Shown piece after piece: positions 1-39,121 of a DNA stretch of 39,121 nt. The DNA comes from Clostridiales bacterium (GTDB lineage Bacteria > Bacillota > Clostridia > Christensenellales > Pumilibacteraceae): the NCBI GenBank assembly GCA_029055565.1, contig JAIDCZ010000031.1:81083-120203 (forward strand), in the 5' to 3' direction. Both the position numbers and the translations under genes were made by a program. Position 1 is the first letter of the stretch, and each line of letters opens with the position of its first letter. Under the pieces are notes generated by a model, which did not search any database, had not been told where the DNA came from, and saw only the letters and a program-made list of their open reading frames with translations.

Positions 1-44
1 AAGAAATCAAAGTAAAGTTTTCTTGCCCACTTCTTTAAGTAATG
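1..44 (+). repeat. Hairpin repeat, copy A (partial)
   Basis: First of four copies of an interspersed repeat in this window. It carries the AAAGTTTTCTTG core followed by a decayed ACTTCTTT arm. The second half of the palindrome is lost, so it looks like an old, damaged copy lying 89 bp before copy B. Confidence 0.55.
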
Positions 45-87
45 AATATGGACACTATTGAGTTAAGTGAGTAAGCAGAATAACTAA

Positions 88-139
88 GCAAGAAATCAAA
101 GCAAAGTTTTCTTGCATACTTCTTTTTCAAAAGAAGTAT
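88..139 (+). repeat. Hairpin repeat, copy B (complete)
   Basis: Two adjacent stems. The first pairs GCAAGAAA (88-95) with TTTCTTGC (108-115). The second is the perfect palindrome ATACTTCTTTT / AAAAGAAGTAT (116-139). It ends 23 bp before the -35 box of the sipW-like gene. Related copies lie at 13751-13803 (reverse orientation) and 22048-22089. Confidence 0.75.
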
Positions 140-162
140 GGAATATTTTTTCATATTGCATA

Positions 163-191
163 TTGACATATAATATAAACGGTGGTATAAT
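163..191 (+). promoter_or_regulatory. Promoter of the sipW-like gene, predicted leaderless
   Basis: Perfect TTGACA (163-168), 17-bp spacer, TATAAT (186-191). Transcription should start near 198, and the ATG is at 202 with no Shine-Dalgarno site between, so the mRNA is predicted to be leaderless or nearly so. Confidence 0.8.
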
Positions 192-201
192 AATTGTACT
201 C

Positions 202-2043
202 ATGGAAAAGGAAGTGCAACAAAACGAATCGGGTGAGGCGGCAAGCGTTCAGCCGGTAAAAAAACACAACAAGGTATTGCGCGGATTCAGCATATTCGGC
301 GTACTGCTTTTGATTGCTATTTTGATCGTGCTTACCGTGAACGCGTTGTTGACCATGTTCATGGATGACTACTACACGACCTTCGGCAGCTACCGACTGT
401 TTTCCATAGTTTCCGATTCAATGGAGCCGACCATACCCAAGGGTAGCATGATAGTCGGCAAAAAGCCGACCTCGGTAGGCGAGATAAAAGTCAGCTCGTC
501 GAGTACCGCCAGGGACGGCACTGTTATAACCTTCAAAACCAAAAACGCCAACGGCGAGAGCATTTTGCTTACCCACCGCGTAGTGGGCAAGTCCACCGAC
601 AAAAACGGCAAGGTCACCTTTACCACGCGCGGCGACAACGCAAAGGGCGTGGACGGCGTGCACCCCGCATTCGAGGATATAGTCGGAATATATACCGGCA
701 AAAAATGCGGATTTTTCGGATCGTTGTTCGGGTTCTTTGCTTCGCCGCTCGGTGCGAGCGTGCTTATATTCTTTATGTTTATCGTCGTGGTGGCGTGGAT
801 AACCATAGGCTACGTCAACAGAATGGAGGATCGCAAGGCTCTGGAACGCGCGGCGTTCAAAAAGAGCGTAACCGCACTCGGCGGTGTAAACCTCAGATAC
901 GACAATATTCACGAGATAGTGGCGGTTTTGGACGTGCTTGGTATGGTCAGCGAGGAGCCGAAAAACCACGCCGAAAGCAAAATGGTCACCGAACGGCTTA
1001 ACGCGTTTATACACGCGTCGACCTTCGAGCTTCCGCAAACGCCGGAAACTGCGGCCATACTCGACAGCTTGCCCGCGCCCGATACCCCCGGCTCGCTTGC
1101 GGCGGCACTGTCCACCGGCGCGACCCTACGCCAAGCCGAGGACGGCCAAACGCTTATCCTTACCACTATGTCGGGTGGCAAAAACATTATGCTCACGCCG
1201 GTCAATACGCCGGACGGCATCATTCTGTGCCAGCAAGGCGTGCGCGTTTCTACCGACATTGCGCCCAATATCGAAGCTATCGGCGCTACCAGTATGCCGG
1301 CCGTGCCCGAGTTCTTTGAGGGTCAGCCGCTCGAAAAGAATATCGAATATCCCGAACTACCTCAGCCGATGCGGATGGGCCCCGACGTGTTGCTTAACGG
1401 AGAGCAAGCCCAAGCATTCTCCAAAATGATTCCCAATCAAGCTGCAATCGGCGCGTCGGCAAAGCCTAATCAAGCCGAAGCGTTGCCCGAGCATGCGAAG
1501 CAAGAGGCGGAACAACCCAAGCAAATCGCGCATCGCGCAACCGCGCAACCCGCTACTACTGCGGCGGTTGAGGCCGAGCAAAAACCCCAGCGCAAGCGCA
1601 AGCCGCTTACCGAGGCGCAAAAGGAAGCGCAACGCCAAAAGCGCGCGGAGAAAAAGGCACGCGAGCAGTCGCGCGAGGCGTACTTGAAGTACCGCGAAAT
1701 GACTTTGGAGCGCGAACTCAAACGTGCGTCAAGACTGCGTAGCTTGCTTTCCAAAGCGGAGCCGCTCACTGCGGAGGAACAGCTTAAGGTCGACGAGCAT
1801 AAGGCTCAAAACCCGCAAAAAAAGCGTGAAAGAAAACCGCTTACCGAGGAACAAAAGGCCAAGCGCAAGGCGGCCGCGGAGCGCAGAAAGCAAGCGCGGG
1901 AAGACTTCCTTAACTCGCTTACGCCCGAGGATAGGGAATTGGTGTTGTCAGAGCGTAAGCTGGCTAAGTCCCGCGAAAAATCGATACGCAGGCTAAAACG
2001 TATCGAGGCCGATCGCGAATTACTGAACAAAATAGACGAATAG
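202..2043 (+). CDS. sipW: SipW-like signal peptidase I with long charged C-terminal tail
   Basis: A type I signal peptidase (S26B, ER/SipW type) that should cleave signal peptides on the outer face of the membrane. Seen: transmembrane segment at about residues 31-53, S-D-S-M-E-P with catalytic Ser73, T-H-R-V-V with His125 in place of the usual bacterial Lys, R-G-D-N at 143-146, and a second transmembrane segment at about 184-204. This Ser/His layout defines the SipW group, which processes TasA-like matrix proteins. Residues 205-613 are unusual: about 400 mostly charged residues, predicted cytoplasmic, with repeated K-P-L-T-E-x-Q-K blocks. The ATG at 202 is chosen over the in-frame ATG at 112 because 112 lies inside the hairpin repeat and upstream of the promoter. 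Three genes downstream encode likely substrates. The family call is firm; the tail function is unknown. Confidence 0.88.
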   Translation: MEKEVQQNESGEAASVQPVKKHNKVLRGFSIFGVLLLIAILIVLTVNALLTMFMDDYYTTFGSYRLFSIVSDSMEPTIPKGSMIVGKKPTSVGEIKVSSSSTARDGTVITFKTKNANGESILLTHRVVGKSTDKNGKVTFTTRGDNAKGVDGVHPAFEDIVGIYTGKKCGFFGSLFGFFASPLGASVLIFFMFIVVVAWITIGYVNRMEDRKALERAAFKKSVTALGGVNLRYDNIHEIVAVLDVLGMVSEEPKNHAESKMVTERLNAFIHASTFELPQTPETAAILDSLPAPDTPGSLAAALSTGATLRQAEDGQTLILTTMSGGKNIMLTPVNTPDGIILCQQGVRVSTDIAPNIEAIGATSMPAVPEFFEGQPLEKNIEYPELPQPMRMGPDVLLNGEQAQAFSKMIPNQAAIGASAKPNQAEALPEHAKQEAEQPKQIAHRATAQPATTAAVEAEQKPQRKRKPLTEAQKEAQRQKRAEKKAREQSREAYLKYREMTLERELKRASRLRSLLSKAEPLTAEEQLKVDEHKAQNPQKKRERKPLTEEQKAKRKAAAERRKQAREDFLNSLTPEDRELVLSERKLAKSREKSIRRLKRIEADRELLNKIDE

Positions 2044-2052
2044 TATTATACA

Positions 2053-2078
2053 AAAAAATCCGCTTCGGCGGATTTTTT
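2053..2078 (+). terminator. Rho-independent terminator after the sipW-like gene
   Basis: The stem ATCCGC/GCGGAT has a TTCG tetraloop and flanking A6 and T6 tracts. It separates the peptidase gene from the next transcription unit and could work in both directions. Confidence 0.85.
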
Positions 2079-2124
2079 CGATTATCGTGCCGATAAAAAA
2101 CAGACACAAATTTTCAAATAGGTA

Positions 2125-2153
2125 TTGACTTGCTTACACAAAAGGTATATAAT
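2125..2153 (+). promoter_or_regulatory. Promoter of the giant surface protein operon
   Basis: TTGACT (2125-2130), 17-bp spacer, TATAAT (2148-2153). The transcription start is predicted near 2160. The unit probably runs through 2195-8278, since no terminator is seen until after 8385. Confidence 0.75.
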
Positions 2154-2194
2154 AACAATACACTGTGTAAATGGGGAGTGTAAATAGAGGGAAA

Positions 2195-5100
2195 ATGCAA
2201 CGAGTTAGTCGTTTAAAATTTATTATATTTGCGACTATTGCTTGCGTGATACTGTTTTGTATCGCGGCGTTTTCCGTGTCCCTTGCCGCGTGGGACGGCG
2301 GCAGTGAAAGCCCTACCCAAGTAGCCCAAAGCAATGCGGCCAACTTCTACTTTGAATATCCGCAGTATACAACGGAGGGCGGCGTAGCTATACCCGCGCT
2401 CGATTCCAAAAAGTATTATCTGCAAGTTCAAAAAGACGCCGCAAAGGGCGTGTCCGATTATTATTATATGCCCGTCAACACCGGCGACTCCGACGAGGTT
2501 ATGCTTCAGCACGTGTACATTAGGGCAAACACCGTTCTCGACGTATACAAGGGCACGGCAAAGGCGAGCATAAAGATAAGGAATGCTGTTGCCGCGGAGG
2601 AATTCGTGCATGCGGGCACGGACGCTAATCCGACGGCCGGAACTACCGCGTACGTCACAAGAAGCGGATATTATGATTTTTACTATAATATCTACGAGTG
2701 CAAAATGTACGTTTCGTTTACTACCGGCGCGCCCTCGGCTCCCACTACAAGCACCGGTGCGCCCGAACGCGATACGAGCAAGGATTCTGTAAAAGTAAAG
2801 TTTTCGGATACGACCGTCGTGTTCAAACTGGATTCGCATATCAACGAGCATACATATTTCCATATCTGGAAGGAAGACGCACAAGGCACCAGCTGGCCCG
2901 GTTTGTCTATGGATACGAACGCAGACGCTTGGGCGACGATAGGTTCCGATATGAAGCATAGCAACTCGGTAGAGTTCGATTTTCCCGCTTCGGAAGTAAC
3001 CGGCATTATCCTTAACAACGACAACGGTATTCAAACGGGCGACGGCGCGGTATTTTTCGAAGCAATGTTCCCCGACAAATTGCAAGCGAATTATACTTAT
3101 AGTCTTGCGCCGTCTTTTGGACATTGGAACGATTTGACCGGCGCAAAGGATTGGGGCGGAGATAAGCTAAAGGAGAAATTTGCTATCACGGCTATTGCGC
3201 CGCAAACCACGACTACCGGCGGCGGCACGGCTACTGTCATAACGGCGGCTAAGCCCACAACCTCGGGCGCGACGGCGTTTGACGGAGCGGACAAAAAGCC
3301 CAACACCAGCGTCGAGACCGTGCGCGTAATGAACGCGAAAACGGAGGAAAAAACCACGGCCGACGGCAAAACCGTTTATCAATACAGCAACTACATTTGC
3401 GTTTCCCGCCCCGGTTCCGACGACGAAGCCGCCACCGACAACTCGTTGGCTATTATCGAGTTCGAGATTAAGGGTGAGAACGGCGTCGACCTTTCCAAGG
3501 TTAACGTAAACTCTATAACGTTAATGCGCCGTGACACAGACGACGAGGGTAACCCATTGTCCGAATACGTGGTTACCTCGCCGCGCATATATAACTACGA
3601 CCCGACTTCTCTCGTAACGCTCGACAAGATAGGGCATGGGGCTTTGCACGAATCGTTCGACGACCAGGACGTGTTAGGCAAAGACACCACCCATATGAAA
3701 AAACACTATGACGACGGTATGTACGTAGTAATCTATTTTGCCGACAAAAAGCAGCAGTATTTTGCGCTCGATATGATTATCGAAACGGACGCGCATGCCG
3801 AGTTCACGCTCACTGCCAAAATTAACAATACCAATATGTGGGATCGCTACGAGACGGGCTACGGCGAGGAATGGGGCTACTATCTCGGCGGACTTATCAA
3901 CGACGTTTGGCTGTGGCACCCCACCAGAACAACCAAGTTCACTACGGACGAGGGCAACGTTAAATTCGATTTCGTCAAGGAAGGCCAAGCGCTCGGCATT
4001 TTGGACGACGGTGCAACTGCGACCGACGTTGCGCCCGAAAAATGGCAGTCCTTGTATACCTCCGGCAAAGCCGGCAACATCAACGACTTTAACAAGAACA
4101 GCGATTTCAACTATGTTATAGTAGATTACAGCGACGGCGGCAAAAACTTGGACGATTCCGGTTATCCTATGTGGGCGCGGCACACCAAGGATCGCGTGGA
4201 TATTTCTCTTACCATAAATCTTACCGTAGGCTCTAAGGTAAAGCTGTCCATGCTCGATTGGTCGGGGCAGCGCGGCGATATAGGCAACGGACTTATGCGC
4301 CCCACGACGTATTACTTGCCCAACGTTATACATGCGTTTCCCGAAACTTTGTTTAACGGCGCAGACAATTACGACAAAGACCTCAACTTTGTAATACCTA
4401 AAACGGGCGAGTATTCGTTCCGTTTTGTCGGGTATGTTCACGACTATGTAGGCAAGTTGATGAGGCGTGCTAACGGCGAAATTTATTTCGGCGACGACAC
4501 ACCCGCCAATTCAAGCTTATACACGCAAATTCCTCAATACAACTTTGTTATAGACGAGCTTTACATATCGTGCTCCGAAACGGTAGGTACAACGTACACG
4601 GTCACGTTCGACGCGGGCGTAGGCGGTTCTTTTGCTTCGGGTACCGTAACCGAGCAAAAAGTTCGCTTCGGAAACTTGATAGATTGGTCGCCCGCAAAGG
4701 CGCCGCAGGAAGATCAAATTATTGCGCCCGCCGATAAAGAATTCGACGGCTGGTATTACATGAGGACAAACGCCAACGGCACGCAAACCGCTGTCGATTA
4801 CGACCCGGGCGATCCCGTGCTCGGCGATATGACGTTGATTGTCAAGTGGAAGGGTTCCGCCCATACCGTTACTTTCGTCGGCAACGGCGGCAAGTGGGGA
4901 ACCGATGAAACCAAGCCGATAATGACCGGTAGCGACGGCAAAATAGCTAATGCCGATTTGCCCGCCAAGCCTCAGCGCGACGGTTATGCGCTCGTCGGTT
5001 GGAAGGACGACAACGGCAAGGTGATAACGCACGAAAAGCTTGCGGGAGAGATATTCGCTACCGACACCACGCTTACTGCGCAGTGGAAGCAGTTGTTTAC

Positions 5101-7078
5101 CGTAACGTTCTACAACAACTATCCTAACGTTGAGACGGATACCGAATTCGATACTATAAGCGCCATAGACGGCGACACTATAACCGCGCCTACGACTGAT
5201 CCCGAGTATACCGGCTACACGTTCGACGGCAAGTGGTACAAGGATGCCGAGTGCACCGAGGAGTGGAATTTTGCAACCGATACCGTTACTGCAAACACCG
5301 ATCTGTACGCGGGCTGGACTATCAATAGCTACACAGTAACGATTGACTTAACCTACGCCGAACTGCCTACCGGCGCGAGCGTAGAAACGACGTACAGCAT
5401 TGCGTACGGCGATACGTTTACGCTTGCTGTAAGCGGTTTGACCGGCGACAACGGCAACGTTGCGTTGTACAAAAAGTACGAGCGCGGCGAGTTTAAGGAG
5501 CCTTATACCGATACGTTCGTAAGCGGCGATATTACGCTTTACGCTAAGTTCTATCGTAGCGACGGCGTGTACGTAAACAACGCAAAGAAAGCGGACTGGA
5601 CTGAAAATACTAACGTCGAGGACATGGCGTTGGGCGTAGAAGTGGCTACCGACGGTGCCGTAGTTACCGTTTGGCGCGACGGCGTTAAAGGTAAGGTTAA
5701 GGATGGCAATCCGTTTGCACTGGAGGGAACGGCTAATATAGAACTCGACAAGGGCGTTTACAACTTCTACTTAGACTATACCGTAACTAATGGCTTGTGG
5801 ATAGCGCTTTCCAATCATATAATCGAGTTTAACGCCAATGGCGGCACTCTAACCGGCGACGTTACCAAATTGTATACGGACGTAGTGAACACGAGCGGCA
5901 TAGGTATTTTATCAACGCTTCCCGCCAACCCGACGAAGGCCGGTTACCGCTTTGACGGTTGGTATACTGCGGCCGACGGCGGCAACCAAGTTACTGCGAC
6001 CAAGAACAATACGTTCTCGGCAAGCGCGACCTTGTACGCGCATTGGGTACAACAGTTTACCGTAACGTTTATCGCTACCGACGGTTCGTCGTGGACGGGT
6101 GGTGCGACAAAGATAGATATTCCGGTCGACGTAAATACGCCCATCGAGGAACAGACTGCTCCTCAAAACGCGCCGAGCGAAAAAATGTACGATTGCTGGA
6201 GCGAAACGGAAGGCTCGAGCGGTGGAGCTGCGTTTGACTTCTCCACGCTTATAACGCGCGACGTAACGCTGTACGTTCAGTGGAAAGATATACCTAATGA
6301 ACAAATTACCATCACGTTTGACGCTAACGACGGTAGTTGCGATACCGAGTCGGTAAACATTCCGGTCGGCGGCACGATTACTGAACTGCCCGAGGCGACG
6401 CGCGACGGTTATGCGTTTGACGGTTGGTATACCGAAGCTAATGGCGGTACAAAGATAACCACGGCAACGACGTTTAGCGAAGGCAAAACCGTATATGCGC
6501 ATTGGGTGCGTACGTATAGCGTAACGTTCAATGCAAACGGTGGTACCGGTACGGTCGACACTCAAACCGTCAGAACCGGCTTTAAGGCAAGCGTTCCTAC
6601 TCAACAGCTTACTCGAAGCGGATATACGTTCGCCGGCTGGTATACGGACGTGAACGGTGCAAGGAAGTACGACTTTGAAACTGCCGTAACCGGCAACGTC
6701 ACGCTGTATGCAAAGTGGTATTACAGCACGTTGCAGACGAATACGTACTACGTTGTCGGTGGCATGAACGGTTGGGGTCCCACGGTCGGATACGATCTTT
6801 CCGTAAATTCGTCCAAGGCTTCTAATTTCTATTCCGAGTACATTATATACGGAGTTGAGTTGAACGAGAACGACGAATTTAAGGTAGTGCTAAGGGATGG
6901 CAGTGGCAACGTTGATTGGAAAACGTTTGCAAACGAAAGTACCGACACTATAAGCGGCAGTACCGGAATGAGCGATAACAACTTCAAAGTTCTGGCAACC
7001 GGAACGTACAATATTCGGATTCACAACTACAACGACAACCATAACTGGTGGGCCATCGTTGTGGAAAAAGTAGCATAA
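2195..7078 (+). CDS. Giant secreted starch-binding/InlB-repeat surface protein with SipW-type signal
   Basis: A secreted protein of about 1627 residues. The N-terminus has a hydrophobic segment ending S-L-A-A-W, the same pattern as the two SipW-type proteins that follow. Residues about 198-308 resemble a CBM26 starch-binding module (an H-I-W strand, W-P-G-L-S-M, and L-N-N-D-N-G-I-Q-T). Residues about 800-1510 hold roughly eight InlB/Flg_new-type repeats (V-T-F-x-A-N-G-G ... G-Y-x-F-x-G-W-Y ... L-Y-A-x-W). The last 115 residues (Y-Y-V-V-G-G-M-N-G-W, then a G-T-Y-N-I-R-I strand) look like a SusE/F-type binding module. No LPxTG or C-terminal membrane anchor is seen. The start at 2195 is preferred because AGAGGG lies at 2186-2191; an in-frame ATG at 2171 has no ribosome site and would add eight residues. 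Likely role: surface adhesin/glycan binding; ligand inferred only. Confidence 0.82.
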   Translation: MQRVSRLKFIIFATIACVILFCIAAFSVSLAAWDGGSESPTQVAQSNAANFYFEYPQYTTEGGVAIPALDSKKYYLQVQKDAAKGVSDYYYMPVNTGDSDEVMLQHVYIRANTVLDVYKGTAKASIKIRNAVAAEEFVHAGTDANPTAGTTAYVTRSGYYDFYYNIYECKMYVSFTTGAPSAPTTSTGAPERDTSKDSVKVKFSDTTVVFKLDSHINEHTYFHIWKEDAQGTSWPGLSMDTNADAWATIGSDMKHSNSVEFDFPASEVTGIILNNDNGIQTGDGAVFFEAMFPDKLQANYTYSLAPSFGHWNDLTGAKDWGGDKLKEKFAITAIAPQTTTTGGGTATVITAAKPTTSGATAFDGADKKPNTSVETVRVMNAKTEEKTTADGKTVYQYSNYICVSRPGSDDEAATDNSLAIIEFEIKGENGVDLSKVNVNSITLMRRDTDDEGNPLSEYVVTSPRIYNYDPTSLVTLDKIGHGALHESFDDQDVLGKDTTHMKKHYDDGMYVVIYFADKKQQYFALDMIIETDAHAEFTLTAKINNTNMWDRYETGYGEEWGYYLGGLINDVWLWHPTRTTKFTTDEGNVKFDFVKEGQALGILDDGATATDVAPEKWQSLYTSGKAGNINDFNKNSDFNYVIVDYSDGGKNLDDSGYPMWARHTKDRVDISLTINLTVGSKVKLSMLDWSGQRGDIGNGLMRPTTYYLPNVIHAFPETLFNGADNYDKDLNFVIPKTGEYSFRFVGYVHDYVGKLMRRANGEIYFGDDTPANSSLYTQIPQYNFVIDELYISCSETVGTTYTVTFDAGVGGSFASGTVTEQKVRFGNLIDWSPAKAPQEDQIIAPADKEFDGWYYMRTNANGTQTAVDYDPGDPVLGDMTLIVKWKGSAHTVTFVGNGGKWGTDETKPIMTGSDGKIANADLPAKPQRDGYALVGWKDDNGKVITHEKLAGEIFATDTTLTAQWKQLFTVTFYNNYPNVETDTEFDTISAIDGDTITAPTTDPEYTGYTFDGKWYKDAECTEEWNFATDTVTANTDLYAGWTINSYTVTIDLTYAELPTGASVETTYSIAYGDTFTLAVSGLTGDNGNVALYKKYERGEFKEPYTDTFVSGDITLYAKFYRSDGVYVNNAKKADWTENTNVEDMALGVEVATDGAVVTVWRDGVKGKVKDGNPFALEGTANIELDKGVYNFYLDYTVTNGLWIALSNHIIEFNANGGTLTGDVTKLYTDVVNTSGIGILSTLPANPTKAGYRFDGWYTAADGGNQVTATKNNTFSASATLYAHWVQQFTVTFIATDGSSWTGGATKIDIPVDVNTPIEEQTAPQNAPSEKMYDCWSETEGSSGGAAFDFSTLITRDVTLYVQWKDIPNEQITITFDANDGSCDTESVNIPVGGTITELPEATRDGYAFDGWYTEANGGTKITTATTFSEGKTVYAHWVRTYSVTFNANGGTGTVDTQTVRTGFKASVPTQQLTRSGYTFAGWYTDVNGARKYDFETAVTGNVTLYAKWYYSTLQTNTYYVVGGMNGWGPTVGYDLSVNSSKASNFYSEYIIYGVELNENDEFKVVLRDGSGNVDWKTFANESTDTISGSTGMSDNNFKVLATGTYNIRIHNYNDNHNWWAIVVEKVA

Positions 7079-7159
7079 TTGAACGCCGTACCATCGTCGG
7101 GCGAGTAGACGGTAAACAACCGCAATAATAACGGAGTTTCTTAGGTAAGGAAACAGTCA

Positions 7160-7684
7160 ATGAAGAAAGCAACCAAAATTCTCATATCCGCAACGGCGGT
7201 CGCGGCGGTAATCGGAGTTGGCGCCGTATCGTACGCGGCGTGGACTGCCGGCGACCTCAAGCCGCAGACCGTAGGCGGTACTACCGGCACTGTTAGGATT
7301 GTCGGAGATTTTACCGTCACTCCGTCTGACGCGACCGGTTCTGCCATTACGGCGTTGAACGCGCTGTATCCGGTGGACTACCGCGGCGACGGACTCCAGT
7401 ATTGGGAGTTTAAGCTTTCGGCAGACGTTACGGACGATTCGTCCGTTACGTACAAGCTGGCGGGCGAGCTTGAATCGGGATTGGGCGGCGATACCGTCAG
7501 CGCCAAGCTGTACTGGTCGACCACAGCGCCGACGGCTACTACCCAAGAGAATCCGGACAACGAGCTTACTTCCACCGCCAAGGAGCTTGCGTTGGGCGAG
7601 GATAACACGGTTTTCGTGTATATGGTTGCAACCGGCACCGATGCTATGAAGGCAAAAATCACCCTAACCTTTTCGGCAGAATAA
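7160..7684 (+). CDS. TasA/camelysin-like small secreted protein with SipW-dependent-type signal (1)
   Basis: 174 residues. The signal segment at about 5-28 ends S-Y-A-A-W, matching the SipW-dependent type (TasA-like proteins end in A-x-F or similar just after the cleavage site). The mature part is a short beta-rich Thr/Val/Ser domain, as in camelysin/TasA-like matrix subunits, though clear family-wide residues are not visible to me. It follows the giant protein by 81 bp with an AAGGA site 8 nt before the ATG and is a paralogue of the next gene: both share the signal region and a Q-T-V-(G/D)-G-T motif after it. Likely processed by the peptidase at 202-2043 and exposed on the surface, perhaps as a fibre subunit. 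Function is inferred. Confidence 0.75.
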   Translation: MKKATKILISATAVAAVIGVGAVSYAAWTAGDLKPQTVGGTTGTVRIVGDFTVTPSDATGSAITALNALYPVDYRGDGLQYWEFKLSADVTDDSSVTYKLAGELESGLGGDTVSAKLYWSTTAPTATTQENPDNELTSTAKELALGEDNTVFVYMVATGTDAMKAKITLTFSAE

Positions 7685-7792
7685 CCTTAATGCAGTAACG
7701 CACAATCTTGTTTTAACCGTTTCGATAGCAGGGTATCGGAGCGTTAAAAAATAAAAATCAAAAAACATTTTCTTAAAAGGAGAAAACAAACC

Positions 7793-8278
7793 ATGAAAAA
7801 GACAGTAAAATCCCTCATTATCGCGGCTTCGGTCGCAGCTATCGCCGGCATCGGCGCCGTTTCGTTCGCAAAATGGGAATCGACCGTAAGTGATCAAACG
7901 GTTGACGGTACTTTGGGTAACATCGAAACTACGGGCACGATTACTCTTACCCAGACCGGCGACTTGGACAAGAAAGTCCTTGTTCCTCATGATCAAGAAC
8001 AACAGTGGGATGCCGAAACAATGACGAAAGGATTCACGGTCAGTGCTTCTTGCAGCCTTGACGGACAAATCCAAATGACTGCTACCGGCGATGCCGCTAC
8101 TCTTATAGAGTACCAAAAAGCCGGCGATACGACTTGGACTGCGTTTACTGCTGCCGCAGTAGATGTAGACGCTGACACCGTTTATAGCTTCCGTTTGGTT
8201 TCCAACGATACGAACGATATGGATAAAACATTTACCATTACGTACTCCTTCGTTGCAGATACTGCGACCGGTGCATAA
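7793..8278 (+). CDS. TasA/camelysin-like small secreted protein with SipW-dependent-type signal (2)
   Basis: 161 residues, last gene of the unit, with a strong AAAAGGAGA ribosome site 8-9 nt before the ATG. The signal region (K-K-T-V-K-S-L then a hydrophobic run) ends S-F-A-K-W, the same cleavage-site pattern as its paralogue upstream and the giant protein. The mature part is small, Thr-rich and beta-like, with an acidic D-x-D-x-D stretch near residues 122-126. Two tandem paralogues behind one larger secreted protein recall B. subtilis tapA-sipW-tasA, where a major fibre subunit and a minor subunit share the peptidase. Which of the two might be the major subunit cannot be told. Confidence 0.75.
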   Translation: MKKTVKSLIIAASVAAIAGIGAVSFAKWESTVSDQTVDGTLGNIETTGTITLTQTGDLDKKVLVPHDQEQQWDAETMTKGFTVSASCSLDGQIQMTATGDAATLIEYQKAGDTTWTAFTAAAVDVDADTVYSFRLVSNDTNDMDKTFTITYSFVADTATGA

Positions 8279-8384
8279 TCTCACTACATACTGAAAAATC
8301 ACAATTAAATAATGCTTGTTTGCGCCAATGGGCGTAACAGCGTAATGCGCTTATTATCCCTGCGTGCGCACAACAAACATCAGG

Positions 8385-8417
8385 CCGATCGCTTTTATCA
8401 GCGGTCGGTTTGTTCTT
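8385..8417 (+). terminator. Terminator of the SipW-substrate operon
   Basis: CCGATCGC (8385-8392) pairs with GCGGTCGG (8401-8408; one G-U pair), followed by a T-rich run. It ends the 2195-8278 transcription unit. Confidence 0.75.
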
Positions 8418-8444
8418 TGTTTAATTAGGAATTCGGAATGAGGG

Positions 8445-8479
8445 ATTGTGGCCGCTTGCGCGGCATTAAGGATGAGATT
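8445..8479 (+). repeat. Interspersed repeat core, copy 1
   Basis: ATTGTGGC, a short GC hairpin, then ATTAAGG and TGAGATT. It is closely similar to 11664-11697, and both copies are preceded by an AATTAGGAATT-type run. It looks like a dispersed non-coding repeat. Confidence 0.6.
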
Positions 8480-8484
8480 AAATA

Positions 8485-8639
8485 ATTGTGCGGCTGGCGC
8501 CTAGACCCCTCCGCTACGGTCGGGGCGATGGGTGATATGTACGGTGCTATTCTTATATAGGTCTGTAACGCCTAACTCCCATCATTTCGACCGAAGCGCG
8601 TCAGCGCGTAGCGGAGAAATCTAGGCGAAGCCGCACAAT
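8485..8639. mobile_element. MITE-like 155-bp long imperfect palindrome
   Basis: The ends are inverted: ATTGTGCGGCT (8485-8495) matches AGCCGCACAAT (8629-8639), then CCTAGA with TCTAGG, CTCCGCTAC (8509-8517) with GTAGCGGAG (8608-8616), GGTCG with CGACC, and GATGGG with CCCATC. The same TTAAAT occurs close to both ends (8478-8483 and 8643-8648), which could be a target duplication. No ORF is inside. It occupies most of the otherwise empty 8279-8841 gap. It could be a non-autonomous mobile element or a structured RNA. Confidence 0.6.
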
Positions 8640-8742
8640 CTATTAAATTAAAAAATTTTTCCGTCATTCTTATTTATTATATTAGGCGCTTGCGCCACAT
8701 TATTTTCTACATTAAATTATATTATTAGTTATTCGCAAACTC

Positions 8743-8771
8743 TTGATTTTATCTTGGGTTTATGGTAAACT
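8743..8771 (+). promoter_or_regulatory. secA promoter
   Basis: TTGATT (8743-8748), 17-bp spacer, TAAACT (8766-8771), leaving a leader of about 64 nt before the secA ATG. Confidence 0.55.
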
Positions 8772-8841
8772 AATAGACGGCGTATAATGCGTAAATTAGC
8801 AATGTCGGTATTATTGCAATAATCGGCATAGCGAGGTAAAT

Positions 8842-11544
8842 ATGGGACTTATATCTTTTATAACGGGAAGTGATAACCGTCGTAACGTTAAGCGGTTGTC
8901 GGCCAAAGCGGAGCAAGTGCTTGCGCTCGAGGACAAGTTTGCCGCGATGTCGGACGACGAGCTGCGCGGAATGACCGAGCAGTTTAAAAAGCGGTACAAC
9001 GAGAACTTTGAAACGCTGGAGGATCTTTTGCCCGAAGCGTTTGCGGTAGTGCGCGAGGCGAGCTGGCGCGTACTGCATATGAAGCACTTTAAGGTTCAGA
9101 TTATGGGCGGTATCGCTTTGCACCAAGGCCGCATAGCCGAGATGCGTACGGGCGAGGGTAAAACGCTTGTGGCGACTCTACCCGCGTACCTTAACGCGCT
9201 TACCGGCAAGGGTGTGCATATAGTAACGGTCAACGACTACTTGGCGCGCTACGCCGCCGAGCTGGTCGGTAAAATTCACCGGTTCCTCGGACTTACAGTC
9301 GGCGTTGCCGTTTCGGGCATGCGTCCCGACGAAAAGCGCGCGGCGTACAACTGCGACATAACGTACGGCACCAACAACGAGTTGGGCTTTGACTACTTGC
9401 GCGACAACATGGTAGTGCGGCGCGAGGACATGGTTCAGCGCGATCTTGCGTTTGCCATAATCGACGAGGTCGACTCCATACTTATCGACGAGGCGCGCAC
9501 GCCGCTTATAATTTCCGGTCGCGGCGGCAAGAGCAGTGAAATGTACAGCCGCGCCAACCGTTTTGCACGGCGCTTGGTCGCGGACGAGGATTATGAAATA
9601 GACGAGAAAAAGCGGGCTATTAACCTTACCGAGCACGGTATAGAGCGCGCGGAAACGTACTTCGAGGTAGAGAATCTTGCGGATATAGAAAACACCGATC
9701 TTTACCATTACATTAACAACGCGCTTAAAGCGAACTTTATAATGCACCGCGATCAAGACTACATCGTCAACGACGGCGAGGTAGTTATAGTCGACGAGTT
9801 TACCGGTCGTCTTATGATAGGGCGTAGGTACAACGACGGCTTGCACCAAGCCATCGAGGCTAAGGAGAACGTGCGCATTCAGTCGGAAAACAAGACGCTT
9901 GCCACCATTACCTTCCAAAACTACTTCCGTTTGTACGACAAGCTGTCCGGCATGACCGGTACCGCCAAGACCGAGGAAAACGAGTTCCGGTCCATTTACA
10001 AGTTGGACGTCGTTACCATTCCCACCAACGTGCCCAGCCAGCGTATCGACGAAAACGATTTGCTGTTTATCAACACTGCCGGCAAGCTTCGCGCTATCGT
10101 AGCGGACATTAAGGAGTGCTACGACCGCGGTCAGCCGGTGCTCGTTGGTACGACCAACGTAGAAAAGAGCGAGGAGCTTAGCAAGATACTGCGGCGGGAG
10201 AAAATTCCGCACAACGTGCTTAACGCCAAAAACCACGCCAAGGAAGCGTTTATCATAGCGCAAGCGGGTAGACTGCACCAAGTGACCATAGCCACCAACA
10301 TGGCCGGTCGTGGTACGGATATTATGCTTGGCGGTAACGCCGAGTTTATGGCTAAGGAGCGCATGCTTAAGGACGGCTACGCGGAGGAAGACATTGACGC
10401 CGCTGCGTCGGTGTTCCCCGCGCAGAACGAGATTATAGCCAAGGCGCGCGAGTTGTATCAAAAATATATGGACGAGTTCAAGACCGAAATAGCCGCCGAA
10501 AAGGAGAAGGTTATAGCTGTCGGCGGTCTGCGCATTATCGGTACCGAGCGGCACGAGTCGCGGCGTATCGACAACCAGCTTCGCGGTCGTGCCGGCCGTC
10601 AAGGCGATATAGGTTCGTCCATATTCTATCTTTCGTCCGAGGACGACGTGCTTCGGCTTTGGGGCGACAGACTGAAAAAGGTTATGGCCATGTTCAAGGT
10701 GGACGAGGATACGCCGCTGGAGGCCAAAATTCTTACCAAGCAGATCGAGAACGCGCAACGCAATATAGAGGGGCGCAACTTCTCTATCCGTAAATCCGTT
10801 CTCGAATACGACAACGTTATGAACACCCAGCGCGAAATTATTTACGCCGAGCGCAGTAAGGTTCTTAAGGGAATGCCTATGCGCGACGAGATTCTTAAAA
10901 TTTTGCGCGAGCGTTGCGACATGGTTGTGGACGCCAGCACCGATCCCAAGGTCGATTACGACGAGTGGGATTCCGAGGCGCTTAACCGCGATATAGAGCG
11001 CAAGTTCTTGCCCGAGGTTAAGGAATTCTTTGACGAGGACAAGCTGAAAAACTACACCGTAGACGAGCTTAAGGACATGCTGTACGACAGTGTTTTGGCG
11101 ACCTACCAAGCCAAAATCGACGAGGCTACCGCGCACAACGTCAACTTCGAGGAGATAGAGCGGTACGTCATGCTTCGCGTCGTCGACCAGAAGTGGATGG
11201 ACCACATCGACAACATGGACGCGCTTCGCGGCGGCATCGGACTCAAGGCGTACGGGCATCAAGATCCCGTTATTGCGTACCAGCAAGAGGGCTTTGAAAT
11301 GTTCGACGAAATGATAAACAACATTCACGAGGACGTTATAGTTATGCTTATGCACGCCAACGTGGAATATCCGCCCGAACCGCCTAAGCAAGAAACCGTG
11401 CTCGTGGAAAACCACGGCGACGGCGAGCGCCACGTTCAAGACACCGTGGTTACGCCCAAAACCAAGCAAGTCGGCCGTAACGACCTTTGTCCGTGCGGTA
11501 GTGGCAAAAAGTACAAAAACTGCTGCGGCAAAGACGAGGAGTAA
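8842..11544 (+). CDS. secA: Preprotein translocase ATPase SecA
   Basis: The motor ATPase that drives unfolded preproteins through the SecYEG channel at the inner face of the membrane. The 900-residue length is normal. Visible marks: Walker A M-R-T-G-E-G-K-T near residue 100, the D-E-V-D-S-I-L-I-D-E-A-R-T-P box near 208, the helicase-type N-M-A-G-R-G-T-D motif, and R-G-R-A-G-R-Q-G-D. The C-terminus has the zinc/SecB-binding motif C-P-C-G-S-G-K-K-Y-K-x-C-C-G. A GAGGT ribosome site lies just before the ATG. In many Firmicutes secA lies directly before prfB; here a tRNA-like gene and a DUF2828 gene on the other strand separate the two. Identification is certain. Confidence 0.98.
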   Translation: MGLISFITGSDNRRNVKRLSAKAEQVLALEDKFAAMSDDELRGMTEQFKKRYNENFETLEDLLPEAFAVVREASWRVLHMKHFKVQIMGGIALHQGRIAEMRTGEGKTLVATLPAYLNALTGKGVHIVTVNDYLARYAAELVGKIHRFLGLTVGVAVSGMRPDEKRAAYNCDITYGTNNELGFDYLRDNMVVRREDMVQRDLAFAIIDEVDSILIDEARTPLIISGRGGKSSEMYSRANRFARRLVADEDYEIDEKKRAINLTEHGIERAETYFEVENLADIENTDLYHYINNALKANFIMHRDQDYIVNDGEVVIVDEFTGRLMIGRRYNDGLHQAIEAKENVRIQSENKTLATITFQNYFRLYDKLSGMTGTAKTEENEFRSIYKLDVVTIPTNVPSQRIDENDLLFINTAGKLRAIVADIKECYDRGQPVLVGTTNVEKSEELSKILRREKIPHNVLNAKNHAKEAFIIAQAGRLHQVTIATNMAGRGTDIMLGGNAEFMAKERMLKDGYAEEDIDAAASVFPAQNEIIAKARELYQKYMDEFKTEIAAEKEKVIAVGGLRIIGTERHESRRIDNQLRGRAGRQGDIGSSIFYLSSEDDVLRLWGDRLKKVMAMFKVDEDTPLEAKILTKQIENAQRNIEGRNFSIRKSVLEYDNVMNTQREIIYAERSKVLKGMPMRDEILKILRERCDMVVDASTDPKVDYDEWDSEALNRDIERKFLPEVKEFFDEDKLKNYTVDELKDMLYDSVLATYQAKIDEATAHNVNFEEIERYVMLRVVDQKWMDHIDNMDALRGGIGLKAYGHQDPVIAYQQEGFEMFDEMINNIHEDVIVMLMHANVEYPPEPPKQETVLVENHGDGERHVQDTVVTPKTKQVGRNDLCPCGSGKKYKNCCGKDEE

Positions 11545-11663
11545 TTTTTACTTTCGTGTGTTTACTGAGTAATTGATTGTGCGTTGCGCCCGAGTAAGTT
11601 TGTATCAATAAAAATTACGCGACGCCACGTATTTAATTCAGAATTAGGAATTAAGAATTCAGA

Positions 11664-11775
11664 ATTGTGGCGGCTTTGCCGCATTAAGGTTGAGATTCCT
11701 CGCGTTGCTCGGAATGACAAAAGTCCTACGAAGCGCTGAATGTATTCCGAGCATTTTTTGCCCACCGAGGAATCT
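11664..11775. repeat. Structured intergenic repeat with nested inverted repeats
   Basis: It starts with the same ATTGTGGC...ATTAAGG...GAGATT core as 8445-8479. Then AGATTCCTCG (11693-11702) pairs with CGAGGAATCT (11766-11775), and inside it TGCTCGGAAT (11706-11715) pairs with ATTCCGAGCA (11744-11753). The GGAATGACA segment is typical of small dispersed palindromic repeats. No ORF is present. Confidence 0.6.
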
Positions 11776-11800
11776 TAACGTAATTATCTATAAACAACAT

Positions 11801-11832
11801 AAAACCACATGCTTGATTGCATGTGGTTTTTG
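11801..11832. terminator. Bidirectional terminator between secA and the DUF2828 gene
   Basis: AAAACCACATGC (11801-11812) pairs with GCATGTGGTTTT (11819-11830), with A and T tracts on both sides. It can end secA on the plus strand and the DUF2828 gene on the minus strand. Confidence 0.85.
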
Positions 11833-11843
11833 ATTTACTCGTA

Positions 11844-13373
11844 TTATTTTTGAGCCGATTTAAACGCTTTTTCCACGGCGGCGTAGCGCGGCGCGTTTAT
11901 TTGGTCCAGTAGGCATTTGTACGGATCGAGCGAGCCGGATAGAACCATTGACAGCACAATCGGGCTGAACCCGCTTATGAGTGCGACGCCCATATCGTTG
12001 GTTTTGAGCGGCACGGTGCGCGTGCGACTGCAAATGTTCCAGAATATCAAGCGGGGAAGCTTGTAGCCGTGTTGCTCATAGCGCGCTCCGATTTCCTCAA
12101 ATAGGCGATTATCCACCTTGCTGCGCTCGTCGTCGGCATTGGTTACGGCGCAACCGTCAAACTCCATGTCGGAGAGTATAAGCACGCTTGCCGGCAGTTC
12201 GCTTTGCTTCATTTTGTGCTTGACCGCAGTCGTCAAAATAAGATCGAATACCGCTTCGATATTGGTGTTGGCCGCCTCGGAATGGGTGAGCGCTAATGCC
12301 AGCTTGTCGTGCAGACTGTTGCAGTGCGCAAAGCTGACGATTTGCGGGTTTTCGCTGAACGTTATATACGTGTCCTTGAACTGGCCTTTGCAACGTTCGG
12401 CAAAGTATATAGCCAATGCGTTGGCAACCTCCAACGCCGTAAGATTAGTGTTGCCGACGTGCATGGTCATGCTTCCCGATCCGTCCGCTACGCACAGCGT
12501 GGTGTCGTTGCCCTCAACGTAGTCGGGCAGTGCCTTCCATAGCATTTCCGTAGTTTCGTCTTGCGGCTTGATTGCCCAGAAGTCGGTGTACTTGTGCACG
12601 ACGTCGTGGGGGAATAAGACCGACGCGTTTATTTTCGTTTCGCCGCGCTTCAGTGCTTCGAGGTACTTTTTGCGCCGCTTTTCGTCGTGCTTTAAAAACG
12701 CTTTGCCGTACAGTAGGTTGGCCTTGCTCGGCACCTTGGCGTACTGTATTTTGCTCCACGCGTTGGCGCTCGTCGCTACTTCCGTTACGCCAACATACTT
12801 GCGCAAGCCGCTCAGCGTTTGGCGGTACTGCTTTGCCGTCATGCCGAGTTCGGACATGACGAGCTTTGCAAGCGCGCGCGTTTGCTCCGACGTCGCGTTT
12901 ATTGACGGCAACCATTTGGCGAGTAGCGATACCGGCTTGCCCTCGGATTCGTTTCGTATATCCGCGTTCAACTGCTTTTTGATTATTTTTGCAACGTCGC
13001 TTTTGAGCGCGGTGTTTAGCAGTAGCACCAAAGTGTCCCAGCGCGTGTATTTGGGTATTAGCGGCAACAGAGCTTTTGCAAGCTTTGGCTCACTGCCGGC
13101 TAAGGCGTACATGCACAGTCTGAACAGTCTGCGTTCGCCCATACCGCCGCGCACGTCGCCGGCAAAAAACAACCACTTCGTTGCGAGCAGTTTATCCTCG
13201 TAGAACGCGCGGGAAAATACGTTTACGACTTCCGCCGCCGAAACGTTCCTAAGCGACGACACGGCAAAATTGAGGTCGAGTAATTCTCGACCGGTCGTGC
13301 GGTAGCCGACCGCGCCGTTTTCCGTCAGCGAAAGATTGAACTCGTCGTTCGCGACCGATTGGAGATTTTTCAT
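11844..13373 (-). CDS. DUF2828 family protein: HEAT-like domain plus vWA (Ro/TROVE-like layout)
   Basis: 509 residues. The N-terminal half is helical with DUF2828 signatures (G-D-V-R-G-G-M-G-E-R-R-L-F-R, L-L-A-K-W-L-P-S-I-N-A, V-P-S-K-A, K-I-N-A). The C-terminal half is a von Willebrand A fold: MIDAS D-G-S-G-S-M near residue 295, I-T-F-S-E-N-P-Q, L-S-D-M-E-F-D, and a closing A-L-I-S-G-F-S-P motif. Function in bacteria is unknown to me. The HEAT plus MIDAS-vWA layout resembles Ro60/Rsr RNA-binding proteins. The gene lies 157 bp downstream of a tRNA-like gene on the same strand, and no separate promoter is evident. The start is uncertain: the ATG at 13373 has no ribosome site close by, while GGAG is ideally spaced for an in-frame ATT six codons upstream. 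Confidence 0.85.
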   Translation of the reverse strand: MKNLQSVANDEFNLSLTENGAVGYRTTGRELLDLNFAVSSLRNVSAAEVVNVFSRAFYEDKLLATKWLFFAGDVRGGMGERRLFRLCMYALAGSEPKLAKALLPLIPKYTRWDTLVLLLNTALKSDVAKIIKKQLNADIRNESEGKPVSLLAKWLPSINATSEQTRALAKLVMSELGMTAKQYRQTLSGLRKYVGVTEVATSANAWSKIQYAKVPSKANLLYGKAFLKHDEKRRKKYLEALKRGETKINASVLFPHDVVHKYTDFWAIKPQDETTEMLWKALPDYVEGNDTTLCVADGSGSMTMHVGNTNLTALEVANALAIYFAERCKGQFKDTYITFSENPQIVSFAHCNSLHDKLALALTHSEAANTNIEAVFDLILTTAVKHKMKQSELPASVLILSDMEFDGCAVTNADDERSKVDNRLFEEIGARYEQHGYKLPRLIFWNICSRTRTVPLKTNDMGVALISGFSPIVLSMVLSGSLDPYKCLLDQINAPRYAAVEKAFKSAQK

Positions 13374-13417
13374 GAAGTCGTTCGTAATGGTTTTCTCCGT
13401 GTGGTGAGTGAATAGAT

Positions 13418-13504
13418 AATAGATAAGAGATAAGAGATAATAATACAAAGCGGCGATAGTATTATCCGCTAATTTTATTTATTCATTTTTATCTCTTATC
13501 TATT
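13418..13504. repeat. 16-bp perfect inverted repeat
   Basis: AATAGATAAGAGATAA (13418-13433) is the exact inverse of TTATCTCTTATCTATT (13489-13504), with an inner ATAATAC/GTATTAT pair. It lies between the tRNA-like gene and DUF2828 and would fold in their joint transcript. The AGATAAGAG units look like slippage-type expansion. Confidence 0.65.
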
Positions 13505-13530
13505 CTATTAGGCGCATTTGCGCTGCTTTG

Positions 13531-13644
13531 TGGGAGCGGCGGGACTCGAACCCGCAACCTCTGGCTTTTGATACAAAAAACTTGCTGTTTGGGATTATTT
13601 CTAACCCCGTTTCTCCGCGCGCTACCAAATTGCGCTACGCTCCC
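13531..13644 (-). tRNA. tRNA-Pro-like gene with anticodon arm replaced by about 50 nt (tRNA mimic or interrupted tRNA)
   Basis: On the minus strand a 7-bp acceptor stem (GGGAGCG/CGCTCCC), TA, a 4-bp D stem (GCGC/GCGC with a T-T-G-G-T loop), and a 5-bp T stem (GCGGG/CCCGC) with loop TTCGAGT and discriminator A are all perfect, as in a proline tRNA. CCA is not encoded. Between the D arm and the variable loop there are about 57 nt instead of 17, with no pairing 5-bp anticodon stem. This part can form GGGGTT/AATCCC and TTTTG/CAAAA hairpins instead. Total length is 114 nt. A strong promoter precedes it. It could be a tRNA with an unusual insertion, a tRNA-shaped non-coding RNA, or a pseudogene; the anticodon cannot be assigned. 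Confidence 0.55.
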
Positions 13645-13655
13645 ATGCGTATGGT

Positions 13656-13686
13656 ATTATATAACATAATTATTAGTTTATGTCAA
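13656..13686 (-). promoter_or_regulatory. Promoter of the tRNA-like gene
   Basis: Minus-strand TTGACA (13686-13681). A TATATA box lies at 17-bp spacing (13663-13658) and an overlapping TATAAT at 19-bp spacing (13661-13656). Either places the transcription start a few bases before the tRNA-like 5' end, arguing that the locus is transcribed. Confidence 0.65.
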
Positions 13687-13711
13687 TAGGTGTGCGATAG
13701 TTTTTCGTTTG

Positions 13712-13753
13712 ATATTCTATTAAAGCGTTTGTTTTTTCAAAAGGCTTGACTTA
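13712..13753 (+). repeat. Direct repeat of the prfB promoter upstream half, copy 1
   Basis: 42 bp matching 13818-13859 at 35 positions, including the AAAAGGCTTGACTTA end that carries the -35 box. The hairpin repeat copy C sits immediately after this copy, where a -10 box would be, so this promoter half is inactive. Confidence 0.65.
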
Positions 13754-13803
13754 CTTCTTTTGAAAAAGAAGTAAGCAAGAAAACTTTACACAAGTTTTTG
13801 TGC
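13751..13803 (-). repeat. Hairpin repeat, copy C (reverse orientation)
   Basis: Palindrome TTACTTCTTTT / AAAAAGAAGTAA (13751-13774), then GCAAGAAAACTTT and a decayed partner arm up to 13803. Same family as 88-139 and 22048-22089, inverted. It lies between two copies of the prfB promoter upstream half. Confidence 0.7.
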
Positions 13804-13817
13804 GTAAGCGTAATTGC

Positions 13818-13859
13818 ATATTCTATTAGTTTCTTTGTTTTTATAAAAGGCTTGACTTA
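13818..13859 (+). repeat. Direct repeat of the prfB promoter upstream half, copy 2
   Basis: Second copy, 106 bp after the first. Its TTGACT is the working -35 box of prfB. Confidence 0.65.
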
Positions 13860-13880
13860 AATTGGGTTTGCGGATATAAT
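13852..13880 (+). promoter_or_regulatory. prfB promoter, predicted leaderless
   Basis: TTGACT (13852-13857), 17-bp spacer, TATAAT (13875-13880). The ATG begins at 13890, 9 nt after the -10 box, and there is no ribosome binding site, so a leaderless mRNA is predicted. Confidence 0.75.
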
Positions 13881-13889
13881 ATATTCGTA

Positions 13890-14987
13890 ATGGATATTGA
13901 AGAATGCACGAGCAAAATACTCGGCGCCAAGACTATGGTTGATGGCGCGTACGCGGCCGTAGCGCCCGACAAGCTGAAGGAGCGGCGGGCGTATCTTGCC
14001 GAGCGCCAAAACGATCCCAATCTTTATTCCGATCCCAAGGAGGCGCAAGCGGTAAACAGCGAGGCCAAGTATATAGACGGCACGCTTGCCAAGTTTGACA
14101 AGCTGTTCCAAACCGCTACCGATTTGCTGGGCATGGCGGAGCTGTTGGGTGTTGAATCCGACCCCGAGCTGTTGCAAGAGTTATACGCCGAAACGGACGC
14201 GTTTTGCGCCGCGGCGGAGGAGGCGCAGATTTCGGCGCTGTTAAAGGGTGAGTACGACAAGTCCAACGCCATACTTTCCTTGCACGCGGGCGCCGGCGGG
14301 ACCGAGGCGCAAGACTGGGTGTCGATGCTGTTTCGCATGTACAAGATGTATTGCGACAAGGCCGGCTACGCCGTGGAAGTGATAGATAGGCTGGACGGCG
14401 ACGAGGCGGGAATAAAGAGTATAACGTTTATTGCGCGCGGCATAAACGCGTACGGCTATCTTAAGGCCGAAATGGGCGTGCACCGTTTGGTGCGCATATC
14501 ACCGTTTGACGCCAACGCGCGGCGGCATACGTCGTTTGCCAGTCTTGAGGTTATGCCCGAAATTAAGGACGACGTAACTGTTACAATCAATCCCGACGAC
14601 ATTCGCGTAGACACCTACCGCAGTAGCGGTGCGGGCGGTCAGCACATAAACAAAACGGACTCGGCCATTCGCATTACGCACTTTCCCACCGGCATAGTGG
14701 TTACTTGCCAAAACGAGCGCAGTCAGACCCAAAACCGCGAGATGGCTATGACCATGCTAAAGAGTAAGCTCGTCGAGCTGAAGGAGCGCGAGGCCGCGGA
14801 CAAGGCCGCCAGCCTTAAGGGCGTGCTTAAAAAAATAGAGTGGGGCAGTCAGATACGCTCGTACGTGTTCCAGCCGTACACGCTGGTAAAAGACCACCGC
14901 ACCGAGTTTGAAAAAACGGACATTCAGTCCGTTATGGACGGAAATATCGAGGGCTTTATTCTTGACTACCTTAAAAAAGCGAACTGA
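13890..14987 (+). CDS. prfB: Peptide chain release factor 2
   Basis: Recognises UGA and UAA stop codons and triggers peptide release on the ribosome. The 365-residue length is that of full RF2. The stop-recognition tripeptide S-P-F (in R-I-S-P-F-D, near residue 207) identifies RF2 rather than RF1, and the catalytic G-G-Q loop (S-G-A-G-G-Q-H-I-N) is present. The frame is continuous: there is no internal TGA near codon 25, so the usual programmed +1 frameshift control of RF2 is absent. It is probably transcribed with tsaD, whose ATG begins one base after the prfB stop. Identification is certain. Confidence 0.97.
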   Translation: MDIEECTSKILGAKTMVDGAYAAVAPDKLKERRAYLAERQNDPNLYSDPKEAQAVNSEAKYIDGTLAKFDKLFQTATDLLGMAELLGVESDPELLQELYAETDAFCAAAEEAQISALLKGEYDKSNAILSLHAGAGGTEAQDWVSMLFRMYKMYCDKAGYAVEVIDRLDGDEAGIKSITFIARGINAYGYLKAEMGVHRLVRISPFDANARRHTSFASLEVMPEIKDDVTVTINPDDIRVDTYRSSGAGGQHINKTDSAIRITHFPTGIVVTCQNERSQTQNREMAMTMLKSKLVELKEREAADKAASLKGVLKKIEWGSQIRSYVFQPYTLVKDHRTEFEKTDIQSVMDGNIEGFILDYLKKAN

Positions 14988-14988
14988 T

Positions 14989-15999
14989 ATGAAAGACATT
15001 TGCATTTTGGGAATAGAAACGTCGTGCGACGAAACGTCGGCGGCCGTGCTTAAAGGCGATGCGTTGCTCAGCAACGTTATTTCGTCGCAGATAGATATTC
15101 ACCGTCGATTCGGCGGGGTAGTTCCAGAAATCGCGTCGCGCAACCATTTGACCGCCATTCTGCCGGTAATTGACGAGGCGCTCGAAAAGGCGGGCGTTAC
15201 CAAGGCTGATATTGACGCGGTGGCCGTCACCTACGGCGCGGGGCTAGTGGGGGCGCTACTCGTTGGCGTATCCGCGGCCAAGGCGCTTAGCTATGCGCTT
15301 GGCGTGCCGCTGTATGCCGTTAATCACATAGAGGCACATATTGCCGCAAACTACATATCCACGCCCGAGCTGAAGCCGCCCTTCCTTGCGGTGGTTGCAA
15401 GCGGCGGACATACCGGCGTGTGCCGCGTGGACGGACTTAACAAGTTTACAATGCTCGCGTCCACCACCGACGACGCGATAGGCGAGGCGTTTGATAAAGT
15501 GGCGCGCGCGGTCGGCTTGCCGTACCCCGGCGGGCCGGAAATAGACAAGCGTGCCAAGCTCGGCCAACCTAACATTAAATTCGTCGAGCGCAAGCGCAAG
15601 ACTGACGAGCTTAGCTATTCCGGACTGAAAACGGCGGTAATCAACTACTTGCACACTGCCGAACAGCGCGGGCAACAGCCGGTGTTGGAGGACGTATGCG
15701 CGTCGTTCCAGCACACAGCGGTGGATATGCTTGCAGACGTTGCCGTGGCTACCGTTAAAAAGTCGGGCATAAAAACTGTCGTGGCGGCGGGCGGCGTTTC
15801 CGCCAATTCCTACCTCCGCGACAAGCTGAAATCGGAATGCGAAGCGCTTGGCTGTGCGGTGCACTTTCCGCCGATGTCGCTGTGCACCGACAACGCGGCA
15901 ATGGTGGCCATGCGTGCCAAGCATATGATAGAGGGCGGGGTCGCGCCGGCGGGGCTTGACCTAAACGCCAAAAGCTACTTAAAGATAGAGGGAAACTGA
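14989..15999 (+). CDS. tsaD: tRNA N6-adenosine threonylcarbamoyltransferase
   Basis: Transfers the threonylcarbamoyl group to A37 of ANN-decoding tRNAs, together with TsaB/TsaE, to make t6A. 336 residues, normal for the family. Visible: the N-terminal G-I-E-T-S-C-D-E-T-S motif of the ASKHA fold, the metal-binding N-H-I-E-A-H (near residue 110), V-A-S-G-G-H-T, and a C-terminal A-A-G-G-V-S-A-N-S-Y-L and C-T-D-N-A-A-M. The start at 14989 lies one base past the prfB stop without a clear ribosome site, so translational coupling is likely. An upstream in-frame ATG at 14908 lies within prfB and is rejected. Confidence 0.96.
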   Translation: MKDICILGIETSCDETSAAVLKGDALLSNVISSQIDIHRRFGGVVPEIASRNHLTAILPVIDEALEKAGVTKADIDAVAVTYGAGLVGALLVGVSAAKALSYALGVPLYAVNHIEAHIAANYISTPELKPPFLAVVASGGHTGVCRVDGLNKFTMLASTTDDAIGEAFDKVARAVGLPYPGGPEIDKRAKLGQPNIKFVERKRKTDELSYSGLKTAVINYLHTAEQRGQQPVLEDVCASFQHTAVDMLADVAVATVKKSGIKTVVAAGGVSANSYLRDKLKSECEALGCAVHFPPMSLCTDNAAMVAMRAKHMIEGGVAPAGLDLNAKSYLKIEGN

Positions 16000-16000
16000 T

Positions 16001-16681
16001 ATGCAAAAGAAAAACGGTCTTAACGATTCCGACAAAGTGTTTGTAGCCGTCGCGCTGTGGATTGCGAGCATAGTGATATTCGCAACGGCGTTGACGTTGC
16101 CTATGCTTCCCGACAACGTGACTACATTTTACCATCCGTCGGAGCTTAATTTGCCCGATTATTACAGCAAGTATAACAACCTTTTGCTTATACTCATGTC
16201 GCTTATACCGGCGTCGATAATACTGATTACTGCGTTTTTTAAGCGCCGCAACAGACTGCAAAACAACTTTATCTCGCTAATGCTGTTTTGCATAATGCTG
16301 TCGCTGTTGATAAGTAGTGTAATAATATTCGGCATTACCGAGCAGTTCGATTCGAGCAGTTCGGTCAAGTCCATAAACTTCCACGCGCTCGGGTCCACCG
16401 TATTTCTGTTTGCGCTGTCTACGTTCACTTCGTTCGTGCCGATGATACTCGATAGCGCGCGGTATGCCGACAAGCTGGCAAACGATACGGGCTACAAGTG
16501 GGGCGTATTGCGCGTTGCGGCCAAGTATTGGAACGTAGGCGCGTACGGCTTTTTGCTGACGGCGGTCGCGTGCGTGTTCACTCCCGACGCGTTTTGTTAT
16601 ATTCCGCTTATCGTAAGCATCGCGGCGTACTTGATTTTCGTGCTCGCTATGGGTAATAAGAACTCCAAAGCCGCCGCGTAA
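16001..16681 (+). CDS. DUF1648-like membrane protein
   Basis: 226 residues with about six hydrophobic segments, so an integral membrane protein. The first loop (L-P-M-L-P-D-N-V-T-T-F-Y-H ... Y-Y-S-K-Y) resembles the DUF1648 domain found in SdpI-like immunity/signalling proteins, where a short extracytoplasmic loop with P-D and S-K follows the first helix. This is a weak family match made by eye. It starts one base after the tsaD stop with AGAGGG before it, so it is the last gene of the prfB-tsaD unit. Its role is unknown. Confidence 0.7.
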   Translation: MQKKNGLNDSDKVFVAVALWIASIVIFATALTLPMLPDNVTTFYHPSELNLPDYYSKYNNLLLILMSLIPASIILITAFFKRRNRLQNNFISLMLFCIMLSLLISSVIIFGITEQFDSSSSVKSINFHALGSTVFLFALSTFTSFVPMILDSARYADKLANDTGYKWGVLRVAAKYWNVGAYGFLLTAVACVFTPDAFCYIPLIVSIAAYLIFVLAMGNKNSKAAA

Positions 16682-16706
16682 ATAAGCGTAAATTAAATAC
16701 CAAACT

Positions 16707-16738
16707 AAAAAAATCGGATATTAACTATCCGATTTTTT
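16707..16738. terminator. Bidirectional terminator
   Basis: ATCGGATA (16713-16720) pairs with TATCCGAT (16726-16733), between A and T tracts. It ends both the prfB-tsaD unit and the convergent XRE gene, and overlaps the XRE gene's last codons. Confidence 0.85.
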
Positions 16739-17152
16739 GGTGCTTGTTTTTACCGACTGCCAAGTGCGCAAAGTTTCCTTGAACAGCTTTTTCATATCCG
16801 GCGTAAGCGCGCTGTACGTGCCTATTATCTGATGCTCGTCGGGCGTGAGTACGGAAGTAATCGGCGGCGGCTTGACCAGCTTGTTCGTTTTGCCGTCGGT
16901 CACCGCAATCTTAACCGCGTTAGGTGCGGTAGGGTAGTCGCCGTCGTTGCCCGACATGTAATCGACCGTGCAGTCGAAGTATTCCGCAAGCCGCAATACG
17001 TAGCTTAGCTTAGGCTCGGCCAAGCCGTTTTCCCACTTGCATACGGCGGCGTCGCTTACGCCGATAGCGCGCGCAAGCTCGATCATGGACACGCCCTTTT
17101 CCTCGCGCAGCTCCCTTAGCCTTATACCGAATTTAGTTAAGTTCTTGCTCAT
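16721..17152 (-). CDS. XRE-family transcriptional regulator
   Basis: 143 residues. Residues 4-62 form a Cro/C1-type helix-turn-helix (R-L-R-E-L-R-E-E-K-G, then a recognition helix around S-D-A-A-V-C-K-W-E-N-G). The C-terminal part is short and Pro/Lys-rich, with no recognised sensor domain. The gene is divergent from a large lipoprotein gene and shares a 111-bp control region with two palindromic operators; one overlaps its own start region. On the minus strand TATAAT (17164-17159) lies 6 nt before the ATG, which would make this mRNA leaderless too, though no good -35 is seen. Likely an autoregulated repressor of 17264-20101. Confidence 0.88.
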   Translation of the reverse strand: MSKNLTKFGIRLRELREEKGVSMIELARAIGVSDAAVCKWENGLAEPKLSYVLRLAEYFDCTVDYMSGNDGDYPTAPNAVKIAVTDGKTNKLVKPPPITSVLTPDEHQIIGTYSALTPDMKKLFKETLRTWQSVKTSTKKSDS

Positions 17153-17159
17153 AATACTA

Positions 17160-17183
17160 TTATACTAACTTTTATTAGTATAA
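17160..17183. promoter_or_regulatory. Operator 1 in the XRE/lipoprotein control region
   Basis: Palindrome with arms TTATACTAA and TTAGTATAA around CTTTTA. The inner 16 bp fit ACTAACTTTWATTAGT. It ends 4 bp before the lipoprotein -35 box and overlaps the XRE -10 box. Confidence 0.7.
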
Positions 17184-17187
17184 ATCC

Positions 17188-17216
17188 TTGACATTAACAA
17201 TATTTAGTGATATTAT
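17188..17216 (+). promoter_or_regulatory. Promoter of the LRR lipoprotein gene
   Basis: TTGACA (17188-17193), 17-bp spacer, TATTAT (17211-17216), lying between the two operators. Confidence 0.75.
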
Positions 17217-17223
17217 TTGCATG

Positions 17224-17241
17224 CACTAACTTTAATTAGTG
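17224..17241. promoter_or_regulatory. Operator 2 in the XRE/lipoprotein control region
   Basis: Palindrome CACTAA / TTAGTG around CTTTAA. It matches operator 1 at 15 of the central 16 positions and sits at the predicted transcription start, so occupancy should block initiation. Confidence 0.7.
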
Positions 17242-17263
17242 AATACCTAATAGGGAGTATTTT

Positions 17264-20101
17264 ATGAAAAAGAAGTTTTTTGTTAGCTTAGTTTCCGCGG
17301 TGTGCGCTACGGCTTGTACGTTCGGGCTGGCGGCGTGCGGCGGACATGACCATGATTTTATGGCGCAGTATACATATAATTCGGAGTACCATTGGCGGCA
17401 GTGCAGTAGCTGCAAGGAGAAGTTGGACTATTCCAAGCACGTGATAGGAGGCGACAGTTGCGGGGTGTGCGGCTACGAGTTCGATCAAGGCGCGTTGGGT
17501 GGCGATACCGATGGTGATAGCGCCTTTTCCGGCGTTGCGGTTTCGGACGGCGGGGTGCTTAGCTGGAACAAGATTAAGGGAGCGAGTAAGTACGTAATCA
17601 AGGTTACTTACGCCGCCGAAAGCGAGCCTACGGAATACGAAATAGGGAGTGACGAAACGACCGCAAACCTTAACGAGCTGCGTGCCGAGGAGTTCCCTTC
17701 CGGCAAGTCCACAGTGGAGCTTACGGCGTACGAAAACGCTAAGGTGACTATAGGCAATCAGACCGAGTACCAAGAGGTGCCTATGACCGGCGTTAAGCAG
17801 ACCTTCCGCATAGTCAAAAGCAACGGCAGTTTTTCGTTGGTTCGGCTTTCGTACGCCGACGATAATATATTGCTTGACGGATTTTACGCCGAAAAGCAAA
17901 CGGTGGGCGACAAGAGCGTTTATCTTTACGAGCAAGCGCTCAAGGACAATCAGCCTATGACTCTAAAGATTACCGGCGTAGTAAAGGCGACAGCCGGCCA
18001 TACCGTAGATTTTTACAAGACCGAGGCGGGACGTAACGCCGGCAATTCCGCAGACATATGGAATTCGTTTGAACTGCAAATGGGTTATCCGCAAGTACTG
18101 CACGGCGCCAACTTCTATTACGTACGCGTAACCGACGCCGCGACCGGCACCACACAAGATTACGACTTGTGCGTATACGGCGTTTACACCGTTACTATAC
18201 GGCGGTACTATACTTCCTTTTACAATGACGCTAACGGACTGCGCGTATACGAGCACTCGCCCATAGGCAACGATTTGGTATTTAACGAAATGGATATAGT
18301 GCCGCAAGACGCGATGTACGACGGCGTGGATAACGGCAAGCTTGGCCGTTCGTCAGACTATGAGGTTGTGGAAAAGCGGGATATGACCTTGCTTACCGAT
18401 TCGACCGAAATACAATATTACTTTTACGATGAGGACGTAGTTCGCGCCGATTGCCGCGAGTACGCGGACTGGAGTAAAACATATAGTCTTGCCCAAGTGA
18501 ACGGCGGCTGGCGCATTGCGTGCAAGCAGTCGACAGTCGGCATAGCGAGCTTGCCCAACGCCATAATAGGCACCAAGGTAGTCGCCGCCGATTATTCATA
18601 CTCCGCAATAAGCGCACTCGTTGTGGAGGAGGGCGCAAGCACGCTGGTGGCAACCTTTACCGACTGCTTTTCGCTGTTGAATATTTTTCTGCCGAGCACG
18701 ATTACCGAAATGCGCAAAAATTCGTTTGCCGGCGTGAACACCGAGGTCACCGTAAACTGCGCGTTTACGAGCGAAAAGGCGAGCGAGTTTACTTTGTACT
18801 GGGATTACGGCGTAAGCAAAAAAGTAAAAACTACGTACGGCGTGGCTGTGCCAAACAACGCGCTGGCCATAGCCGACGGCTTGGTGTTTGCCGCTACGGA
18901 CAAGAACGACGAGGTTAGCGTGACCGCGGCTATCGGTGGCTTTGCCGGTACGATTCCGTCAACCGTGACGGTGGGCGATAAGTCGTATAACGTTACGCGT
19001 ATAGATGGACTGGGCACGGTGCCGTCGCTTGCGATAGGGGAGAGCATTAAGGAGATAGCGGACGGCGCCTTGAACGGCGTGCAAAACGTGACGGTCGCCG
19101 ACGGCAATAGGTATTTTAAGCGCGACGGAGATATAGTGTACGGCTACGACGGCACGCGACTGCTGCGCGTATTGAACGGCGGGCAAACCACCGAGTTTAC
19201 CGTTGACGAGCATGTGACGAGTATGGACTGCGGCGCGCTGTCCGGCTTGACGAGCTTGCAAAGCTTGACTATACACTTCGTCGGCGCGGCGGTAGGCGAT
19301 ACGAAAAACAACTATATCGGTTATGCGTTCGGCGCGCAAACGGCAAACGACAATAACGATTTCGTTCCGGCTACGCTACGCACGGTTACGATTGCCGGCG
19401 GCGGCGTGATAGGCGAGCTTGCGTTTACCCACTGCTCCGGCATATCCGAAGTGACGGTGGGCGGCGTTACGACTATCGGCAACGGCGCGTTTTACAGCTG
19501 TGACGGACTGCTTAGCGTAACGATGCTAAGCGACGTGACCGCTATCGGTAACGGCGCGTTCCGTAGCTGCAGCAGACTGTCGAGCGTGCAGCTATCCGGC
19601 GGCTTGGAATCTATCGGCGATAGTGCGTTCGAGAGTTGCTTCGCGCTGTCGAGCATAGTCATCCCGCAAGGCGTAAGGTCCATAGGCTACAAAGCGTTCT
19701 ACCAATGCTCGTCGCTGAAAAATATATCCGTACCGGACAGCGTTGACGAAATAGGCAGCGAGGCGTTTAATCTTACCGACTGGTTCTACAGTCAGTCCGA
19801 TGCCCTTATCTACGCCGGCAAGGTTGTGTTGCGCTACAAGTGCACTACGCCTAATACGGCGCTCGTACTCGAGCAAGGCACTACCGGCATTGCCGACAAC
19901 GCGTTCAACGTTTACGGCAGTAGCGGACCGATTAGCATTACTATTCCGTCAACCGTTACTTATATAGGTTACGGCACGCTTAGCTATTGCAATAACGATA
20001 TAACCTTTAACGGTACAAAGGCGCAGTGGAACGCTATTCGCATTCGCGACGACGCCGACGGCTACGTAGTCCATTGCACCGACGGCGATATAACCAAATA
20101 A
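17264..20101 (+). CDS. BspA-type leucine-rich-repeat lipoprotein
   Basis: 945 residues. The signal peptide ends L-A-A-C (lipobox), so it is a membrane-anchored surface lipoprotein. Residues about 35-75 have a zinc-ribbon-like set, H-W-R-Q-C-x-x-C, then H and C-G-V-C-G. The middle part has beta-domain character with no family I recognise. From about residue 560 on there are BspA/LRR_5 repeats of about 23 residues (pattern I-G-x-x-A-F-x-x-C-x-x-L-x-x-V-x-L). Such repeats serve adhesion or surface recognition. GGGAG precedes the ATG. It is flanked by the XRE repressor and its operators, so expression is probably switched on by a specific signal. Confidence 0.85.
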   Translation: MKKKFFVSLVSAVCATACTFGLAACGGHDHDFMAQYTYNSEYHWRQCSSCKEKLDYSKHVIGGDSCGVCGYEFDQGALGGDTDGDSAFSGVAVSDGGVLSWNKIKGASKYVIKVTYAAESEPTEYEIGSDETTANLNELRAEEFPSGKSTVELTAYENAKVTIGNQTEYQEVPMTGVKQTFRIVKSNGSFSLVRLSYADDNILLDGFYAEKQTVGDKSVYLYEQALKDNQPMTLKITGVVKATAGHTVDFYKTEAGRNAGNSADIWNSFELQMGYPQVLHGANFYYVRVTDAATGTTQDYDLCVYGVYTVTIRRYYTSFYNDANGLRVYEHSPIGNDLVFNEMDIVPQDAMYDGVDNGKLGRSSDYEVVEKRDMTLLTDSTEIQYYFYDEDVVRADCREYADWSKTYSLAQVNGGWRIACKQSTVGIASLPNAIIGTKVVAADYSYSAISALVVEEGASTLVATFTDCFSLLNIFLPSTITEMRKNSFAGVNTEVTVNCAFTSEKASEFTLYWDYGVSKKVKTTYGVAVPNNALAIADGLVFAATDKNDEVSVTAAIGGFAGTIPSTVTVGDKSYNVTRIDGLGTVPSLAIGESIKEIADGALNGVQNVTVADGNRYFKRDGDIVYGYDGTRLLRVLNGGQTTEFTVDEHVTSMDCGALSGLTSLQSLTIHFVGAAVGDTKNNYIGYAFGAQTANDNNDFVPATLRTVTIAGGGVIGELAFTHCSGISEVTVGGVTTIGNGAFYSCDGLLSVTMLSDVTAIGNGAFRSCSRLSSVQLSGGLESIGDSAFESCFALSSIVIPQGVRSIGYKAFYQCSSLKNISVPDSVDEIGSEAFNLTDWFYSQSDALIYAGKVVLRYKCTTPNTALVLEQGTTGIADNAFNVYGSSGPISITIPSTVTYIGYGTLSYCNNDITFNGTKAQWNAIRIRDDADGYVVHCTDGDITK

Positions 20102-20123
20102 CCAAGCGTAACAACCGAATAAC

Positions 20124-20164
20124 AAAAACCCGACGGACTGCGTAAATGTTCCGTCGGGTTTTTC
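20124..20164. terminator. Bidirectional terminator between lipoprotein and TetR genes
   Basis: AACCCGACGGA (20127-20137) pairs with TCCGTCGGGTT (20150-20160), with A and T tracts on the two sides. Confidence 0.85.
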
Positions 20165-20196
20165 TATTCGTTTAATTCCGAATTCTTAATTTCGAA

Positions 20197-20757
20197 TTAG
20201 TTTAGGTACGCTACGCCCATCATGGATATGCGTTCGCCTATTTCGGCTATATCGTTTACGCTCTCCTTCATTCCGCTGTTAAGCCAGTAGCCGAGCAGTC
20301 CCAAAAATCCGTTGGATACGAATATGTAGTAGTAGTCGATTTTGGCGGCGGGACAGTTGGGGAACATTTTGCTCATAATGGCGACGACCTTGGTTCGGCC
20401 CGCTTCCAGTGCGCGGACCATAAAGTCCTCGGTGGGGCGGCGGGTGTTGAGTAGCATTCGGCATATGCCGACGTTGCGCGACACGAACTCGAAAAATGTG
20501 ACGTAAAAGCTCTTTTCGGGCATGCCGTTTACGTCGCTCGTTTGAGTCATCCACTGCGTAAACTCGAATTCCAACTGCGCCTCTATTTCCGCAAGTACGT
20601 CTTGTACGGAGTCGTAATGGTAGTAAAAAGTGGCGCGCTTTACCCCCGCACGGTTGCAAAGCTCGGTCGCAGTAATGTCGTCGATCGGGCACGATTGCAG
20701 CATGTCTGTCAAACACTGTTTTATTTTTTGCGTCGTTTTATTTTTGGAATCGTGCAT
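20197..20757 (-). CDS. TetR-family transcriptional regulator
   Basis: 186 residues. The N-terminal TetR helix-turn-helix has I-T-A-T-E-L-C-N-R-A-G-V-K-R-A-T-F-Y-Y-H-Y (residues about 28-48). The C-terminal part resembles the DhaS/TetR_C type with a F-V-S-N-G-F-L-G-L-L-G-Y-W motif; the ligand is unknown. GAGGA lies 5-6 nt before the ATG, and the promoter is about 65-90 bp upstream. It lies downstream of the amidase gene on the same strand with its own promoter. No palindromic operator is obvious here, so its targets cannot be named. Confidence 0.9.
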   Translation of the reverse strand: MHDSKNKTTQKIKQCLTDMLQSCPIDDITATELCNRAGVKRATFYYHYDSVQDVLAEIEAQLEFEFTQWMTQTSDVNGMPEKSFYVTFFEFVSRNVGICRMLLNTRRPTEDFMVRALEAGRTKVVAIMSKMFPNCPAAKIDYYYIFVSNGFLGLLGYWLNSGMKESVNDIAEIGERISMMGVAYLN

Positions 20758-20819
20758 ACTATCCTCGCAATAATACGGCGGACGAATAACCGCCCGCCAC
20801 TATCTTTATTAACGAGTAT

Positions 20820-20848
20820 ATTATACACCTTTTTAAACGCGCCGTCAA
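20820..20848 (-). promoter_or_regulatory. tetR-like gene promoter
   Basis: Minus-strand TTGACG (20848-20843), 17-bp spacer, TATAAT (20825-20820), giving a leader of about 55 nt. Confidence 0.7.
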
Positions 20849-20882
20849 CTTTATTTTTAGCCCTATTTAATTCATAATCGGC

Positions 20883-21902
20883 TTAGAATAATCTCGGTCT
20901 GCCGCCGCCCATTTCGGACAGCAGCTGCATTGCGCGTCGGCTTATTCCTCCGTCGGCGTCAACGGCGTCGGCGTTTTCCGTTTCCGTCAAAAACTCGTTT
21001 ACCGCCGCGACGGTGGCTTGGTCGGCCATGCCGTTTTGGGGCGCGTCGTACAGCTTGGAGGTAAGCTTGCGCTGTATATACGGTACGCCGCAGTGCTTGG
21101 ACATTGGCGGGGTATAACGCGGCGGGAAAAACAGCATATCGCAAAGCAAATCTCCGGTTACGCCGTCGGCGCAATCATGACCGTTGTTTATGGCAAACTC
21201 TTTGGCGGCAACGTCGGTGTTCTTTCCGTATACGCCGTCTATATCCACGGCGTAGCCGTTTGCGCACAGTGCCGCTTGTATCAGCTTTACTCGTTTTCCG
21301 CGCATGCCTATATTAGCATGCATATCTTTGTACGCGGTGGGGGAATGCGGAATATACGGCATGCCGAAATATTCACATATGCCCATAGTCGCATATTCGG
21401 CGACGTTGCGTGCGTAGTCGGGATCGTGCATAAGCTTGGCTTCGTCAAAATCGGTTATGTACCCCGTTTCTATAACTACCGCGGGGCAAACCGCGCCGTT
21501 CCATTCGTGATTGCACATGCCGGTTTGGCACGGCTTGATATTGTCCAGTTTGGCGCAAATATCCTCCGCAAGCTCGCGCGACTTAGCGCCGTGCCGACCT
21601 ACGGCGTACCTAACCGTGCCGCCATGCACGTCGTTAAAGCTCTTTCTCGACCCGAACGCGCCGCAAGATACTACCGCTATCCCGCTCGCTTGCACGCGGT
21701 TGGCTTGGTAAACGAGCTCTTGCATGTCGGATAGCGGCAACCGTCTGTCCGACACGTCAAACCCGCACCGTATAAGCGCCGTTTCCAGCGCCAGCTTGGC
21801 AAGCGTGTTGCACTCGCGGCTGTCCAACCTTTTCCCGACGAACGGCATCGGCGGAGTAAGGCCGGCGTCGGCGCTCGCAACCGTAATTATAACGTCCTTC
21901 AT
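20883..21902 (-). CDS. Divergent N-acetylmuramoyl-L-alanine amidase-like protein with peptidoglycan-binding domains
   Basis: 339 residues from the ATG at 21902, which has AGAGGT 6 nt before it; no signal peptide is seen. Residues about 1-175 have the Amidase_3 outline: a conserved Glu early (D-S-R-E-C-N-T-L-A) and the late catalytic Glu strand P-A-V-V-I-E-T-G-Y. The two zinc-ligand histidines usual in the family are not where expected: the D-P-G-H-G-G site reads S-A-D-A-G, and the S-I-H-x-N site reads V-S-C-G-A-F. Residues about 205-270 match PG_binding_1 (G-V-Y-G-K-N-T), and a second similar domain follows. It may be an inactive wall-binding relative or use other ligands. Phage or sporulation origin is possible. 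Confidence 0.75.
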   Translation of the reverse strand: MKDVIITVASADAGLTPPMPFVGKRLDSRECNTLAKLALETALIRCGFDVSDRRLPLSDMQELVYQANRVQASGIAVVSCGAFGSRKSFNDVHGGTVRYAVGRHGAKSRELAEDICAKLDNIKPCQTGMCNHEWNGAVCPAVVIETGYITDFDEAKLMHDPDYARNVAEYATMGICEYFGMPYIPHSPTAYKDMHANIGMRGKRVKLIQAALCANGYAVDIDGVYGKNTDVAAKEFAINNGHDCADGVTGDLLCDMLFFPPRYTPPMSKHCGVPYIQRKLTSKLYDAPQNGMADQATVAAVNEFLTETENADAVDADGGISRRAMQLLSEMGGGRPRLF

Positions 21903-21935
21903 ATGCGTACCTCTTTTCCTATATATATCACTTCC

Positions 21936-21964
21936 AGTATATGTAATCGTACGCATGGCGTGAA
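21936..21964 (-). promoter_or_regulatory. Possible amidase promoter
   Basis: Minus-strand TTCACG (21964-21959), 17-bp spacer, TATACT (21941-21936), leaving about 27 nt of leader before the AGAGGT site. The -35 box is imperfect. Confidence 0.4.
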
Positions 21965-22047
21965 CGAACGGAGTGGCGTAAATATATTTATAATGATACG
22001 AAACTAATTGGGTGTAACGCAAAATAAATCGTTAAGTAAACACACGA

Positions 22048-22089
22048 AAGCAAAGTTTTCTTGATTACTTCTTTTTTAAAAGAAGTAAT
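22048..22089 (+). repeat. Hairpin repeat, copy D
   Basis: AAGCAAAGTTTTCTTG core, then the perfect palindrome ATTACTTCTTTT / AAAAGAAGTAAT (22064-22089). It ends 25 bp before the copA -35 box, the same arrangement as copy B before sipW. Confidence 0.75.
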
Positions 22090-22114
22090 TCATAGTAATT
22101 TAGTAGGAATTTGC

Positions 22115-22143
22115 TTGACATATAAAGAATAGCGTGGTAGAAT
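22115..22143 (+). promoter_or_regulatory. copA promoter, predicted leaderless
   Basis: TTGACA (22115-22120), 17-bp spacer, TAGAAT (22138-22143). The ATG at 22153 begins 9 nt after the -10 box with no ribosome site between, so the transcript is predicted to be leaderless. Confidence 0.75.
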
Positions 22144-22152
22144 ACTAATCGT

Positions 22153-24678
22153 ATGAAAAAGATATTCGATATTACCGGTATGACTTGCGCGGCGTGTGCG
22201 GCGCATGTGGAAAAGGCGGCCAAGGGCGTTGACGGTGTTCAAAGTGCCGAGGTCAGTCTGTTGTTGAACCGCTTGACGGTGGAAACGGACGCTGCCGACG
22301 GAGATATTATTGCGGCGGTGGAACGCGTCGGTTACGGCGCGAGCGTTGCCGGCGAGCGCGGCGGAGCAAAGGCTAAAGCCGAGGCCGGCGACAAGCCCAA
22401 GGACTACGCCAAAACGCTGTTGTGGCGGTTCGTGCTGTCGCTGACGTTCCTCGTCCCGCTTATGTATTTTTCTATGGGGCATATGGTTGGATTGCCAATG
22501 GGCGCGCTCGACCCGCATAAAAATCCGGCGTCGTTTGCGCTTATTCAGTTCGTGCTTACCACGCCGGTGCTTATAATCAACGGTCGGTTTTTCGTGAGCG
22601 GAGTCAAGTCGGTACTGCACAAGTCGGCGAATATGGATACATTGGTGTCGCTGGGTAGCTGTGCGGCGTATATTTACGGAATAGTTTTGCTGTTCGTCAT
22701 AAACGGACAGATGGCGAGCGGCAACGTTCACGCCGGCGCGCAAACGGCAATGGGCTTGTTTTTCGAGTCTGCCGCAACGATACTTGCGCTCGTCACGCTC
22801 GGCAAGTTTTTGGAGGCTAAGTCCAAGGGCAAAACGCGGTCGGAGGTGGATAAGCTTTTGCGCTTGCGCCCGCAGACCGCTACCGTATTGCGCGACGGTA
22901 TGCAACAAACTATATCCATAGACGACATAGCCGTGGGCGATACCGTAGTGGTAATGCCGGGGGAGTACGTTCCGTGCGACGGCGTTATTACGAGCGGCGC
23001 GACCACGCTGGATAAATCGGCTATTACCGGCGAGTCTATGCCCGAGGAGGCGACGGTGGGAAGTCTCGCTACTTCGGCCGTGCTCAATATTACCGGCAGA
23101 GTGGAAATGCGCGCGCAGTCGGTGGGCAAGGACACTACGCTCAGCAAGATTATAGAGCTTATAGAAAACGCGGGAGGAAGCAAAGCGCCCATACAAAAGA
23201 TTGCCGACAAGGTGTCTGCGGTGTTCGTGCCGACGGTGTGCGCGTTGGCGCTGGTTACGCTAGTCGTGTGGTTGATAATCGGCACGGTAGCGCAAGCGCT
23301 GACTATGGCAATATCGGTGCTGGTAATATCGTGTCCGTGCGCGCTGGGACTGGCAACTCCGGTCGCGGTTATGGCGGGGACCGGTCGTGCGGCGGCGCAC
23401 GGCGTGCTGGTAAAAAACGCCGAGGTACTGCAAGGCCTCGAGAGCGTGGAAATTTTTGCGCTCGACAAAACGGCGACTATAACCGAGGGCAAGCCGCGCG
23501 TTACGCAAATAAGGGCGTACGGCGATCTTGACGGCGACGGCGATACCGTGCTCGCTATTGCCGCCGCGCTCGAACGCGCGTCTACGCACCCGCTTGCCAA
23601 CGCTGTAATCGAAGCGGCTACGGAAAAGAATATAACGGAAAAGACGGCCGCGGACAGCGCCTACCGTATCGGGTACGGTATGGTGGGAACGGTGGACGGC
23701 GTGGAGTACGCGCTGGGCGGCGCTCGACTTATGAGCGAGTTCGGCGTTACTGTAGATGACGACGGCGCGGCAACCGTGTTTTTGTGCAAGCGCGGAAGTC
23801 TTTTGGGCGCGATAACGGTGGAGGACGAAATCCGGCCGACCAGCCGTCAAGCGATAGAACGCATAAAGAGCGTAGGCGCGCGCGTAGTAATGATAACCGG
23901 CGACGGCAAGGAGCAAGCTAAGCGCATTGCCGCCAAGGCGGGCATAACCGAGGTATACTGCAACGTATTGCCCGACGGCAAGCTGGATATAGTGGAAAAG
24001 CTTAAGGCTCAAGGCAAGACGGCAATGGTGGGCGACGGCATAAACGACGCGCCCGCGCTTAAGGCTGCTGACGTGGGTATAGCAATAGGCTCGGGTACCG
24101 ACGTCGCCATAGAGGCGGCGGACGTGGTGCTGGTCAAATCCGATCTCGGCGACGTGCCGCGCGCCATGGCGGTGTCGCACATGACGCTTCGCAACGTCAA
24201 GCAAAATCTGTTTTGGGCGTTCATATACAACGCGCTCGGCATTCCGCTTGCGGCGGGCGTGCTGTACGCGGTAGGCGTTACGCTCAATCCCATGATTGCG
24301 GCGGCGGCAATGGCGTTCTCGTCGCTGTTCGTGGTGTGCAACGCACTACGGCTTACGGCAATGAAGTTCGACGACAAACGCGTCGCGCGCAAGCTGAAAA
24401 AGATAAAACGCAAAACCGTCGGCGGCAATGCCGGCGCAGACCAACTGGTAATTAACGATCAAGGTATCGGAGGTAATAATATGAAAACCGTTCTTAAAGT
24501 AGAAGGCATGAGCTGTGGACACTGCTCCGCAAGAGTGCAAAAGGCGCTTGCCGCCGTTGCCGGCGTTACTAACGCCGAAGTCGATTTGGCAAGCGGAACA
24601 GCCACGGTAGAGGGCGACTTTGACGTAGCCGCCGCCGTTGCCGCGGTGGAGAACGCCGGCTACGACTGCAAGGCGTAA
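22153..24678 (+). CDS. copA: Copper-type P1B ATPase fused to a C-terminal CopZ-like domain
   Basis: 841 residues: a copper-exporting ATPase of the membrane. Order: HMA metal-binding domain with G-M-T-C-A-A-C (Cys12, Cys15); transmembrane helices; actuator T-G-E-S; the membrane metal site C-P-C (394-396); phosphorylation loop D-K-T-A-T at Asp438; H-P-L-A; T-G-D-G; hinge V-G-D-G-I-N-D-A-P; last helices; then a Lys-rich linker and a second HMA domain from Met777 (G-M-S-C-G-H-C, Cys788 and Cys791). Two core motifs differ from the norm: D-K-T-G-T is D-K-T-A-T, and T-G-D-N is T-G-D-G. The C-terminal domain is the size of free CopZ and has its own ribosome site, so it may also be made separately. 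No CsoR/CopY regulator is adjacent. Confidence 0.94.
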   Translation: MKKIFDITGMTCAACAAHVEKAAKGVDGVQSAEVSLLLNRLTVETDAADGDIIAAVERVGYGASVAGERGGAKAKAEAGDKPKDYAKTLLWRFVLSLTFLVPLMYFSMGHMVGLPMGALDPHKNPASFALIQFVLTTPVLIINGRFFVSGVKSVLHKSANMDTLVSLGSCAAYIYGIVLLFVINGQMASGNVHAGAQTAMGLFFESAATILALVTLGKFLEAKSKGKTRSEVDKLLRLRPQTATVLRDGMQQTISIDDIAVGDTVVVMPGEYVPCDGVITSGATTLDKSAITGESMPEEATVGSLATSAVLNITGRVEMRAQSVGKDTTLSKIIELIENAGGSKAPIQKIADKVSAVFVPTVCALALVTLVVWLIIGTVAQALTMAISVLVISCPCALGLATPVAVMAGTGRAAAHGVLVKNAEVLQGLESVEIFALDKTATITEGKPRVTQIRAYGDLDGDGDTVLAIAAALERASTHPLANAVIEAATEKNITEKTAADSAYRIGYGMVGTVDGVEYALGGARLMSEFGVTVDDDGAATVFLCKRGSLLGAITVEDEIRPTSRQAIERIKSVGARVVMITGDGKEQAKRIAAKAGITEVYCNVLPDGKLDIVEKLKAQGKTAMVGDGINDAPALKAADVGIAIGSGTDVAIEAADVVLVKSDLGDVPRAMAVSHMTLRNVKQNLFWAFIYNALGIPLAAGVLYAVGVTLNPMIAAAAMAFSSLFVVCNALRLTAMKFDDKRVARKLKKIKRKTVGGNAGADQLVINDQGIGGNNMKTVLKVEGMSCGHCSARVQKALAAVAGVTNAEVDLASGTATVEGDFDVAAAVAAVENAGYDCKA
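24468..24481 (+). promoter_or_regulatory. Internal ribosome binding site within copA
   Basis: CGGAGGT (24468-24474) lies 7 nt before the in-frame ATG at 24481, better than at many real starts here. It would begin a 65-residue CopZ-like metallochaperone inside the copA frame. Confidence 0.65.
24481..24678 (+). CDS. copZ: Possible internally initiated CopZ-like copper chaperone
   Basis: In frame with copA and sharing its stop: 65 residues starting at Met777 of the fusion. The sequence begins M-K-T-V-L-K-V-E-G-M-S-C-G-H-C, the usual opening of a free-standing CopZ, and the fold length (about 65-70) is complete. The copA residues just before it (N-D-Q-G-I-G-G-N-N) look like translated leader, since they encode the GGAGGT site. 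The simplest reading is that a separate copZ became fused to copA by loss of the copA stop codon while keeping its own start. Whether the short form is made is not shown by sequence alone. Confidence 0.5.
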   Translation: MKTVLKVEGMSCGHCSARVQKALAAVAGVTNAEVDLASGTATVEGDFDVAAAVAAVENAGYDCKA

Positions 24679-24757
24679 TATAATACGGAAAATCGGCTGC
24701 ACCGACCGTACTAAAATTAAAATCACATTAGAATAAGGTTACTAATGGACATTGTCG

Positions 24758-24786
24758 TTGACAAAGCTCGGCGCACAGTGTATACT
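24758..24786 (+). promoter_or_regulatory. Promoter of the orphan membrane protein gene
   Basis: TTGACA (24758-24763), 17-bp spacer, TATACT (24781-24786). Transcription should start near 24793, which rules out the upstream in-frame ATG at 24752. Confidence 0.75.
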
Positions 24787-24817
24787 TACGTGTGTAAAGA
24801 TTGAAAGTGGGGTAGGT

Positions 24818-27800
24818 ATGGCTAAAAAAGTTGCCGTTCCCGACGAGAGCGAGATTGAGCGCAACGGCGGAGTTAAAAAGAAGAAAAAGCGTAATTGTTG
24901 CTGCACATGCTGTTTGGTCGTGATTATAATTATGCTCGTATTATTTTTGGGCGCGTTCATAACGGGCTGGATTTTGGGTGACAAATATACCAAAAAGCTT
25001 TTCGGTCTATCTATGGGTGACACGCTGGGCGTGGTAGGCGACTTGTACTGGACGGACGATTCCGACGTCGTTACTCGGCCGTATACCAAAAAGGACCTCA
25101 ACGGATTTTACAACGAAATCAAGCGTAATATATTTCTTAAGGATGATACTGAAATAGATTTTCAGTCGGCGTTGGACGCGGCTATAGACAAGTTTTTGAA
25201 CGATGACGGCAATGGTAACGCCGGCGATGCGGCGCCTCAGCTGAATGCGAGCGCCGCCGCGGCCGGCGGTGCCGACGGCAACCAAAACAACACCAACGAA
25301 TCGGATATAACGGATATTTTCGTCAATATGATAGTCGGCGTGCTCAACCGCGAACACATAGACGTTGAACGGCTTAACCGCTATCCCGACAAGGACGAAT
25401 ATATATTCGAGCTTAACGACAAACAGCTTGCGGCGTTTGTCAATACAGTGCTGCAATCGGTGCTGAAAAAAGCGGTCGATATGGACTCGCTAAAAGATAT
25501 TTCGGCAATGGTTAGGCTGGACAAGGTGGTCGGGCTTAAGCAAATCCGATTTACCGCCAAGTCGGTAAAGGCCGCTGGCGGCGCAACCGAGGTAAAGGCC
25601 GCTTCGGCGGAGATTACCGTTTGGCTGGGCTTGCAGTCTGCCGCCAACCAAGCTATAAAAAAGTTTTTGTACGACGCCAAGCAAGGCTGGGCTGGCGGAC
25701 TCGTGGGTTGGCTGGGTGACGTTATATTGCCCGAAAATCTGTACCTTACGGTGTCGGTTCCGTTGTACGGCGAGGACAACGTGGCGTCGATACGCATAAA
25801 CGATATGAACTCTAACGAGCGCGCCAGAGCCAACAAGCTTATTAACGGAATAATCAAGCTTATGAACGACGGCAAAGAGTCCAAAACGCTGGACGACGTT
25901 ATAGACGATTTCGTAGGACGAATACGCCCTATGCTCGAGCTGGCCGCCGAGCATATGAACTTTTCCGAGGCGGGCAAGGGCACTATACGAGTGGATTTGC
26001 TGGAAGCCGTTGCCAAGGTCGCAAGCGACAGCTTGCCGGAAGGCGAGTCGCTTACCAAGGCCGACTTTTTGTACGTGCTTCAAGCGCTGTTTTCGGATAA
26101 GGCCGAGCAGTTGAAGTCGCTCGAACCGTTCCGTTACGACAACTGGTACGAGGTGGACGGCGAAATCAAGTATATGCCGACCGGCGGCAGCGCTGAGAAC
26201 AAGGTGGACTACGAGCGGCTGTTTATCGAGCAGATAGAGGATAAGTACGCCTTAGACCTCGGTGAGAGCAAAAACCTAAACGAAGTGCTGGAAATGCTGG
26301 GCATATCGCTGGACGGCAACGGCGGCAATATGGGTTCTACCGACTTGCTCGACAGAGTGAACGGCACTCGGTTTAACGCATTGCTCAACGCGAACATAAA
26401 CGACATCAAGCTCAACGTGACCGACAGAATGCTGGGCGCGGCGTTTTCCGGACAGATGGATAAGCTTCTTGCCGGCAACGAGAATTTGAAAAACATGGAT
26501 TTGACTTTGGACGCGTTGACGTTCGTCAAAAAGAGCGATCCCCAAAAGGCCAATCATCTTTACGCGCTACTCGCCGTGGAGGTTGACGTAAGCGGTATGC
26601 TCGGCGAAATGACAAGCGACGATGAAACGATTGGCAAGCTCGTAAAGGGGCTTATGCCGGAAAGCATTTTGCTCACCGTCACAGTCGATATTACGCGCGA
26701 CCAAAGCGTTACGCGCGACCAAGCCGAGTTCGTTATCAATTCTTGCCAAAACACCGACCGCGTGCTCGACGTATTGGAAAAGCTAGTGCCCGATATTAAG
26801 CTCTGCGAAGTGTCGGATAGTATCAGCACCACGCTCAACGAAATGCTCGACCAAATGGAAAGTAAGCTGGCAATACGGTTGGCCGCTACTACGTACGAGT
26901 ATAACGACGACCTCAATAAGTGGGTGGGCGCAAGCGGCGCTATAATATTGCCCGATATATTCACCGTCGTTACAGACATGGTGCTGGTGGATGAGCGCGG
27001 CAACAAGATAGTTACTTCCGAGCAGCTTCAGCACGTAATACGCGACCTAAACAATCCCGCCGATATAGCGGAGGTTAAGCCGACAGGCTACGGCGACTTT
27101 ATTGCCGACGTGTTTGACAAATACTATTTGACCGATCCGACCAAGCTATCCGAACCTCAACCGGCCGTAACCGACTTTAAGGGTTTGACTGCGTATATGC
27201 AAGACTTTAAGGTAGAGAAATTGCGCGTTCAAGGCAAGGACGGACTGGCGCACGACGATAGAGCGATGTCTGCACTTCGGCCGGTAATGAGCGAAAACGA
27301 AGTGCTTGCTCTGCTCAAGGACAACATGGGCGGCAAGGACGCTATTCAATCCTACAATATAGTCAAGGTCGATATAGGCGACGACGCGCTGTCAGTAACG
27401 CTGTCCGTCGAACTTAGCAGTCTGCTTACCGACGCGCAACAAGTGCAAAAGCTGATTACCGCAACCGAGCTGTACGCGACGGCAACCTTCCACACCGACC
27501 GCGTGATAGGCGACGGTACGGCGGATAATCCGTACGGCTATCAAGTTTCGCTTGCGATTGACGTTCAACGCCAAGGCGAAAATACGGTTATGGATAGCGA
27601 TACCTACGGCGCCATGCTAAATATAGTCAAGTTCTTTGCGGCCGACTTCGATATAGAAAGTCAAGTAAAAGAATTCGGCGTTATACTGTACGAGCAAATG
27701 AACAACCTTAACGAAAGCATTGGCGGCAGTGCCGAGCACAAGCTGTTTACGTTCACGTCGAGCGGGTTGGAGCTGACCGACTTCTACACCTTCCTCGCAC

Positions 27801-28687
27801 TGAAAATGGAACCCGATCTTATAGAGGACGGTTACACTAACGAGGATCTTAGGACGACGCTTCAAGGCTTGTACGGCTACGACGAAACGGCGCCCAACAA
27901 TCGGAACTTCGTAGTCGAAAACATTACGTTCAACCCTCCGTCCGAAAAGGGTAGTAGGCGGTGGACTGACGACGAGATTACCGGCGATAGGACTACCGGC
28001 GCGGGTGGGTTGTACGGCAATACGCACGCGGACGTAGACTTTAACGGCTTCCTCAAGCAAGGCGTGGAAACGATGGCGAGCAACGGCGAGGTAACCGTCG
28101 AGCAGACTATGGTTTTGGCCAAGGGCGACGCGCGTGACGACGTGGCGGAAGTGCGCACTTGGCTCAACGCCAGACTCAAGCTGGACGACGGCGAGTCGGT
28201 AAGCGTAAGCTACGACTACCTTGCGGTAACCTTTTCTATGACTATGGGCCGATTCGTTGGCGGCGACGGCAAGGGCACCAACGACGCAACGGCGCTGTTC
28301 CCGACCAAGATTTACGCAACCGTCGTATACAAGTACGACAGCACCGCCGTTACCGATAAGTTTACCGTAGTAGGCGGCATAAGCGACGTCGCGCCGGTGC
28401 TGGTGTTCAACGATATGGAAAGCACGCAGTACGAGATTATGGTAAGGTTTATGGGCGCCAACCCCGCCGACGCCGATACCGGCGCGTCCGACGACAGCAA
28501 GGTCAATATCAAGTCGATAGCCAAGCAAGGCGCGGAAGTCCTTAACGGCATGACGCATATGGAGTACGAGTACGGCGGCATGTCGGGGACGCTGGATACG
28601 ACGATAATATTCTCCGCAACCGCCGCAAACGAAAGCGGTATGGGCAAGATTTATATAAGCAAGCCCGTACCGTCGTTCGGTAGCTGA
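24818..28687 (+). CDS. Large orphan membrane-anchored extracytoplasmic protein
   Basis: 1289 residues; I do not recognise the family. Residues 1-26 are charged and Lys-rich, followed by C-C-C-T-C-C right at the membrane edge and a transmembrane segment at about 33-53, so the remaining 1230 residues should lie outside the cell. That part has repeated beta-strand-like motifs of the type L-x-x-T-V-x-V (near I-L-L-T-V-T-V-D-I, L-Y-L-T-V-S-V-P-L, Y-Q-V-S-L-A-I-D-V) separated by helical stretches, suggesting several copies of one domain, perhaps a lipid- or wall-related barrel-like fold. A low-complexity Ala/Gly/Asn stretch lies near 150-170. Single-gene unit with its own promoter and terminator. 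Start at 24818 set by the promoter; the ribosome site is weak (GGGGT). Confidence 0.8.
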   Translation: MAKKVAVPDESEIERNGGVKKKKKRNCCCTCCLVVIIIMLVLFLGAFITGWILGDKYTKKLFGLSMGDTLGVVGDLYWTDDSDVVTRPYTKKDLNGFYNEIKRNIFLKDDTEIDFQSALDAAIDKFLNDDGNGNAGDAAPQLNASAAAAGGADGNQNNTNESDITDIFVNMIVGVLNREHIDVERLNRYPDKDEYIFELNDKQLAAFVNTVLQSVLKKAVDMDSLKDISAMVRLDKVVGLKQIRFTAKSVKAAGGATEVKAASAEITVWLGLQSAANQAIKKFLYDAKQGWAGGLVGWLGDVILPENLYLTVSVPLYGEDNVASIRINDMNSNERARANKLINGIIKLMNDGKESKTLDDVIDDFVGRIRPMLELAAEHMNFSEAGKGTIRVDLLEAVAKVASDSLPEGESLTKADFLYVLQALFSDKAEQLKSLEPFRYDNWYEVDGEIKYMPTGGSAENKVDYERLFIEQIEDKYALDLGESKNLNEVLEMLGISLDGNGGNMGSTDLLDRVNGTRFNALLNANINDIKLNVTDRMLGAAFSGQMDKLLAGNENLKNMDLTLDALTFVKKSDPQKANHLYALLAVEVDVSGMLGEMTSDDETIGKLVKGLMPESILLTVTVDITRDQSVTRDQAEFVINSCQNTDRVLDVLEKLVPDIKLCEVSDSISTTLNEMLDQMESKLAIRLAATTYEYNDDLNKWVGASGAIILPDIFTVVTDMVLVDERGNKIVTSEQLQHVIRDLNNPADIAEVKPTGYGDFIADVFDKYYLTDPTKLSEPQPAVTDFKGLTAYMQDFKVEKLRVQGKDGLAHDDRAMSALRPVMSENEVLALLKDNMGGKDAIQSYNIVKVDIGDDALSVTLSVELSSLLTDAQQVQKLITATELYATATFHTDRVIGDGTADNPYGYQVSLAIDVQRQGENTVMDSDTYGAMLNIVKFFAADFDIESQVKEFGVILYEQMNNLNESIGGSAEHKLFTFTSSGLELTDFYTFLALKMEPDLIEDGYTNEDLRTTLQGLYGYDETAPNNRNFVVENITFNPPSEKGSRRWTDDEITGDRTTGAGGLYGNTHADVDFNGFLKQGVETMASNGEVTVEQTMVLAKGDARDDVAEVRTWLNARLKLDDGESVSVSYDYLAVTFSMTMGRFVGGDGKGTNDATALFPTKIYATVVYKYDSTAVTDKFTVVGGISDVAPVLVFNDMESTQYEIMVRFMGANPADADTGASDDSKVNIKSIAKQGAEVLNGMTHMEYEYGGMSGTLDTTIIFSATAANESGMGKIYISKPVPSFGS

Positions 28688-28704
28688 TTCCACATAAGCA
28701 ATGG

Positions 28705-28730
28705 CCTTCCCACGATAGGGAAGGTTTTTT
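28705..28730 (+). terminator. Terminator of the orphan gene
   Basis: CCTTCCC (28705-28711) pairs with GGGAAGG (28718-28724), followed by T6. Confidence 0.85.
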
Positions 28731-28788
28731 GCTTTTGCACCGCATAATTTCGGCATAATACGGCAAAATAAAGTAGAGGATTATTCAC

Positions 28789-28837
28789 TTTGTCAAAATA
28801 AATGTGGACAAAATGTACAATGTGCATAAAAATTCAC
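28789..28837. promoter_or_regulatory. Possible operator region of the maltodextrin locus
   Basis: Two inverted repeats upstream of the -35 box: TTTGTC (28789-28794) with GACAAA (28807-28812), and TGTG/CACA around ten bases near 28821-28837. They could bind a sugar-responsive regulator, but none is encoded here and neither fits the LacI/MalR or CcpA pattern well. Nothing else is seen in the 28731-28858 gap. Confidence 0.3.
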
Positions 28838-28858
28838 AAAGATTTTTCCCAAATCCTA

Positions 28859-28887
28859 TTGACAAAGACGACATATAATGCTAAAAT
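28859..28887 (+). promoter_or_regulatory. Promoter of the maltodextrin transport operon
   Basis: TTGACA (28859-28864), 17-bp spacer, TAAAAT (28882-28887). The binding-protein ATG lies about 30 nt after the expected transcription start, behind a GGAGG site. Confidence 0.7.
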
Positions 28888-28924
28888 TGACATAGCAATA
28901 TAATATTTCATATGGAGGAAAGTT

Positions 28925-30259
28925 ATGAAGAAATTGCTGGCAACACTTTTGGCGTCTACCATGGCGCTTACTACTATAGGCGGCTTGGTAGCTTGCGGCG
29001 GCGATAACGGCGACGGCAACGGCAAAGTGGCCGGACTTCAACCGAACGAATTCACCAAAGTAACGCATTGGGACGATCCGCTTCAAGATAAAGACGGCGA
29101 TTCCGACGCCAAGGTGCCCAAATGCACCCTTACCGTATGGGCTCCCAGCATTGCTTTGGAAACCTATCAAGCATTGGGCAACGAATTTACCAGCACTTAC
29201 CGCAACGGCAAATATTCCAACGTAACCCTTGAATGGGACGCTCAAGACGAGGGTAACGTAAAAACGTTGCTCGGCACCGATTCTACCGGCGGCGCGGACG
29301 TATTCTTCTATGCGGGCGACCATACCGAGGAAATGATTCGTAACAACTGGTTGTTGCCCCTTCGCGGCGCTACCGGCAGCTACTACAGCGCGGCTATTGC
29401 TCAGCGCGATATGGCTACAGCGGCGGACGTAGTTAAAAAGAACGGCTACTACTACGCGTTCCCCGCAACCAACGACAACGGTTACTATCTCGTTTACAAC
29501 ACCGACGATCTTACCGAAGAGGAAGCCGACGACATGGACGTAATCATGCAGAAGGCTGCCGAAAAGGATAAGACCTTCTACTGGAACTATACCGAAGGCT
29601 TCTGGGCGGCTATATTCTTCTTTGGTGCCGGCATCACTCCCGATTGGAAGGGCGTAGACACTGACTTCTCGGAATTCGGCGGCGCTAAGGGCCAAATCGG
29701 CGCTAAGGCTACTATCAAATACGTAACCGACGCCAAAATGACCACTGCTGCCGGTAGTGGCATTGCAAAAGCCGTTTTGGATGGCGACATGATTGCCGGT
29801 ATCTGCGGAACTTGGGAGAACCCCACGCCCGCTCAGCTCGAGACCGGAAAGATCGGCTGCAAAAAGCTTCCTATGTTCACCGTTGACGGTCAGAAGTATC
29901 AGACCGGCGCATTCTTTGGCGGCAAGTACTGCGGCGTAAACCCCAGCTCGGCCAATACTCAAGTAGCTATGGCTCTTGCCAACTACCTTACCAACACCGC
30001 TGCGCAGACCAAGAGATTTAACGAACACCAGAGCGGTCCGTCCAACAAGGCCGTTGCCGATTTGGACACTGTTAAGGCTAACGTTCCGCTTTCGGCGTAT
30101 AATGCGCAAGTAGCTGCCGGCGGCGTATTCCAGGGCGACGTACCGCAAAAGTTCTGGGACGGCATCGCCGCGTATACCAAGAACGCATACTCCGGCGATA
30201 TAACGTTGGCCGATCTTCAGCTTGGTCAGCTGGTCACCGACATGACTACTCAGAAATAG
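28925..30259 (+). CDS. Maltodextrin-type ABC transporter solute-binding lipoprotein
   Basis: 444 residues. The signal peptide ends L-V-A-C-G-G (lipobox), so the protein is lipid-anchored outside the membrane. The sequence follows the MalE-type class: an early L-T-V-W-A-P strand, D-V-F-F-Y-A-G-D-H, and Y-A-F-P-A-T-N-D-N-G-Y-Y-L-V-Y-N in the hinge region, with many aromatic residues (F-Y-W-N-Y, F-W-A-A-I-F-F-F) as in maltodextrin binders. It captures oligosaccharides and delivers them to the permeases downstream. GGAGG precedes the start. The call as a maltodextrin binder rests on family likeness and the neighbouring amylase and pullulanase. Confidence 0.9.
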   Translation: MKKLLATLLASTMALTTIGGLVACGGDNGDGNGKVAGLQPNEFTKVTHWDDPLQDKDGDSDAKVPKCTLTVWAPSIALETYQALGNEFTSTYRNGKYSNVTLEWDAQDEGNVKTLLGTDSTGGADVFFYAGDHTEEMIRNNWLLPLRGATGSYYSAAIAQRDMATAADVVKKNGYYYAFPATNDNGYYLVYNTDDLTEEEADDMDVIMQKAAEKDKTFYWNYTEGFWAAIFFFGAGITPDWKGVDTDFSEFGGAKGQIGAKATIKYVTDAKMTTAAGSGIAKAVLDGDMIAGICGTWENPTPAQLETGKIGCKKLPMFTVDGQKYQTGAFFGGKYCGVNPSSANTQVAMALANYLTNTAAQTKRFNEHQSGPSNKAVADLDTVKANVPLSAYNAQVAAGGVFQGDVPQKFWDGIAAYTKNAYSGDITLADLQLGQLVTDMTTQK

Positions 30260-30291
30260 TTTTTTAAGTAAAGTAAAAAACGTATCACAGT

Positions 30292-30328
30292 ATAGCGCCG
30301 AAGTCGATATGCTCGGCTTCGGTGCTAT
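30292..30328 (+). other. Strong hairpin between binding-protein and permease genes
   Basis: ATAGCGCCGAAG (30292-30303) pairs with CTTCGGTGCTAT (30317-30328) apart from one G-U pair. No T tract follows, so it is more likely a stabiliser of the upstream mRNA or a partial attenuator that keeps binding protein in excess over permeases. Confidence 0.65.
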
Positions 30329-30351
30329 TATTGTGCTAATAGGAGTGACAA

Positions 30352-31935
30352 ATGGTAAGATCCAGACGAGTGGTAAGATCCAGACGAGTGGTAAAACCCA
30401 AACAAGCCACCCCTACTTGGAAGTTGTACAACCGTCCTTGGTACTTAAAGCTCATATTCGGTATAGGTAATTACTTTAAAGACGTCGGCATAATGATATG
30501 GAACGTTATTAAGGCAATTCCTTTTAAAATTTGGGCGTTAATCCTTGCGATAGGGCACGGCTTTCAAGGGTTGTGGAATAGATTTAAGAATGGCGATTGG
30601 CGCACGAGAATGTCGTATCTTATTATGGGATTCGGCAATTATTCGCGTAGTCCGAGACAGTTTTTAATCGGATTTTTGTACTTAGCCGTAGAAATCGCAT
30701 ACGTGCTTATTTTGGTTTTGGGCGGCGGACCGTACCTTATTAAATTCGGCTCGCTTGGTACCGAAATTGAGCACTTTGGCTACGACGAAATGGGCGAGTA
30801 CGTAAAGATTCCGGGTGATAACTCGCTTAAGATTTTGATATTCAGCGTGTTTACGATATTGCTTACGATATTCTTCGTGGCAATGTACATACAGAATACC
30901 AAATCTGCATACAAGGCGCAAAAGACGGTTGAAAGCGGTAAACCGCTTAGCACTATCAGACAGCAAATCAACTATGCGCTTAACGACGGCTATCATACTA
31001 CGATATTGGCGTTGCCAATTTTCGGCGTATTGCTGATAACCGTATTGCCCCTTATAAGCAATATCCTTATTGCGTTTACCAACTACAACTTTAACAACTC
31101 TCCGCCGGCAAAGCTGTTTACTTGGACGTTTGAAGCGTTTGGCAAAACTTTTGCCGGTCAATACGGCAGTTTGCTGTGGCGTACGCTTGGCTGGACGCTA
31201 GTATGGGCATTTTTTGCAACGTTTACCAACTTCTTCTTTGGTATGTTCCTTGCAATGATGATTAACAAAAAGTCCATTAAAATGAAGGTATTTTGGCGTA
31301 CTTGCTTCGTTATCGTCATAGCCGTTCCCGACTTCGTTACGCTCATGCTTATGAGCCAGTTCTTCTCGTTTGCGCCCAACGAACCGAAGTTTACCGGTGC
31401 GTTTAACCACATTATACATGAGTGGTTCCATATACAAACGGAAAATGCCGGTGGTGTAAACTGGTTTGGCGGCGAGGTGTGGCTGGCACGTATGATGGTA
31501 ATAATCGTCAACCTCTGGCGCGGCATGCCGTTTACCATGCTTGCCACGATGGGTATTCTTATGAATATTCCGGCAGAGCTGTACGAGTCGAGCAGAATAG
31601 ACGGCGCCGGTCCGGTGCGTAGATTCGTTTCCATTACCTTCCCGTACATAATGTTCGTTATGGGGCCTCAGCTTATAACTACCTTTACCGGCAACATCAA
31701 CAACTTCAACGTCATATTCTTCTTGACCGGTGGTGGTCCTTACAAGATGGGCGGCTACGGCGCGACCAACCTACTTATTACGTGGTTGTTCAAGATTACG
31801 ATGCAAGACACGGCGTCTGCGGAGTATAACGTCGGTTCGGTTATCGGTATTATTACCTTTATCATATCGGCAGTGCTTGCGCTTATCGTCTTTAACAGCT
31901 CTAAGTCCAATAAGCAGGAGGATACCTTCCAATGA
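30352..31935 (+). CDS. malF: Maltodextrin ABC transporter permease, MalF type
   Basis: 527 residues, long for the family because of about 60 extra basic/aromatic residues and further helices before the transporter core, as in other MalF proteins. The cytoplasmic EAA loop is visible (E-S-S-R-I-D-G-A-G-P-V-R-R-F, near residue 415), where the ATPase docks. The first codons contain an exact tandem repeat (GGTAAGATCCAGACGAGT at 30354-30371 and 30372-30389), giving R-S-R-R-V-V twice. AGGAG precedes the ATG. It overlaps malG by ATGA and works with the binding protein upstream. Confidence 0.9.
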   Translation: MVRSRRVVRSRRVVKPKQATPTWKLYNRPWYLKLIFGIGNYFKDVGIMIWNVIKAIPFKIWALILAIGHGFQGLWNRFKNGDWRTRMSYLIMGFGNYSRSPRQFLIGFLYLAVEIAYVLILVLGGGPYLIKFGSLGTEIEHFGYDEMGEYVKIPGDNSLKILIFSVFTILLTIFFVAMYIQNTKSAYKAQKTVESGKPLSTIRQQINYALNDGYHTTILALPIFGVLLITVLPLISNILIAFTNYNFNNSPPAKLFTWTFEAFGKTFAGQYGSLLWRTLGWTLVWAFFATFTNFFFGMFLAMMINKKSIKMKVFWRTCFVIVIAVPDFVTLMLMSQFFSFAPNEPKFTGAFNHIIHEWFHIQTENAGGVNWFGGEVWLARMMVIIVNLWRGMPFTMLATMGILMNIPAELYESSRIDGAGPVRRFVSITFPYIMFVMGPQLITTFTGNINNFNVIFFLTGGGPYKMGGYGATNLLITWLFKITMQDTASAEYNVGSVIGIITFIISAVLALIVFNSSKSNKQEDTFQ

Positions 31936-32798
31936 TAGGATTGAGATCTAAACGTATAGCAACCGATACGGCCATATACATAATATTGACCGTAATGGTG
32001 TTTATTTGGTTGTTCCCGCTTGTTTGGATGATACTGCGCGCGTTCGGCAACGAGCCGAGCAGTACGTCGGCTATGGTTTTCCCCGAGGGATACACGTTTG
32101 AGAACTTTAAGCAGCTGTTCCCCGGCGGCGCGAGCGACTACAACGCCTTTCCGTACATGACGTGGATAGGCAACACTTTGCTCGTTGCTACTTGCTCTTG
32201 CGTTATTTCCACGTTGTTCGTGCTCATGGTATCGTACGCGTTGTCCAGACTTCGCTTTAAAATGCGCAAAAAGCTTATGAACATAGCGCTTATTCTCGGC
32301 TTGTTTCCCGGCTTTTTGTCCATGATAGCGATGTACTTCATGTTCAACTTGTTCAGCCTTACTCCCAACAACTATATCGGTCTTATACTGGCGTATTCGT
32401 TGGGCGCGGGCACGGGCTACTACATCGTTAAGGGCTTTTTTGATACCGTTCCGCTTGCGATTGACGAGGCAGCGCGCATAGACGGCGCTACCAAAAACCG
32501 CATATTCTGGACGATGATCATACCGCTAAGTAAGCCGATTATCATTTACACCATACTTACCAACTTTATCGGACCTTGGTGCGATTACATTATGGCAAGC
32601 GTGTTTATGACTAGATCCAAATACTACACCGTTGCGGTAGGTATCAGAAAGTTTATCGAAGGCTTCAACTTGCCCAAAACTCACTTTGCGCGGTTCTGCG
32701 CCGGCGGTGTGCTTATTTCGGTGCCTATCGTCATACTGTACCTCATTATGCAAAAGTTCTACGTGAGCGGTATTACGGGTGGCGCGGCAAAAGGTTAA
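31932..32798 (+). CDS. malG: Maltodextrin ABC transporter permease, MalG type
   Basis: 288 residues, six hydrophobic segments, normal MalG length. The EAA loop is D-E-A-A-R-I-D-G-A-T-K-N-R-I-F (near residue 180), and the C-terminus ends in the short G-I-T-G-G-A-A-K-G tail usual for MalG-type permeases. The start overlaps the malF stop (ATGA), with AGGAGG about 10 nt upstream, so translation is coupled. No ATP-binding subunit follows or lies elsewhere in the window; in Gram-positives such importers often share a single MsmX/MsmK-type ATPase encoded elsewhere. A terminator-like hairpin follows. Confidence 0.92.
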   Translation: MIGLRSKRIATDTAIYIILTVMVFIWLFPLVWMILRAFGNEPSSTSAMVFPEGYTFENFKQLFPGGASDYNAFPYMTWIGNTLLVATCSCVISTLFVLMVSYALSRLRFKMRKKLMNIALILGLFPGFLSMIAMYFMFNLFSLTPNNYIGLILAYSLGAGTGYYIVKGFFDTVPLAIDEAARIDGATKNRIFWTMIIPLSKPIIIYTILTNFIGPWCDYIMASVFMTRSKYYTVAVGIRKFIEGFNLPKTHFARFCAGGVLISVPIVILYLIMQKFYVSGITGGAAKG

Positions 32799-32817
32799 TC
32801 GTTTTCTACCGAATTAT

Positions 32818-32857
32818 AAACAGCATACGCGCAATGCCGCCGTATGCTGTTTGTTTT
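32818..32857 (+). terminator. Terminator after the permease genes
   Basis: AAACAGCATACG (32818-32829) pairs with CGTATGCTGTTT (32841-32852), followed by GTTTTT. The amylase gene 90 bp on either has its own unseen promoter or depends on read-through. Confidence 0.8.
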
Positions 32858-32946
32858 TCGGAGTACTATCAAGCAAAAGCGAATAGCTAAAAAGCTATAT
32901 CAAACGCAATATTCAATATATTTAATATTAAGGATTATAACTGTAA

Positions 32947-34722
32947 ATGAAAGCTAAAAAAATTTTATCGGCATTATCGGCAGTGGTGCTTGGCTGTTCA
33001 ACGGCATTTATGAGTGCGGCGTGCGGCGGCGACAAGCCGGACAATTCCAACGTCGTTGGCGATATGAACAGCGCATACAACGTGCCGCAAGACTATTGCC
33101 GTACTTACTATGAGGTGTTCGTGCGCTCGTTTGCGGACGGCGACGGCGACGGCATAGGCGATTTTCGCGGACTTATAGATAATTTGGATTATCTTAACGA
33201 CGGTAACGACGAGACGGATACCGACTTGGGCGTAAACGGTATATGGATGATGCCCATCAATCAATCTCCGTCCTACCACAAGTACGACGTAGAGGATTAC
33301 TACGACGTAGACGACGAGTACGGTTCGTTGGACGACTTTAAGGAGCTTGTTGAGGAATGCAACAAGCGCGATATTTGGTTGCAAATGGACTTGGTGCTTA
33401 ACCATACTTCCAACCGTCATCCTTGGTTTGAAGCTGCGCTGGAATCGGCGCGTAGGGGTAATGACGTAAATACCGACCCCGATTTGTCTAAATATTGCTT
33501 CGTGCGTGCGGACAAAATGCCCACCGGTCCGTTGGAGGCTAAGTGGCAAAAGGCACCCGATACAGAAGACTATTACTATCTGTGCAACTTTTCCACAGAC
33601 ATGCCAGACCTCAATTTGAAAAACGAGGAAGTGCGCGACGAAATTAAAAAGATAGTCGACTACTGGCTGGAACTGGGCGTAAAGTCGTTCCGCTTGGACG
33701 CTGTGCCTTGGGCGTGCGCGTACACCACGGCCTTCAACGAGGACAACAGAGAGTTCTGGACTTGGTTCAACGATTACTGCAATACCAAGGGCGCGTCGGT
33801 TGCGGCAGCACAAGGCTGGGCAGACGATAGCATACAGCGTTACTGCTACAACGTAGGCGAGGTGTGGACCGGCACGTCAACGGTAACACGTTTTTACGAA
33901 ACCGGTATGAGCAACTTTAACTACGGCTACGGCGCGTCGGCTACCGACGGATTTATGGGCGCGGTGCGCGGTCAGATTTCGGCCGAAGCCCTTACGTCCG
34001 GCTTGCAAAATACGCAATCGCAGATTTTAGCGAAAAACGATTACGCACTATTTAGCAACTTCTTGTCCAATCACGACAACAATCGTTCGGCTGGCACGCT
34101 CACGACTGCCGTAAACATTAAAAAGGCGGCCGGCCTATACTTGCTTATGCCGGGTAATCCTTATATATATTACGGCGAGGAGATAGGTGCGTTGGGTAGC
34201 GGCAAAGACGAAAACAAGCGACTCGCATTCCAGTGGGGGGATTGGCACAAGCAAACCAACGATCCCGACGACGCCACCTATAACAGCACGCAAGTATTCG
34301 GCACGGTCAAAAGCCAAACCAACGACGAAAACTCCATACTGTCGTACTATCGTCAAGCAGTTAAGCTTCGCAACAGATTCCCCGAAATCGGGCGCGGCGT
34401 TATGTCGGCGTATGCGCTGGATAAAGGCGGCAAGCTTACGCTCAGCAGTGAATTGCGCACGGCAAACAACATAGCGGCTACCGGCAGCGTAACGCCTATA
34501 AACGAGCTTAACCGCACGATTGCCGCGTACAAGATTGCTCACGGCGACAGCGACGTCTTTATCGTTCATAACTTGGGCGACAAGGAAGTGACTATTAAGG
34601 CGGGTATTCTTAACGGCTACAAAATTGTGGGTGAGCTTAAAGCCGACGGCGGCAGTACGCGGTTTAGCAAAAGCAATTCGCTCGTGCTGTCCGCGGGCAC
34701 TGCGGTAGTGCTTAAAAAGTAA
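32947..34722 (+). CDS. Lipoprotein alpha-amylase (GH13)
   Basis: 591 residues. The signal peptide ends S-A-A-C-G-G (lipobox), so the enzyme is anchored at the cell surface. GH13 motifs: region I D-L-V-L-N-H-T-S, region II S-F-R-L-D-A-V (nucleophile Asp251), region III V-G-E-V-W (acid/base Glu305), region IV F-L-S-N-H-D-N-N-R (Asp377). A C-terminal beta domain follows. Layout is like other lipoprotein alpha-amylases with D-G-D-G-D-G-I-G-D-F after the first strand, which may bind calcium. It should cut alpha-1,4 bonds in starch to give oligosaccharides for the transporter just upstream. The ribosome site is weak (AAGGA 12 nt away), and no clear promoter is found in the 90 bp before it. Confidence 0.93.
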   Translation: MKAKKILSALSAVVLGCSTAFMSAACGGDKPDNSNVVGDMNSAYNVPQDYCRTYYEVFVRSFADGDGDGIGDFRGLIDNLDYLNDGNDETDTDLGVNGIWMMPINQSPSYHKYDVEDYYDVDDEYGSLDDFKELVEECNKRDIWLQMDLVLNHTSNRHPWFEAALESARRGNDVNTDPDLSKYCFVRADKMPTGPLEAKWQKAPDTEDYYYLCNFSTDMPDLNLKNEEVRDEIKKIVDYWLELGVKSFRLDAVPWACAYTTAFNEDNREFWTWFNDYCNTKGASVAAAQGWADDSIQRYCYNVGEVWTGTSTVTRFYETGMSNFNYGYGASATDGFMGAVRGQISAEALTSGLQNTQSQILAKNDYALFSNFLSNHDNNRSAGTLTTAVNIKKAAGLYLLMPGNPYIYYGEEIGALGSGKDENKRLAFQWGDWHKQTNDPDDATYNSTQVFGTVKSQTNDENSILSYYRQAVKLRNRFPEIGRGVMSAYALDKGGKLTLSSELRTANNIAATGSVTPINELNRTIAAYKIAHGDSDVFIVHNLGDKEVTIKAGILNGYKIVGELKADGGSTRFSKSNSLVLSAGTAVVLKK

Positions 34723-34794
34723 ATTACGGTAACCAACGCCGATAGATAAATACGATTAACTATCTTTCGGCAAAATATAATTGTAGGAGGAAAT

Positions 34795-37700
34795 ATGAAA
34801 AGACTTTTCAAGGCCGGAGTGGACAAATGCAAACAGTTTTTGTTGCTCCTAATCGCAGTCGCGGTCGCAGTTATGGCGATGCCGATCGGGCTTATAGGCT
34901 CGACGCGCGGTGCCAAAGCGGACGTCGTGACGGGCGAGCATGACGGCGGGGAGCCTAACGTGGCGACCAGTGCCGGCGATTCGTACAAGCTGACGCTCAA
35001 CTACTACCGCGCAAAAGGTGATTACACCAACTGGAACCTTTGGGCGTGGTCGACCGGCGTAGGCGGCAAGCGTTACGACGCCGAAAGCACTACGTTTGAA
35101 GTAGTAGACAAGGCCGGCGAAACCAAACAGACTAACTGGTTGACGTTTACCGTGGAAATGGACGACGTTACGCTGGACGGCGAAAAGGTTATGGGCATAA
35201 TAGTCCGTCGCTCGGAGGGCACCAACGACTGGGCAGAAAAAGCCGTCGACAAGGATATTTGGGTGCCGTTGTCAACGTTTGACGAGCAAGGAGAAGCTAC
35301 CATATTTATGGCTGACAAATTAGACGAACTTTACACCAATGCGCAAGACGCATACGACAACAAGGTTATACGCAAAATGGACGGTGCGTCGTTTAAAAAC
35401 TTTACCACCGTCAAAGCTACCTTCAATACGACGGTAACCGACAAATCTGTGTTCGTACTTAAGGACAGCGCGGGTAACGTGCTTAGAACTTTGCTCCCCA
35501 AGGGCAAGGACGAGGAAGCCGACAAAACCAAAAACTTTGCCGTAGGCAGCACCTACGTCGAGTTCGATTTGGGCGACGACTTTGAGATTGACTTCGGCGA
35601 AGTATACACCGTATACGACGAGCCGACGGAGACCGAGTTCGATCCGGAAATCAACTATCCGGCGCATGACGTAATAGCATACTCGCTTTACGATACCACA
35701 AAGTTCAACGAGCTGTACGCGTACGACGGCACGCTCGGTGCACAGTATTCTATAGAAAAAACCATATTTACTACGTGGTCGCCTATGGCCAAATCCGTTA
35801 AAGTCGCGTTGTACGCGGCTGGCGAGGGCGGCGAGCCTATCGACGAAATAGAAATGGAAAAGGGCGAAAAGGGTTCTTGGACGGCTACTGTTGAAGGACA
35901 AAACCTTGACGGCATTTACTATACGTATAAGATAGAAAACAGCAACGGCACGGTTAAAGAAGTCGTCGATCCGTACGCACGCAGTGCCGGCCGCAACGGC
36001 AAGCGCGGTATGATACTCGATCTTTCCAAAACCAATCCCGAGGGCTGGGAAAATCACAAACGTCCTGCGGCGCGCGGCTCGTACTCCCAAGCGGTTATAT
36101 ACGAAGCGCATATCCGCGACCTTACTATGGACGAAAACTCCAACGTTTCGGCGGCGCACAAGGGCAAGTTCCTCGGCCTTACCGAAACTTCGACCGACGC
36201 GAGCAAAAAGACTCCGCTCGACTACATCAAGGATTTGGGCATAACCGAGCTTCACATTCTGCCCATGTTCGACATCAACTCGGTAGACGAGTATACCGGC
36301 AACGCCACCTACGACGGTGTGGACGACAACGGCAACGGCCAGTACAACTGGGGCTACGATCCGCTCAACTACAACGTACCCGAGGGTTCGTATTCCACCG
36401 ATCCTACCGACGGCAAGGTGCGCGTAAACGAGCTTAAGCAAATGGTCAAGGCTTTGCATGAGGCGGGTATCCGCGTAATCATGGACGTGGTTTACAATCA
36501 CGTAGCCGACGTGGAAGGCTCCAACTTCCAAGCGCTTATGCCCGGATATTACTTCCGTACGTATACCGACGGTTCGTGGAAGCAAGCGTCCGGTTGCGGC
36601 AACGACACCGCTTCCGAGCGCGCTATGTACCGCAAGTTTATGGTCGATTCCGTCAATTACTGGGCGGACGAATATCAGCTTGACGGCTTCCGCTTCGACC
36701 TTATGGGCTTGCATGACACCGTAACCATGAACATGATTTACGACACGCTTGCCGAAAAGAACCCCGACATCATGATCTACGGCGAGGGCTGGGAAATGGC
36801 CAGCCTTGAAACCTCCCGCGAGGTGCTTGCCGCCAATATGTACAATGCGTCCAAAATGCCTAATATCGCGTTCTTTAACGACGGTACGCGCGATACGCTT
36901 AAGGGCGGCGGTTACGGACAGTCCATCACCGCCAACGGCTTTATTTCCGGCGCCAAAAACGACGGCGCCGTGTATATGGGCGCTGTGGGTGGCACCAACA
37001 ATCCCGACGCCGGCTACAGCTACACCGGCAAAAGATACTTTGCCGCTAACCCCACTCAAAACGTAAGCTACGTATCTTGCCACGACAACTCCACGCTGTG
37101 GGACAAGATAAACGCCAGCACCAAGGGCGTAGACAACGATACTCGCAAGGCTATGAACAGACTTGCGGCTACCGCGGTGTTTACCAGCCAAGGCGCGTCG
37201 TTCATGCTTGCCGGCGAGGAAATGCTTCGCGACAAGGAAACGACCAAGGACAACACGTACGACAACCGTCCCGAAAAATGGGCGGACTCCGACCACTACT
37301 TTGCTGATAACTCGTACAAATCTCCCGACAGCGTAAACGCTATTAAGTGGGAGCTTGCCCAAACCAACGCGGATATGGTCAACTTCTACAAACAGCTTAT
37401 TGCCATCAAAAAGAGCTGGCCGCAATTCCACCTTACTACGCGCAATCAAGTTCTCGGTTGCGTCAAGATTGTAGACGCAAAAATGACCGACGGTCTTACT
37501 GCGTATACGGTAAGGGACCCCAACTCCGACGAGTACGCCGTAGTATTGTTCAACGCTACCGCCGAAGCCGCGGAAATCAAAATCCCGCAAGGCGATTACG
37601 GCGTTTACGTAAACGGTGCGCAAGCCAACGCTACAACGGCGCTTTCCACCTTCTCCGGCAACAGCTTTAACGTCGGCGCTTACTCGGCGGTCGTTATGAA

Positions 37701-38067
37701 GGCCGAGCTTGACGAGGATAAGCTTGACGCTTGGGAAAAAGAGGTTAAGCCCGTTCAAACCCCGCCCACGCCGGCAAAACCCAATACGCCCGCTCAAGAC
37801 GAAGGTGACGACGATGACAACCTCGGCTTGGCGCTCGGCCTCGGTATAGGCATTCCCGCGGCGGTACTCATTGCCGGCGGCGCCGTGTTCGGCGTAATGT
37901 ACGGCAAGAAAAAGAAGGGCGGCAAAGGCGGCGACAAGGCTCAAGACAGCGCAACACCCGAAGCCTCCGACAAGCCGGAGTCCGAACAGACTGCGGATCA
38001 ACCCGAAAATGCCGAAGCTCCTCAAACCGAGCAAGAGCAACCGCAAGAAACGGAAAACCAAGACTAA
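34795..38067 (+). CDS. pulA: Membrane-anchored type I pullulanase
   Basis: 1090 residues, a surface debranching enzyme cutting alpha-1,6 links. Order: signal peptide (to about residue 40), a CBM41-like module (L-N-Y-Y-R-A-K-G-D-Y-x-x-W-N-L-W-A-W), a helical/beta linker, a CBM48-like domain, then a GH13 catalytic domain with the type I pullulanase mark Y-N-W-G-Y-D-P. Catalytic residues: D635 (F-R-F-D), E664 (G-E-G-W), D764 (C-H-D-N). The C-terminus has a transmembrane segment (about 1015-1037) followed by a Lys/Gly stretch and a Glu/Gln/Pro-rich tail, so it is held by a membrane anchor rather than a sortase motif. TAGGAGG precedes the ATG. It lies 72 bp after the amylase gene, probably in one unit with it. 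Confidence 0.94.
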   Translation: MKRLFKAGVDKCKQFLLLLIAVAVAVMAMPIGLIGSTRGAKADVVTGEHDGGEPNVATSAGDSYKLTLNYYRAKGDYTNWNLWAWSTGVGGKRYDAESTTFEVVDKAGETKQTNWLTFTVEMDDVTLDGEKVMGIIVRRSEGTNDWAEKAVDKDIWVPLSTFDEQGEATIFMADKLDELYTNAQDAYDNKVIRKMDGASFKNFTTVKATFNTTVTDKSVFVLKDSAGNVLRTLLPKGKDEEADKTKNFAVGSTYVEFDLGDDFEIDFGEVYTVYDEPTETEFDPEINYPAHDVIAYSLYDTTKFNELYAYDGTLGAQYSIEKTIFTTWSPMAKSVKVALYAAGEGGEPIDEIEMEKGEKGSWTATVEGQNLDGIYYTYKIENSNGTVKEVVDPYARSAGRNGKRGMILDLSKTNPEGWENHKRPAARGSYSQAVIYEAHIRDLTMDENSNVSAAHKGKFLGLTETSTDASKKTPLDYIKDLGITELHILPMFDINSVDEYTGNATYDGVDDNGNGQYNWGYDPLNYNVPEGSYSTDPTDGKVRVNELKQMVKALHEAGIRVIMDVVYNHVADVEGSNFQALMPGYYFRTYTDGSWKQASGCGNDTASERAMYRKFMVDSVNYWADEYQLDGFRFDLMGLHDTVTMNMIYDTLAEKNPDIMIYGEGWEMASLETSREVLAANMYNASKMPNIAFFNDGTRDTLKGGGYGQSITANGFISGAKNDGAVYMGAVGGTNNPDAGYSYTGKRYFAANPTQNVSYVSCHDNSTLWDKINASTKGVDNDTRKAMNRLAATAVFTSQGASFMLAGEEMLRDKETTKDNTYDNRPEKWADSDHYFADNSYKSPDSVNAIKWELAQTNADMVNFYKQLIAIKKSWPQFHLTTRNQVLGCVKIVDAKMTDGLTAYTVRDPNSDEYAVVLFNATAEAAEIKIPQGDYGVYVNGAQANATTALSTFSGNSFNVGAYSAVVMKAELDEDKLDAWEKEVKPVQTPPTPAKPNTPAQDEGDDDDNLGLALGLGIGIPAAVLIAGGAVFGVMYGKKKKGGKGGDKAQDSATPEASDKPESEQTADQPENAEAPQTEQEQPQETENQD

Positions 38068-38082
38068 ATAATAATGATAGAA

Positions 38083-38126
38083 AGCAAAAATGAGTTGGCA
38101 GTACTTGCCAACTCGTTTTGCTTTTT
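38083..38126 (+). terminator. Terminator after the pullulanase gene
   Basis: GAGTTGGCA (38092-38100) pairs with TGCCAACTC (38106-38114), extended by GCAAAA and TTTTGC, ending in a T run. Confidence 0.85.
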
Positions 38127-38200
38127 GACGTTCGGATAGGGGAGTTCGGTACGGTTTTAAAAAAATATTCGCGTTTTGTAAGAATTTTTTTAAAAGATTG

Positions 38201-38229
38201 TTGACAAAATAAAGTAAATATTGTACTAT
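38201..38229 (+). promoter_or_regulatory. Promoter of the last lipoprotein gene
   Basis: TTGACA (38201-38206), 17-bp spacer, TACTAT (38224-38229), leader about 56 nt with GGAGGT before the ATG. Confidence 0.75.
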
Positions 38230-38291
38230 ATCTACAAGTATAAGGCGTACGAAAATAAACGCCTAAAAAAGTTTATATGGAGGTAAACTTG

Positions 38292-39121
38292 ATGAAGAAA
38301 CTCAAATGGCTCATTCTTGTTATGTGCTGTGTTCTCGGTCTTTCCGTCTTTGCTGCGTGCGGCGGAAATAACGGCGACGGCAATGACAACTCTGCGAAAG
38401 TAACCGCTATTACTCTCGCTCCCGAACGTGCATTGGAAATCGGCCAAAGCACCGTTCTTACCGCTGTGATAGACCCGATTGACTCGGAAGCTACCGTAAC
38501 GTGGAAAACCAGCGACGCTACCAAAGCTACCGTTTCAACCGAAGGTCAGAGAAACGGCGTGGCTAAGGTGGACGCTCTTGCGGCCGGCGAAGTTATCATT
38601 ACGGCAACTGCCGACGGTAAGTCCGCTACTTGCAAAATCACCATCACCGAGCATATCACCCCTTACTACTTTATAGCGGGTGGTTCCAGTGCTGCGTACT
38701 TCAACTGGAACAACTATTCCAGAGAAGACGACCTTACCGCAGCTCGCGTTTTGAAGCCCGTTGAAGGCAGCAACGAAAAGGTGTTCTCTACCACCATCGA
38801 CTTGTTTGCAAACGACTCATTCAAAATCTGCGCAATCACCAACGCGGCGGCCGACAATCACTGGGCAAATCAGTTGGGCGGCGCCGAAGCGGCTTCCGAC
38901 GCTACCGACGAGGAAAAAGCGGAGCTTGCCGAACAGCTTAAGGTTTCCGGCGCTACCGAAAAGACCGTATTGCCTTCCTCTAAGCTTGGCGGTGGCAATC
39001 CCCCCAACTTTAACGTAACTGTCGAAGGCAAATACGAACTCACTTTGGATTTGAGCGGCGAAAATCCCGAGCTTTCCTACAAAAAGGTTGGCGACACCGA
39101 TCCCGTAGCGTGGTCCTACAC
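38292..39121 (+). CDS. Big2 plus SusE/F-like lipoprotein, 3' end outside window
   Basis: The visible 276 residues are open to the window edge. The signal peptide ends F-A-A-C-G-G (lipobox). Residues about 36-118 are a bacterial Ig-like Big2 domain (I-T-L-A-P ... V-T-W-K-T-S-D ... A-G-E-V-I-I-T-A-T-A-D-G). Then comes a module starting Y-Y-F-I-A-G-G with W-N-N-Y, D-S-F-K-I and V-E-G-K-Y-E-L-T-L-D-L, resembling SusE/F-type starch-binding modules and the C-terminus of the giant protein at 2195-7078. Strong promoter and GGAGGT site (38279-38284) precede the ATG. Probably a surface starch- or maltodextrin-binding protein serving the amylase and pullulanase; the ligand is inferred from context. Confidence 0.8.
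   Translation, partial: MKKLKWLILVMCCVLGLSVFAACGGNNGDGNDNSAKVTAITLAPERALEIGQSTVLTAVIDPIDSEATVTWKTSDATKATVSTEGQRNGVAKVDALAAGEVIITATADGKSATCKITITEHITPYYFIAGGSSAAYFNWNNYSREDDLTAARVLKPVEGSNEKVFSTTIDLFANDSFKICAITNAAADNHWANQLGGAEAASDATDEEKAELAEQLKVSGATEKTVLPSSKLGGGNPPNFNVTVEGKYELTLDLSGENPELSYKKVGDTDPVAWSY

Follow-up and report, generated by a model that had tools for sequence, protein, structure and literature searches.

A tRNA-shaped RNA and a neighbouring DUF2828 protein as a likely divergent Ro-Y RNA pair in Clostridia

Introduction

In a Clostridiales genome a small RNA gene resembling a tRNA lies beside a gene for a DUF2828 protein, and the locus raises the question of what such an RNA might do next to such a protein. 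The initial annotation had suggested a parallel to the Ro proteins and their Y RNAs, whose evolutionary source is, to our knowledge, an open question. Judging from the accessible part of PMC7790460, the functions of bacterial Ro proteins and Y RNAs had as of 2020 been studied only in Deinococcus radiodurans. We analysed the pair in a stretch of 39,121 nt (the window), in related genomes and in phage and plasmid records.

A tRNA-like RNA with a rebuilt anticodon region

The RNA is encoded on the minus strand (13531..13644) and comprises 114 nt including the discriminator A at 13531. Its acceptor, D and T arms, which the initial annotation had called perfect, can all be read directly: GGGAGCG (13644-13638) faces CGCTCCC (13538-13532), the D stem is GCGC/GCGC (13635-13632 and 13622-13619) with GG in the loop, and the T arm is GCGGG-TTCGAGT-CCCGC (13555-13539). 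The sequence also shows U8, A14, the T-loop and the Levitt pair of tRNAs and folds better than its shuffles (z -2.6). It scores 97.8 bits with our covariance model R1, whose training set includes the window, and relatives were found in L032-L035.

The D and T stems are separated by 63 nt (13618-13556) as opposed to about 22 in a tRNA. A strand that is A-rich in many relatives (13609..13618, alignment A5) leads from the D stem to a 7-bp hairpin, GGGGTTA-GAAA-TAATCCC (13591..13608), which replaces the anticodon arm and which we call the docking helix. Two nucleotides 3' of it follows the motif ACAGCAA (13582..13588), and a vestigial loop ATCAAAA (13564..13574) aligns in position with the anticodon loops of relatives. 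Only two pairs close this loop, in place of the five pairs around a 7-nt loop that make an anticodon arm. This part had been described as a 50-nt block, either unstructured or rebuilt; it is rebuilt rather than unstructured, as both the hairpin and ACAGCAA are kept in relatives.

ARAGORN reported no tRNA gene on the window, and Rfam gave no match at its gathering cut-offs. With relaxed settings the sole match on the RNA was to tmRNA (20.5 bits, cut-off 47), while the other matches in the window, among them STnc370 and Qrr, had E values no better than 0.17 and were discarded. A tmRNA remnant would account for this weak hit, but the score lies under the cut-off, a D stem is present and a shared tag frame was not noticed by eye in five aligned relatives, so that we give this reading practically no credence.

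The putative docking module is conserved across DUF2828 loci

Alignment A5 combines the window RNA with 39 of 52 candidates, 13 having been removed by hand because they nearly repeated others, were too long or matched out of register (L047, L051:2306, L056, L058:3438, L061:3392, L062:3628-3769, L063, L065, L068:3716, L071, L076 and two of L082). The search descriptor already contained the helices of the acceptor, D and T arms, so pairing counts for them are not independent; the insert hairpin, the lower anticodon pairs, the anticodon hairpin and the Levitt pair played no role in RNA selection. In the docking helix (helix 4) 91.4% of cells are paired across the 40 RNAs, with changes on both sides in 7 of 7 pairs.

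ACAGCAA is the heptamer common to most of the 56 DUF2828 loci that we sampled from bacteria, plasmids and phages, being present on the gene strand in 50/56 and on the opposite strand in 11/56. The six loci that lack it are L051 and L084, which carry GCAGCAA in its place, L052, for which only 149 nt of upstream DNA were available, and L080 (a 3.1-kb contig), L081 and phage L095 with zero copies. In L108 the sole copy lies inside an annotated gene and in L079 inside an open reading frame, so both may be due to chance, and a few further copies also fall in neighbouring genes. When flanking helices were searched with G-U pairs allowed, a downstream helix of at least 7 was found for 29/36 phage copies (control 56/180) and for cellular copies the count was 40/86 (control 123/430), a weaker contrast than in the repeat with Watson-Crick pairs only. 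In that stricter search an upstream hairpin was seen in just 20/86 cellular copies, perhaps because many stems contain G-U pairs, as the window stem does. The same module also occurs on permuted and on non-tRNA RNAs.

Promoter-like boxes, gene start and a possible leader

Upstream of the RNA we noted promoter-like boxes (13656..13686, minus strand), TTGACA at 13686-13681 and TATAAT at 13661-13656, with a 19-nt spacer, or alternatively TATATA at 17 nt. A TTGACA and a TATA box precede the RNA in all five carriers of the genus (L031-L035). The promoter claimed in the initial annotation is thus visible by eye in five genomes but was not flagged by the consensus scan.

The protein gene (11844..13385, minus strand) is followed directly by a terminator-like hairpin (11801..11830, minus strand) that was picked up by the consensus scan as a candidate. 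The previously assumed start at ATG 13373 gives a gap of 157 nt to the RNA, the same value as we measured. From comparison of starts, however, translation likely begins at ACG 13385-13383 instead, which stands behind the Shine-Dalgarno sequence GGAG (13398-13395) and lines up with the ATG start of less close relatives.

Since the RNA lies 157 nt upstream on the gene strand and the scan flagged no minus-strand promoter or terminator between the two, it could serve as a folded leader at the 5' end of the DUF2828 mRNA, through which the protein, upon binding, regulates itself. The odd ACG start with its good Shine-Dalgarno sequence could fit translational control, and linkage alone would fit a leader too in most chromosomal loci. 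Against this, the copies near the gene sit downstream of it in the mycobacteriophages LeBron and Netyap, FelixO1-like AYO145A and Cronobacter phage S13, several copies occur per locus, and covariation in the 7-bp acceptor stem, like the presence of the Levitt pair, is better explained by a tRNA-like particle. A cis-acting leader therefore appears improbable to us.

Predicted fold of the protein

Pfam recognizes DUF2828 (E 5e-32) and DUF7788 (E 5e-41) in the protein and no other family; NCBIfam gave no match, and a sequence search against solved structures returned nothing under E 0.5. The AlphaFold model (pLDDT 85) predicts a HEAT ring and a vWA fold along the whole chain, and in a fold search with this model the ten best matches were all Ro60/TROVE structures. 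The MIDAS motif has the form DxSxS...T...D, and its residues D297, S299, S301, T370 and D402 are invariant across 35 sequences. The earlier description as a HEAT-like protein with a MIDAS-vWA domain, comparable to Ro, agrees with these predictions. We think it likely that the DUF2828 protein is a Ro-fold ring built of HEAT-like repeats and a vWA domain that carries the MIDAS residues.

At E <= 0.001 the TROVE profile PF05731 matched nothing in the host genome; in the control search it matched 1 of 14 genomes, that of Deinobacterium chartae. A defence system was considered and rejected, the protein being without a PADLOC match and the neighbours mostly ordinary or unassigned.

Linkage of RNA and protein and the insertion site

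Among the 20 genomes of the genus, the five that carry the RNA are also the five that carry the protein, and the pair is inserted there between secA and prfB, as the initial annotation had supposed from the window. Long matches to the RNA region among 61 genomes were restricted to these five. In the family (74 genomes) R1 matched 7, every one beside a DUF2828 protein; it gave no match in 3 of 10 family carriers of DUF2828, and in one of them, G072, the motif is wholly absent from the stretch examined. Among 40 database loci, which were chosen via two peptide patterns and include near-duplicates, 31 have an RNA that outscores the best true tRNA of the 22 host loci tested out of 30. R1 had 40 of these RNAs as its training set, which makes its matches to them circular, and related carriers are not independent of one another; RNAs that played no part in training turned up next to DUF2828 genes in phages and in another family. 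The expectation of tRNA-like sequences near DUF2828 genes of relatives is thereby borne out. A clear RNA is missing in 3 of 4 members of the L078-L081 clade, so the RNA may be dispensable.

We also compared the insertion site in the 14 non-carriers in which the prfB locus was seen. The secA-prfB spacing is 3-441 nt in 12 of them; another has a gap of 1433 nt, and one lies at a contig end, where the spacing is unmeasurable. No T-arm pattern was found at this site in any of the 14, nor was the intact tRNA-Pro which the annotation had named as its decay alternative. The RNA could in principle be a decayed or intron-bearing tRNA, with a small insertion in a tRNA gene and DUF2828 adjacent by chance or as a splicing factor. 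In favour, sequence flanking the insert reads, in our own reading, as a clean tRNA in some relatives (e.g. of the Arg UCU type in L054 and L058), and ARAGORN, run on 30 host loci, found tRNA-Pro agg and cgg but no tgg (genome 76% complete). The site is empty in sister genomes and the insert is conserved and covarying, and we therefore reject a pseudo-tRNA-Pro; recurrence of the module in permuted and non-tRNA RNAs points the same way. The reading is largely refuted, and we consider it very improbable.

Anticodon variants and RNA arrays

A full anticodon hairpin is retained in 18 of the 40 aligned RNAs and absent in 22, including that of the window, which further speaks against a decayed tRNA. 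In the 18, U33 is present in every case, A37 and A38 in 17 each and U36 in 14 (ANN-decoding type). Lachnospiraceae loci carry up to four tRNA-like RNAs; carriers in this family include Lachnospiraceae bacterium A4 and IMSAGC_011, whose records are not labelled as metagenome bins. These observations, together with some phage copies among tRNA genes (Listeria phage LP-083-2 has RtcB and an RNA ligase close by, and XaC1 has an RNA ligase near its copy), would suit a decoy or sensor for anticodon nucleases, with the RNA serving as bait or being let go by the ring once tRNAs are cleaved in a phage or toxin attack. The 22 RNAs without the hairpin and the missing PADLOC match weigh against it, as do the 20 neighbour proteins of chromosomal loci: Pfam found no RtcB among these mostly ordinary or unassigned proteins, 7 of which match no family, although an SNF2/ResIII helicase adjoining L070 could be a defence gene. 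Overall we rate a decoy or sensor as rather unlikely; this role could, however, describe what the same RNP is for and need not imply a second object.

Some phage and plasmid loci contain a permuted form

DUF2828-type proteins occur in many Clostridia, and 682 out of 50,697 phage records also contain them, which makes the proposed particle testable in many hosts. The chromosomal clade of these proteins has 100/100 support and unpermuted RNA arrays. We picked 16 loci by hand, 13 from phages (drawn from 40 listed out of the 682 records, with LeBron and Netyap being relatives of each other) and 3 from the 4 plasmids, and found a circular permutation with YrlA topology in 6 and the window-type form in 2. 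Ten elements were counted in the scan for permuted tRNAs, with closing stems checked by eye; in that of L106 the motif reads TCAGCAA. Neighbouring unpermuted units read across a gap (e.g. L050, L053, L054, L085, L103) and three matches without the motif (L098, L099, L102:9107) were left uncounted.

Phage members of the family carry the label 'Ro-like RNA binding protein' in their records (phrog_850; CKA15_055, LeBron gp53). For Listeria phage protein CKA15_055 a 2025 paper (PMC12282133) gives an Rsr match by HHpred, 20 peptides in purified virions and strongly transcribed regions up to 2 kb upstream; its authors suspected Y RNAs beside the protein. In the related phage LP-083-2, three ACAGCAA stems are located in the corresponding 400 nt immediately upstream of the gene.

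A likely Ro-Y RNA particle

The analysis yields a tRNA fold with its tertiary signature, a conserved module, linkage and co-occurrence with the protein gene, a predicted Ro fold and a permuted twin. A tRNA-shaped RNA with a conserved docking hairpin beside a Ro60-like ring protein points to an unrecognised Ro-Y RNA branch, and we regard it as likely that the pair forms a divergent Ro-Y RNA particle in which the RNA part is a tRNA, not permuted, that bears an arm for docking to Ro. The parallel system proposed initially is thus supported by conserved pairing and the predicted fold. That proposal did not include the conserved ACAGCAA module, the occurrence of arrays, the permuted form in phages or the fact that phage members had been named Ro-like before, in records and in print.

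In the particle that we propose, the RNA would be transcribed from its own sigma-A-like promoter, its acceptor ends would probably be trimmed by ordinary tRNA processing, and it would fold into a tRNA-like L. The anticodon arm is replaced by the putative docking module, that is, by the helix followed by NN-ACAGCAA, often with an A-rich strand opposite, through which the Ro-like ring could hold the RNA. The acceptor/elbow end would stay free and might recruit a tRNA-binding partner or gate the ring against misfolded RNA, possibly in RNA surveillance or decay. PNPase is the tethered nuclease in the one studied bacterial Ro system, and a gene for it is present in the host genome.

More tentatively, with somewhat less than an even chance in our estimate, DUF2828 RNPs may be a separate Ro branch whose single docking module is borne by a tRNA fold that comes in two circular permutations. 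The form without permutation, seen in Clostridia and some phages, would then be living evidence that YrlA-type Y RNAs arose from tRNA genes, by insertion of a docking hairpin into the anticodon stem and subsequent permutation, or the other way round; arrays that retain real anticodon loops would be tRNA baits inside a Ro ring. The locus would add a second, predicted Ro-fold family with its own RNA signature. Its unpermuted RNA offers a direct way to ask if tRNAs are the ancestors of Y RNAs, and from the ACAGCAA module one can predict where a Ro-like ring would grip its RNA. In Cronobacter phage S13 two over-long 'tRNA' genes are open to re-annotation.

Comparison with known systems

The open-access papers found to name 'DUF2828' appear to be plant studies. 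A tRNA-like RNA beside DUF2828 was not described in the open-access literature searched. The phage protein CKA15_055 (like LeBron gp53) belongs to the same family as that of the window, but an RNA motif or structure and a chromosomal clade with unpermuted arrays are absent from the accessible part of PMC12282133.

With Ro60/Rsr the protein shares the predicted HEAT-ring and vWA fold and the MIDAS residues, but it belongs to families of its own, DUF2828 and DUF7788, instead of TROVE. TROVE is present in 2 of 20 genus genomes, neither of them a DUF2828 carrier; in the stretches examined around both genes R1 found one true tRNA and two hits at 17-18 bits, and ACAGCAA occurs once in each.

The RNA has the acceptor, D and T arms and the tertiary signature of tRNA (RF00005) and differs by about 40 extra nucleotides with the hairpin and ACAGCAA and by a missing or displaced anticodon arm. 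With YrlA (RF02553) it shares tRNA-like D, T and acceptor elements, a separate, in the window putative, Ro-docking stem and a gene adjoining a Ro-like gene. RF02553 gave no match in the window at the gathering cut-off, nor any up to E 5 in 11400-14000; in phage and plasmid records none of 8 exceeded its cut-off of 69 bits, although several of the permuted twins, which have the YrlA topology, match over the full length (best 45.9 bits). The Rfam consensus of YrlA is without ACAGCAA. The window RNA is the other circular permutation: in YrlA the RNA ends form the Ro-binding stem, as they would in the permuted twins, whereas here they pair as an acceptor, leaving the putative docking stem as an internal, capped hairpin.

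Features of the tRNA-like RNA and its neighboring gene

The DUF2828/DUF7788 gene is located 157 nt beyond the tRNA-like RNA (13531-13644). Both are read from the minus strand and are flanked by the plus-strand genes secA (8842-11544) and prfB (13890-14987), on contig C25 of a host genome of 1.64 Mb that is 76% complete. The RNA pairs perfectly in its 7-bp acceptor, 4-bp D and 5-bp T stems. In place of an anticodon arm it has a ten-nt strand, a 7-bp hairpin closed by a GAAA loop and, after a spacer of two nt, ACAGCAA; a 26-nt tail follows, and its ATCAAAA occupies the position expected for the anticodon loop. ARAGORN called no tRNA in the window, and Rfam yielded no match there at gathering. 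Regarding translation, a possible start codon site in the DUF2828 frame (13383-13398, minus strand) has ACG behind a GGAG Shine-Dalgarno sequence. ACG is found at this position in all five genus members (window, L046-L049), with GAGG in place of GGAG in L049, and more distant relatives carry ATG here; on this comparison a conserved non-canonical ACG start is possible for the genus genes. After secA, a repeat with inverted ends (11640-11800) has 62 matches in the host genome, its own copy counted, and is perhaps a miniature mobile element; a look-alike is present in the secA-prfB gap of genome G007. BspA-type leucine-rich repeats occur in a 945-aa protein encoded at 17264-20101 (plus strand).

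Carriers and non-carriers

We found the protein encoded in 5 of 20 genus genomes. A DNA search with the RNA region in 61 genomes gave matches in nine: five long ones in exactly the five protein-bearing genomes, each directly upstream of the protein gene, and pieces of only 23-43 nt in the remaining four. The five RNAs have the hairpin, ACAGCAA, promoter-like boxes and arms in common, and their D and T stems show compensatory substitutions. The initial annotation described the pair as wedged between secA and prfB like an insertion, which is borne out by the 14 non-carriers in which the prfB locus was seen, as secA and prfB are mostly close (3-441 nt in 12 genomes; 1433 nt in G019; locus at a contig end in G003) and the T-arm pattern was found at this site in none of them. 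The same loci speak against reading the pair as a decayed tRNA. Two ACAGCAA copies were present on the relevant strand of these loci, both within secA. Two genomes of the genus carry a canonical TROVE gene (Ro60/Rsr family), and no such RNA was found in the stretch fetched around it.

Among 74 family genomes the protein is present in ten and the RNA (E <= 1e-12) in seven, all with the protein (Fisher p 7e-8, relatedness uncorrected). Three protein carriers gave no hit with R1, a covariance model trained on 40 of the RNAs; the fetched stretches of G071 and G090 contain ACAGCAA copies and that of G072 none. In 398 phylum genomes we found the protein in eight, including G398 with broken pieces only, and the RNA in two, both protein carriers, with nine candidates scored per genome and misses possible.

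Wider conservation of the RNA

Scanning 84,980 species genomes with two peptide patterns from the alignment of the five genus proteins yielded 40 loci, whose titles point almost entirely to Clostridia. Upstream of most of them, a descriptor scan detected RNAs with the same layout. In A5, an alignment of 40 RNAs including that of the window, 91.4% of cells in the insert hairpin are paired and all 7 pairs have changes on both sides; the whole-structure covariation score is 0.67, while shuffles give 0.20 and slid partners no more than 0.18. These RNAs retain the tertiary signature of tRNA: U8 in 39/40, A14 and the D-loop GG in 40/40 each, and the Levitt pair in 38/40 (maximum 36 across 10,000 shuffles). 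The initial annotation proposed a search for tRNA-like sequences near DUF2828 genes of other genomes, and these were indeed found, with R1 matches of at least 61.6 bits in 31/40 loci (circular for its training RNAs) and the top true tRNA in 22 host loci at 61.5 bits. Beyond the training set, RNAs were found next to DUF2828 genes of a gut phage fragment, of a member of another family in the phylum and of Cronobacter phage S13. In S13, two annotated over-long tRNAs near the Ro-like gene (L103, 6900-7022 and 7030-7144; 121 and 113 nt) are RNAs of the window type, scoring 80.3 and 70.2 bits, and their inserts contain CAGCA. In A5 columns 109-115 (18 RNAs, L050-L085) the retained anticodon loops are mostly of the U36-A37 type, as in ANN-decoding tRNAs, a count inflated by kinship.

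ACAGCAA and two permutations

For 56 DUF2828 genes, 40 cellular and 16 from phages or plasmids (the latter hand-picked), all 7-mers on the gene's strand were counted out to a distance of 1.5 kb. In the pooled set ACAGCAA (122 copies) was present in the most loci, 50 of 56 (runner-up GGTTCGA, 45); it occurred in 35/40 cellular loci, level with GGTTCGA, and in 15/16 phage or plasmid loci, level with AAGAAAA. On the opposite strand it was found in 11/40 and 0/16, respectively. Certain copies within neighboring genes, including the sole copy in phage XaC1 (L108) and the sole copy in L079, may be due to chance. The loci without ACAGCAA are L051 and L084 (both with GCAGCAA instead), L052, for which the upstream DNA spans just 149 nt, L080, L081 and phage L095; of six further phylum loci, five have it directly upstream of the gene. 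Lachnospiraceae loci contain an extra RNA closed by a stem of the type GGAGTGG/CCACTCC and bearing an ACAGCAA or GCAGCAA module (L055:3388-3479, L059:1933-2025, L051:2049-2146, L062:3374-3468, L085:3482-3583), which lacks a T arm and is a non-tRNA-like member of the set. In the protein clade L078-L081 (Kineothrix and relatives) three of four loci have no clear RNA motif, L080 being a short contig, so that the protein of this clade may work by itself or with another RNA.

The helix adjoining ACAGCAA is a hairpin in RNAs of the unpermuted form, and in most phage and plasmid copies the helix partner is located some 26-119 nt downstream. A Watson-Crick-only partner on either side was found for 29/36 phage/plasmid and 48/86 cellular copies versus 12-13% of control positions. 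Eight loci (phage or plasmid L093, L094, L096, L102, L105 and L106; chromosomal L067 and L069) carry, in ten elements, a circularly permuted tRNA between the two helix strands, in the order T arm, 3' acceptor strand, 3-10 nt loop, 5' acceptor strand, D arm, with the Levitt pair kept in 9/10. The unpermuted form is present in two phage loci, L103 and L107; the remaining phage/plasmid loci show stems without a tRNA (e.g. L099, L100, L101) or no clear RNA.

Phage CKA15 and hints of expression

According to PMC12282133, CKA15_055 of Listeria phage CKA15 has an Rsr match, and 20 of its peptides (57.1% coverage) were detected in purified virions. On the strand of its gene, and no more than 2 kb upstream, are three highly transcribed regions; the authors give Y RNAs as one possible explanation and call for biochemistry, citing mycobacteriophage Y RNAs as known. 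This upstream transcription may serve as an independent hint of expression. CKA15 DNA is here 97.7% identical to Listeria phage LP-083-2 (L099), in which the Ro-like gene is immediately preceded by three stems with ACAGCAA and, also upstream (3432-3983), there is a ROOL RNA match of 87.4 bits (cut-off 99.1). One of the most-read CKA15 regions (26,236-26,727) would map arithmetically to this match, if PMC12282133 uses the OR088597 coordinates, and is then probably not a Y RNA.

Possible role and comparison with known systems

The 20 proteins checked around chromosomal loci, 7 of which matched no family, included no shared neighbor, and the cassette therefore appears to be a self-contained unit. 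Copies in several phages are located among tRNA genes; RtcB and an RNA ligase are encoded close to the Listeria phage copy, and XaC1 also has an RNA ligase in the vicinity of its copy. A two-part particle of the Ro-Y RNA type is likely, in which the RNA would dock on the protein ring and the tRNA-like end would recruit or gate; we lean only slightly toward this tether or gate role. The main rival for its purpose is a bait against anticodon nucleases, which fits the full anticodon hairpin kept in 18/40 RNAs (U33 in all 18, U36 in 14), but the window RNA lacks such a hairpin.

Regarding the Ro-Y RNA type of particle, YrlA is a close point of reference. PMC8394870 describes it as a tRNA-like domain plus a stem formed by the RNA's own ends, and PMC11472068 as circularly permuted relative to tRNA, a topology shared by the permuted form in phage/plasmid and chromosomal loci. 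The Rfam YrlA model matches several permuted elements at full length, albeit below cut-off (best 45.9 of 69 bits; 0/8 records above). In the window RNA, unlike YrlA, the acceptor is formed by the ends, and a capped, putative docking stem sits at the former anticodon-arm position. Locally, its helix, ACAGCAA strand and opposing strand are arranged as in the permuted form; judged from sequence, the window RNA is the unpermuted version of that form. We found no description of a tRNA fold paired with a Ro fold in the open-access literature searched, and these would thus be ordinary parts in a combination undescribed there. The DUF2828 protein is no TROVE member by sequence, nor is the window RNA a YrlA member by topology or score; it is in its probable mode of working that the cassette resembles a Ro-Y RNA particle.
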